Source: Alteromonadaceae bacterium (GTDB taxonomy: Bacteria > Pseudomonadota > Gammaproteobacteria > Enterobacterales > Alteromonadaceae). Taken from it: 45,801 bases of DNA. This document shows positions 1-45,801 of this stretch, piece after piece. Within the stretch, counting starts at the first letter, position 1. Each line of letters opens with the position of its first letter. Made by a program: the position numbers and the translations under genes. The stretch lies in the NCBI GenBank assembly GCA_015487235.1, contig WFQC01000158.1:1-45801 (forward strand), given 5' to 3'. The notes under the pieces were generated by a model that saw nothing but the letters and a program-made list of their open reading frames with translations, had not been told where the DNA came from and ran no database searches.

Positions 1-2297
1 CTGTCGGTAGGATCATGCAGCATATCTTTAACAAAAGAGCCGTCAATTTTGACACTACCAGCAGGAATTTGTTTTAAATAGGCAAACGTACTAAAGCCGG
101 TACCAAAATCATCGATTGAAAAATGGCACCCTAGCTCATTCAAACCATTCACCATACGCTGTGTAGCGGTAATATTCGACAAACTAGCACTTTCGGTTAA
201 TTCAAAAATAATGGTGTCAGGATCTATTTGATACTCACTAAGTTTTTCAGCAATATAAGTAAATAAGCTTTCATCAGAAAAAGCTTGAGCCGAAAGGTTA
301 ATAGCCACTCTTGTTAGAACACCATGCTGCTGTTTTAAGCTCAGTGCTTTGTTAATAACATGCCGATCTAATAGGTTCATATCATCAGCTTTTTCAAGGG
401 AAGGTATAAATTTATCAGGGAAGACAAGCTCATCGTCAATCAGTAAACGCACTAACGCTTCGTAACACTCAATTTTTTTTGTTGCAACGTCTACAATAGG
501 TTGAAAGTGCAACACAACACAGTCTTCAACAAGTGCCTGTTGTAACTTTTGTGACCATTCAAAGCGTTGCTTTAAGCTTTCTGTGGTTTCATCTTTTTCA
601 GAAAAAACATGAACACGATTACGGCCACTTTCTTTTGCCGCAAACATAGCAATATCAGCTTGTTGTAAGTAAAGATCTTCCGATTTAGCGTTACCATTAA
701 TGATGGCAATACCAATACTGCAACTGAGCTTATAAACTTGCTCATTAAAACAAAAACTGGTATCAGCAATTACCTGACAGATTTCCGCAGCAGCTTCTTT
801 TGCACCTTGTAAGTTAGTATTCATCAATAACATTGCAAATTCGTCACCGCCAATACGACACAGCACATCACTTGCTCGCGTACGTTCTTTTAGCAATCTA
901 GCAACCTCTTTTAATACGAGATCGCCTTGTTTATGACCTTGAGAATCATTAATAATTTTAAAGTGATCTAAATCGAGGTAAAGCAATGCATGTTCAAGCC
1001 CACTACGCTTGGCAATACTAGCTGCATTAAATAATTCGGTATCAAAATAATAACGATTATGAATACCCGTTAAAGAGTCATGTAAGGCAACGTGTTGTAA
1101 ACGATGCTCAGCTTTTTTACGTACACTAATATCATCAATAGTGGCTGAAATACCAATAATTTGCTCACTTTCATCATAGTGAGGTGAAAGGTTTATTTCA
1201 CACCAAATAATTTGTCCATCACGCTTTTTAAGCTTAAATTCTAAGCTATCTTGGGTTAGCTCTTCTAAAAGTAATTTGGTAATAGACTCTTGAATGTATT
1301 GCTTAGTTTGAAAATTGTCTTCTTCAATAAAGTTGCTAAAAGGTTTACCAATGCTCTCTGAAATCATAAAGCCTGTTAATTTATACCAAGCATTGTTTAA
1401 AAACGAAATACGCCCCGCCGAGGTTAATTCAATAACAATACTACCTAAACTATCAAGAATACGGTAATGATGTTTTGAAAGAGAATCGTACTTTTGCTGT
1501 TCACTTTCTAATGCTCTACTTTTTAAAGCAAATTGTTGAGTTGCCACAAGAAAATCTTCTCGTTTAATGGCAATATCACAAATTTTTCTTAACTGCTCGG
1601 CTCTAAAAGGCTTTTGAATATAATCAGCTGCACCTTTAGTAAGCATTAATTCAGCTAAATCTATGGTGCCATGTGCGGTCATCGCAATGACAACTTGCTG
1701 TGGATTTAAACCAATTAAGGTATCAAGCACTTCATCACCCGACATGCCTGGCAACATAATATCGAGTAGAACAATGTCATAAACATTGTCTTTAAATTTT
1801 TGAATACCAATAAACCCATCTTCAGCAATATCAACAGTAAAGTTATTTTTGAGCATACGAGCGACTAAATTGGCAGTATCTTCAGTATCTTCGATAACCA
1901 ACACCTTAGGCAATTCGTCTAAACAGTTTACGCCTTGTAAAACCTGTTGAGCTACCTCAGCAATAAATTCTAATTCGGTATATGAAATTACACGTGAGAT
2001 ATCAAACATACGCGCTGTAGTTTGGGCTATGCGTTCACTATAATTTTCAGTCACTAAAATAATCGGAAGATCGGCATTAGTTGACAAAATACCGGTACGA
2101 ATAAAACGTGCTAGGCGCCAGCCATCAACTTCACCAATATCAACTTCAGTTAAAACAATATCAAAGGGATTGTTTCGTAATTCAACAATCGCTTCGCGGC
2201 TACTAGAAACTTGAATAACACTGGCGCCCACTTTGGCTAACTTTTCAGAAACTACTTTACTAGCAACGATATTTTTCAAAATTAATAATACGATCAA
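1..2297 (-). CDS. Response regulator with REC-REC-PAS-GGDEF-EAL domains (C-terminus cut by window edge)
   Basis: This is a cytoplasmic c-di-GMP signalling protein, about 765 codons visible, open through the left edge. The likely start is TTG at 2295-2297: an in-frame TAG lies just upstream and AGGT sits about 7 bases before it. Residues 1-120 look like a degenerate receiver, with LTEVDIGEVDG where the phospho-Asp loop should be. Residues 131-245 are a canonical receiver with phospho-acceptor Asp near 179 (LLDIMLPGMSG) and a KPF motif. A PAS domain follows at about 280-395. The GGDEF domain has an intact RIGGDEF near 481-487 and an RxxD inhibitory site five residues before it. The EAL domain carries YEALVRL near 613 and the IDDFGTG loop near 729. 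It is therefore potentially active in both c-di-GMP synthesis and breakdown. The last part of the EAL domain (roughly 80 residues) is missing. No TM segment or partner kinase is visible. Confidence 0.9.
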   Translation of the reverse strand, partial: MIVLLILKNIVASKVVSEKLAKVGASVIQVSSSREAIVELRNNPFDIVLTEVDIGEVDGWRLARFIRTGILSTNADLPIILVTENYSERIAQTTARMFDISRVISYTELEFIAEVAQQVLQGVNCLDELPKVLVIEDTEDTANLVARMLKNNFTVDIAEDGFIGIQKFKDNVYDIVLLDIMLPGMSGDEVLDTLIGLNPQQVVIAMTAHGTIDLAELMLTKGAADYIQKPFRAEQLRKICDIAIKREDFLVATQQFALKSRALESEQQKYDSLSKHHYRILDSLGSIVIELTSAGRISFLNNAWYKLTGFMISESIGKPFSNFIEEDNFQTKQYIQESITKLLLEELTQDSLEFKLKKRDGQIIWCEINLSPHYDESEQIIGISATIDDISVRKKAEHRLQHVALHDSLTGIHNRYYFDTELFNAASIAKRSGLEHALLYLDLDHFKIINDSQGHKQGDLVLKEVARLLKERTRASDVLCRIGGDEFAMLLMNTNLQGAKEAAAEICQVIADTSFCFNEQVYKLSCSIGIAIINGNAKSEDLYLQQADIAMFAAKESGRNRVHVFSEKDETTESLKQRFEWSQKLQQALVEDCVVLHFQPIVDVATKKIECYEALVRLLIDDELVFPDKFIPSLEKADDMNLLDRHVINKALSLKQQHGVLTRVAINLSAQAFSDESLFTYIAEKLSEYQIDPDTIIFELTESASLSNITATQRMVNGLNELGCHFSIDDFGTGFSTFAYLKQIPAGSVKIDGSFVKDMLHDPTD

Positions 2298-2481
2298 AAT
2301 ATTACCTACTGATAACTAGAATTTCCTTGATACAGACTAAGGGCGCTAGCCCTTTCCAAATATGTCTTAAATTAATTTACACAGGGTTTTATCCCAATAC
2401 CTATACTTTGCCCATTCACTAAACACAGCTCAGCTATGTTTTTAAGCAATCACCGTTAAAACGACAACGCTTTGTGAGTAA

Positions 2482-2645
2482 TGCCAATTCTATTAAGTAA
2501 ATGATCTAAAATTTGCGTAGGAAAAATGATGGTTAGCAAGGCTTGAATTGTAGTAAGTAGTTATTCTACTTACAAAATTCATAACGCAGCTAGGCATTAT
2601 TTTAACCAGCAAGGTTGATCAGTTATTTATTAGGGTTGGTATAAG
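2482..2645 (+). repeat. MITE-like interspersed repeat, copy A
   Basis: The element is about 164 bp and runs from GCCAATTC to TTGGTATAA. Its ends form imperfect inverted repeats of about 27 bp: the left starts (A/G)CCAATTCTATTAAGTAA and the reverse complement of the right starts ACCAACCCTAATAAATAA. A perfect 8-bp hairpin, GTAAGTAG-TTATT-CTACTTAC (2553-2573), sits exactly at the centre. A near-identical copy lies inverted at 24797-24962 and a diverged one at 42726-42890. It has no coding capacity, so any mobility would need a transposase in trans. Confidence 0.85.
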
Positions 2646-2697
2646 ACCTTTGTATATGGCATAAAAACATACTCGCATCAATACGCCCTGTTATCAA

Positions 2698-2739
2698 TAA
2701 TAGCTAATAATCGAATATAATATTGATTATTGGCTATTA
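2698..2739. terminator. AT-rich hairpin downstream of mrcB, possible terminator
   Basis: The arms TAATAGCTAATAATC (2698-2712) and GATTATTGGCTATTA (2725-2739) pair over 15 bp with one mismatch and a 12-base loop. On the plus strand the hairpin is followed by TTTTTC. On the minus strand, where mrcB transcription arrives, the following U-run is weak, so termination for mrcB is plausible but not certain. Confidence 0.4.
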
Positions 2740-2795
2740 TTTTTCGGAAAAATCATAATCTTTCACAAAAAATACGCGAGAAAGAATAACCAGCA

Positions 2796-5135
2796 TTAAT
2801 CTATGCCGAATAAACGTTCTAACCATGAGCGTTTTTTTTCACGTTTTTTCAAGCAATGTTTTTGTATTGCGATACCAGCAATCACAGCAGGGTATTGCAC
2901 AATGTCACTGCATTCTTCAGTAACGGCATTACCGGTTTTTTGTTCAAACCAAAATAAACCGATATTATCTGGCATAACTAAAGTCTTACTAGCAATGCCC
3001 TGCTGTTTTATATAATCAGCAAATAAGACTAGCGCACCACTACTACCCGTTAATTTAGAAGGTTTATTATCGTCTCGTCCAACCCAAGTGGTGATCAAAT
3101 GTTTAGCATCATAACCAACAAACCAACTATCTCGTAATTGGTTGGTCGTACCCGTTTTGCCCGCCAAGTTATGTTCAGGCAAACGCCATGTTAATGACTT
3201 AGCCGTACCTTGTTCAACCACCTTGCGCAATGCATAATTGATCAAGTAACTTCCGCCATCAGAGAGCCGCTGTTCACTATTTTTAGGGGCTTGCCACAAT
3301 ACTTGGTTATTATTATCAAGCACTTCTATAATAGCATGTTGCTGGCGATAATAACCTTGTGCAGCAATGGTTTGATAAAGCTGACTCACTTCAAGTGGTG
3401 ACATATTAATCGAGCCAAGCAACATTGATGGCCTTAAAGGAATTTTCTCTTGATAGCCCAAGGCCTTAATTGCATCACTCACGTTACTTAGCCCTAATGA
3501 TAAACCTAAGTTTACCGTTGGAATATTCAATGAATGTGTTAATGCATTAAGTAAATTAACATGCCCTCGATAGTTACCGTCATAGTTTTTAGGTTGCCAA
3601 ACATTACCGCTGTTATCAGGTATTTTAAGCGGTTTATCAACCAATAATGTCGCTAAGTTATATTGTTGATAACGTTCGAGTGCAGCTAAATAAATAACAG
3701 GTTTTATTAATGAACCAATGGGTCTTTTCGCATTAAGTGCACGATTAAAACCAGCGTACCCGCTATTTCTATCACCAATAAGTGCACGAATTTCTCCGCT
3801 TGTAATGTCAACAACAACCATGGCCGCTTGTAATTTATCGCTCTGGTATTTTTGCTCAAGTTCACTGAGTTTTTTATGAACCGTTTTACTCAGGAGTTTT
3901 TGGCTTAGTGCAGAAAATCCAGTAAAAATACGCAACCCTGATTGCTGTTTAAGATCAGGTAAAAGTTGATTTAATTCTTGTTTTACCACCTGTAAATAAG
4001 CAGGATACGACTGCTTGCGTAAGCGCCTTGTTTGTCGAATAGTTAACGGTGACTCTACTGCGGCAATATATTCATCTCTTGAGAGTAAAGACTTTTCAAA
4101 CATTAAATTGAGTACTAGATCACGACGGTCTTTAGCACGTTTGGAATGACGCCACGGATCATAAAAACTTGGGCCTTTAATTTGCGCCACTAACAAAGCC
4201 ATTTGCTCATGACTTAACTGGGCTAAACTTTGACCAAAATAAAACTTGGCCGCTAAAGCAAAGCCATAAATACCATTACCAAAATGTTGCCCTAAATAGA
4301 CTTCATTAACATAAGCCTCTAATAATTGATCTTTGCTATAACGATATTCAAGAATTAATGCCATTAACGCTTCATTAATTTTACGTGTGAGGGTTCGCTC
4401 ACGTGTTAAAAACATATTTTTAACTAACTGCTGTGTTAATGTGCTACCCCCTTGTACGGTTCTTCCTGCACTAATATTGACCAATAAAGCCCGTAAAATA
4501 CCTAAGGGAGAAACACCGTGATGATAATAAAAATCACGATCTTCAACCAATAGCAAAGTATCTAATAGCTTTTCGGGTACATCTTCTAATGACACTAACA
4601 AGCGATCTTCATTGTTTTTAGGCACAATGCGATCAAGTAATATGGGCTCTAGTAAAACTGACTTGACCTGTAGATTATTTTGATAAAGCTGAGAGATCAC
4701 ACCTTGCTTTTCATCAATTTGTAGCAAAGTTTCGCCTTCTTCACCAAAGCCAAAATCAAATGCTCGGCGATAAATAATGAGTCGATGAGGTGTTTGAGCA
4801 AATTGCCCTGCTTTAGTAACAGTCACTACTTTTTTATAACCTGTTAACTCAAGCTCTGTAGCAATATTCTTTAAGTTGATTTTTTGCTGTACTTGTAGCT
4901 GAGATATTTTGCCATACACTTGAATAGGTATTTGCCAACGTTGCCCCTCAAACTTACGCTGTACCTTGCCATCAAGGTAAACCACATAAATAATTAAACC
5001 GAGAATAATTGCCAATGATAATTTTAAGCTAGTACGAAAAAACCAAGCCAAGAAACGCTGTACAGGCGAAGAAGGTGTTGAAGCGGATTTATTTATTTTT
5101 TTCGGTGCTTTTTTTACTGCTTTTTTAGCGGCCAT
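2796..5135 (-). CDS. mrcB: Penicillin-binding protein 1B (bifunctional glycosyltransferase/transpeptidase)
   Basis: This class A PBP polymerises lipid II and cross-links peptidoglycan at the outer face of the inner membrane. The protein has 779 residues, near the usual size. It has a basic cytoplasmic tail, one TM segment at about 36-54, and a region at about 60-155 consistent with the UB2H domain that binds LpoB. The GT51 domain contains EDRDF (Glu198), the QGGSTLTQQ motif at 228-236 and the RKINEA helix near 251. The transpeptidase has SLIK (Ser475, Lys478), SLN (535-537) and KTGT (660-663), so all catalytic motifs are intact. The gene follows hrpB on the same strand with a 90-bp gap, as in E. 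coli (hrpB-mrcB). No lpoB is visible in the window. Identification is confident. Confidence 0.96.
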   Translation of the reverse strand: MAAKKAVKKAPKKINKSASTPSSPVQRFLAWFFRTSLKLSLAIILGLIIYVVYLDGKVQRKFEGQRWQIPIQVYGKISQLQVQQKINLKNIATELELTGYKKVVTVTKAGQFAQTPHRLIIYRRAFDFGFGEEGETLLQIDEKQGVISQLYQNNLQVKSVLLEPILLDRIVPKNNEDRLLVSLEDVPEKLLDTLLLVEDRDFYYHHGVSPLGILRALLVNISAGRTVQGGSTLTQQLVKNMFLTRERTLTRKINEALMALILEYRYSKDQLLEAYVNEVYLGQHFGNGIYGFALAAKFYFGQSLAQLSHEQMALLVAQIKGPSFYDPWRHSKRAKDRRDLVLNLMFEKSLLSRDEYIAAVESPLTIRQTRRLRKQSYPAYLQVVKQELNQLLPDLKQQSGLRIFTGFSALSQKLLSKTVHKKLSELEQKYQSDKLQAAMVVVDITSGEIRALIGDRNSGYAGFNRALNAKRPIGSLIKPVIYLAALERYQQYNLATLLVDKPLKIPDNSGNVWQPKNYDGNYRGHVNLLNALTHSLNIPTVNLGLSLGLSNVSDAIKALGYQEKIPLRPSMLLGSINMSPLEVSQLYQTIAAQGYYRQQHAIIEVLDNNNQVLWQAPKNSEQRLSDGGSYLINYALRKVVEQGTAKSLTWRLPEHNLAGKTGTTNQLRDSWFVGYDAKHLITTWVGRDDNKPSKLTGSSGALVLFADYIKQQGIASKTLVMPDNIGLFWFEQKTGNAVTEECSDIVQYPAVIAGIAIQKHCLKKREKKRSWLERLFGID

Positions 5136-5225
5136 ACCAGAATAAGATCAACAAAATTTAAGGCTAATATCATAATGCAAACCATAAAAATTCCCTAATT
5201 ATTCTTAGAAATAAAGCGGTTATAT

Positions 5226-7775
5226 TCACTTACCTTGCTTACTCTTAAGAGAATGCCGACTTGCTTTAGCATGAGCAGGATCATCAGGCCAATAATGTTT
5301 CGGATAACGGCTTTTCATGTCTTTTTGTACGGCTTTATAGCTACCTTGCCAAAACTGCTCTAAATCAGCTGTGGTTTGAATTGGCCGACCGGCTGGAGAT
5401 AAAAGCTCTAGCACTAAAGGAATGCCTTGGCTTTTTTGTGTACCTGCAACATGAGGCGTTTGTGCTAAGCCATACACTTCTTGCATGGGCAGAGCAACTT
5501 TCGGTGATTGTTGCTCAGCTTCATAACTAATAAGAAAACGTCTGCCAGTGGGGCTGATATAATAGGCTGGCGCAAGTTTATTGAGTAATTGTTGCTGTTC
5601 ATAACTTAATAAAGTTAACAGCATTTCCATAAAATTTAAGTTAGCTAACTGTGCCTTAGATTTTATTTCGCCCACAAAGGGTGTAAACCAAGCATCAAGA
5701 TTTTCTAATAAATAGTGCTCCGACAAAGTGGGCAACTCAAGCGCTTTAACAACATTAACTAACCATTGCCAACGCTTGATTAGGTTGATCACCTTAGCTT
5801 GCCATGTGAACAAATTATTGGCTTTAAAACTTAAACCTTTTTGCTTTAATAATTCAGTCCACAAGTGGGCTATTTGTTCACTGCTCGCGGGGTCTTTACT
5901 TGGTGTTTGTTCAAGTACTAGGTTCCCTAAAATAGTTTGTTTAACTGTGGAGATACGATCATTTTTCTCATGGTAAATTAAACGTGTTTGCTGATGAATT
6001 TTATCACTAAAAAGCTGATAGATATCACTTAATTCAATAGCAGTTGCCAACTTTACCGTAAGCGATCGCTGGCTTTTAAGCTGCATTAATTGCGCAGCAA
6101 CAATAAAAGCTTCATCACTGAGTTTATCTTGCACGGCCAAACTAAAACCTTTGCCATTAACGGCCACAAATTCACCTTCACGAGAACGAGCTTTAGCAAC
6201 ACGCTCAGGGTAAGCCAGTGCTAATAACACACCAGTTTTGTTAAAATAATGAGTTTCAAGCTGAGCAGAAAACTGAATACCAAGTTGTTTCGCTAAGCGT
6301 GCAGCTTGCTGTTTAATACGCTGTACAAGATGTTTATCATTAATACGATGATGAACCAAATCAATTAAGCGATGGCGTAAATCACAATCATCTTGAGCTT
6401 GCGCTCGAGAATAGAGGTCTTTTTCTTCGAGCAAGGCGGCAATATAACAAGCAAGTAGCACAAACTGTTTATTACGATCAAATTGTTTGGCCATTAATAA
6501 CATATGAGCAAAACGAGGGTGACAGTTTAACTTCGCAACCTGCTCACCATGTTGAGTAAGTTTATGTTGTTGATTAACAATATTAAGTGTTATTAACTCT
6601 TGCCATGCTTGTTGTTCTTTTACGGTATTAGGCTGTGTTAATAGAGGTAAATCAGCTAAGGCGGTAACGCCCCAACGCGCCGCTTCAATTAAGCAAGGCA
6701 ATAAATCTGCTCGTTGGATCTCAGCTACACTTTGCTCGGCTCTACGCTCAAAATCATCTTTGCTGTATAAACGAAGGCAATGGCCAGCCATAACACGCCC
6801 TGCACGTCCCGTTCGCTGAATTGCCGAAGCTTTACAAATTTGCTTTTGCTGTAATTGATTAAGCAAGCTATGGCTATTGTATTGCACTATATTTTCAAAC
6901 CCACAATCAATAACAAGATTGATCCCTTCAATCGTTAATGAGGTTTCTGCAATATTAGTGGCAATAACAAGCTTATATCGTCCTGATTTAGTTGGAGCAA
7001 TCACCTGTTGTTGAGCTTGTAAAGACATATCGCCATAGAGCGGTAAAAGATCAAAATGTGTGGGTAGCATATCAATTAAACCTTCCACTAAAAAATGGAT
7101 ATCACCCACGCCAGCAACAAAAACCAGTATTGAGCCTTGATGTTGACTAAGCTGAGTTTTAATCACCGCTAAAGCATGTTCACGCCAATATTGCAGGCGC
7201 TTAGGCGGTAAGTATTCAATTGATACCGCAAAACTTCTCCCTTCACTTTGTAAAGGATAAGCATCAGGCAATTGTTGCATGAAATACTGATTATCAAGCG
7301 TTGCCGACATCAATAATAAGCTTAAGTCATCACGCAAACCTTGCTGAATATCGCGCGCTAAAGCAAAGGCAATGTCTGCCTGCACGCTACGTTGATGAAA
7401 TTCATCAAAAATAACTAAACCACACCCCGTTAATTCTGCATCATTTTGTATAATTTGCGTCAATATGCCTTCAGTGATCACTTCTAAACGCGTTTGTGCT
7501 CCCACTTTAGTCTCATTTCGTAAACGATAACCAATTGTTTCGCCAACCTGCTCTCCAAGCTGTTTAGCTAAATAATGGGCAATATTTTTTGCGGCAATAC
7601 GACGAGGTTGTAATAGGTAAATTTTTTGCTGATGAAATTTAGCGACGTCTAATAACCATAAAGGTAAGACGGTTGATTTACCCGCGCCCGGAGGAGCAGA
7701 TAAAATAATTGTAGCTTGCGTTTCAAGCGCATCAAGTAATGCACTTTTAATTGCCTCAATAGGAAACTTTGTCAT
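5226..7775 (-). CDS. hrpB: ATP-dependent RNA helicase HrpB (DEAH family)
   Basis: This is a DExH-box helicase of 849 residues, the size expected for HrpB. Walker A is APPGAGKST (27-35). It is followed by the DEFH box near residue 123, SATLD near 157 and the QRTGRAGR motif VI near 320. The family-specific C-terminal region ends with the HrpB-type sequence around YPKHYWPDDP. Its cellular role in bacteria is poorly defined. It starts 5 bases after the oxyR stop codon, so it is probably co-transcribed and possibly translationally coupled with oxyR. mrcB lies 90 bp downstream, which preserves the hrpB-mrcB order known from enterobacteria. Confidence 0.95.
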   Translation of the reverse strand: MTKFPIEAIKSALLDALETQATIILSAPPGAGKSTVLPLWLLDVAKFHQQKIYLLQPRRIAAKNIAHYLAKQLGEQVGETIGYRLRNETKVGAQTRLEVITEGILTQIIQNDAELTGCGLVIFDEFHQRSVQADIAFALARDIQQGLRDDLSLLLMSATLDNQYFMQQLPDAYPLQSEGRSFAVSIEYLPPKRLQYWREHALAVIKTQLSQHQGSILVFVAGVGDIHFLVEGLIDMLPTHFDLLPLYGDMSLQAQQQVIAPTKSGRYKLVIATNIAETSLTIEGINLVIDCGFENIVQYNSHSLLNQLQQKQICKASAIQRTGRAGRVMAGHCLRLYSKDDFERRAEQSVAEIQRADLLPCLIEAARWGVTALADLPLLTQPNTVKEQQAWQELITLNIVNQQHKLTQHGEQVAKLNCHPRFAHMLLMAKQFDRNKQFVLLACYIAALLEEKDLYSRAQAQDDCDLRHRLIDLVHHRINDKHLVQRIKQQAARLAKQLGIQFSAQLETHYFNKTGVLLALAYPERVAKARSREGEFVAVNGKGFSLAVQDKLSDEAFIVAAQLMQLKSQRSLTVKLATAIELSDIYQLFSDKIHQQTRLIYHEKNDRISTVKQTILGNLVLEQTPSKDPASSEQIAHLWTELLKQKGLSFKANNLFTWQAKVINLIKRWQWLVNVVKALELPTLSEHYLLENLDAWFTPFVGEIKSKAQLANLNFMEMLLTLLSYEQQQLLNKLAPAYYISPTGRRFLISYEAEQQSPKVALPMQEVYGLAQTPHVAGTQKSQGIPLVLELLSPAGRPIQTTADLEQFWQGSYKAVQKDMKSRYPKHYWPDDPAHAKASRHSLKSKQGK

Positions 7776-7780
7776 ACAAA

Positions 7781-8683
7781 CTATTTACACACTCTACTTA
7801 ACTGAGCTTTAAAAATATCTCTTAACAGTGTAATTTCATTAGTACGCACATAGTTAGGTCTTATGACTAAGGCTAAGATTCGATGAGGGCCTGGTTCGCT
7901 TAAATGTATCGCTCTCAATTCTGACTCGTTATGTATTAGCTGATCTAGTGCTATTTGCGGTACGAGTGTTGTACCTAGTTTTCCAGCAACCATTTGTATT
8001 AAGGTATGCAAGCTGGCAGAGTCAAAGTCTGATCCTAATTGCTGAGATTGCAAGCGACAAGCCGCCAAGGCATGTTCTTTTAAACAATGACCATCTTTTA
8101 ATAACATTAATTTATCTATTTCGAGTTCTTCACTGGTTATTTCATCAACCTGTGAAGGACAATCATCTTTATGGCTCACCCAATAAAAATCTTCTTGCCA
8201 AAATGAAAAGCTCATCAAACCTTCAATAGCATAAGGTAATGCAAGTATAGCGGCGTCTAAGTCTCCATTTCGCAATAAATCAACTAAAACATGCGATTGA
8301 TCTTCTATTATTTTCAATTTGAACTCAGGATATTTTTGCCTAACTTCGGGTAGTACTTTAGGCAATAAATAAGGGCTAATGGTTGGAATAACGCCGATTG
8401 TCATTGGGTGGGTTAAGGGAAGCTTATTTGCATGAGATATTTGTAATAATTCATCTAATTCAATTTTAATTTTTTTCGCTTTTTCAAGTACTAACTTGCC
8501 ATTTTCAGTAATAAGTACTTGTTTGTTATTACGCTCAAAAATTTGTATGCCTAATTGTTTTTCTAATTCATTCAAAGCGGTACTTAATGCTGACTGTGAC
8601 ACATGACATGCTTCAGCCGCTTTTTTAAAGTGCAAAGTTTTTTCAATAGCAAGTGCATAGTTAAGCTGTTTCAATGAAATCAT
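7781..8683 (-). CDS. oxyR: Hydrogen peroxide-sensing LysR-type regulator OxyR
   Basis: This is a LysR-family transcription factor of 300 residues. The N-terminal winged helix-turn-helix (about 1-60) contains FKKAAEACHVSQSALS. The effector domain carries the two redox cysteines of OxyR at Cys200 and Cys209, in LLKDGHCLKEHALAAC. These match E. coli Cys199 and Cys208, which form the peroxide-induced disulfide. It is transcribed divergently from katG (165-bp gap), the classic arrangement for a regulator and its target. The adjacent hrpB starts 5 bases downstream. Both the cysteines and the context support OxyR rather than another LysR protein. Confidence 0.93.
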   Translation of the reverse strand: MISLKQLNYALAIEKTLHFKKAAEACHVSQSALSTALNELEKQLGIQIFERNNKQVLITENGKLVLEKAKKIKIELDELLQISHANKLPLTHPMTIGVIPTISPYLLPKVLPEVRQKYPEFKLKIIEDQSHVLVDLLRNGDLDAAILALPYAIEGLMSFSFWQEDFYWVSHKDDCPSQVDEITSEELEIDKLMLLKDGHCLKEHALAACRLQSQQLGSDFDSASLHTLIQMVAGKLGTTLVPQIALDQLIHNESELRAIHLSEPGPHRILALVIRPNYVRTNEITLLRDIFKAQLSRVCK

Positions 8684-8848
8684 AATTATTTATTTTTTAA
8701 CCTTATTGAGTAAAACAACGAATATAAATTTCAAGTTAACAAAAAACTGAACATCAACTTCAAATAAATTAATTAGATAAATCCTTGGCTTAATACTATT
8801 CTGAAGATGAACTAATTTATATGCAAGTAATTAACCAAGGAGATAGCA
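8684..8848. promoter_or_regulatory. Divergent oxyR/katG control region
   Basis: These 165 bp separate oxyR (-) from katG (+) and must hold both promoters and, by analogy with other species, the OxyR operator. A strong Shine-Dalgarno, AAGGAG at 8837-8842, precedes the katG ATG. I could not find a four-element ATAG/CTAT OxyR site by eye, so the operator position is left open. Confidence 0.5.
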
Positions 8849-11071
8849 ATGTTTAAAATAACATTACCCATCGCCATCGCTGTATCGGTTGCTTTGTCAT
8901 CAATCACGATGTCTACACCGAGCCATGCAATGGGACAACTAAAAACCAACCAATTTTGGTGGCCTGAACAACTAAACCTAAGTCCTCTACGTCAACCTAA
9001 CCAAACTTCAAACCCCTATGGCAGTGAATTCAATTATGCCAAAGAATTTTCTAGCTTAGATCTAAAACAGTTAAAAAAAGATATTGAAAAAACACTAAAA
9101 GATTCAAAAGATTGGTGGCCTGCCGATTGGGGTCATTATGGTCCATTAATGATCCGTATGGCTTGGCATAGTGCAGGGGTTTATCGTGTAAATGATGGCC
9201 GTGGTGGCGCCGCAGGCGGACAACAAAGATTTGATCCTTTAAATAGCTGGCCAGACAATGCCAACTTAGATAAAGCTCGTCGTTTATTATGGCCAATTAA
9301 ACAAAAGTATGGTCGTAAAATTTCATGGGCTGACTTAATGGTGCTTTCAGGTAACGTTGCCTTAGAATCTATGGGCTTTAAAACCTTAGGTTTTGCCGGT
9401 GGTAGAGCCGATGATTGGGAACCTGATTTAGTCTATTGGGGCCCTGAAACAATAATGTTAGACGATAAGCGTCGTGATAAAAAAGGTAAACTAAAAGGGC
9501 CTCTAGCCGCAGTTGAAATGGGCTTAATTTATGTAAACCCTGTAGGGCCACACGGTAAACCTGATCCTTTATTAGCCGCTAAAGACATTAGGCTTTCTTT
9601 TGGCCGTATGGCAATGAATGATGAAGAAATTGTAGCATTAATCGCTGGTGGCCATACTTTTGGTAAAGCGCATGGTGCTAAAAAACCTGAAAAATGTGTT
9701 GGTCCAGAGCCAGCCGCAGCCGCCATTGAAGAGCAAGGCTTTGGTTGGAAAAATAAATGTGGTTCTGGTGTTGGTGCAGATACCACCACAAGTGGTTTAG
9801 AAGGGGCGTGGACAATTACGCCAACACAATGGTCAACAAACTATTTAGATAATTTGATGAACTTTAATTGGGTACAAACCAAAAGCCCAGCAGGGGCAAT
9901 TCAGTGGATCCCTGATACTAAAGCGGCAGCCAATTTAGTGCCTGATGCTCATATTCCTAATAAACGTCATGCACCCATTATGTTTACTACCGACATCGCT
10001 TTAAAAGAAGACGCTAACTTCCGTAAAATTGTTGAGCGCTTTAGAAAAGATCCTAAAGAGTATGAGCTAGCTTTTGCCAAAGCATGGTTTAAATTAACTC
10101 ACAGAGATATGGGACCAAGAGCAAGATATTTAGGCGCAGAAGTGCCCAAAGAAGTGTTTGTATGGCAAGATCCTATTCCTGAAGTTACGCATCCGCTTAT
10201 CAATCAAAAGCAAGCTAATAAGATTAAAAAGCAAATACTTAGCTCAGGGTTAACGGTTCCTCAATTAGTGAGAACTGCGTGGGCTGCCGCTTCTAGCCAT
10301 CGTGTTACTGATATGCGTGGCGGTGTAAATGGTGCCCGTATAAGACTAGCACCACAAAAAGACTGGCCAGTCAATAATCCTGCTGAATTGAAAAAAGTAT
10401 TAGCAAAACTTGAATCAATTAAAAATAACTTCAATAAAAAGTCAGCTAAAGCCAAAGTATCACTGGCCGACGTTATTGTACTAGCAGGCGGTGCTGCAAT
10501 AGAAAAAGCTGCTAGCAAAGCGGGTTATAATGTTGAAGTTCCTTTTATCGCAGGTCGTACTGATGCTACACAAGCACAAACAGATGTAAAATCTTTTAAT
10601 TACTTAAAACCTGATGCCGATGGTTTCCGTAATTACTACAGCGATAGCAGTTATATGTCGCCAACAGAAATGTTAGTTGATAAAGCCAATTTACTGGGCT
10701 TAACTGTACCTGAAATGACGGTTTTAGTAGGTGGTATGCGCGCGTTAAATGCCAACTTTGATGGTTCTCCTTACGGAGTATTTACCAGCAAACCAGGTGT
10801 TTTATCTAATGATTTCTTTGTGAATTTATTAGATATGTCAACGCAATGGAAAAAATCATCATCTAAAGAAGGCATTTATGAAGGCTATGATCGTGCTTCA
10901 GGCAAATTAAAATGGCAAGCAACTCCTGTTGACCTTATTTTTGGTTCAAACAGTGAGTTAAGAGCAGTTGCTGAAGTTTATGCCTCTGATGATGCGGATA
11001 AAAAGTTTGTCGACGACTTTGTAAAAACTTGGGTAAAAATAATGCGCTTAGATCGCTTTGACCTAAAATAA
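8849..11071 (+). CDS. katG: Catalase-peroxidase KatG, predicted periplasmic
   Basis: This bifunctional haem catalase/peroxidase removes hydrogen peroxide. The 740-residue protein has two peroxidase domains, as usual for KatG. The distal triad Arg103-Trp106-His107 lies in [10 protein letters not shown], and the proximal haem ligand His269 in [10 protein letters not shown]. The Met-Tyr-Trp adduct needed for catalase activity is present as Trp106, Tyr228 (LIYVNPVGP) and Met254 (RMAMND). Residues 1-27 form a Sec-type signal peptide ending SHA, so the enzyme is probably exported. Most KatG proteins are cytoplasmic, although exported forms such as KatP are known. It has a strong ribosome binding site, lies divergent from oxyR and is followed by a clear terminator. 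Confidence 0.96.
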
Positions 11072-11117
11072 GCTTAGCTGTTAGCCTATTAATAAAGGCG
11101 TATTAAGCTTAAACAAC

Positions 11118-11149
11118 AGGCGAGTACTATGAAAAGTGCTCGCCTTTTC
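11118..11149 (+). terminator. Rho-independent terminator after katG
   Basis: A hairpin with GC-containing arms AGGCGAGTAC and GTGCTCGCCT is followed directly by TTTTCT. It lies 46 bases after the katG stop and separates katG from the peroxidase gene that follows. Confidence 0.85.
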
Positions 11150-11265
11150 TAAATCCCTAGGATTAATATGGTAAACACCTTGATTTAGGTACAAATTGAT
11201 TTTAGTACCAAATAACGGCACACTGCTCTAACACCTAACCCTAATAAGGGTAGCTAAAAAAACAA

Positions 11266-12267
11266 ATGAACAATATGGCAATAACATCATTACTTTTGCA
11301 GCTAGCTGTCATTTTATTTATGACACTTTGTTCTGTATCTTTTACACTGGCTCACGCTAATGAACTATCAGAAGATATCATTAACACTTTTTTTAGCCCT
11401 TTACCCCGTGTTATGCCAAACAGCCAACAAGATACACAAGCGCAGATCACCTTGGGAGAAAAGCTTTATTTTGAACCCAAAATGTCTATTAACAATACGC
11501 AGTCATGTAATAGCTGTCATAACCTTTCAAGCAATTATTCTGGGGTAGATCATTTAAAAACTTCTATTGGTGCCACAGGAAAAATAGGCACGCGCAATGC
11601 GCCAACAACATGGAATGCAGGCTTACAAGTAGCACAATTTTGGGATGGTCGCGTCAAAACACTTGAAGAACAAGCCAAACTCCCTTTATTTAATCCAAAT
11701 GAAATGGCCATGCCTTCAAAAAAAGTACTCATTAAAAAGCTAACTTCATCTCATTACTTGCCATTATTTAGTGCCGCATTTCCTGATGACAAGCAACCCA
11801 TTAATGTGACTAATATAGCCAAAGCTCTTGCAGCTTTTCAGCGCACCTTGATCTCAAAAGATCGCTTTGATCAGTTCTTATTAGGTAACAAAAATGCCAT
11901 TACTCTTGAAGAAAAAGAAGGGCTAAAGGTTTTTATCTCAAAGGGTTGTGTAGCATGTCATAATGGCCCTTTACTCGGAGGGCAACTTTTTATGAAAATG
12001 GGTATTGTACACCCCTATCCGAATAAGCAAGACAAAGGGCGAGCACAAATTACTCATAACCCTGCTGATAATTATTTTTTTAAAGTACCCCCTTTACGAA
12101 ATATACTAAATACCGCACCCTACTTTCATGATGGCGCTGCTTCTTCAATTGAACAAGCCATTTTTGATACTGGCTGGCATCAACTCGGCATAAAGCTGAG
12201 TAAGCAAGAAATTACCCGTATTAAACATTTTTTTGCAACATTAAGCCATCAACCTAAACAACATTAA
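11266..12267 (+). CDS. Dihaem cytochrome c peroxidase (MauG/CcpA family)
   Basis: This is a periplasmic dihaem enzyme of 333 residues, typical for bacterial cytochrome c peroxidases, which reduce hydrogen peroxide with electrons from small c-type cytochromes. A signal peptide spans about residues 1-32. The two c-haem sites are C81-N-S-C-H85 and C228-V-A-C-H232. The family motif NAPTTWN at 111-117 and the FWDGR motif near 125 are present, with a PYFHDGA motif near the C-terminus. Another in-frame ATG three codons later could also be the start. It follows katG after a terminator, so it probably has its own promoter. The context suggests a peroxide-defence role; a MauG-like cofactor-maturation function is less likely because no partner is nearby. 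Confidence 0.9.
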   Translation: MNNMAITSLLLQLAVILFMTLCSVSFTLAHANELSEDIINTFFSPLPRVMPNSQQDTQAQITLGEKLYFEPKMSINNTQSCNSCHNLSSNYSGVDHLKTSIGATGKIGTRNAPTTWNAGLQVAQFWDGRVKTLEEQAKLPLFNPNEMAMPSKKVLIKKLTSSHYLPLFSAAFPDDKQPINVTNIAKALAAFQRTLISKDRFDQFLLGNKNAITLEEKEGLKVFISKGCVACHNGPLLGGQLFMKMGIVHPYPNKQDKGRAQITHNPADNYFFKVPPLRNILNTAPYFHDGAASSIEQAIFDTGWHQLGIKLSKQEITRIKHFFATLSHQPKQH

Positions 12268-12300
12268 TCTTCACCAACTAACGACTTATTTGAGATTTAT

Positions 12301-13698
12301 ATGGAAAATGCAGAAGTTATACTCGCTAATATTGCCGCTTTTATGTGGGGCGTTCCCCTTGTTATTTTGTTAGTTGGCGGAGGCATTTTTTTTGTTTTTC
12401 ACTCTCACTTTAGACCCTATAGGTACTTAAAACACGCTTTAGATATAACCTTAGGTAAATATTCTCAACAGAGTGATGAAAAAGGCCAAGGTGATATTTC
12501 GCATTTTCAAGCACTGATGTTGGCACTTTCGGGTACCTTAGGGTTAGGTAATATTGCAGGTGTTGCTGTTGCCCTAACCTTAGGTGGAGCAGGCGCTATT
12601 TTTTGGATGTGGGTTACCGCATTGGTTGGTATTGCAACAAAATTTTATACCGCAACTTTAGCGGTTAAATACCGAGGCTATGACTATCAAGGACATCTAC
12701 AAGGTGGCCCTATGTATGTTATTAGAGAAGGATTAGGAAAAAAGTGGCTACCGCTCGCTTGGCTTTTTTGTATAGGCGGTATGTTTGGTGCTTTGCCGAT
12801 TTTTCAAATTAATCAATTGGTGCAAGTATTACGTGATCTTATTGCTATTCCACAAGGTTTAGCTACTAATGAGCAACATTTTACTTTTGATTTAACTATA
12901 GGTTTAATACTTTTTAGTACCATTACTTGGATAGTGATGGGAAAACTTTCTCGGCTTACAGCAATAACCAGTCGCGTAGTACCTTTTATGGTCGTGTTAT
13001 ATTTATTGATGACGCTAGTCGTATTATTTACCTATGCAGCACAGGTGCCTCAAGCCTTTTTATCCATTTTTGCCAATGCCTTTGATGGTAGCTCAGTTGC
13101 TGGTGGTGTTATTGGCGCTATTATTTTAATTGGTGTGCAACGAGGGGCTTTTTCAAATGAAGCGGGTATAGGAACAGAATCAATGGCGCATGGTGCGGCT
13201 AAAACAAATGAACCGATTCGCGAAGGTCTAGTGGCAACCCTAGGACCAATAGTTGATACACTGTTAGTGTGTACTTGCACTGCCTTAGCTATTTTGGCAA
13301 CCGGTATTCTTGATTCAACATTAGCACAACAAGGTATTTCAGGCGTCAGTTTAACTGCTTTTGCTTTTGAACAAGCCATGCCTAATATTGGTGGTTATTT
13401 GGTGGCTTTAGTGGTGTTCTTTTTAAGCACAAGTACAGTATTAACCTTCTGGTATTATGGCAGTAAGTGTGCAGCTTTTTTAGGTGGTGTCATACTTGAA
13501 AAATTCTACGTGTGGTTTTATTTATCACTTATTATTGTTGGCTCTATTTCATCCTTAAACTTAGTGATTAACTTTATTGATATTATGTATGCGACTATGG
13601 CTATTCCAACCATGATCTCAACCGTATTACTTGCTAAAAAGGTTAAGCTTGAGGCAGATCATTATTTTACCCAATTAAAAATGGGTATTAAGCATTAA
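12301..13698 (+). CDS. Sodium:alanine/glycine symporter family protein (AGCS)
   Basis: This is an inner-membrane Na+-coupled amino-acid transporter of 465 residues with about ten to eleven hydrophobic segments. Family hallmarks include the GTLGLGNIAGVAVAL stretch near residue 80, GGPMYVIREGLG near 134 and RGAFSNEAGIGTES near 280. Alanine or glycine are the usual substrates, but specificity cannot be read from sequence. It starts 33 bp after the peroxidase stop and ends one base before thpR begins, so alsT-like and thpR genes are probably one transcript. Confidence 0.92.
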   Translation: MENAEVILANIAAFMWGVPLVILLVGGGIFFVFHSHFRPYRYLKHALDITLGKYSQQSDEKGQGDISHFQALMLALSGTLGLGNIAGVAVALTLGGAGAIFWMWVTALVGIATKFYTATLAVKYRGYDYQGHLQGGPMYVIREGLGKKWLPLAWLFCIGGMFGALPIFQINQLVQVLRDLIAIPQGLATNEQHFTFDLTIGLILFSTITWIVMGKLSRLTAITSRVVPFMVVLYLLMTLVVLFTYAAQVPQAFLSIFANAFDGSSVAGGVIGAIILIGVQRGAFSNEAGIGTESMAHGAAKTNEPIREGLVATLGPIVDTLLVCTCTALAILATGILDSTLAQQGISGVSLTAFAFEQAMPNIGGYLVALVVFFLSTSTVLTFWYYGSKCAAFLGGVILEKFYVWFYLSLIIVGSISSLNLVINFIDIMYATMAIPTMISTVLLAKKVKLEADHYFTQLKMGIKH

Positions 13699-13699
13699 A

Positions 13700-14233
13700 A
13701 TGACACGATTATTTTTTGCCTTAGATATTAACCCGCAAGACAAGCGAGCAATAGCTACATGGCGACAGCATTATTTAGCCTTACCTTATAAAGCTATAGC
13801 AGAAGAAAATTTTCATATAACCTTAGCTTTTTTAGGTGAGGTAAGCACTTGGCAACAACAAGCCTTAATAGAACATGCTGGTAAACTGGCTCATCATATA
13901 AAAGTAGCGCAAAACAACGTATTACATTTAACTCATTGTGGTTTGTTTAAAAAGCCACAGGTACTTTTTTTAGGGCTAACCGATACGCCAATGTGGTTAA
14001 AATCATTAGCCGCACAATTAAGCGAAAAAGCGATACAACTCGGTATTTCACAAGAACAACGCCCTTATTACCCACACCTTAGTCTTTATCGCAAAGCAAA
14101 AACGCCCGAGAGCCATTTAAGTTGTAATTTAACGCTTGAAATAAGCAGTTTTAGTCTATACCAATCAATTTCTACAGCTAATGGCGTACAATACCGAGCA
14201 CTTTCAACATGGTTATTAACCAAACCAGTGTAA
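13700..14233 (+). CDS. thpR: RNA 2',3'-cyclic phosphodiesterase (LigT/2H family)
   Basis: This is a 2H phosphoesterase of 177 residues, which hydrolyses 2',3'-cyclic phosphate RNA ends to 2'-phosphates and in vitro also joins tRNA halves by a 2'-5' bond. The two HxTx-type catalytic motifs are HITL (39-42) and HLSL (126-129); Ser replaces Thr in the second, a common variant. The start is one base after the symporter stop. In E. coli thpR neighbours hrpB; here they are 5.9 kb apart, separated by the oxyR-katG-peroxidase-symporter block. Confidence 0.92.
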   Translation: MTRLFFALDINPQDKRAIATWRQHYLALPYKAIAEENFHITLAFLGEVSTWQQQALIEHAGKLAHHIKVAQNNVLHLTHCGLFKKPQVLFLGLTDTPMWLKSLAAQLSEKAIQLGISQEQRPYYPHLSLYRKAKTPESHLSCNLTLEISSFSLYQSISTANGVQYRALSTWLLTKPV

Positions 14234-14375
14234 TAAGCTCTATTCCAGTAGGGTTAAACCACTAAAAACAATTCCTCTAACGCCCCAATAAGGAGCTAAA
14301 AATTGCTTGCTAAAATGTTGAGGAACGAAACAGCAAACTACTTTTATCCCCGCTTGATTGGCTTGTTATAAGGCT

Positions 14376-14651
14376 TTAAATACCAAAAAAAACACCCACC
14401 ATAGCCAAAATAGCAGTACCCCACCATAAGTGATATATCAGAATATACTTTGAAATGATGGAATCATTAAGTTCCTTGTTTTTATTTTTAGCTTCAGACC
14501 AAAAATTAGTAATATTAACCCAAGAGCTTAAAGGGTCTGATTTCATTTTGTAATTTAAAACCAGAAACCTAGCTTGTATTTTATTCGCTAGTACGGGTGC
14601 AAAAAACTGTAATATAATGATGAACACAAAGACAATCATCGAAATACTCAT
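14376..14651 (-). CDS. Small hypothetical two-TM membrane protein
   Basis: I do not recognise this 91-residue protein. It has a hydrophobic N-terminal segment at about 4-22, a charged middle of about 45 residues with a Lys/Asn-rich stretch (SEAKNKNKELNDS), and a C-terminal hydrophobic segment at about 72-90 rich in Trp and Gly. A good Shine-Dalgarno (AAGGAAG) sits about 5 bases before the ATG, supporting a real gene. It is 63 bp downstream of ubiX on the same strand and may be the last gene of the mpl-ubiX transcript. No function is proposed. Confidence 0.65.
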   Translation of the reverse strand: MSISMIVFVFIIILQFFAPVLANKIQARFLVLNYKMKSDPLSSWVNITNFWSEAKNKNKELNDSIISKYILIYHLWWGTAILAMVGVFFGI

Positions 14652-14714
14652 ATGCTTCCTTAGCCTTATAACATACCTGTATTAATAATAGTACTGAAGC
14701 AGAAGTCATCAAAA

Positions 14715-15332
14715 TTATGATTTATGATAACCCCAGCGCGGCATAATTTTTTGATCTATGCCTAAATGATCAAGCAAGCGACCCACCATAAAATCAACTA
14801 AGTCATTAATAGAGTGAGGATTATGATAAAACCCTGGTGATGCGGGCATAATAGTAACGCCCATTTGGGCAAGGGTTAACATATTTTGTAAATGAATAGC
14901 CGAATATGGCGTTTCTCTGGGCACTAAAATTAATTGCCCACGCTCTTTTATCACTACATCGGCTGCACGCTCAATTAAGTTATCACTCATGCCTTGGCTT
15001 ATTGCTGCTAAAGTGCCTGTAGAGCAAGGACAAACTATCATTTGCTTAGGCGCTGCTGAGCCTGAAGCAACAGGGGAAAACCATTGTTCTTTACCAAAAA
15101 CGGTTAATTGCCCTGCTTTAGCCTTAAATTTTTTAGTTAAAAATGCGGTTGCCGCTTCTGGTGCAGCAGGTAATTTCAAGCCAATTTCGGTATCAAAAAC
15201 CACTCGTGCAGCAGAAGAGCATAATAAATAAACCTGATAATCAGCCGCCAACAAGCACTCAAGCAAACGTATCGCATAAGCAGAGCCTGAGGCACCAGTA
15301 ATGGCAAGGGTGATAGTTTTTGGTTGTGTCAT
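14715..15332 (-). CDS. ubiX: Flavin prenyltransferase UbiX
   Basis: The enzyme attaches dimethylallyl phosphate to FMN, making the prenylated flavin cofactor for the UbiD decarboxylase in ubiquinone synthesis. The 205-residue length is standard. The N-terminal [15 protein letters not shown] (11-25) is the flavoprotein-family FMN-binding motif. [14 protein letters not shown] near 100 and the [16 protein letters not shown] stretch near 137 are diagnostic of UbiX/Pad1. It is 96 bp downstream of mpl on the same strand. Confidence 0.95.
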
Positions 15333-15428
15333 AATAATTTTATCTTTCTTAAATTCAATGAATGAGTTAATGCTTAATGCACGCTCACATATAAATTTAT
15401 TTTACACCGTTCAAGCTTTATTTACGTA

Positions 15429-16841
15429 TTAGTTTGCCTGTTTTTTTGCAAGTGCGGCTAATAATTTATTATGAACACCTGAAAAACCCCCATTGCTCAT
15501 TATCAAGATATGATCATTTGCTTGGGCTATATCAGCTACCTGCTTAACTAGCTCTTCAATATTTTTCAATACAACACAAGGCGCTTTACAACTTTTCACT
15601 AAAGCATTTACTGACCATTTAACTGCTTCGCCTTGATAAATAAATACGCTATCGGCTTGCTGTAATGCTGGCGCAAGAGTCTCTTTATGCACCCCTGATT
15701 TCATCGTGTTTGAGCGCGGTTCAAGTACCGCAATAATACGCTGCTGTTCAGGGTAAAGTGTTTTATCATCAACATGGGCGCGTAACCCTGCTAACGTTTT
15801 AGCAATAGCGGTTGGGTGGTGAGCAAAATCATCATAAACACGAATTTTTGCAATTTCACCCCGCAATTCTAAACGGCGTTTAGTATTAACAAATTCAGCT
15901 AACGCTTCAATAGCAATATAACTGGGCACACCAGCATGGCGCGCTGCTGCAATGGCCATTAGGGCATTATCGATATTAAAATCACCTAACAGCGACCAAT
16001 CAACCATACCTTGTAATTTCCCTTTAAAATACACGTTAAAGCGGCGACCATCAGCAGTGAGTTTTTCTGCCGACCAACCTTGCCCTTGTATATTAAACCC
16101 TGTAGAGGTTTCAATGGGTGTCCAACAGCCTTGCGCTAAAGTTTCAGTAATAGCGGCTTCATCTTGAGGATATAAAATTAAGCCATTACTTGGCACCATG
16201 CGAATTAAATGATGAAACTGTCGTTGAATAGCACTTAAATCATCATAAATATCGGCATGATCAAACTCTAAATTGTTGATCACTAATGTTCGGGGGCGAT
16301 AATGCACAAACTTGGCGCGTTTATCAAAAAAAGCAGTGTCGTATTCATCAGCTTCAATCACAAAAAAAGGGCTTTGCCCTAAACGTGCTGACGCATTAAA
16401 ATTTTGTAAAACACCCCCCACTAAAAAACCGGGAGCAAGTTGTGCATATTCTAAAATCCACGTTAACATACTACTGGTTGTAGTTTTGCCATGCGTGCCT
16501 GAAACCGCTAGCACCCAGCGATCTTTTAATACATTTTCAAGTAACCATTGTGGCCCTGAGGTGTAATTAATGCCGCGCTCTAAAATAAACTCAACCACCG
16601 CATTACCGCGCGATAACGCATTGCCTATTATGACTAAATCAGGCTCATCTTGTTCACCATAAGCTAAATGTTCAGGTAAATAACCTTGTTTAACCTCAAT
16701 ACCCAAATGCGCTAATTGCGTACTCATGGGTGGATAAACATTAGCATCGCAGCCCGATACTCGAAAACCTAATTGTTTAGCAATCGCCGCAATACCACCC
16801 ATAAAGGTGCCACAAATACCTAAAATATGAATATGTTTCAT
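15429..16841 (-). CDS. mpl: UDP-N-acetylmuramate:tripeptide ligase Mpl (murein recycling)
   Basis: This cytoplasmic Mur-ligase family enzyme joins recycled L-Ala-D-Glu-meso-DAP tripeptide to UDP-MurNAc, returning it to peptidoglycan synthesis. It has 470 residues. The N-terminal nucleotide-binding domain starts IHILGICGTFMGGIA (4-18). The ATP loop is GTHGKTTT (115-122), with the Mur-ligase EADEYDTAFFDKR motif near 183 and the DDFAHHP motif near 335. GICGTFMGG is characteristic of Mpl rather than MurC. It is divergent from the ABC transporter genes and probably leads the mpl-ubiX transcript. Confidence 0.95.
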   Translation of the reverse strand: MKHIHILGICGTFMGGIAAIAKQLGFRVSGCDANVYPPMSTQLAHLGIEVKQGYLPEHLAYGEQDEPDLVIIGNALSRGNAVVEFILERGINYTSGPQWLLENVLKDRWVLAVSGTHGKTTTSSMLTWILEYAQLAPGFLVGGVLQNFNASARLGQSPFFVIEADEYDTAFFDKRAKFVHYRPRTLVINNLEFDHADIYDDLSAIQRQFHHLIRMVPSNGLILYPQDEAAITETLAQGCWTPIETSTGFNIQGQGWSAEKLTADGRRFNVYFKGKLQGMVDWSLLGDFNIDNALMAIAAARHAGVPSYIAIEALAEFVNTKRRLELRGEIAKIRVYDDFAHHPTAIAKTLAGLRAHVDDKTLYPEQQRIIAVLEPRSNTMKSGVHKETLAPALQQADSVFIYQGEAVKWSVNALVKSCKAPCVVLKNIEELVKQVADIAQANDHILIMSNGGFSGVHNKLLAALAKKQAN

Positions 16842-17091
16842 TTAACTTAAAGCTCTAGCTTGTGCACTTAAAAAGAAGCGTCAATTTATCATAAGCAACA
16901 AGTAACAACTAGAGGCTTATAGCCATTCTATTAGAATGTTGCTTATACCATTTTGTATAATGAAGTGCCAAATAGCCCAGTAATGACATGCAAATCACAA
17001 AAAATGTTACAAATTTGTTATCGACATTAATTTAACAAGCCTTTATGTTAAGCCTCTACAAGAATTATTTACGCTAGCACAAGGAATAATA

Positions 17092-17967
17092 ATGCTAACA
17101 ATCAAAGATTTATCAAAAACTTACGATAATGGTGTTAAAGCACTTGATCAGGTATCACTCGAAGTACCTAAAGGAATGTTTGGTTTACTCGGCCCCAATG
17201 GTGCAGGTAAATCATCACTTATGCGTACCATTGCCACCTTACAAGAACCTGACCATGGTTCCATCATGTTTAACGGTATCGATGTGTTGGCTGATCCACA
17301 AGCTTTACGCCAACGATTAGGTTATTTACCACAAGATTTTGGGGTATATCCGCGTATTAGTGCTTATGAATTACTGGATCACCTTGCCATTTTAAAAGGC
17401 ATAGCCAACAGTAAACAGCGTAAAGAAGTTGTTGAAGGCTTACTAGCACAAACCAACCTTTATCAGCACCGAAAAAATGCGGTAAGTGGCTTTTCAGGTG
17501 GTATGCGCCAGCGCTTTGGTATTGCACAAGCATTACTGGGCGACCCTGATTTATTAATTGTTGATGAGCCCACTGCAGGCTTAGATCCAGAAGAGCGTAA
17601 CCGCTTTCACAACTTATTAGTAAGTTTAGGTGAAGAAAAAGTAATTATTCTTTCAACTCATATTGTTGAAGATGTTTCAGAGCTTTGCCCACAAATGGCG
17701 GTATTAGCCTCAGGAAAAATTATTTTACAAGGTAATCCCATTGAGCTTACCGAAAAACTCAAAGGGCAAATATGGCGAAAATCCGTTGCTCAGCAAGAAG
17801 TAGAAAATATAGAGCAACATTATAATGTTATTTCTAAACGCCTTTTTGCTGGTAAAACCGTTGTTCATGTTTTAGCAGAAACGACTCCTGATGGTTTTGA
17901 ACCCGCGTCAGCAGATTTAGAAGATGTTTATTTTTCAACACTTAATGCCCACAGAAGTGCCGCTTAA
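17092..17967 (+). CDS. ABC transporter ATP-binding protein
   Basis: This is an ABC ATPase of 291 residues. Walker A is GPNGAGKS (34-41), the Q-loop is LPQDFG (79-84), the signature is FSGGM (134-138), and Walker B is LLIVDEP (154-160). The H-loop histidine is in STHIVEDV near 197. The C-terminal 80 residues resemble the extension seen in ATPases for ABC-2 type exporters. It is 18 bp upstream of the permease/peptidase fusion and surely powers it. The substrate is unknown. Confidence 0.93.
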   Translation: MLTIKDLSKTYDNGVKALDQVSLEVPKGMFGLLGPNGAGKSSLMRTIATLQEPDHGSIMFNGIDVLADPQALRQRLGYLPQDFGVYPRISAYELLDHLAILKGIANSKQRKEVVEGLLAQTNLYQHRKNAVSGFSGGMRQRFGIAQALLGDPDLLIVDEPTAGLDPEERNRFHNLLVSLGEEKVIILSTHIVEDVSELCPQMAVLASGKIILQGNPIELTEKLKGQIWRKSVAQQEVENIEQHYNVISKRLFAGKTVVHVLAETTPDGFEPASADLEDVYFSTLNAHRSAA

Positions 17968-17985
17968 TTTAAAGGACAACAACTC

Positions 17986-20900
17986 ATGTTAATGAAAATG
18001 CTTGCCTTTGAATGGCGTTATTACACTCGACAACCCTCATTTATTATTACCAGCTTGATTTTTTTCTTGCTAACCTTTTTTGCTACCGTAAGCGATAATG
18101 TTCAATTAGGCGGTGGTGGTAACGTACTGTATAACGGCCCTTTTTCTATTGCCCAAACCCTTTTAATTATGGGTTTATTTGCCATGTTTTTAGTGGTGAA
18201 TTTTGTCGCAACTACTGCTACTCGCAATGAAAGCTACGGTATGACCGAAATACTTTATAGTAAGCCAATCAACCCGTTAAGTTACCAACTAGGGCGGTTT
18301 TTAGGTGCTTTTGCTATTGTTGCCACCGTATTTACGTTTGTGCCTTTGGGTATTTTAGTTGGTACAACCTTAGGCGGGTTAGTCGGTTGGGTTGATCCTG
18401 AACGTTTGGGCACAACAAATTTAAGTTATTATTTATCCGCATATTTTTACCTTTCGCTACCTACATTATTTTTATTATCTTGCTTGTTTTATGCCATAGC
18501 GATTCGCTTTAGATCAATGATGGCAGTTTATTTAGCTGCCGTAGCCCTATTTATTTTATATTCTATTTCAGGTGAATTTTTTAAAGAGCCCGAATATCGC
18601 ACCATGGCAGCCTTGCTTGATCCGTTTGCCTTCAATACCTTTGGTGAAGTCACTCGTTATTGGACCATGTTTGACAAAAATAACAGTGCTATCGCGTTAA
18701 CCGGTATTTTATTAGAAAATCGCTTACTTTGGACAAGCATAGGTATTGCCATCATGTTACTGTTTGGCGGTTTTCGCTCAAAAGTATGTTTACCACAAGC
18801 AAAAGCAAAAAAAGTTAAGGTTGAAAAATCAACACCAATTACCAGTAATCATAGTGATTTATTAAGTAAAAATATTCGCGTTAAAAGTGCAGGTATTACC
18901 ACATGGGCACATTTACGCTTACGTATTTTATTTGAAGTAAAGCAAGTCGTCTTTAGCGCACCATTCATGATTTTAGGGGCGTTAACTGTTTTTATGCTAG
19001 TTGCCCCGCTTATTGATCCCCAAGAAATGTTTGGTACCCCTAACTGGCCACTCACACAAGCCATGGTAGCACTGATCACCAACTCTACAGGTTTACTGAT
19101 GATGGTGGTACTAACCTATTACAGCGCAGAAATTGTTTGGCGTGAGCGTAATTCAGGTATGGGCGATATTATTGATGCGATGCCTGTCAATAATATTACT
19201 TTTTGGTTATCAAAAATTATTGCTATTAGCTTAGTGCTTATATTGCTTTATATTTTTGGCATGATCGTAACCCTGAGTAATCAAATGCTACAAGGGTATA
19301 ATCATTATGAAATTTCACAGTATTTAATACGATTAGGTTATGTCAATTTATTACCGCTCATTTATACCGCCGTACTAGCCTTTTTCTTACAGGTCATCAG
19401 CCCTAACAAATACATAGGTATGCTGCTGTTTATTTTATATATTATCAGCACTATTACGCTCAGTAATTTTGGCTTTAGCCATAATATGTTTCAATTTTCA
19501 GGATCTCCTCGTGTATTTTATTCTGATATAAATACCTATGGAAATTTTCTCACCAGCCACAGTTGGTATATGTTGTATTGGGGCGGTTTAACCCTTGTTT
19601 TAGCCACTTTAGGTTACGCACTATGGCACAGAGGCCCCGCGAGTAAACTCAAAACTCGTTTTGCCAGCCTACCCTATTATTTAGGTAATAAAGGGAAACT
19701 AGCCATTTCCGCAGGATTAATTATCTTTATCGGTGCTGGCAGTGTTATTCATTACAATACCCGCGTATTAAACGAGTTTATGGTTAACGATGAGCTCGAA
19801 AAACGACAAGCTGATTATGAGCATGAATATGTGCAATATTTAAATGATGCCATTCCGGTGATCACCAAAACCCATGCTAAAGTGGATATTTTCCCCAAAG
19901 AGCGCCGTATTAATGCCGTGGCAGAAATAGTGATTACCAATAACACGGATCATGAAATAACACGTTTTTTAGTGAACCAACCCGCCTTTACAAAAGATTG
20001 GCAAGTTGAAATTTCAGGCGGAAAGCTTACCGAGCACAATGATAAATATAAAACAGCTTGGTTTGTGTTTGATAAACCTTTGCAACCTCATGAAACACGT
20101 CAGGGTAAACTTAGTGTTGTGCGTTCTCATCAAGGTTTTAATGACGGCAATAATGATTTTCAACTGGTAGAAAACGGTACTTTTATTGATAATTTTAGTC
20201 TATTTCCTAGCTTTGGTTATCAAGAACATAGACAGCTAGTTGATCGCCACAAACGCAGAAAATATGGTTTAGCCCCAGTAAAACGCGCCAATAAGCTCGA
20301 AGACAGTCGTTTTTATAATGAAAGTGATTTTGGTAAAGGCGTCAGTTTTATTGATTTTGAAGCAACTATATCAACCGACGCAGACCAATTTGCTATTGCT
20401 CCAGGCTACTTGCAAAATGAAAAGCGTGTCAATAATCGTCGTATTTTCCATTATAAAATGGATTCACCGATGGCCAACTTCTATTCAATCATGTCGGCAA
20501 AGCTTGAAGCGAAAAAAGTGCATTATAACGGCATTGATATTGAGGTTTATTATCATAAAAACCATGCCATGAATGTAGATAGAATGATCGAGTCTGTTAA
20601 AGACTCTATTGATTATTACAGCCAACAATTTGGTCCTTATCAACATAAACAAATGCGCATTATTGAATTTCCGGGCTACCGCTCTTTTGCACAAAGCTTT
20701 GCTAATACCGTGCCTTATTCTGAAAATATTGGTTTTATCACTGATTTACGTGATCCTGAAAATATTGATACCGTTTATTATGTAACTGCCCACGAAGTTG
20801 CCCATCAATGGTGGGGACATCAAGTAGGCGGCGCCAATGTACAAGGTAGTGCCATTATTTCAGAGTCATTATCGCAATATAGCGCCTTGATGGTTATGGA

Positions 20901-21576
20901 GAAAAAATACGGCAGCGATAAAATTCGTAAATTTCTAAAATATGAATTAGATCGCTACTTGCGCGGTAGAAGTGTTGAATTAATTGAGGAAATGCCACTG
21001 TATCGTAGTGAAAATCAACAATATATTCACTACCGTAAAGGCTCGGTAGTGATGATGGCATTAAAAGATCGTTTAGGTGAGCAACGCTTAAATAAAGCAT
21101 TGGCTGACTTTTTAGCGCACTTTAAATACCAAAGTACACCTTACCCAACAACACTTGATTTAATTAGCTACATTAAACAAGATGCAAATACGCAAGAACA
21201 AGATTTTATTGATAACCTCTTTAAACATATTAGTTTATATGATTTGAAAGTTACTGATGTTCAATTAAAACCGCTTGAAAATACAGCAGATAATTATGAA
21301 GTAACCTTAACAATTGAAGCTGCTTTAAAGCATGCCGATGGTCAGGGTAAAGAAACTGATGTTGAATTTAGCGACAATATTGATATTGGTTTGTTTAGTG
21401 CCGACCCTGAAGATTTATCAGCACAAGACTTTGTTTTATACCTTAAAAAACACCCTATAAAAACAGGTACAAATACCATCACTATAGTGGTAAAAGGTAA
21501 GCCTAAATTTGCAGGCGTAGATCCTTTTATAAAACTAATTGATCGCGACAGTGCCGATAATATTTATCGTTTGTAA
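17986..21576 (+). CDS. ABC permease fused to an M1-family aminopeptidase
   Basis: This is a 1196-residue inner-membrane protein. Two blocks of ABC-2 type membrane segments (about residues 20-260 and 320-600) are followed by a long extracytoplasmic region from about 610. That region holds an M1 zinc metallopeptidase: HEVAH at 936-940, the third zinc ligand Glu960 in SES, and a likely transition-state Tyr in the YRKGS stretch near 1014. There are 19 residues between HEVAH and Glu, one more than in classic M1 enzymes, which I recall as usual for this fusion subfamily. It forms one operon with the preceding ATPase. The fusion suggests a transporter whose substrate is trimmed or sensed by a tethered peptidase; this is inference. 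Confidence 0.92.
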   Translation: MLMKMLAFEWRYYTRQPSFIITSLIFFLLTFFATVSDNVQLGGGGNVLYNGPFSIAQTLLIMGLFAMFLVVNFVATTATRNESYGMTEILYSKPINPLSYQLGRFLGAFAIVATVFTFVPLGILVGTTLGGLVGWVDPERLGTTNLSYYLSAYFYLSLPTLFLLSCLFYAIAIRFRSMMAVYLAAVALFILYSISGEFFKEPEYRTMAALLDPFAFNTFGEVTRYWTMFDKNNSAIALTGILLENRLLWTSIGIAIMLLFGGFRSKVCLPQAKAKKVKVEKSTPITSNHSDLLSKNIRVKSAGITTWAHLRLRILFEVKQVVFSAPFMILGALTVFMLVAPLIDPQEMFGTPNWPLTQAMVALITNSTGLLMMVVLTYYSAEIVWRERNSGMGDIIDAMPVNNITFWLSKIIAISLVLILLYIFGMIVTLSNQMLQGYNHYEISQYLIRLGYVNLLPLIYTAVLAFFLQVISPNKYIGMLLFILYIISTITLSNFGFSHNMFQFSGSPRVFYSDINTYGNFLTSHSWYMLYWGGLTLVLATLGYALWHRGPASKLKTRFASLPYYLGNKGKLAISAGLIIFIGAGSVIHYNTRVLNEFMVNDELEKRQADYEHEYVQYLNDAIPVITKTHAKVDIFPKERRINAVAEIVITNNTDHEITRFLVNQPAFTKDWQVEISGGKLTEHNDKYKTAWFVFDKPLQPHETRQGKLSVVRSHQGFNDGNNDFQLVENGTFIDNFSLFPSFGYQEHRQLVDRHKRRKYGLAPVKRANKLEDSRFYNESDFGKGVSFIDFEATISTDADQFAIAPGYLQNEKRVNNRRIFHYKMDSPMANFYSIMSAKLEAKKVHYNGIDIEVYYHKNHAMNVDRMIESVKDSIDYYSQQFGPYQHKQMRIIEFPGYRSFAQSFANTVPYSENIGFITDLRDPENIDTVYYVTAHEVAHQWWGHQVGGANVQGSAIISESLSQYSALMVMEKKYGSDKIRKFLKYELDRYLRGRSVELIEEMPLYRSENQQYIHYRKGSVVMMALKDRLGEQRLNKALADFLAHFKYQSTPYPTTLDLISYIKQDANTQEQDFIDNLFKHISLYDLKVTDVQLKPLENTADNYEVTLTIEAALKHADGQGKETDVEFSDNIDIGLFSADPEDLSAQDFVLYLKKHPIKTGTNTITIVVKGKPKFAGVDPFIKLIDRDSADNIYRL

Positions 21577-21587
21577 GCGATAAGCCC

Positions 21588-21622
21588 AAAAATGCCTGTT
21601 GTTAAACGCAGCAGGCATTTTT
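21588..21622 (+). terminator. Rho-independent terminator after the ABC/peptidase operon
   Basis: An imperfect inverted repeat AAAAATGCCTG...CAGGCATTTTT with a GTTGTTAAACG-type loop lies 11 bases after the stop and ends in a T-run. It overlaps the left arm of a second hairpin (21618-21654). Confidence 0.8.
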
Positions 21623-21654
21623 ATAACTTTACACCCTCTGTAAAGTTATAAAAA
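21618..21654. terminator. Perfect 16-bp AT-rich hairpin in tandem with the terminator
   Basis: The arms TTTTTATAACTTTACA (21618-21633) and TGTAAAGTTATAAAAA (21639-21654) pair perfectly around a CCCTC loop. The hairpin shares its first five Ts with the T-run of the preceding terminator. It may be a back-up terminator or a structured RNA end. Confidence 0.6.
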
Positions 21655-21789
21655 CACTTCACCCCTAGCAAGATCATAACTATCATCACAGAAACTGATC
21701 TTGATCACTTTACGCTATTTTTATCACACTACACTTAATCAACTTGGTATAAGCCAATATTTTACAGTTTAATCGTGTGGTAAAGAAGT

Positions 21790-23580
21790 ATGACAATAAC
21801 CTATGAAATGAATTTTGGACAAAAATACAATGATAGCTTACCTGAATTAGGGGAAGTTATTGGTGATGTTATTCAATTTTTTGGTGGTGATAAAATTTAT
21901 GGTGTTGGTGGTGATTTTGCTGCTAACTTAATTTCTGCACTAGAGCAAAAAATTAATGTTTGCCCATCAAGTAATGAAATGCATGCGGGTTTTTCAGCCT
22001 GTGCGCAGGCTGAACTGTCTGGCGTTGGTTTTTGTTTAACAACTTATATGGTCGGTAGTTTACCTTGTGTTTCAGCCGCCGCATTAGCCATGACAGAAGG
22101 TTTACCTGTTGTTTTTATTTCTGGTGCCCCTGCTGAAAAAGAAGTGAATAATATTGCTATTCACCACACTATTCACCCTAATTATTCATGGAAACCTGAA
22201 TACGACAATGCACTAAAAGCGTTTGCTTCACTGGGTATGAAAGTTGAGCGCCTACAAGGACAACGCAATAGTGGCCAACCAAATATAGCTGGTGAACGCT
22301 TTTATCAATTAGTGGCTGAAGCTTATAAAACCAAACAACCTGTTTTTATTGAGGTGCCACGTGATCAAGTTTTTGTAAAAACACAGCCTTTAAACTTACC
22401 GCGCTCTTTAGATGATATTTGCTGCGGCACGAATGTGTTAGCTGGTACTCACTTGATTGTAGAAAATATTATTTACAAGCTTAATCAAGCTAATAACCCT
22501 GTGCTATTCATTGGTGATCGCCTCAAACATAATAAAAAACTCAAACAATTAGTACTCACCTTTGCACAAAAATTTAATATTCCTTACGCGACCACATGGT
22601 TTGCAAAAGGCCTATTTGATGAGTTTGAACCGCTGTGCTTAGGTGCCTATAACGGTATTTTTACACAAACAGCCGGTAAGCAATATATTGAAGAAAAAAT
22701 GGACTATGTTATTGATATTGCAACCAGTATTTTTGCTCAAGACACCAACACTGCTTTTGGTACAGGTACTCATAAAGTCGATAGTTTTATCAATAAAACC
22801 ATTTTAAAAGGCTCTTCTTTACTTGAAAAAGATTTGATTGAAGTCTTTGAATTATTGCTTTCGTCAAATATTAAACCTTTTACTTATGTGCCTCCATGTA
22901 ACGAAGCCATTAAAATAAATGAACAAGAAGCGATTGATTTTAATAACCTTGCTCACGTACTCAATGAGCTTCAAGCGCAAGACAGTACGCCTTATATTTA
23001 CATTCCTGAGGTTGGAAACTCTTACTTTGCCAGTTACAGCTTACAAGTAAGAAAGTCTCATTTAAACCGCAGTTGGTTAACAAACCCTTGGTATGGCGCT
23101 ATGGGTTCATCATTACCTTATGCTCGTGTTGCCAGTCAGTTAGTGCAAGAAAATGGCAATAAAGATCGGGTAGTGGTTATCACTGGTGATGGCGGCTTTC
23201 ACTTTCAACTTAATGAATTAATTCATTTTTTAAAAGACAATACCCAGGTCACTATTATTTATATGCGCAATAATATCTACCACTTAGGTAAGAGTAGCGA
23301 TGCCGATATTTATTATTGCAATGACAAAGATTTTGATGTGCATAACATTGTTGCAGCTTACCAAGGCCAGTCAAAAACCTGCTCTACAGTGGCTGAATTT
23401 AAGGCTTATTTTCAAGCGTGTATGCAACAAAGCACAGGTATTCGCTTAATTGAAATACCAGCAAAACCTGTTGAAGAAAGGCAATGCCATGAATTGCATT
23501 TATTAAATATGTATATAAAAGCACAAAATGGCCAACCAGAGGCCGCCAAAGCGTGGCAAGCCTTAACAGAGAAAAACTAA
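21790..23580 (+). CDS. Thiamine diphosphate-dependent 2-keto acid decarboxylase (pyruvate/indolepyruvate decarboxylase family)
   Basis: This is a TPP enzyme of 596 residues with the three-domain layout of this superfamily. The cofactor-activating Glu63 lies in SNEMHAGFS. A His-His pair (125-126, AIHHTIH) matches the catalytic HH motif of pyruvate and indolepyruvate decarboxylases, which separates it from acetolactate synthase. The TPP/Mg motif begins GDGG (466-469) and closes with the Asn pair near 494. It is therefore predicted to decarboxylate a 2-keto acid non-oxidatively to an aldehyde. The substrate (pyruvate, indole- or phenylpyruvate) cannot be decided. It stands alone, 213 bp after the ABC operon, and no aldehyde or alcohol dehydrogenase is next to it. 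Confidence 0.85.
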   Translation: MTITYEMNFGQKYNDSLPELGEVIGDVIQFFGGDKIYGVGGDFAANLISALEQKINVCPSSNEMHAGFSACAQAELSGVGFCLTTYMVGSLPCVSAAALAMTEGLPVVFISGAPAEKEVNNIAIHHTIHPNYSWKPEYDNALKAFASLGMKVERLQGQRNSGQPNIAGERFYQLVAEAYKTKQPVFIEVPRDQVFVKTQPLNLPRSLDDICCGTNVLAGTHLIVENIIYKLNQANNPVLFIGDRLKHNKKLKQLVLTFAQKFNIPYATTWFAKGLFDEFEPLCLGAYNGIFTQTAGKQYIEEKMDYVIDIATSIFAQDTNTAFGTGTHKVDSFINKTILKGSSLLEKDLIEVFELLLSSNIKPFTYVPPCNEAIKINEQEAIDFNNLAHVLNELQAQDSTPYIYIPEVGNSYFASYSLQVRKSHLNRSWLTNPWYGAMGSSLPYARVASQLVQENGNKDRVVVITGDGGFHFQLNELIHFLKDNTQVTIIYMRNNIYHLGKSSDADIYYCNDKDFDVHNIVAAYQGQSKTCSTVAEFKAYFQACMQQSTGIRLIEIPAKPVEERQCHELHLLNMYIKAQNGQPEAAKAWQALTEKN

Positions 23581-23705
23581 CAGCTATTGCAATTTAAACT
23601 TTTTTAGCTGCTTGCGCTAAAAGCACTGTAAGTGTTAATACCGTATTTATTTTTAGTTAAATTACCCGCATAATAAAATAAATACGGTTTAATAAGGGAA
23701 TTCTA

Positions 23706-24548
23706 TTGCCTACTTTACAGCTTAGCCAAATTAATATTCATCCAATCAAATCTTGTTCTGCGATTAGTCTTTCTTCAGCAAGGGTCGATCATTTTGGTTT
23801 AAAAGGCGATCGTCGCTTTGTGATTGTTGATGCAAAAGGCATGTTTATTACGGGGCGCACCCACCCACAACTTACCTTGGTAACCGTAAAACAAACCCCA
23901 ACGGGGCTTCAGCTAAGTGCTCCCAACATGCCCGAACTAGTAATAAATTATACCGATTTTTCAAATAATTATAAAAAAATTCAAGTATGGAATGATAAAA
24001 TCAATGCACAACATTGTAACAGTGCTTATGATCAATGGTTTAGTCAGTTTTTAGCGACACCTTGCCAGCTTATGTATTTTGGCGAACAGTCACACCGACA
24101 GGTAGAAAATCGCCACGACAATGTTGCTTTTGCTGATGGTTATCCGTTATTACTTATTTCGCAAGCATCACTTGATGATCTCAATAAAAGGTTAAAGCAA
24201 CAACAACTCTCTCCCGTAACTATGTCACAATTTCGTACTAATTTGGTGGTTGAAAATGCTAGCGCTTACCAAGAAGATAGCTGGCTGCGCATTCGCATTG
24301 GCGAAGCAGAATTTGAAGTAGTGAAACCTTGCTCTCGCTGTGTATTTACTACTGTCGATCCAAAAACGGGTGAAAAATCTTCTACCATGCAGCCGCTAAA
24401 AACATTGCGTCAATACCGTGCAAGCGTTCATAAGCAGGGTATCATGTTTGGACAAAATTTGATCACGATCAAGCAAGGGACAATTAAGCTTACTGACCCA
24501 ATAGAGGTATTATCTACACAAACCCCTGAAATTTATAAAATACTATAA
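23706..24548 (+). CDS. MOSC domain protein (YcbX-like, without ferredoxin domain)
   Basis: The protein has 280 residues: an N-terminal MOSC beta-barrel domain (about 1-120, starting LSQINIHPIKSCSAI) and a MOSC domain (about 130-270) with the molybdenum-cofactor cysteine region PCSRCVFTTVDPKTGE. Relatives such as E. coli YcbX use Moco to reduce N-hydroxylated compounds but carry an extra C-terminal 2Fe-2S domain that is absent here. The start is TTG at 23706, supported by AAGGGAA about 6 bases upstream; the encoded N-terminus begins directly with the family motif. It is not clearly co-transcribed with the decarboxylase upstream (125-bp gap). Confidence 0.88.
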   Translation: MPTLQLSQINIHPIKSCSAISLSSARVDHFGLKGDRRFVIVDAKGMFITGRTHPQLTLVTVKQTPTGLQLSAPNMPELVINYTDFSNNYKKIQVWNDKINAQHCNSAYDQWFSQFLATPCQLMYFGEQSHRQVENRHDNVAFADGYPLLLISQASLDDLNKRLKQQQLSPVTMSQFRTNLVVENASAYQEDSWLRIRIGEAEFEVVKPCSRCVFTTVDPKTGEKSSTMQPLKTLRQYRASVHKQGIMFGQNLITIKQGTIKLTDPIEVLSTQTPEIYKIL

Positions 24549-24796
24549 ATATTAACAAGATATAATATATTTTTATGTAACTACCATTAACTAAATGCAA
24601 GGTTTTTTTACAAATTCTTTTGTTAGTCTAGCCCCAGTATTACGCGTAATAAATTAACCATTAACTTTATAACTCGGGTAATACATCGTATAAAAGTTGG
24701 TTTGTAATGCCAATCTGTATAGAAAAGTGATCATTTATACAAAATAGCATAACGCTGCTAGAGTAACGGCAAACACCTTCAATTAAACGAAGGACT

Positions 24797-24962
24797 AATA
24801 CCAACTCGAATAAATAACTGATCAACCTTGCTGGTTAAAATAATGCCTAGCTTCGTTATGAATTTTATAAGTAGAATAACTGCTTAGTGCAATTCAAGCC
24901 TTGCTAATCATCATTTTTCCTGCGCAAATTTTAGATCATTTACTTAATGAATTGGTATAAAT
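24797..24962 (-). repeat. MITE-like interspersed repeat, copy B (inverted relative to copy A)
   Basis: This is the reverse complement of the element at 2482-2645, matching over its full length with only scattered differences by eye. The ends are ATACCAAC and TTGGTATAA. The central hairpin is retained, with the arm changes partly compensated (ATAAGTAG at 24867-24874, CTGCTTAG at 24880-24887). Confidence 0.85.
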
Positions 24963-25090
24963 TTAATCGTTACTCTCTAAAAATATTGCATCGCCCTGTA
25001 TTGGTGCACATTAATATTTAGTAGTGCAAATAACACTCTTATACGATAAAAAAATATAGCAACCAATTGAATACTAATACAATTTTTGCT

Positions 25091-25106
25091 TGGTATTAAC
25101 ATTGCT
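25091..25106 (+). promoter_or_regulatory. Sigma-54 (-24/-12) promoter of narK
   Basis: TGGTATTAACATTGCT matches the sigma-54 consensus TGGCAC-N5-TTGCW with the invariant GG and GC at the correct 10-base spacing. It lies 37 bases before the narK ATG. TGCA-containing half-sites occur upstream at 24987, 25005 and 25025, but none pair into a standard NtrC dyad. Confidence 0.65.
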
Positions 25107-25143
25107 TTGGTTTTAATGAAGTTTATTTATAAGTGAGTTATCT

Positions 25144-26625
25144 ATGAGTTCTTCTCCTGGTATTAAAATATTTTCTTTTTCAGGCAAAATGAAAGTGTTG
25201 CATTTAAGCTGGATGGCTTTTTTCATCACCTTCTTTGTTTGGTTCAACCACGCCCCACTACTAGCCGTTATCGGTGATAGCTTGGGTTTAACAAGTAGCG
25301 AAATAAAAACCTTACTTATTTTAAACGTAGCACTGACCATACCGGCGCGTGTACTTATTGGTATTTTAACCGACAAATATGGTCCTAAACTTACCTATGC
25401 TGCTCTACTCTTTCTCTCTAGTATTCCTTGTTTTATGTTTGCCTTGGCAGATGACTTTCAACAAGCGGCATTAGCACGATTTTTATTAGGTTTTATAGGT
25501 GCGGGCTTTGTTATTGGTATTCGTATGGTCAGCGAATGGTTTCCTGCTAATGAATTAGGTACCGCCGAAGGTATTTATGGGGGTTGGGGTAACTTTGGTT
25601 CAGCGGCCGCTGCAATGTCATTACCCTTAATCGCACTATTTTTTGGTAATTTATTTGATGATGGTAATGGTTGGCGTTATGCCATAGGTCTTACAGGCGT
25701 TGTTAGTTTAGTGTTTAGTTTTATTTGGTATTTTAATGTAAGCGACACACCCGCAGGTTCAACCTATTTTAAGCCTAAAAAGTCAGGTGCGATGGAAGTA
25801 ACTAGCATTGGTGACTTATTTTTACTGGTCTTAATGAAATTACCTATGTATGGCGCTCTAGCTCTACTGGCGTGGAAATTATCACCTGCTGGTGTAGGTA
25901 TGTTAAATGAGCAAAGTACACTGATTGCCTATGTAGCACTCGTAATATTATTTTTAATTGAATTAAAGCAAATTTGGAAAATAAATGGTCATTTATTTAA
26001 GCAACCTGTGGCTGAAATTCATCGTTATCCTTTTAAACAAGTTGCGGTATTAAATATTCTCTATTTTGCAACCTTTGGTTCAGAGCTTGCTGTTATTTCA
26101 ATGTTACCGTTATTTTTTGCTGAAGTATTTTCGCTCGATATGGTCTATGCAGGATTACTCGCCTCGATGTATGCTTTTATGAACTTGATGTCTCGCCCTG
26201 GTGGTGGTTGGTTAAGCGACAAGTTTGGCCGTAAAAAAACATTACTTATTTTAACCGCAGGTTTAGCCATTGGTTATTTTGCTATGGCAGCAATCGACAG
26301 TAGTTGGCCACTGGTATTAGCTGTAGTCACCGCAATGGTTTGTTCATTTTTCGTGCAAGCTGGTGAAGGCGCTGTTTTTGCTGCCGTACCGCTTATTAAA
26401 CGCCGCTTAACGGGGCAAATAGCCGGTATGACAGGTGCTTACGGCAATGTCGGTGCTGTTGTTTACTTAACCGTTTTATCTGTAGTTGATTATCGAACCT
26501 TCTTTTTAGTGATAGCGGGTACTGCCGTTGTTGGTTTTATTGCGCTATTATTTATGAAAGAGCCTCGAGGCGCTATTGCCGAAATACGTGAAGATGGCAC
26601 AATTGAGCTCATTCAAGTTGATTAA
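25144..26625 (+). CDS. narK: Nitrate/nitrite MFS transporter (NarK/NasA family)
   Basis: This is an inner-membrane major facilitator transporter of 493 residues with about 12 TM segments. The two nitrate-porter signatures are present: GGWGNFGSAAAA near residue 148 and TGAYGNVGAVVY near 434. The family arginine (GIRMVSEWF near 125) is also present. It would bring in nitrate or exchange nitrite. It begins the nitrogen operon: the phosphatase-kinase gene follows after two bases, then nirB and nirD. A sigma-54 promoter match lies directly upstream. The symbol follows the family; nasA would be an equally fair name, since the context looks assimilatory. Confidence 0.92.
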   Translation: MSSSPGIKIFSFSGKMKVLHLSWMAFFITFFVWFNHAPLLAVIGDSLGLTSSEIKTLLILNVALTIPARVLIGILTDKYGPKLTYAALLFLSSIPCFMFALADDFQQAALARFLLGFIGAGFVIGIRMVSEWFPANELGTAEGIYGGWGNFGSAAAAMSLPLIALFFGNLFDDGNGWRYAIGLTGVVSLVFSFIWYFNVSDTPAGSTYFKPKKSGAMEVTSIGDLFLLVLMKLPMYGALALLAWKLSPAGVGMLNEQSTLIAYVALVILFLIELKQIWKINGHLFKQPVAEIHRYPFKQVAVLNILYFATFGSELAVISMLPLFFAEVFSLDMVYAGLLASMYAFMNLMSRPGGGWLSDKFGRKKTLLILTAGLAIGYFAMAAIDSSWPLVLAVVTAMVCSFFVQAGEGAVFAAVPLIKRRLTGQIAGMTGAYGNVGAVVYLTVLSVVDYRTFFLVIAGTAVVGFIALLFMKEPRGAIAEIREDGTIELIQVD

Positions 26626-26627
26626 TT

Positions 26628-28463
26628 GTGCAAGATAAGAAGCAGCGTCCAGCAACATTACAATTACTTGTTGGCGGTTATTCTTGTGCCGGTATAAAAG
26701 CCGAAAATCAAGACGCCTTTGCCGCCAAAGTTCCAAGCAATTATGAACTTGAAAGTAAAGGCGCTGTCGCGGTAATTGCTGATGGCGTTTCAAGCGCAAG
26801 CCGTGCGGCTGATGCTGCACAAATGGCTGTTACTCAATTTATTGAAGAGTTTTATGCAACTCCAGAAACATGGTCAACCAAAAAGTCTGCAGGGCAAGTA
26901 TTAAACAGTCTTAATCAGTGGTTATATGGACAAAGTAGTGTTTTAGAGTGTGCGTCTGATTTAGCCACCAACGAGCACCATTCTGATAAGCGCCATAACA
27001 CTGAACATGCATTAGCATTATCGCAAGAACAATACCAGCAATGGCTTACAACTTTTTCAGCGATTATTTTTAAATCAACCACCGGATTTATTTTTCATGT
27101 TGGTGATTCACGCATCAGTGTATTTCAACAAGACAAAATAATACCACTCACTAAAGATCATAATCAAAAACAAGGACGCCATAATATTGTGTTAACGCGA
27201 GCATTAGGCGCTGACTCGCGTTTAAAAGTTGATGTTCACCAAATAGATCTACAAAGCCAAGATATTTATCTACTTACTTGTGATGGCGTGCATGATTTTG
27301 TTAAAAATAAAACGCTGATCGACATTTTAAAAACCTTACCTGAAACACCAAGTAATGCTGATTTAGCAACGGCCAGCAAACACATTGTAGAGCAAGCCTT
27401 AGCGGCAGGAAGCGACGATAATGTGAGTTGTTTATTGGTCTGCGTTAAGCAACTACCAACCAAACAGCTAGATGAAATTGAACGCGAATTATTGGCTAAA
27501 GCCATTCCCCCCGCCTTAAAAGTAGGGCAAAAAATAGATGATTATCAAATACGTAAATTATTACACGCCAGCACACGTTCGCATTTATATTTAGTACAAA
27601 AAAATAATGAAGAACCCTTAGTGCTAAAAACACCTTCGGCTAATTTTTCAGAAGACAGTCTTTATCTACAGGGTTTTATTCACGAAGCTTGGGTGGGCGA
27701 ACGAATTAATCATGCTCATGTAATGAAAATAAAAACACCGCCCCAAAATAGTCAGTTTTTATACCATTTATGTGAGTATATTGAAGGGCAAACGCTCACT
27801 GATTGGATGCGTGATAATCCTCAACCGAGCATTGCACAAGTGCGTGATATTATTGAACAACTCGTTGCCGCCTTACGGGTTTTTCAACGTTTAGAAATTG
27901 TTCATCGAGATATACACCCCGATAACATCATGATAGACAGTAATGGCCAAATAAAGCTAATTGATTACGGTTCAGCATGGGTTGCTGCATTGGCAGAGCG
28001 CCAAGACACGTTAGCAGAAACTATGCCGCAAGGTTCGGTAAATTATTGTGCACCTGAGACCTTAATTTCATTAAAAGCGAACCACCAAAGTGATTTATTT
28101 TCAGTGGGTGTTATTTGTTATCAACTGTTATGCCAAGAACTTCCGTTTAAACCGCTGTCGTATGCCACAATACAAAAGTTAACAACACAGGCCGATTTAA
28201 GCCCGTGGCAATATCGCAGCATTAAACAATTTAGACCTGAATTACCTATTTGGCTCGATTTACTACTAAAACAAGCTACCGAACCTCAGCCAGCTAATCG
28301 CTATCAGGCCTATTCAGAATTACTCAATGATCTCAGCACACCTAATATTGCAGCCGTTGCAGCCTATAAACAGCAGCCTTTGCTACAACGTGATCCGATC
28401 AAGTTTTGGCAAACCACCTCACTCATATTAGCGATAGCTCTAATTGCGGCTTTACTGCATTAA
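26628..28463 (+). CDS. Bifunctional PP2C phosphatase / Ser-Thr protein kinase
   Basis: This is a 611-residue fusion. Residues 14-272 form a PP2C phosphatase with metal-binding motifs ENQD (Asp29), ADGVSS (Asp52), GDSR (Asp160), CDG (Asp219) and GSDDN (263). Residues about 306-570 form a kinase with the ATP lysine Lys334, the catalytic loop HRDIHPDN (Asp428, Asn433), DYG (Asp446) in place of DFG, and APE (475-477). Its glycine-rich loop (LLHASTRSHLYLV) lacks the usual GxGxxG. A TM segment at about 593-611 anchors the C-terminus, so both domains face the cytoplasm. The start is GTG at 26628, two bases after the narK stop, suggesting coupled translation. As I recall, comparable kinases lie between transporter and nirB in Pseudomonas (e.g. 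PA1782). It may tune nitrate uptake or reduction, which is inference. Confidence 0.9.
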   Translation: MQDKKQRPATLQLLVGGYSCAGIKAENQDAFAAKVPSNYELESKGAVAVIADGVSSASRAADAAQMAVTQFIEEFYATPETWSTKKSAGQVLNSLNQWLYGQSSVLECASDLATNEHHSDKRHNTEHALALSQEQYQQWLTTFSAIIFKSTTGFIFHVGDSRISVFQQDKIIPLTKDHNQKQGRHNIVLTRALGADSRLKVDVHQIDLQSQDIYLLTCDGVHDFVKNKTLIDILKTLPETPSNADLATASKHIVEQALAAGSDDNVSCLLVCVKQLPTKQLDEIERELLAKAIPPALKVGQKIDDYQIRKLLHASTRSHLYLVQKNNEEPLVLKTPSANFSEDSLYLQGFIHEAWVGERINHAHVMKIKTPPQNSQFLYHLCEYIEGQTLTDWMRDNPQPSIAQVRDIIEQLVAALRVFQRLEIVHRDIHPDNIMIDSNGQIKLIDYGSAWVAALAERQDTLAETMPQGSVNYCAPETLISLKANHQSDLFSVGVICYQLLCQELPFKPLSYATIQKLTTQADLSPWQYRSIKQFRPELPIWLDLLLKQATEPQPANRYQAYSELLNDLSTPNIAAVAAYKQQPLLQRDPIKFWQTTSLILAIALIAALLH

Positions 28464-28479
28464 AAGCCGTAGTATGTGG

Positions 28480-28496
28480 TGCACTAGTAAAGTGCA
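28480..28496 (+). promoter_or_regulatory. NtrC-type enhancer dyad upstream of nirB
   Basis: TGCACTAGTAAAGTGCA is a perfect match to the NtrC consensus TGCACY-N5-RGTGCA. It lies about 115 bp upstream of the sigma-54 promoter, a normal enhancer distance. NtrC itself is not in the window. Confidence 0.7.
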
Positions 28497-28587
28497 AAAC
28501 TAACTAAAATAACGCAACGCCCGTATTATTTTATCACTCAAAAACACTAAAACAAAAATAAACTTCTTTAATATCAATAAAATGTAA

Positions 28588-28612
28588 AGCGCCTTATCGT
28601 AAATTAAGCGCT
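28588..28612. promoter_or_regulatory. Inverted repeat abutting the nirB -24 element
   Basis: AGCGCCTTA and TTAAGCGCT form an interrupted inverted repeat with a 7-base centre that touches the sigma-54 promoter. It could be an operator for an additional regulator. An imperfect IHF-like site (TATCAA at 28573-28578) lies just before it, where IHF would bend DNA between enhancer and promoter. Confidence 0.3.
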
Positions 28613-28627
28613 GGTACAATCTTTGCG
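28612..28627 (+). promoter_or_regulatory. Sigma-54 (-24/-12) promoter of nirB
   Basis: TGGTACAATCTTTGCG has the invariant GG and GC with correct spacing, and TGGTAC/TTGC otherwise close to consensus. It ends 43 bases before the nirB ATG and lies downstream of an NtrC dyad. Confidence 0.7.
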
Positions 28628-28670
28628 ATAAAGCAACTATCACCAATAAAATGATGGCTGTGGTAACAAG

Positions 28671-31202
28671 ATGAGTACGAAAATAAAACTAGTAGTAATT
28701 GGTAACGGCCCTGTAGGGCACAAGTTTTTAGAAGAATTAGTCGCAACTGGTAAGCATAATGCCTATCAAATAACTGTTTTTGGTGAAGAGCCTTTGCCTG
28801 CTTATGATCGTGTGCAACTAACACGCTGGTTTGAAACTCGACAAGCGCAAACGTTAAATCTAGTTAAAGATAACTTTTACCAAAAAAATAATATTACGCT
28901 TTATAGCAATGAAAAAATCATTCAAATAGATCGCGCTCAGCAAGTAGTGATCAGCAATTCAGGAAAACAGTTACCATACGATAAGCTTATTTTAGCTACA
29001 GGCTCATATCCCTTTGTACCACCTGTGAAGGGGCATGACCGAGAAAATATTTTTGTTTATCGCACTATTGCTGATTTAGAAAAAATTACAGCTGCCGCTC
29101 AACAAAGTAAAATAGGCACAGTTATTGGTGGTGGTTTATTAGGTTTAGAAGCCGCAAAAGCCCTGAAAGATTTAGGGTTAAAAACACACGTTGTTGAATT
29201 TGCACCACGTTTAATGGCGGTACAAATTGATGATGGCGGCGGAAAAATGCTGCGCAAAAAAATTGAGAACCTAGGCGTTTGTGTGCATACACAAAAAAAT
29301 ACCCAATCAATAACCGCTGGCGAAACTACAACGCATCAAATGAATTTTGCAGATGGTGAAATCTTAGCAACAGATATTATTGTTTTTTCTGCAGGAATTC
29401 GCCCCAGAGATGAATTAGCCCGCCAAGCAGCACTGGCCATAGGTGAACGTGGCGGCGTAGTGATTAATAATCATTGTTTAACCTCTGACAATAATATTTA
29501 TGCCATTGGCGAAGTCGCCCTATGGGATAATAAAATTTTTGGCTTAATTGCCCCTGGTAATGCCATGGCGCAAGCGGCGGTTGATCATTTAACCCAAAGT
29601 GGTACGCGAGAATTTAAAGGTGCAGACATGAGCACCAAACTAAAACTGATGGGGGTTGATGTTGCTTCCATTGGTGATGCGCATGGTAATAGCCCTAATG
29701 CTCGCTCATATACTTATGTTAATGATCGTGAAGAAATTTATAAAAAGATTGTGGTCAGTCATGATGATAAACACTTGCTTGGCGCGGTATTAATTGGTGA
29801 TGCTGCCGAATATGGTTCTCTTTTACAATTTATGCTCAATAAAATGACATTACCGAGTGAGCCTGAAAGTTTAATTTTACCACAACTTGAAGGGTCATCA
29901 GCAGGTATTGGCGTTGATGCCCTGCCCGACTCAGCACAAATTTGTTCATGTATGAATGTAACCAAAGCTGATGTAGTGCAAGCAGTACAAGCGGGTGCTA
30001 CAGATATGGCAACCATAAAAAGCGCTACAAAAGCGGCAACAGGGTGTGGCGGTTGTAGCGCCTTAGTAACACAAGTATTAAACAATGAACTAGAAAAACA
30101 AGGCATTAGTGTTAACACCGATTTATGTGAACATTTTGCCTATACTCGACAAGCGCTTTATCACCTTATTCGCATTGAAAAAATTAAAGATTTTACTACG
30201 TTAATGAGCAAACATGGTTCAGGCTTAGGCTGTGATATTTGCAAAGCAACAGCCGCTTCTATTTTTGCTTCTTGCTGGAACGAACATATACTAAATAAGC
30301 CCTTACACGCCTTACAAGACACCAACGACTATTATATGGGCAACATGCAAAAAGATGGCACCTATTCGGTTGTTCCGCGCGTTGCTGGTGGAGAAATAAC
30401 TCCTGAAAAGCTAATCGTTTTAGGGCAAGTAGCTAAAAAATATAATCTTTATACAAAAATTACTGGTGGACAACGGGTTGATTTATTTGGTGCTCGCTCT
30501 GAACAATTACCCGATATTTGGCAAGAACTTGTCGCCGCAGGTTTTGAAACCGGCCATGCTTACGGTAAATCATTACGTACAGTAAAATCATGTGTAGGTT
30601 CAACTTGGTGTCGTTACGGCGTACAAGATTCAATGGCTATGGCTATTTTACTTGAAAATCGTTACAAAGGTTTGCGCTCTCCCCATAAGTTAAAAATGGC
30701 GGTTTCAGGTTGTACCCGTGAATGCGCTGAAGCCCAAAGCAAAGATGTTGGGGTTATTGCTACTGAAAAAGGGTGGAATTTATATGTTTGTGGTAATGGT
30801 GGTATGAAGCCTCGTCATGCTGATTTATTTGCTTCAGATCTTGATGACGTCACCTTGATAAAATATATCGATCGTTTATTTATGTTTTATATTCGCACTG
30901 CTGATCGCCTACAACGTACTTCTGTTTGGTTAGACAATATGGAAGGCGGCTTAAGTTATTTAAAGTCGGTAATTGTTGAAGACAAACTGGGTATAGCTAA
31001 CGAGTTAGAGCAAGAAATGACTCAAGTCATTGCCAGCTATCAATGTGAATGGAAAACCACCATTGAAGATCCTGAAAAACTAAAACGCTTTACTCACTTC
31101 GTTAATAGTCAACAAAGCGACGACAACATTCGCTTTATTCAGGAACGAGAACAAATTCGCCCTAAACCGCTACAAGAAATTACTATTATCGAGGTTAACT
31201 AA
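28671..31202 (+). CDS. nirB: Nitrite reductase [NAD(P)H] large subunit
   Basis: This cytoplasmic sirohaem enzyme reduces nitrite to ammonium with NAD(P)H. The 843 residues include an FAD-binding motif (GNGPVG, 11-16) and an NAD-binding motif (GGGLLGLEAA near 161). A BFD-like 2Fe-2S domain follows with Cys425, Cys427, Cys459 and Cys462. The sirohaem/4Fe-4S site is Cys641, Cys647, Cys681 and Cys685. All cofactor ligands are intact. nirD starts at the base after the nirB stop. Upstream sigma-54 and NtrC sites suggest control by nitrogen limitation, which fits an assimilatory role. Confidence 0.97.
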   Translation: MSTKIKLVVIGNGPVGHKFLEELVATGKHNAYQITVFGEEPLPAYDRVQLTRWFETRQAQTLNLVKDNFYQKNNITLYSNEKIIQIDRAQQVVISNSGKQLPYDKLILATGSYPFVPPVKGHDRENIFVYRTIADLEKITAAAQQSKIGTVIGGGLLGLEAAKALKDLGLKTHVVEFAPRLMAVQIDDGGGKMLRKKIENLGVCVHTQKNTQSITAGETTTHQMNFADGEILATDIIVFSAGIRPRDELARQAALAIGERGGVVINNHCLTSDNNIYAIGEVALWDNKIFGLIAPGNAMAQAAVDHLTQSGTREFKGADMSTKLKLMGVDVASIGDAHGNSPNARSYTYVNDREEIYKKIVVSHDDKHLLGAVLIGDAAEYGSLLQFMLNKMTLPSEPESLILPQLEGSSAGIGVDALPDSAQICSCMNVTKADVVQAVQAGATDMATIKSATKAATGCGGCSALVTQVLNNELEKQGISVNTDLCEHFAYTRQALYHLIRIEKIKDFTTLMSKHGSGLGCDICKATAASIFASCWNEHILNKPLHALQDTNDYYMGNMQKDGTYSVVPRVAGGEITPEKLIVLGQVAKKYNLYTKITGGQRVDLFGARSEQLPDIWQELVAAGFETGHAYGKSLRTVKSCVGSTWCRYGVQDSMAMAILLENRYKGLRSPHKLKMAVSGCTRECAEAQSKDVGVIATEKGWNLYVCGNGGMKPRHADLFASDLDDVTLIKYIDRLFMFYIRTADRLQRTSVWLDNMEGGLSYLKSVIVEDKLGIANELEQEMTQVIASYQCEWKTTIEDPEKLKRFTHFVNSQQSDDNIRFIQEREQIRPKPLQEITIIEVN

Positions 31203-31583
31203 ATGAAAAAATGGCTAACTATTTGTCATAAAGACGATATTCTTCCTAATATGGGGCGATGCGCCCTCATAACAGCGCAAGATCAGCAACGCCAAGTGGC
31301 TATTTTCAATATTGTTGATCGACAAGGTAATGAGCAATTTTACGCCATTGATAATTTTTGCCCTTTTAGTAAAACCAATACGTTATCACGGGGGATCACC
31401 GGCGATATTAATGGTCAGCTCGTTGTAGCATCTCCCTTGTATAAACAACATTTTAATCTTAAAACGGGTCAATGTATTGAAGATAACACTGTAGCCGTTA
31501 ACACTTATTCAGTACGCTGTGATAATGAGCATATTTTAATCGCCATTAATAAATCAGCAGAGGAGCAAAGCAATGACCATTAA
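31203..31583 (+). CDS. nirD: Nitrite reductase [NAD(P)H] small subunit
   Basis: This is the 126-residue partner of NirB with a Rieske-like fold. The family stretch NFCPFSKTNTLSRGITGD near 47 and VASPLYKQHFNLKTGQC near 78 are recognisable. The Cys-His pairs that hold a Rieske cluster are not complete, as is normal for NirD. The ATG abuts the nirB stop, and its last codons overlap the next gene by 11 bases, so the three genes should be translated together. Confidence 0.93.
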   Translation: MKKWLTICHKDDILPNMGRCALITAQDQQRQVAIFNIVDRQGNEQFYAIDNFCPFSKTNTLSRGITGDINGQLVVASPLYKQHFNLKTGQCIEDNTVAVNTYSVRCDNEHILIAINKSAEEQSNDH

Positions 31584-32493
31584 TTATTACACGGTTGATG
31601 TATTTACCGAACAAGCATTTCATGGCGTACCTTTGTCTGTGATCACCGAGGCGGAAACACTTACAACTCAACAAAAACAACAAATAGCCAATGAGCTTTG
31701 TACTGCCAGTACTGTATTTTTAACCGCTAAAAACCCACAAGCCCACCATTATGCTATGCAGGTGTTTTCTCCCCAAAAACAACTTAATGCGAGTACTCAC
31801 AGTGTGTTAGCGGCTAGCTATACCTTAGCGGCAACCCAAAAAGTGTCCTTGAAAGATCAACATACCTTGATCACCTTAAGTGATGAACAACAAGAAATAA
31901 CGACTTATGTCAGTAAAACCAGCGAACAACAAGCAGGGTTAGTACAGCAAACTTATCATACTCATGCCGCAATTGATTATTATACTCCCACCGTAGAAGA
32001 ATTGGCGGCAATGTTGTCGTTAACCCCAGCAGATATAGGGTTTGATAAGTATCGCCCGTTAATTGTTTCTTGCGGTGTACCTTATTTAATTGTTCCCATA
32101 AAATCTTATCGAGCCATTAGAGCGGCAAAATTTAATGAAGGGGCATGGAGTAATTCATCAGCACCGAGTTCTTTAGCACAAGAAATATTATTATTTGCGA
32201 ATAATACTGATGATAATCCTGCCGACTTTCATACTCGCTTGTTAGGACCGTCCATAGCTCAGCATGAAGATCCACCCATTGGTGGTGCTATAGCCGCCTT
32301 TGCTAACCATATTTGTAGCCATGAACATATTCAAACGGGAACACATGTTTTTGCTATTCAACGCGGAGCCAATGACGCCAGAAAAAGTTTCTTTTACATT
32401 GAAATGGATAATAAAAAAAGCAACGACTTAACCATTCGAGTTGGTGGTTATGCGGTGCTTATGAGTAAAGCACAGTTATACCCTGTCAAATAA
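31573..32493 (+). CDS. PhzF-family isomerase-like protein lacking the usual catalytic Glu
   Basis: This 306-residue protein has the two-domain PhzF fold pattern, starting YYTVDVFTEQAFHGVPLSVI. In active PhzF enzymes a Glu in an LSETxF motif (Glu45) is the acid/base; here the aligned stretch reads CTASTVF with Ser46 at that position. The usual GNPAAV is HGVPLSV, GHATLAA is STHSVLAA, and the DPxTGSA loop is EDPPIGGAIAA. It is probably a divergent or non-catalytic member. It overlaps nirD by 11 bases and so belongs to the nirBD transcript. The assignment to the family is good, but the function is unknown. Confidence 0.8.
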   Translation: MTINYYTVDVFTEQAFHGVPLSVITEAETLTTQQKQQIANELCTASTVFLTAKNPQAHHYAMQVFSPQKQLNASTHSVLAASYTLAATQKVSLKDQHTLITLSDEQQEITTYVSKTSEQQAGLVQQTYHTHAAIDYYTPTVEELAAMLSLTPADIGFDKYRPLIVSCGVPYLIVPIKSYRAIRAAKFNEGAWSNSSAPSSLAQEILLFANNTDDNPADFHTRLLGPSIAQHEDPPIGGAIAAFANHICSHEHIQTGTHVFAIQRGANDARKSFFYIEMDNKKSNDLTIRVGGYAVLMSKAQLYPVK

Positions 32494-32507
32494 TTGCCAG
32501 TAAAGGC

Positions 32508-33350
32508 TTACTTTTTCCGTGCAATAATTTCTAAAGGAGAAATTAAGCCTTGTTTTATATTGGTGAGCATATTATTTATTTTAGCATGACTACTGGCTTG
32601 CATTAAGGTATGTACACCTAAAGTTGCTTGCGCTTTCGGGGTGTTTTTTGCTGCCATTTTATTAAAAAAATTGACAGCAAATTCATGCCGATTATTGACA
32701 GTGATCACCTCAAAACCCGCTTGATTTAAAGCCTGTTCATATTGAGAAAAGTTTGCTAAATAACTGTGCTCTTTTTTGCTTGCCCAAGGTACTGGGTAGG
32801 TTAAATCGCCCGAGCTAGTGCGAACAATATCATATATTCCAAATAAACCACCTTGTTGTAACACTCGGTAAGTTTCACTAAACAAGGTGTTTTTGTCAGC
32901 GATATTCATACCAACGTGCATCATATAAGCCTTACTAAAACTGTTATCAGCAAAAGGCAAAGCTAGTGCACTTGCTGGTAATAATTGTACTTTTTCACTC
33001 AGTTTAAGCCATGTAGATAACACATTACCAGTGGCAATATACTCATCACTGAGATCGATACCGATCACCTTTGCTTGATAGTTTGTTGCCACAAAACGTG
33101 CAGAACCACCAAGGGCACAACCAATATCGAGTACTTTATCCTGGGGTAATAAATTTAACTGGGCCAAAAAGTGAATACTTGCTTGACGCCCGCCAACATG
33201 AAATTCATCAACAGGCGCCAAATCTGTGAGTGTTAATTGCTGTAAAGATTTATGCTGCTGGGCTAGCACACGTTTTATTGTCGTTAATAATTGCCCATGA
33301 AAATAATGCTCTCGGGTTTTATCTTCTAAGCTAACATCTGATGTTGACAT
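32508..33350 (-). CDS. Class I SAM-dependent methyltransferase
   Basis: This is a methyltransferase of 280 residues. Motif I is VLDIGCALGG (73-82), followed by the acidic residue of strand 2 in VIGIDLSDEYI (95-105) and LPFADNSF of motif II/III near 148. The N-terminal segment DEFHVGGRQASIHFLAQLNL resembles small-amine (sarcosine/dimethylglycine or phosphoethanolamine type) N-methyltransferases, but the substrate cannot be assigned. The gene converges on the nirBD-phzF operon (15-bp gap) and is divergent from hutI. No ubiE-type context is visible. Confidence 0.8.
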   Translation of the reverse strand: MSTSDVSLEDKTREHYFHGQLLTTIKRVLAQQHKSLQQLTLTDLAPVDEFHVGGRQASIHFLAQLNLLPQDKVLDIGCALGGSARFVATNYQAKVIGIDLSDEYIATGNVLSTWLKLSEKVQLLPASALALPFADNSFSKAYMMHVGMNIADKNTLFSETYRVLQQGGLFGIYDIVRTSSGDLTYPVPWASKKEHSYLANFSQYEQALNQAGFEVITVNNRHEFAVNFFNKMAAKNTPKAQATLGVHTLMQASSHAKINNMLTNIKQGLISPLEIIARKK

Positions 33351-33406
33351 ATTAATCGCCTTATTTTACATAGCACTTTTATAGACAAATGTTTAAAATA
33401 CCACTT

Positions 33407-33465
33407 ATATACCCATGATACTTCAAGATGCGAGTTTCAGGATGCTTGAGGTAACATGGGTATAT
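33407..33465. repeat. 59-bp palindromic repeat (REP-like hairpin)
   Basis: Perfect 11-bp ends ATATACCCATG / CATGGGTATAT extend inward as an imperfect stem (ATACTTCAAG.ATGC against GGATGCTTGAGGTAA). I recall similar ATACCCATGATACTTCAAGATGC-type sequences as dispersed repeats in marine gammaproteobacteria. It sits in the divergent region between the methyltransferase and hutI. Confidence 0.7.
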
Positions 33466-33541
33466 ATTCGTACTATTTGATGAAATAGGCGTATGAACAC
33501 TCACACACAGCTAACGCGGCTCGATAACCAGCAGGCATATT

Positions 33542-34771
33542 ATGAACACAACCCATTGGCAAACACTCTACCTTAATATTAACCTAGCAACCATGGCAGA
33601 TGGTAGCAAAAGCTATGGGGCAATAGAACAAGGTGCTCTTGCCATTAGTCATGGTAAAATTGCTTGGTTAGGCAAAATGCAAGACTTGCCTGCTTTTGAT
33701 GATAAATTATTGACCATTGTTGACGGGAAAAACCAATGGCTAACACCCGGGCTTATTGATTGTCATACCCATATTGTTTATGGCGGTAACCGCGCGCATG
33801 AGTTTGAATTACGTTTACAAGGGGCAAGCTACGAAGAAATAGCCAGTGCAGGCGGTGGTATAGTTTCAACCGTAAAAGCAACACGACAGGCCAGTGAAGA
33901 CAGTCTTTATCAGTCTGCCTTTAAACGCTTAAACACCTTACATCAGCAAGGGGTAACCACTATTGAGATAAAGTCAGGCTATGGGCTTGATACAAAAAAT
34001 GAAATTAAAATGCTCAAAGTTGCCACCAAGTTAGCGCAGGCACTTCCTATAACTATTAAACGCACATTTTTAGGTGCTCATGCTCTTCCTATTGAGTATC
34101 AACATGATAGTAACGCTTATATTGATTTAGTTTGTAACGAAATGCTGCCTGAAATCGCTCAATTACAACTGGCCGATGCCGTTGATGTTTTTTGTGAGGG
34201 TATTGGGTTTAATTTAGCTCAAACAGAACGCGTTTTTAACGCCGCAAAACAGCATAACTTGGCCATTAAAGTACATGCCGAACAATTATCAGATTTAGGG
34301 GCAACGGAGTTAGCTGCACAATATCAAGCCTTGTCTTCAGAGCATTTAGAATACTTATCTTTATCTGGGGTAAAAGCTATGGCTAATGCCGGTATGACCG
34401 CCGTATTACTACCTGGCGCTTTCTATTTTTTACGCGAAAGTAAACTTCCCCCGATTGATTTATTGCGCCAGCACAAAGTTCCTATGGCAATTGCAACCGA
34501 TGCTAACCCAGGTTCATCACCGCTTCATTCGATTCAACTCATGCTGAATATGGCCTGTACCTTGTTTAAATTAACACCGAGCGAGGCTTTAGCCGGTGTA
34601 ACATGCCATGCTGCAAAAGCCTTAGGACTTGGCCAACGATGCGGACAACTAAAAATTGGCTATGATGCTGATCTCGCCTTATGGGATATTAATCAACCTG
34701 CTGAACTTTGTTATCAATTTGGCGTAAACCCCTTAACGGCTTTGGTAAAAAAAGGAAAACAAGTGATCTAA
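33542..34771 (+). CDS. hutI: Imidazolonepropionase
   Basis: This histidine-degradation enzyme hydrolyses 4-imidazolone-5-propionate to N-formimino-L-glutamate. It is a zinc/iron amidohydrolase of 409 residues, the usual length. The metal pair His75 and His77 lies in [12 protein letters not shown]. The family motif [14 protein letters not shown] is near 99-112, KSGYG near 143, [10 protein letters not shown] near 243 and [10 protein letters not shown] near 317. No hutH, hutU or hutG is adjacent, so the pathway must be completed elsewhere. It follows a palindromic repeat, and a downstream GGDEF/EAL gene starts 69 bp later. Confidence 0.95.
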
Positions 34772-34840
34772 GAAACTACTATACACAAAAGCCACTATTG
34801 AGTAGTCTAAGGTATAGGAAAAGTAATGTGTAGGCGTTAA

Positions 34841-36955
34841 ATGAACCATTCTTATTATAGATTTGTATCGAATATTTATTCATGGCTTATAGTGTCTTTA
34901 TTAGGTACTTTTTCTACTCCTGCTTTCTCTGCCAATAATTTTTCCTTTGTCGATTACAACTTAGCTTTTATTTTAGGGTTAAGTTTACCGCTTATTTTGA
35001 TCAGTGCGCTTTTAAGTAAAAAAGCCCCTATAAATTGGCAATTTTCTGTAGCACTAACCTTAAGTTTATTTTTTCTACTTTACATCTTAGGGCATGCCAC
35101 GCAATTACAAAACTTAATATTACTCTCGAGTGCTATTGTGCTTTTTACCTTAATCAACCTGTGGCCTTTTTATAGCAAAAAAACACCTGCCAGTCGCTAC
35201 CATAAAGTAGCACCAGTATCGATGATCATACTAGGCGCTAGCTATTTAATTTCATTATGGTTTCTCCCACAGTTCGATGCCTATAACCTGTGGTTAGTTG
35301 CGACTGGTTTGATTTTACTGATCTCGTTAGCTCGTTTAATCGAATTGATTAATACCTCAGCACAATATATCGCTCGTTTATTTTTACAATGGTTAAGTGG
35401 CTGCTTTTTAGCGGCCAGTATTTATTTGTGGTTAAATACACAAGTTAGCTTAAATATTTTAGTTATAACTGCGGTATTAACCTATCTGATCACCATAATT
35501 AATGGTAGCTGGGTATTAATTCAAACCATCTATCACGCTATAAATAAAAAGGCGATAGATGAGTTATCGACCATGACTCAAGATGAATTGTTTTCTTATA
35601 CTCATGATCCAGTAACAAATTTACCCACAATTCAGCATGCGCTAAATCAATTTGAACAATATCTCACACAAGAGAAAGACCCTAACTATGCCATTATTGT
35701 TTTTCAACCGATTAACTTTACGCAGGTTAATTCTATTTTAGGCCATCAAAATTCAGATATTTTATTATTACAATTAGCTTATGCTTTACAGCAAAAAGCA
35801 CTAACCCACCCTGAATTATTAACCTTTGAACAAACCCAACCACCCACTAAAATTGCTCGTTTACAAGGTTTGAAATTTTTGATTATTTTAAATCTCAAAA
35901 ACAACCCACACCCTGAAAAAATTGTTATTGACGATCTTTGCCAGCAATTCGCTAAAACAGTGCCAACAGCAATGAGTTTTAAAAGCTTTTCACTCAACTT
36001 TGAACTAGCCTTTGGAGTAAGTTTACTTAACGACTTTGCTATAAAACCTAACGAAGCCATCGCTCATGCAGAAGACGCCTTGTTGGTAGGTCAGCAACAG
36101 CAAAAAGCAATTTGTTATTTTGACAGTAGTAGCCTTTTATATACTGAGCAACAATTAGCCAAAATGGAACGACTTAAACAAGCAATTACTGAAGACGATT
36201 TACAATGGTTAGTGCACCCGCAAATTTCTGTTAGCACAAAAAGTATTTTAGGCTTTAAATTAGAAGCTTATTGGCGTTACAGCGACAAACAAGCCCAAGG
36301 CAATAATAATCTCTTAAGCTTTTCAGAATTTAGTAAAACCGCAGAACTTAGCGGCGATATTTATAAATTAGCACAACAAATGATCAATAAAGCCTTTGTT
36401 TTGTTACAAACGTTACACAAGGCAGAATACTACCACTATGTCGCTATCGACTTTTCAAGCAAGCAACTATTAGAGCCAGAGCTTATTAGCTTTATTGAAC
36501 AGCAAAGCCAGCACTATAATATTTCACCTAAATATTTAACCATTGAGTTTTCTGAAGAAATTATTTTTGCTGCGCACACGCGTACCCAGCAAATGATTGA
36601 CCAATTACGTACGTTAGACATTAACATTGCTATTGCTAACTTTTCAGGTAGTTATGATGCCTTGCGCTTTTTACGCAAAATTATTGTCAGTCAAATAAAA
36701 ATTAGCTGTAAAAAGCTTATTGATGATGAAGCATTTGCCACAGACAAAGCAATAATCAACGCGCTACTCAATCTGGCCACAACAATCGATATTCCCGTTA
36801 TTGGTACAGAAGTTGATAACCAAGTTATTGCGAAAAATTTTGCTGAAATTGGTGGCCAATATATTCAAGGAAAGGTTATTTCTAATGGGCTGTCACTCGC
36901 ACAGATCCCCCATTGGCTAAGTGCTTGGCATCAGCAATATCCTAAGAGCTGCTAA
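34841..36955 (+). CDS. Membrane protein with degenerate GGDEF and EAL domains
   Basis: This is a 704-residue inner-membrane protein. About residues 10-235 hold seven or so hydrophobic segments. The GGDEF-type domain (about 250-415) has no GGDEF motif; the corresponding place reads RLQGLKFLI. The EAL-type domain (about 440-700) has KLEAYWRY instead of EALxRW, and ANFSGSYDALRFL where active enzymes have DDFGTGYSSLxYL, so both metal-binding Asp residues of that loop are lost. It is therefore predicted inactive for both c-di-GMP synthesis and hydrolysis. It could bind nucleotide or a partner protein, as known for CsrD-like degenerate proteins, but no such partner is seen. Confidence 0.85.
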   Translation: MNHSYYRFVSNIYSWLIVSLLGTFSTPAFSANNFSFVDYNLAFILGLSLPLILISALLSKKAPINWQFSVALTLSLFFLLYILGHATQLQNLILLSSAIVLFTLINLWPFYSKKTPASRYHKVAPVSMIILGASYLISLWFLPQFDAYNLWLVATGLILLISLARLIELINTSAQYIARLFLQWLSGCFLAASIYLWLNTQVSLNILVITAVLTYLITIINGSWVLIQTIYHAINKKAIDELSTMTQDELFSYTHDPVTNLPTIQHALNQFEQYLTQEKDPNYAIIVFQPINFTQVNSILGHQNSDILLLQLAYALQQKALTHPELLTFEQTQPPTKIARLQGLKFLIILNLKNNPHPEKIVIDDLCQQFAKTVPTAMSFKSFSLNFELAFGVSLLNDFAIKPNEAIAHAEDALLVGQQQQKAICYFDSSSLLYTEQQLAKMERLKQAITEDDLQWLVHPQISVSTKSILGFKLEAYWRYSDKQAQGNNNLLSFSEFSKTAELSGDIYKLAQQMINKAFVLLQTLHKAEYYHYVAIDFSSKQLLEPELISFIEQQSQHYNISPKYLTIEFSEEIIFAAHTRTQQMIDQLRTLDINIAIANFSGSYDALRFLRKIIVSQIKISCKKLIDDEAFATDKAIINALLNLATTIDIPVIGTEVDNQVIAKNFAEIGGQYIQGKVISNGLSLAQIPHWLSAWHQQYPKSC

Positions 36956-37033
36956 ACATTCGCTGTTGAACTCAACTTGAAAGCATACGAATTGCAGCTC
37001 TTATATTTGCAAAAGATAGAAACAGAATAATTT

Positions 37034-37519
37034 TTACTCTATATCCAAGGGATCTGGCGATAAAATAATACCGGTGTTATCCGCATAAACGTGGTCATCA
37101 GGTAAAAAGGTTACCCCAGCAAAATTAATGGCCAAATCACTCTCACCAACCTCTGTATCTTGAGCACCAACAGGAATAGACACTAATGCTTGAATGCCCA
37201 ACTCAAGTTCTTCAATGGCATCAACATCACGCACACTGCCATAACAAATAATACCTTCCCAGCCATTTTTTTCTGCCGTTTGCGCAATAGTAAAATCAAT
37301 CAGTGCTCGACGAGTAGAACCACCACCGTCAATAACCAAGACTTTACCTGTACCATCACTTTCAACAAGCTCACTAATAAGTCCATTTGATTCAAAGCAT
37401 TTTAGTGTAACTACTTTGCCGCCAAATGAACTACGACCACCATAGTTGCTGAAAATAGGCTCAACTACATCAATTAAATCTGAATACAGATCACATAATT
37501 CTGAAGTATTATATTCCAT
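37034..37519 (-). CDS. rraA: Ribonuclease E activity regulator A
   Basis: RraA binds RNase E and inhibits it, modulating RNA decay. The 161-residue length is exact for the family. The start [21 protein letters not shown] and the motif GGRSSFGG near 27-34 are typical, as is the [11 protein letters not shown] stretch near 84. In E. coli rraA lies downstream of ftsN-hslV-hslU-menA on the same strand. Here it is on the same strand and near hslU, but menA is absent and an opposite-strand GGDEF-EAL gene lies between. Confidence 0.95.
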
Positions 37520-38001
37520 CGTTTTGTCCTTATATAAAGATTTAATAGTTCATTTATTGGCACTCAACAGCTTAACGCTAACCGACAATTATCCACACTG
37601 ATAACCGCTTAATCTGTCAATATTAGTTCACGTTAAAAATCATGCTTACTCACTATTTTTGCTCGATTATCACTTATTTATATTAATAGGTGTAACAATA
37701 GTTTTAATAGCCAACATCACTTAGTATAACGCTAAGCTATACTAATTAATACTAGAGGCTGTTGATCTTTCAGGTTTATATAACGTTCAAAAAATAATAA
37801 TACTATTTTGCACATAGGCAGGCTAGTTGAAGTGACAAAGGTCAGCTAAATTAACCATGCTACTTGTAATAATAAGCAAAACAAGATTAAATGAAATAGA
37901 CTCCCAAGAACTTAAAGACGATTATTTTTTGGGTTTAAATTTTATGTCATCTAACAGAGCTAATAGCTCCTAATTTTGCAGACTTAATTTTTGGTAATTA
38001 C
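37520..38001. other. 482-bp intergenic region between rraA and a GGDEF-EAL gene
   Basis: This divergent spacer must carry both promoters. I see an 8-bp inverted repeat TTAGTATA/TATACTAA (37721-37745) with a 9-base spacer, which could be an operator. A 38-codon open frame (37857-37973) has no ribosome binding site. Nothing else is supported. Confidence 0.45.
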
Positions 38002-40002
38002 ATGACCGGCTATTTACTCGCTCAAAAATATTTGTTTTCAATAGAAGCGATTGTTTTTGCCTTATTATCTTTATGGTTATTAATATTTTACCAAGGCTAT
38101 AGTCGCCAATATGTCAAATATTGGATGATCAGTTTAGTATCTTTGAGCCTTAGCTATTTAAGTATGGCGATGCAAGATCCTCTGCTTAGTCATAATGAAG
38201 TTCCTCTATCACAAGTATTTTGGTACACCTTAGAGCAACTAGGTAAATACGCTTATTTATTATTTTTCTTAGCAGGAATACATAACTCAACCGCACAAGC
38301 ACTTTATTCTAAACGTAAATATATTGTTATTGCGCTACTTATTGTAGCATTGGGTTTACTCACAGCTTTCGCATTTACGGCTGACCGTATTAGTTTATTC
38401 AGCCAATTTTATATTAAAGTTAGCCTGCAAAATTTCATTTTTGGTGCTAGCTTTTTAGGTTTGTTACTTTATTTATATACCATTAAAAGAAAGCACTTTT
38501 CATTAATCACCCTGATGTGCTTTTCATTAGTTGTTGGCTTTCGTTATTTACTCTATTCCTTTGCTTCAATTTTAATTATTAACAATGATAGTTTTCGAGA
38601 ATTAACCTACTTTTTGCATTACTTTGATGCAGGCGCTTACACTGTGCTGACCTTTATTATGCTAATTTGGATGCAAGGTGCAGAGCGTTATACCGCTAGA
38701 CATGCAGTAAAAAGAGCACAGTATTTAGGAAAACATGACTCTTTAACAGGTGCTTTAAACCGTGAAGAAGCACTAGAAAAACTGTTAATTGAAATGCAAA
38801 AACCCAGTGCTAAAAATAGACAACTGGGTATTTGTTTAATTGATGTAAAACGCTTTAAGTTTATTAATGATACTTACGGCCTGAAAACAGGCGATTATAT
38901 TTTAGGTGAAATAGCCGATAGGCTGTCAGCCAGTATACTGATGCCTTCAGTAGTAGGACGTTTAAGTGGTGATTCTTTTCTTTTTGTAATAGAAATACAA
39001 GCTGAGCAACAAATGGCTGCTAGCTTAGATCATATTCATCAACTCGTTTCTCGGCCTTACTTTTTTGCTAATAAAGAAATTGTCATCTCTTGTAGTATTG
39101 GCTACTGTTTTTATCCTGATCATGCCACGGTTGCTGAGGAATTATTACAAAAAGCCAATTTAGCGCTACACCATGCAGAAAGCCACCAAATACCTAGCGT
39201 TTTATTTGATGACAGCATGCAAAATCAAGGGCGACAACTGCTCAAAGTTGAGAAAGAAATTTCAGCTGCCCTTACAAATGACGAGTTTGTATTATATTTT
39301 CAGCCGCAACTTAATTTAATTACCAACCGTTTAGAGGGCGTTGAAGCTTTAGTTCGCTGGCGTCATCCTGAAAAAGGCTTATTATTTCCAAATGAATTTT
39401 TAGAAGATATTGAAAAGCTAGGGCTAAACAGTATTTTTGACAATTATATCTTAGAAAAAGCTTGTCAAATTATAGAACGCTGGTTTGAACAATATAAACG
39501 CCGCGTCACTATCGCCGTAAATATCACCGCAGTAGAGTTTCAAGACAGCCGCTTAGTAGCAAATATTCAAGGGTTACTGTTTAAGTATAATGTTCCACCT
39601 AAATGCTTAGACTTAGAAATAACCGAAAATATTGTGATGACCGATATAAAAACAGCCATGAATACTATTGTCACCTTACAGAATATGGGGATAAAAGTTT
39701 CTATTGATGATTTTGGTACCGGTTACTCATCATTAGCTTACTTAAGAGAATTACCTATTGATAAAATCAAAATAGATCGTAGTTTTATTACCGAAGTTGC
39801 CAGTAACGATTCAGATCTTACCATTGTTAAATCAATGATCGAATTATCACATGGTTTGGGTAAACGCGTTTTAGCTGAAGGTGTTGAAACAAGAGAGCAA
39901 TTAGAGTTACTGCGCAATATTGGTTGTGATGCTGTACAAGGCTTCTTTATCAGCCGCCCTGTACCTGAATCTGAATTGGCTAAATATTTACAACGCAGAT
40001 AA
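38002..40002 (+). CDS. Membrane GGDEF-EAL protein, probable c-di-GMP phosphodiesterase
   Basis: This is a 666-residue inner-membrane protein with about seven TM segments in residues 1-235. The GGDEF domain (about 245-405) has SGDSF at 322-326 in place of GGDEF and no inhibitory RxxD site, so it is probably inactive as a cyclase. The EAL domain (about 415-660) is intact: EAL at 448-450, ENIVMTD near 552, IDDFGTGYSS near 571, KIDRSF near 592 and LAEGVET near 626. It should therefore hydrolyse c-di-GMP, perhaps with the GGDEF part sensing GTP. The gene sits on the opposite strand between rraA and hslU. Confidence 0.9.
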   Translation: MTGYLLAQKYLFSIEAIVFALLSLWLLIFYQGYSRQYVKYWMISLVSLSLSYLSMAMQDPLLSHNEVPLSQVFWYTLEQLGKYAYLLFFLAGIHNSTAQALYSKRKYIVIALLIVALGLLTAFAFTADRISLFSQFYIKVSLQNFIFGASFLGLLLYLYTIKRKHFSLITLMCFSLVVGFRYLLYSFASILIINNDSFRELTYFLHYFDAGAYTVLTFIMLIWMQGAERYTARHAVKRAQYLGKHDSLTGALNREEALEKLLIEMQKPSAKNRQLGICLIDVKRFKFINDTYGLKTGDYILGEIADRLSASILMPSVVGRLSGDSFLFVIEIQAEQQMAASLDHIHQLVSRPYFFANKEIVISCSIGYCFYPDHATVAEELLQKANLALHHAESHQIPSVLFDDSMQNQGRQLLKVEKEISAALTNDEFVLYFQPQLNLITNRLEGVEALVRWRHPEKGLLFPNEFLEDIEKLGLNSIFDNYILEKACQIIERWFEQYKRRVTIAVNITAVEFQDSRLVANIQGLLFKYNVPPKCLDLEITENIVMTDIKTAMNTIVTLQNMGIKVSIDDFGTGYSSLAYLRELPIDKIKIDRSFITEVASNDSDLTIVKSMIELSHGLGKRVLAEGVETREQLELLRNIGCDAVQGFFISRPVPESELAKYLQRR

Positions 40003-40120
40003 TTTCAGTTTTACATAAGGCAAGCATGATAAAATATACCAAGCTTGCCATCAGTTATAGGGCGTGTTTATCTTACAGCACAGTAAAAATGTAATCTTCT
40101 TAGCCTGTAAGTATGAATAA

Positions 40121-41449
40121 TTATAAAATAAAGCGACTTAAATCTTCATCTTTAACCACTTCTGAAAGCTTGCTATTGACATAGCTAGCATCAATAACAA
40201 TGGTCTCACCTGATTTATCATTAGCTTCAAAAGATAAATCTTCAACAATGCGTTCCATCATGGTGTGTAAACGACGAGCACCGATATTTTCAGTACTTTC
40301 ATTCACTTGCCACGCCGCATTCGCAATAGCTTGAATACCATCATCACTAAACTTAATACTAACGCCTTCAGTTGCCATTAAAGCAATATATTGCTCAGTT
40401 AAAGACGCTTTAGGCTCGGTTAAAATACGCACAAAGTCTTCTGTAGTGAGTGCTTTTAACTCAACCCTAATAGGCAAGCGACCTTGTAATTCAGGGATCA
40501 AATCTGAAGGTTTGGCCATTTGAAATGCCCCTGAAGCAATAAATAAAATATGATCTGTTTTGATCATACCGTGCTTCGTACTCACGGTAGAGCCTTCAAC
40601 TAATGGCAGTAAATCACGTTGCACACCTTCACGCGAAACATCAGGGCCAGAGCTATCGCCGCGTTTACAAATTTTGTCTATTTCATCAATAAACACAATA
40701 CCATTTTGTTCAACCGCTTCAATGGCTTTTTGTTTGATATCATCAGGATTTACCATTTTAGCAGCTTCTTCTTCTTGCAAAGCTTTAAAGGCATCTTTAA
40801 TTTTTAATTTACGCTTTTTCTTTTTATCGCCTGATAAACTTTGGAACATATTTTGTAGCTGTGAAGTCATGTCTTCCATACCCGGAGGAGCCATAATTTC
40901 AACCCCAATTTGCGGTGCAGCTAAATCAAGTTCAATCTCTTTATCGTCTAATTGTCCTTCACGTAATTTTTTCCGAAAAACCTGACGAGTTGCACTATTA
41001 TCTGCTGTGGCTTCATTACCAAAGTTATCACGCGGGGGAGGCAATAGCGCATCTAAAATTCGTTCTTCAGCGGCTTCTTCAGCAAGGTGTTTGACTCGCG
41101 ACATTTCTTGCTCTTTAAGCATTTTAACGGCCATATCAGCAAGGTCACGAATAATAGTTTCAACTTCTTTACCAACATAACCTACTTCAGTAAATTTAGT
41201 AGCTTCAACTTTAATAAAAGGCGCATTCGCCAATTTAGCTAAACGGCGCGCTATTTCTGTTTTACCGACCCCTGTAGGACCGATCATTAAAATATTTTTA
41301 GGTGTTACTTCAACGCGCAATGCTTCATCTAATTGCATTCTGCGCCAGCGATTACGTAGTGCAATAGCTACGGCTCGCTTTGCATCATTTTGGCCAATAA
41401 TATGGCGATCTAATTCATGGACAATTTCACGAGGTGTCATATTCGACAT
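40121..41449 (-). CDS. hslU: ATP-dependent protease ATPase subunit HslU
   Basis: This AAA+ unfoldase of the HslUV protease feeds substrates to HslV in the cytoplasm. It has 442 residues. Walker A is GPTGVGKT (57-64), with [15 protein letters not shown] near 77, Walker B around VFIDEIDKI near 254, and the sensor-2 arginine region NIGARRLH near 391. The C-terminal tail ending SRFIL is the part that inserts into HslV. It starts 42 bp after the hslV stop, so the two genes form one operon. Confidence 0.98.
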
Positions 41450-41491
41450 GATAAGTTCCTTACCAATTACATCTAGTTAAGAAGCATAGCG

Positions 41492-42010
41492 TTATAATTC
41501 ATCAATTGTTTGGCTATGATTTGTAAATACGCAGATATCACCTGCGATGGTGAGTGATTTTTCAACAATTTCTCGTGCTGATAAGTCGGTATTGTCAAGT
41601 AACGCTTTAGCCGCCGCTTGTGCAAAGTTGCCGCCGCTACCAATGGCAATTAAATCATCTTCAGGTTGAACAACATCACCATTACCCGTAATAATCAACG
41701 AAGCTGTTTCATCAGCCACTGCAAGTAAGGCTTCAAGTTTTCTCAACGCTCTATCGCTACGCCAATCTTTGGCTAGCTCAACGGCAGCTTTGGTTAAGTG
41801 CCCTTGATGCAATTCTAATTTCGCTTCAAAGCGTTCAAATAAGGTAAACGCATCTGCGGTACCACCTGCAAACCCTGCAAGAACTTTGTCATGATATAAA
41901 CGGCGCACTTTACGCGCGTTTCCTTTCATTACTGTATTCCCTAATGACACTTGGCCATCTCCGCCAATGGCTACTTTACCATTACGTCTTACCGATACGA
42001 TCGTCGTCAC
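41492..42010 (-). CDS. hslV: ATP-dependent protease peptidase subunit HslV
   Basis: This is the N-terminal-nucleophile peptidase of HslUV, 172 residues. The catalytic Thr2 follows the initiator Met, which is removed ([13 protein letters not shown]). [11 protein letters not shown] (16-26) and RKVRRLY near 33 are family hallmarks. The start codon is GTG at 42008-42010, with AGAGG upstream; it is fixed by the need for Thr at position 2. A heat-shock type promoter lies upstream. Confidence 0.97.
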
Positions 42011-42060
42011 AATAAACCTCTATCTTTAAGCTAACAACGCTGCGAGCATTGCAAATGAAT

Positions 42061-42091
42061 ATAATGTGGGTTCGTTCACACATTTTTCAAG
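42061..42091 (-). promoter_or_regulatory. Sigma-32 (heat-shock) type promoter of hslVU
   Basis: On the minus strand CTTGAAA (42085-42091) matches the sigma-32 -35 consensus exactly. About 14 bases later CCCACATTAT resembles the CCCCATNT -10. It lies between ftsN and hslV. hslVU is a classic RpoH regulon member. Confidence 0.65.
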
Positions 42092-42105
42092 GGCAAGCGA
42101 TAAAA

Positions 42106-42648
42106 TTAGCGCCACAACCATATTTGGCACGTGAGAATATCGTTTTTTCTCAGTTTATGTTTATCTTTTTCTGCACTACGTTTACGTTGATATGGGCCTA
42201 ATATAACCTTAAACCATGTACCATTTTTTCCTTGTGATTTAACCACTTGCGATTCAATACCTAAAAAAGCAATTTTGGCTTTTAATGCCTGTGCTTGTGC
42301 ATCACTTTTAAAAGAAGCACATTGCATTTTCCAAGGGCCTTTATCGGTTACTTCATAGGTTGATTGTTCAACTTCTTTTTGTGCTAACTCTTTACGGTAA
42401 GACCATTTCTCTTTCGGGGGCTCGGGCAATGTTTTCTTTTTAACAACTGCTTGCTTTTTCGTTATTGTTTTTGGCGGTTCAATAGGTTTATTATCTTTTA
42501 TTGACCAAAGAAAATAAGCAAAACCTGCAACAACGGCAAACGTTACAAAACCAAATAATTTCGTTTTAAAGGGGACGCCACTCGGTTGCGTTTTATGTGA
42601 TCTTTTCTTTTTTGGGCGAGCCCGAGAAACATAATCTTGATGAGCCAT
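42106..42648 (-). CDS. ftsN: Cell division protein FtsN (SPOR domain)
   Basis: This is a bitopic membrane protein of 180 residues. It has a basic cytoplasmic tail with RPKKKRSHKTQ, one TM segment at about 31-49, a short Pro/Lys-rich periplasmic linker and a SPOR domain at about 104-175 that binds denuded glycan strands at the septum. It is much shorter than E. coli FtsN (319), because the linker is reduced. Gene order priA-ftsN-hslV-hslU supports ftsN over another SPOR protein. The essential helices of the linker are hard to identify here. Confidence 0.85.
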   Translation of the reverse strand: MAHQDYVSRARPKKKRSHKTQPSGVPFKTKLFGFVTFAVVAGFAYFLWSIKDNKPIEPPKTITKKQAVVKKKTLPEPPKEKWSYRKELAQKEVEQSTYEVTDKGPWKMQCASFKSDAQAQALKAKIAFLGIESQVVKSQGKNGTWFKVILGPYQRKRSAEKDKHKLRKNDILTCQIWLWR

Positions 42649-42725
42649 AGAAGTATTTTTTTATTACTACCAAATTAAAAAGGACTGTGCATTTTAGCGC
42701 AGCGTTACTCATATTAAAATGAATA

Positions 42726-42890
42726 ATACCAATTTCATTAATTAAGTGAGCTATTTTATACGCAGGAAAAATTGCCAAATACAAGGCTTTTATTTTAATA
42801 ACTAGTTGTTCTAATTATAAAGTAAATAACGCGGTAGTTGGTGATTTTAACAAGTAGAAATGATCACTTAGTTTGTGAGGTTGGTATAAA
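42726..42890 (+). repeat. MITE-like interspersed repeat, copy C (diverged)
   Basis: This has the same length and ends (ATACCAATT...TTGGTATAA) as copies A and B, and shares blocks such as CGCAGGAAAAAT, ACAAGGCTTTTATT, TAGTTGTTCTA and ATTTTAACAAG. The overall identity is clearly lower. A weakened central hairpin (ATAACTAG-TTGTT-CTAATTAT) remains. It lies between ftsN and priA in the same orientation as copy A. Confidence 0.7.
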
Positions 42891-42943
42891 TAACCCTTCA
42901 GCTAAGTTCAAGCTTAAATAGGATAAGCTGTGCTTTTATTGTT

Positions 42944-42980
42944 AAAATTTATATAAAAGTTCTGCTTTGCTTTCAAAGCA
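42944..42980 (-). terminator. Probable terminator after priA
   Basis: On the minus strand a perfect TGCTTTG-AAAG-CAAAGCA hairpin lies 14 bases after the priA stop. It is followed by GAACTTTTATATAAATTTT, an imperfect U-rich run. Confidence 0.5.
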
Positions 42981-42994
42981 TAATGGTGACTTTA

Positions 42995-45220
42995 TTACCA
43001 AGATAAATCAGCAGGATCAACATCAATAGACCAGCGAACTTTATTATTTAAAGGGTTACTTTTAATATTATCTAACAATATTTTTATAGCGAAATGTAAT
43101 GCTTTGCGTTGAGGTGACTGCACAATAAGGTGAAAACGATATTTACCTGCCTTTTTCTCCATTGGTGCAGGAACGGGGCCCGCATACTCACAATGCGCTA
43201 AAGATTGTTGTGTTAAAGCCCGTAAAAAGGCTTCAGGATAATGAGGATAATTTGCTTCTGCACGAATTAAAACTTGGTAACTAAACGGTGGTAATTTTGC
43301 GAGTTTTCTTTCTATTAACGCTTGCTGTGCAAAGTGATGATAGCCATTATGAATTAAATCTTGCAATAATGGATGTTGCGGATAACGTGTTTGTACCAAT
43401 ACTTTGCCCGGTTTACTTGCTCGCCCTGCTCGCCCTGCAACTTGTATCAGCAATTGTGCCATTTGCTCAGCAGCACGAAAATCATAACTAAACAATGCGC
43501 CATCAACATCAAGTACGGCGACTAAAGTAACATCAGGAAAATGATGCCCTTTGGCTAGCATTTGTGTACCTATTAATAATTGGTGCTTTTTGTCGCTAAC
43601 TTCTTGCAATAACTTAGCTAAAGCACCTTTTCGGCGTGTGCTGTCTCGATCAATCCGTACTGCACTGTAATGAGTAAATAATTCACTTAATTTTTGCTCA
43701 AGCTGTTCTGTTCCTTGACCTAGAGGAAGTAAGCGCACACTTCCGCATTGAAAACACTGTTTAGGAACACGTTTTTGGCTACCACAATGATGGCATATAA
43801 GCAGTTGTTGTTGCTGGTGTAAGGTATAGGCTTTATTACAACGTTGGCAAGCAATAATTTCATGACATTCTTGGCAACTTAATGCTGGAGCAAAACCTCG
43901 ACGGTTTAAAAAAATTAAAACCTGTTCTTGGCGAGCTAATGTTTGTTTTATTTCAAATTTAAGTGTTTCAGATAGACCATATTCACTGATTTGCTCTGCC
44001 ATATTAACCAGTTCAATTTTGGCTTCTTTACTTTTACTGGGTCGTTTTAATAAACGATGATGATGATATTTACCAGACAATGCATTGTGTAAACTTTCAA
44101 AGCTGGGTGTAGCACTACCTAAAATAATTGGAATATTGAGTTGTTTTGCTCTTAAAATTGCTAAATCTCGACCATGATAGCGAAAACTGTCTTGTTGTTT
44201 TAATGAATTATCATGTTCTTCATCAACAATAATGATCCCAGCATTCACTAAAGGAGAAAATACGGCTGAACGAGTACCAATAATAATAGCAGCACTACCT
44301 TTTTTAGCAGCCAACCACGTTTGTAATCGCTCACCATCATTCAAACCAGAGTGATGTAAGTAAATAGGTAAATTAAAGCGTTGCTCAAAACGGTTTAAAG
44401 TTTGTGGCGTTAGCCCTATTTCAGGCACAATAACTAATACTTGCTTATTTTGTGCTAATACCGCCTCTATTATTTGTAAGTAAACTTCTGTTTTGCCACT
44501 ACCGGTGATCCCTTCAAGTAAATGACAATGAAACTGGGTTTGGCTTTGTAAAACACTACTAACAACAAGCGCTTGCTCTACCGATAAAGAAAGTTTGTCT
44601 TGTGTATTTAGCTGACAACTACTCCACGTAAAGCTTTTATCTTCTGCTTTTTTGGTGATGATCAGTGTTTTGTTATATAAGCCATTAAGCTGAGCTTTAC
44701 TATAACCTAAACTACGTATTTCAGCCCATGTAATACCTTGATGCTGAGCGATTAATTGATATAAAGCAAACTGTTTAGGCGCCTTTTTTTGCAAGGCTTG
44801 CAATAAAGGTACATCACAACGAGCACTGCTTTTATTAACATGATAGAGTTCTGTGCTTTCAATATCTATCGTTTTACTCTGACGTAGTAATTTAGGTAAG
44901 GCTTGATGAAAAACTTCACCAATAGGGTGATGATAGTATGCCGCACATTGTTGTAAAAAAGTCAGCTCTTGTGATGAAAAAAAATACTCGTCGCTTTGAC
45001 GTGTGGTGATCGCTTTTAGCTTATGCTCAGCAATATCACATTGATCACTAATATGCATAACCACAGCGACTAGGTTACGCCCAGCAAAAGGTACAATAAC
45101 ACGTTCACCTATTTTTAAGGGTGGTGATTGTAGTGCTGCAGGTACCTGATAAGTAAAGAGCTGACGCATAGGAACGGGCACTGCAACCTGTACATAGCAA
45201 GCTGATTTAAGATCTAACAT
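42995..45220 (-). CDS. priA: Primosomal protein N' (replication restart helicase PriA)
   Basis: This 3'-5' DNA helicase recognises stalled forks and reloads the replisome. It has 741 residues, near the usual length. The N-terminal 3'-DNA-binding domain covers about 1-105. Walker A is GITGSGKT (237-244), with DEEHD near 335 and GSATPS near 368. The zinc region has eight Cys arranged as four CxxC pairs (CQECHEIIACQRC and CHHCGSQKRVPKQCFQC) between about 444 and 484. The VAGRAGR motif is near 591. It heads the priA-ftsN-hslVU order known in gammaproteobacteria. Confidence 0.96.
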   Translation of the reverse strand: MLDLKSACYVQVAVPVPMRQLFTYQVPAALQSPPLKIGERVIVPFAGRNLVAVVMHISDQCDIAEHKLKAITTRQSDEYFFSSQELTFLQQCAAYYHHPIGEVFHQALPKLLRQSKTIDIESTELYHVNKSSARCDVPLLQALQKKAPKQFALYQLIAQHQGITWAEIRSLGYSKAQLNGLYNKTLIITKKAEDKSFTWSSCQLNTQDKLSLSVEQALVVSSVLQSQTQFHCHLLEGITGSGKTEVYLQIIEAVLAQNKQVLVIVPEIGLTPQTLNRFEQRFNLPIYLHHSGLNDGERLQTWLAAKKGSAAIIIGTRSAVFSPLVNAGIIIVDEEHDNSLKQQDSFRYHGRDLAILRAKQLNIPIILGSATPSFESLHNALSGKYHHHRLLKRPSKSKEAKIELVNMAEQISEYGLSETLKFEIKQTLARQEQVLIFLNRRGFAPALSCQECHEIIACQRCNKAYTLHQQQQLLICHHCGSQKRVPKQCFQCGSVRLLPLGQGTEQLEQKLSELFTHYSAVRIDRDSTRRKGALAKLLQEVSDKKHQLLIGTQMLAKGHHFPDVTLVAVLDVDGALFSYDFRAAEQMAQLLIQVAGRAGRASKPGKVLVQTRYPQHPLLQDLIHNGYHHFAQQALIERKLAKLPPFSYQVLIRAEANYPHYPEAFLRALTQQSLAHCEYAGPVPAPMEKKAGKYRFHLIVQSPQRKALHFAIKILLDNIKSNPLNNKVRWSIDVDPADLSW

Positions 45221-45346
45221 ATAAGTAATAATGATGGCTCATAGAATTGTTTTACAACACGTTATCATTGTATATTAAGAGTGTTATTCTGAACCTTTAT
45301 AGTTAAAGCCTCAAGAATAAAATAAATTGCCTAAAATAACCCAAGG

Positions 45347-45801
45347 CTAGCGCATTTTAATCCCAGATTCTAACAGGGTTGAACGATAATCATCATCTAG
45401 CCCTGCCATTTTCTTTTTTCGTGCCATGCTAGCTGACTTGGTTGTATCTTGTTTAAATAAAGCCATGGCTATTTTTCTCATCACGTTAAATACAAGCGGC
45501 CCCTGCTGCTTGCGTATCCTTGATTCATCTTCTCTAAACGTCATATCTAACATCCAATGCATGCTTTCAACTTGCCAATGACTGCGAACAGCATTGAGTG
45601 CTTGCTCCGCATCTAAGTTTAAGGAGCTGATATACCATCGAGTTTCTTCAGTATCTTTTCCTGTCGATTTATCATGAACTTGCGCCGTTACTTTAATAAT
45701 ACTGTTAAAACCTGACCACTGATACGCTTTATCTAACCACTTTTTGTCAATCAGCAGTTGTTCACAAATTCTGGTTTCTATACGCCCATGGCCTGTATTT
45801 A
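45347..45801 (-). mobile_element. ISAs1-family transposase, C-terminal part (continues past window edge)
   Basis: The frame is open from the right edge to TAG at 45347-45349, giving about 150 residues of transposase. HGRIETR near the edge, then RWYISSL and VRSHWQVESMHWMLDMTFRED match the C-terminal DDE region of ISAs1/H-repeat transposases, with the catalytic Glu in the HWQVES stretch. No frameshift or internal stop was seen in this part. The ATG at 45560-45562 is internal, not the true start. The left terminal inverted repeat of the IS should lie between 45347 and about 45240, but I could not define it from one end alone. Confidence 0.88.

Follow-up and report, generated by a model that had tools for sequence, protein, structure and literature searches.

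Which signal switches on the nitrite reductase genes nirB and nirD in Colwellia-like marine bacteria? The nirB promoter of E. coli is controlled by FNR together with NarL/NarP. An initial annotation of the locus described here proposed a different arrangement, in which NtrC activates a sigma-54 promoter and nirBD is assimilatory and nitrogen-regulated. The window, by which we mean the whole analysed stretch of 45,801 nucleotides, carries a run of relevant genes on its plus strand. These are a narK-family nitrate/nitrite transporter gene (25144..26625; TIGR00886, 328.9 bits against a cut-off of 311.7), a gene for a PP2C phosphatase-Ser/Thr kinase fusion protein (26628..28463; PF13672 and PF00069), nirB for the 843-aa large subunit of NADH nitrite reductase (28671..31202; TIGR02374, 1109 bits), nirD for the small subunit (31203..31583; TIGR02378, 107.8 bits against a cut-off of 74.65), and a PhzF-family isomerase gene (31573..32493; TIGR00654) that overlaps the end of nirD and is probably the third gene of the nirBD operon.

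Two motifs stand upstream of nirB on the same strand. The dyad TGCACTAGTAAAGTGCA (28480..28496) is a predicted NtrC enhancer with no mismatches to TGCACYN5RGTGCA. The predicted sigma-54 promoter element TGGTACAATCTTTGCG (28612..28627) agrees with TGGYRYRN4TTGCW at 11 of 12 defined positions, the one mismatch being its last base. Its GG (28613-28614) and GC (28625-28626) are separated by 10 bases, 115 bases lie between the dyad and the -24/-12 element, and a further 43 separate the -12 element from the nirB ATG at 28671. The perfect dyad, the exact GG-N10-GC spacing and both distances are thus as the initial annotation gave them. The dyad is also the single exact match in the window and in the 3,070,652-base draft assembly, and even the looser pattern TGCAC-N7-GTGCA occurs nowhere else in that assembly, where the reversed control gave no match at all.

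If transcription starts 12 bases past the -12 GC, the nirB leader would be about 33 nt long (28638..28670, plus strand) and the centre of the dyad would lie about 150 bp before the start. NtrC dyads usually lie some 80-160 bp ahead of the transcription start, and the distance predicted here falls inside that range. At E. coli glnAp2, tandem NtrC sites are placed about three helical turns apart, an arrangement that is common and not strictly required. All 11 relatives that we aligned carry a second, weaker site (YGCMC-N9-GCA) 30-33 bp downstream of the dyad, a distance of about three helical turns that is similar to that of the glnA tandem sites. This second site is degraded in the window (28513..28529, plus strand), where tandem sites are not found and the left half (CGCA) alone is retained as a remnant.

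Matches of lower quality carry little information on their own. Dyad-like sequences with at most three mismatches number 40 in the window against 51 expected, with no excess over chance, and -24/-12-like sequences with at most two mismatches number 104 against 95 expected. Because loose matches occur at chance level, we place weight on the exact dyad, on the order and spacing of the two motifs and on their conservation; and because a lone -24/-12 match is common in the window, conservation serves as our test against chance.

The spacer ahead of nirB was aligned across 12 genomes, namely the window, ten named relatives (L032-L041) and one further genome (G006, locus L006). The ten are the closest named relatives by NirB (78-81% identity), and their assemblies are labelled Colwellia, Alteromonadaceae or Gammaproteobacteria. 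The arms of TGCAC-N7-GTGCA are invariant in all 12 genomes and the -24/-12 element is kept in all 12, so the initial annotation's expectation that close relatives would preserve both motifs holds in 11 of 11. The relatives differ at the inner Y and R of the dyad. Mean pairwise identity is 76% inside the motifs, degenerate positions included, and about 45% outside them; 28 bases before the ATG are invariant, 20 of which fall within the two motifs. The distance from dyad to promoter, measured start to start, ranges from 118 to 132 bp among these close nirB loci. Allowing at most one mismatch in the -24/-12 element and two in the dyad, the pair is found in the correct order in all ten close named relatives, and in eight of them with at most one mismatch in each motif, whereas 200 dinucleotide shuffles yield 0.0 on average.

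Further from the window, the arrangement thins out. Shuffle tests covered 77 of the 80 named loci, the other three being L065 and L077 (fewer than 30 bases upstream) and L088 (reported match from base 8, nirB itself placed at 1120). Among the 67 more distant loci so tested, a -24/-12 element with at most one mismatch is present at 48 (shuffle mean 0.75). The pair is found at 20 of the 67, or at 5 under the stricter limits (shuffle mean 0.0). L088 shows neither motif upstream and, counted as a miss, brings these figures to 48/68 and 20/68; 20 of the 68 lack a -24/-12 element in 320 bp. In an order-wide set of 29 nirB loci, one per genome and excluding the fragment L031, a -24/-12 element occurs in 17, with an NtrC-like site upstream in 13 of those, and the remaining 12 have no such element (at most one mismatch) over the 450 bp searched, or 421 bp in one case. 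Since many distant nirB genes are without it, the motif pair is, as judged by these searches, a feature of a lineage and not a universal one.

The specificity of the pair was assessed by searching 196 genomes of the family for both motifs with their spacing. This gave 12 matches, one in each of 12 genomes, and the reversed pattern gave none. Seven matches precede nirB, two precede glnA and one precedes glnK-amtB, such that 10 of the 12 are located before nitrogen genes. One of the two others precedes an open frame without a Pfam match, and for the last the first frame longer than 60 aa begins 437 bases further on. The seven nirB matches are not independent evidence, because the window and its relatives are already included in the alignment; those before glnA and glnK-amtB are. 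With 10 of 12 matches before nitrogen genes, the spaced pair is specific enough to help in predicting NtrC targets in this family.

The genome also encodes the proteins that such a promoter would need, as the initial annotation had asked to be checked. NtrC scores 774.9 bits in a profile search with a cut-off of 620, and its gene lies on a contig (C48) that carries ntrC, ntrB and then, one 174-aa frame further, glnA. Upstream of glnA are TGCACTATTGTGGTGCT and TGGCATAAATTTAGCT, with one mismatch each, an NtrC-type upstream region. A long inverted repeat, CCACAATAGTGC...GCACTATTGTGG, surrounds the NtrC site there (L132, about 6571-6720, minus strand). The rpoN gene is present too; two contigs each begin with a piece of it, one scoring above and the other below the family cut-off. 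With the conserved pair and these genes in hand, the fit of the sites, their order and their distance to activation by NtrC is well supported, and we assign a probability of about 0.9 to the reading that NtrC drives a sigma-54 promoter in the region upstream of nirB.

Similar motifs are predicted ahead of narK, a find beyond the initial annotation. An NtrC-like site, CGCCCTGTATTGGTGCA (24992..25008, plus strand, two mismatches), is followed by the -24/-12-like element TGGTATTAACATTGCT (25091..25106, plus strand, one mismatch). In three relatives of the same genus, narK has an intact TGCAC-N7-GTGCA at -151 to -153 and a -24/-12 element at -51 to -53, distances that agree with those in the window. 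A scan of 20 narK-family loci, paralogues included, and with several start codons located inexactly, found the pair at 6 (at most one mismatch in the -24/-12 element and two in the NtrC site), a poorer pair at 3 and none at 11.

These narK sites bear on one alternative, in which nirBD depends chiefly on transcripts that read through from the narK promoter, as part of a narK-kinase-nirBD operon, and the local promoter is minor. The genes share a strand, the gap before nirB is 207 bp without a terminator-like site, and narK has its own putative promoter and enhancer. However, narK is about 28 kb away in G001 and on another contig in G002, and the pair before nirB is still kept in both; in the genome of the window, moreover, the nirB dyad has no mismatches and the narK dyad has two. 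We consider dependence on readthrough unlikely. A sigma-70 promoter in place of the sigma-54 promoter is harder still to credit. One sequence at 28623-28652 matches 9 of 12 sigma-70 positions, but shuffled sequences contain 0.7 such matches on average, and this one overlaps the conserved -12 element, which better explains its conservation. We also regard it as very improbable that the dyad is bound by a sigma-54 activator other than NtrC. Nine strong Sigma54_activat proteins are encoded, which leaves eight besides NtrC, and the variable inner positions of the dyad in the relatives would be compatible with a different protein. Against this, the dyad agrees with the consensus for NtrC, glnA on the contig that carries ntrBC has a similar site upstream, and three of the family-wide matches to the pair lie before glnA and glnK-amtB.

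The remaining alternative is that nirBD is controlled by FNR and NarL/NarP as in E. coli and that the NtrC and sigma-54 motifs are coincidental. The organism has narG and a close orthologue of Fnr (412.1 bits, cut-off 228), and an FNR-like sequence with two mismatches to the FNR box (TTGAT-N4-ATCAA) is present at 28564-28577; relatives have such sequences as well, with two mismatches in L036 and L038 and one in L039. These lie at other positions, though, the best sequences in the other eight relatives have three or four mismatches, and 13 of 200 shuffles yield an FNR site as good as that of the window. NarL heptamers, which in that scheme lie near the start, are matched equally well in 194 of 200 shuffles. 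The same genome provides an internal contrast. Its narG lies behind an MFS transporter gene (L138 1-6075, contig C171), and the 400 bases before this cluster hold an FNR box without mismatches, TTGATCCAAATCAA, and no NtrC site, the best candidate there having four mismatches. This contrast supports placing nirBD outside the FNR/NarL scheme, and we judge control of that type to be most improbable. Although the E. coli promoter serves homologous nirBD genes, it uses a different sigma factor class and different activators, and comparable FNR/NarL sites were not found here. In a broader scan of the nirB spacer with consensus sequences, candidate sites for FNR, NarL, NarP, CRP, IHF, Nac and ArgR-like proteins did not clearly beat shuffled sequences; the best IHF site was equalled in 74 of 200 shuffles and the best sites of the others, FNR aside, in 147 to 198.

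Returning to control by NtrC and sigma-54, we propose the following course of events. Under nitrogen shortage, NtrB phosphorylates NtrC. Dimers of NtrC-P would occupy the dyad (28480-28496), some 150 bp ahead of the predicted start, and by looping would contact RNA polymerase-sigma-54 at 28612-28627 so that the promoter opens. From a start near 28638 (about 28637-28640), transcription would then cover the short leader, nirB, nirD and probably the phzF-like gene. Because narK and the kinase gene appear to be preceded by a similar pair that looks weaker, nitrite uptake and reduction may be switched on together. The two mismatches in the NtrC-like site of the window's own narK, as well as the missing second site before nirB, point against the model. 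If it is correct, nirBD in this marine Colwellia-like group would be under the control of nitrogen limitation rather than that of oxygen and nitrate respiration, and metagenomic nirBD genes from these bacteria should not automatically be read as evidence of dissimilatory ammonification.

The initial annotation further held that nirBD is assimilatory. Its contention that the genes are nitrogen-regulated and outside FNR/NarL control agrees with the lack of an outstanding FNR or NarL site and with the contrast to narG, and the assimilatory role itself is one we infer from the predicted regulation and from gene neighbourhoods. A narG cluster behind a perfect FNR box suggests that the organism probably also respires nitrate, and with narG and an Fnr orthologue in the same genome, nitrite produced by respiration may be a further substrate of NirBD.

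A search of the genome for molybdenum enzymes gave four matches, one of which is NarG. Two others, on contigs C91 and C18, were rejected as nitrate reductases, as they fit an NAD-linked formate dehydrogenase that is cut by contig ends. The fourth (contig C115; L133 1313-5505) is a NasC/formate-dehydrogenase-like molybdoenzyme followed by a protein in which a 4Fe-4S domain is fused to a DmsC-type membrane anchor. Of the 80 named loci, 17 have this pair of genes close to nirBD, and enzymes of this type are preceded by an NtrC-like site with at most three mismatches in 6 of 6 genomes and by GG-N10-GC with at most three mismatches in 5 of 6. Given this proximity to nirBD, the upstream elements and the assignment of the other molybdenum enzymes elsewhere, we consider it a candidate assimilatory nitrate reductase, which may be membrane-anchored and quinol-linked. 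No title among the matches listed in our literature search described such a membrane-anchored assimilatory enzyme.

Some nitrate and nitrite assimilation systems add a layer of antitermination to control by NtrC, and this layer is probably absent from nirB in the window because proteins with an ANTAR domain (NasR/NasT type) were found in none of four genomes of the genus and because the predicted leader, at about 33 nt, falls short of the length needed for hairpins and a terminator. The four, all drafts, include the genome of the window, the other three are 78-91% complete, and the same search recovers such a protein, once per genome, in 15 of the 59 genomes covered, which act as a positive control. 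In addition, the nirB leader contains no terminator-like site and no Rfam match at the gathering score. Across the 29 wider-set nirB loci, the relation between leader length and the presence of an ANTAR protein is a weak trend and not a rule. Short predicted leaders occur together with an ANTAR protein in G006 (36 nt), G034 (54 nt) and G044 (63 nt), and predicted leaders of 113-151 nt occur without one in G015, G054 and G056. Since the two are not cleanly linked among these relatives, loss of antitermination is best treated as a hypothesis. We offer only tentatively, and with some doubt, the idea that the genus has dropped the NasR/NasT layer, reads nitrogen status through NtrC and sigma-54 only, and perhaps has moved nitrate-specific control, if there is any, to the PP2C-kinase fusion. 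A missing antitermination layer raises the testable question of how these cells sense nitrate.

Control of nitrite reductase genes by NtrC is already known, and the present locus adds a well-supported case to that known type without introducing a new mechanism. A review describes a nirBD operon with a sigma-54/NtrC start, the leader RNA NalA and antitermination by NasT, and also a nirB promoter under FNR with NarL/NarP (PMC12830290). The nirBD operon in that review shares with the window a sigma-54 promoter activated by NtrC-P before nirBD, which here is predicted, and adds nitrate control through the leader RNA and NasT; here we find the short predicted leader and, in four genomes of the genus, no ANTAR protein. 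The source cited in it for NasT and NalA deals, by its title, with Pseudomonas putida, and a 2012 title by Romeo concerns nirBD antitermination in P. aeruginosa. In Klebsiella oxytoca, according to another article, the nitrate assimilation genes are governed by the Ntr system and by NasR antitermination (PMC5424462). Control of nitrate assimilation by nitrogen limitation through NtrC is thus common to both, as a prediction in our case; unlike in K. oxytoca as so described, no NasR-type protein was found here, and transporter, nitrite reductase and candidate nitrate reductase appear to lie behind separate motif pairs. The same article gives an NtrC-site consensus for Paracoccus that differs somewhat from the one used here (PMC5424462).

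Work on Pseudomonas stutzeri A1501 reports a putative NtrC site at the nitrite reductase gene nasB, measured NtrC-dependent expression, and the presence of NasT (PMC8443478). The two cases share a putative NtrC site at a gene for nitrite reductase and NtrC-dependent expression, the latter as a prediction here; that strain belongs to another gammaproteobacterial genus and has NasT. Comparative-genomic NtrC regulons are reported to include nas, nirA and narK in alpha- and betaproteobacteria and urease genes in Alteromonadales (PMC5343134); the present case, from a Colwellia-like alteromonad, differs in lineage from that survey's extension to nas, nirA and narK. Among the matches listed, no publication title concerned nirBD of Colwellia-like bacteria under NtrC.

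Two genes adjoining nirBD deserve mention in their own right. Relatives of the PhzF-family gene (at least 35% identity, 50% coverage), a family with no obvious role in nitrite reduction, occur in 29 of the 80 named nirB loci. The PP2C-kinase fusion gene, placed between the nitrate transporter gene and nirBD, likewise has relatives in 29 of the 80.
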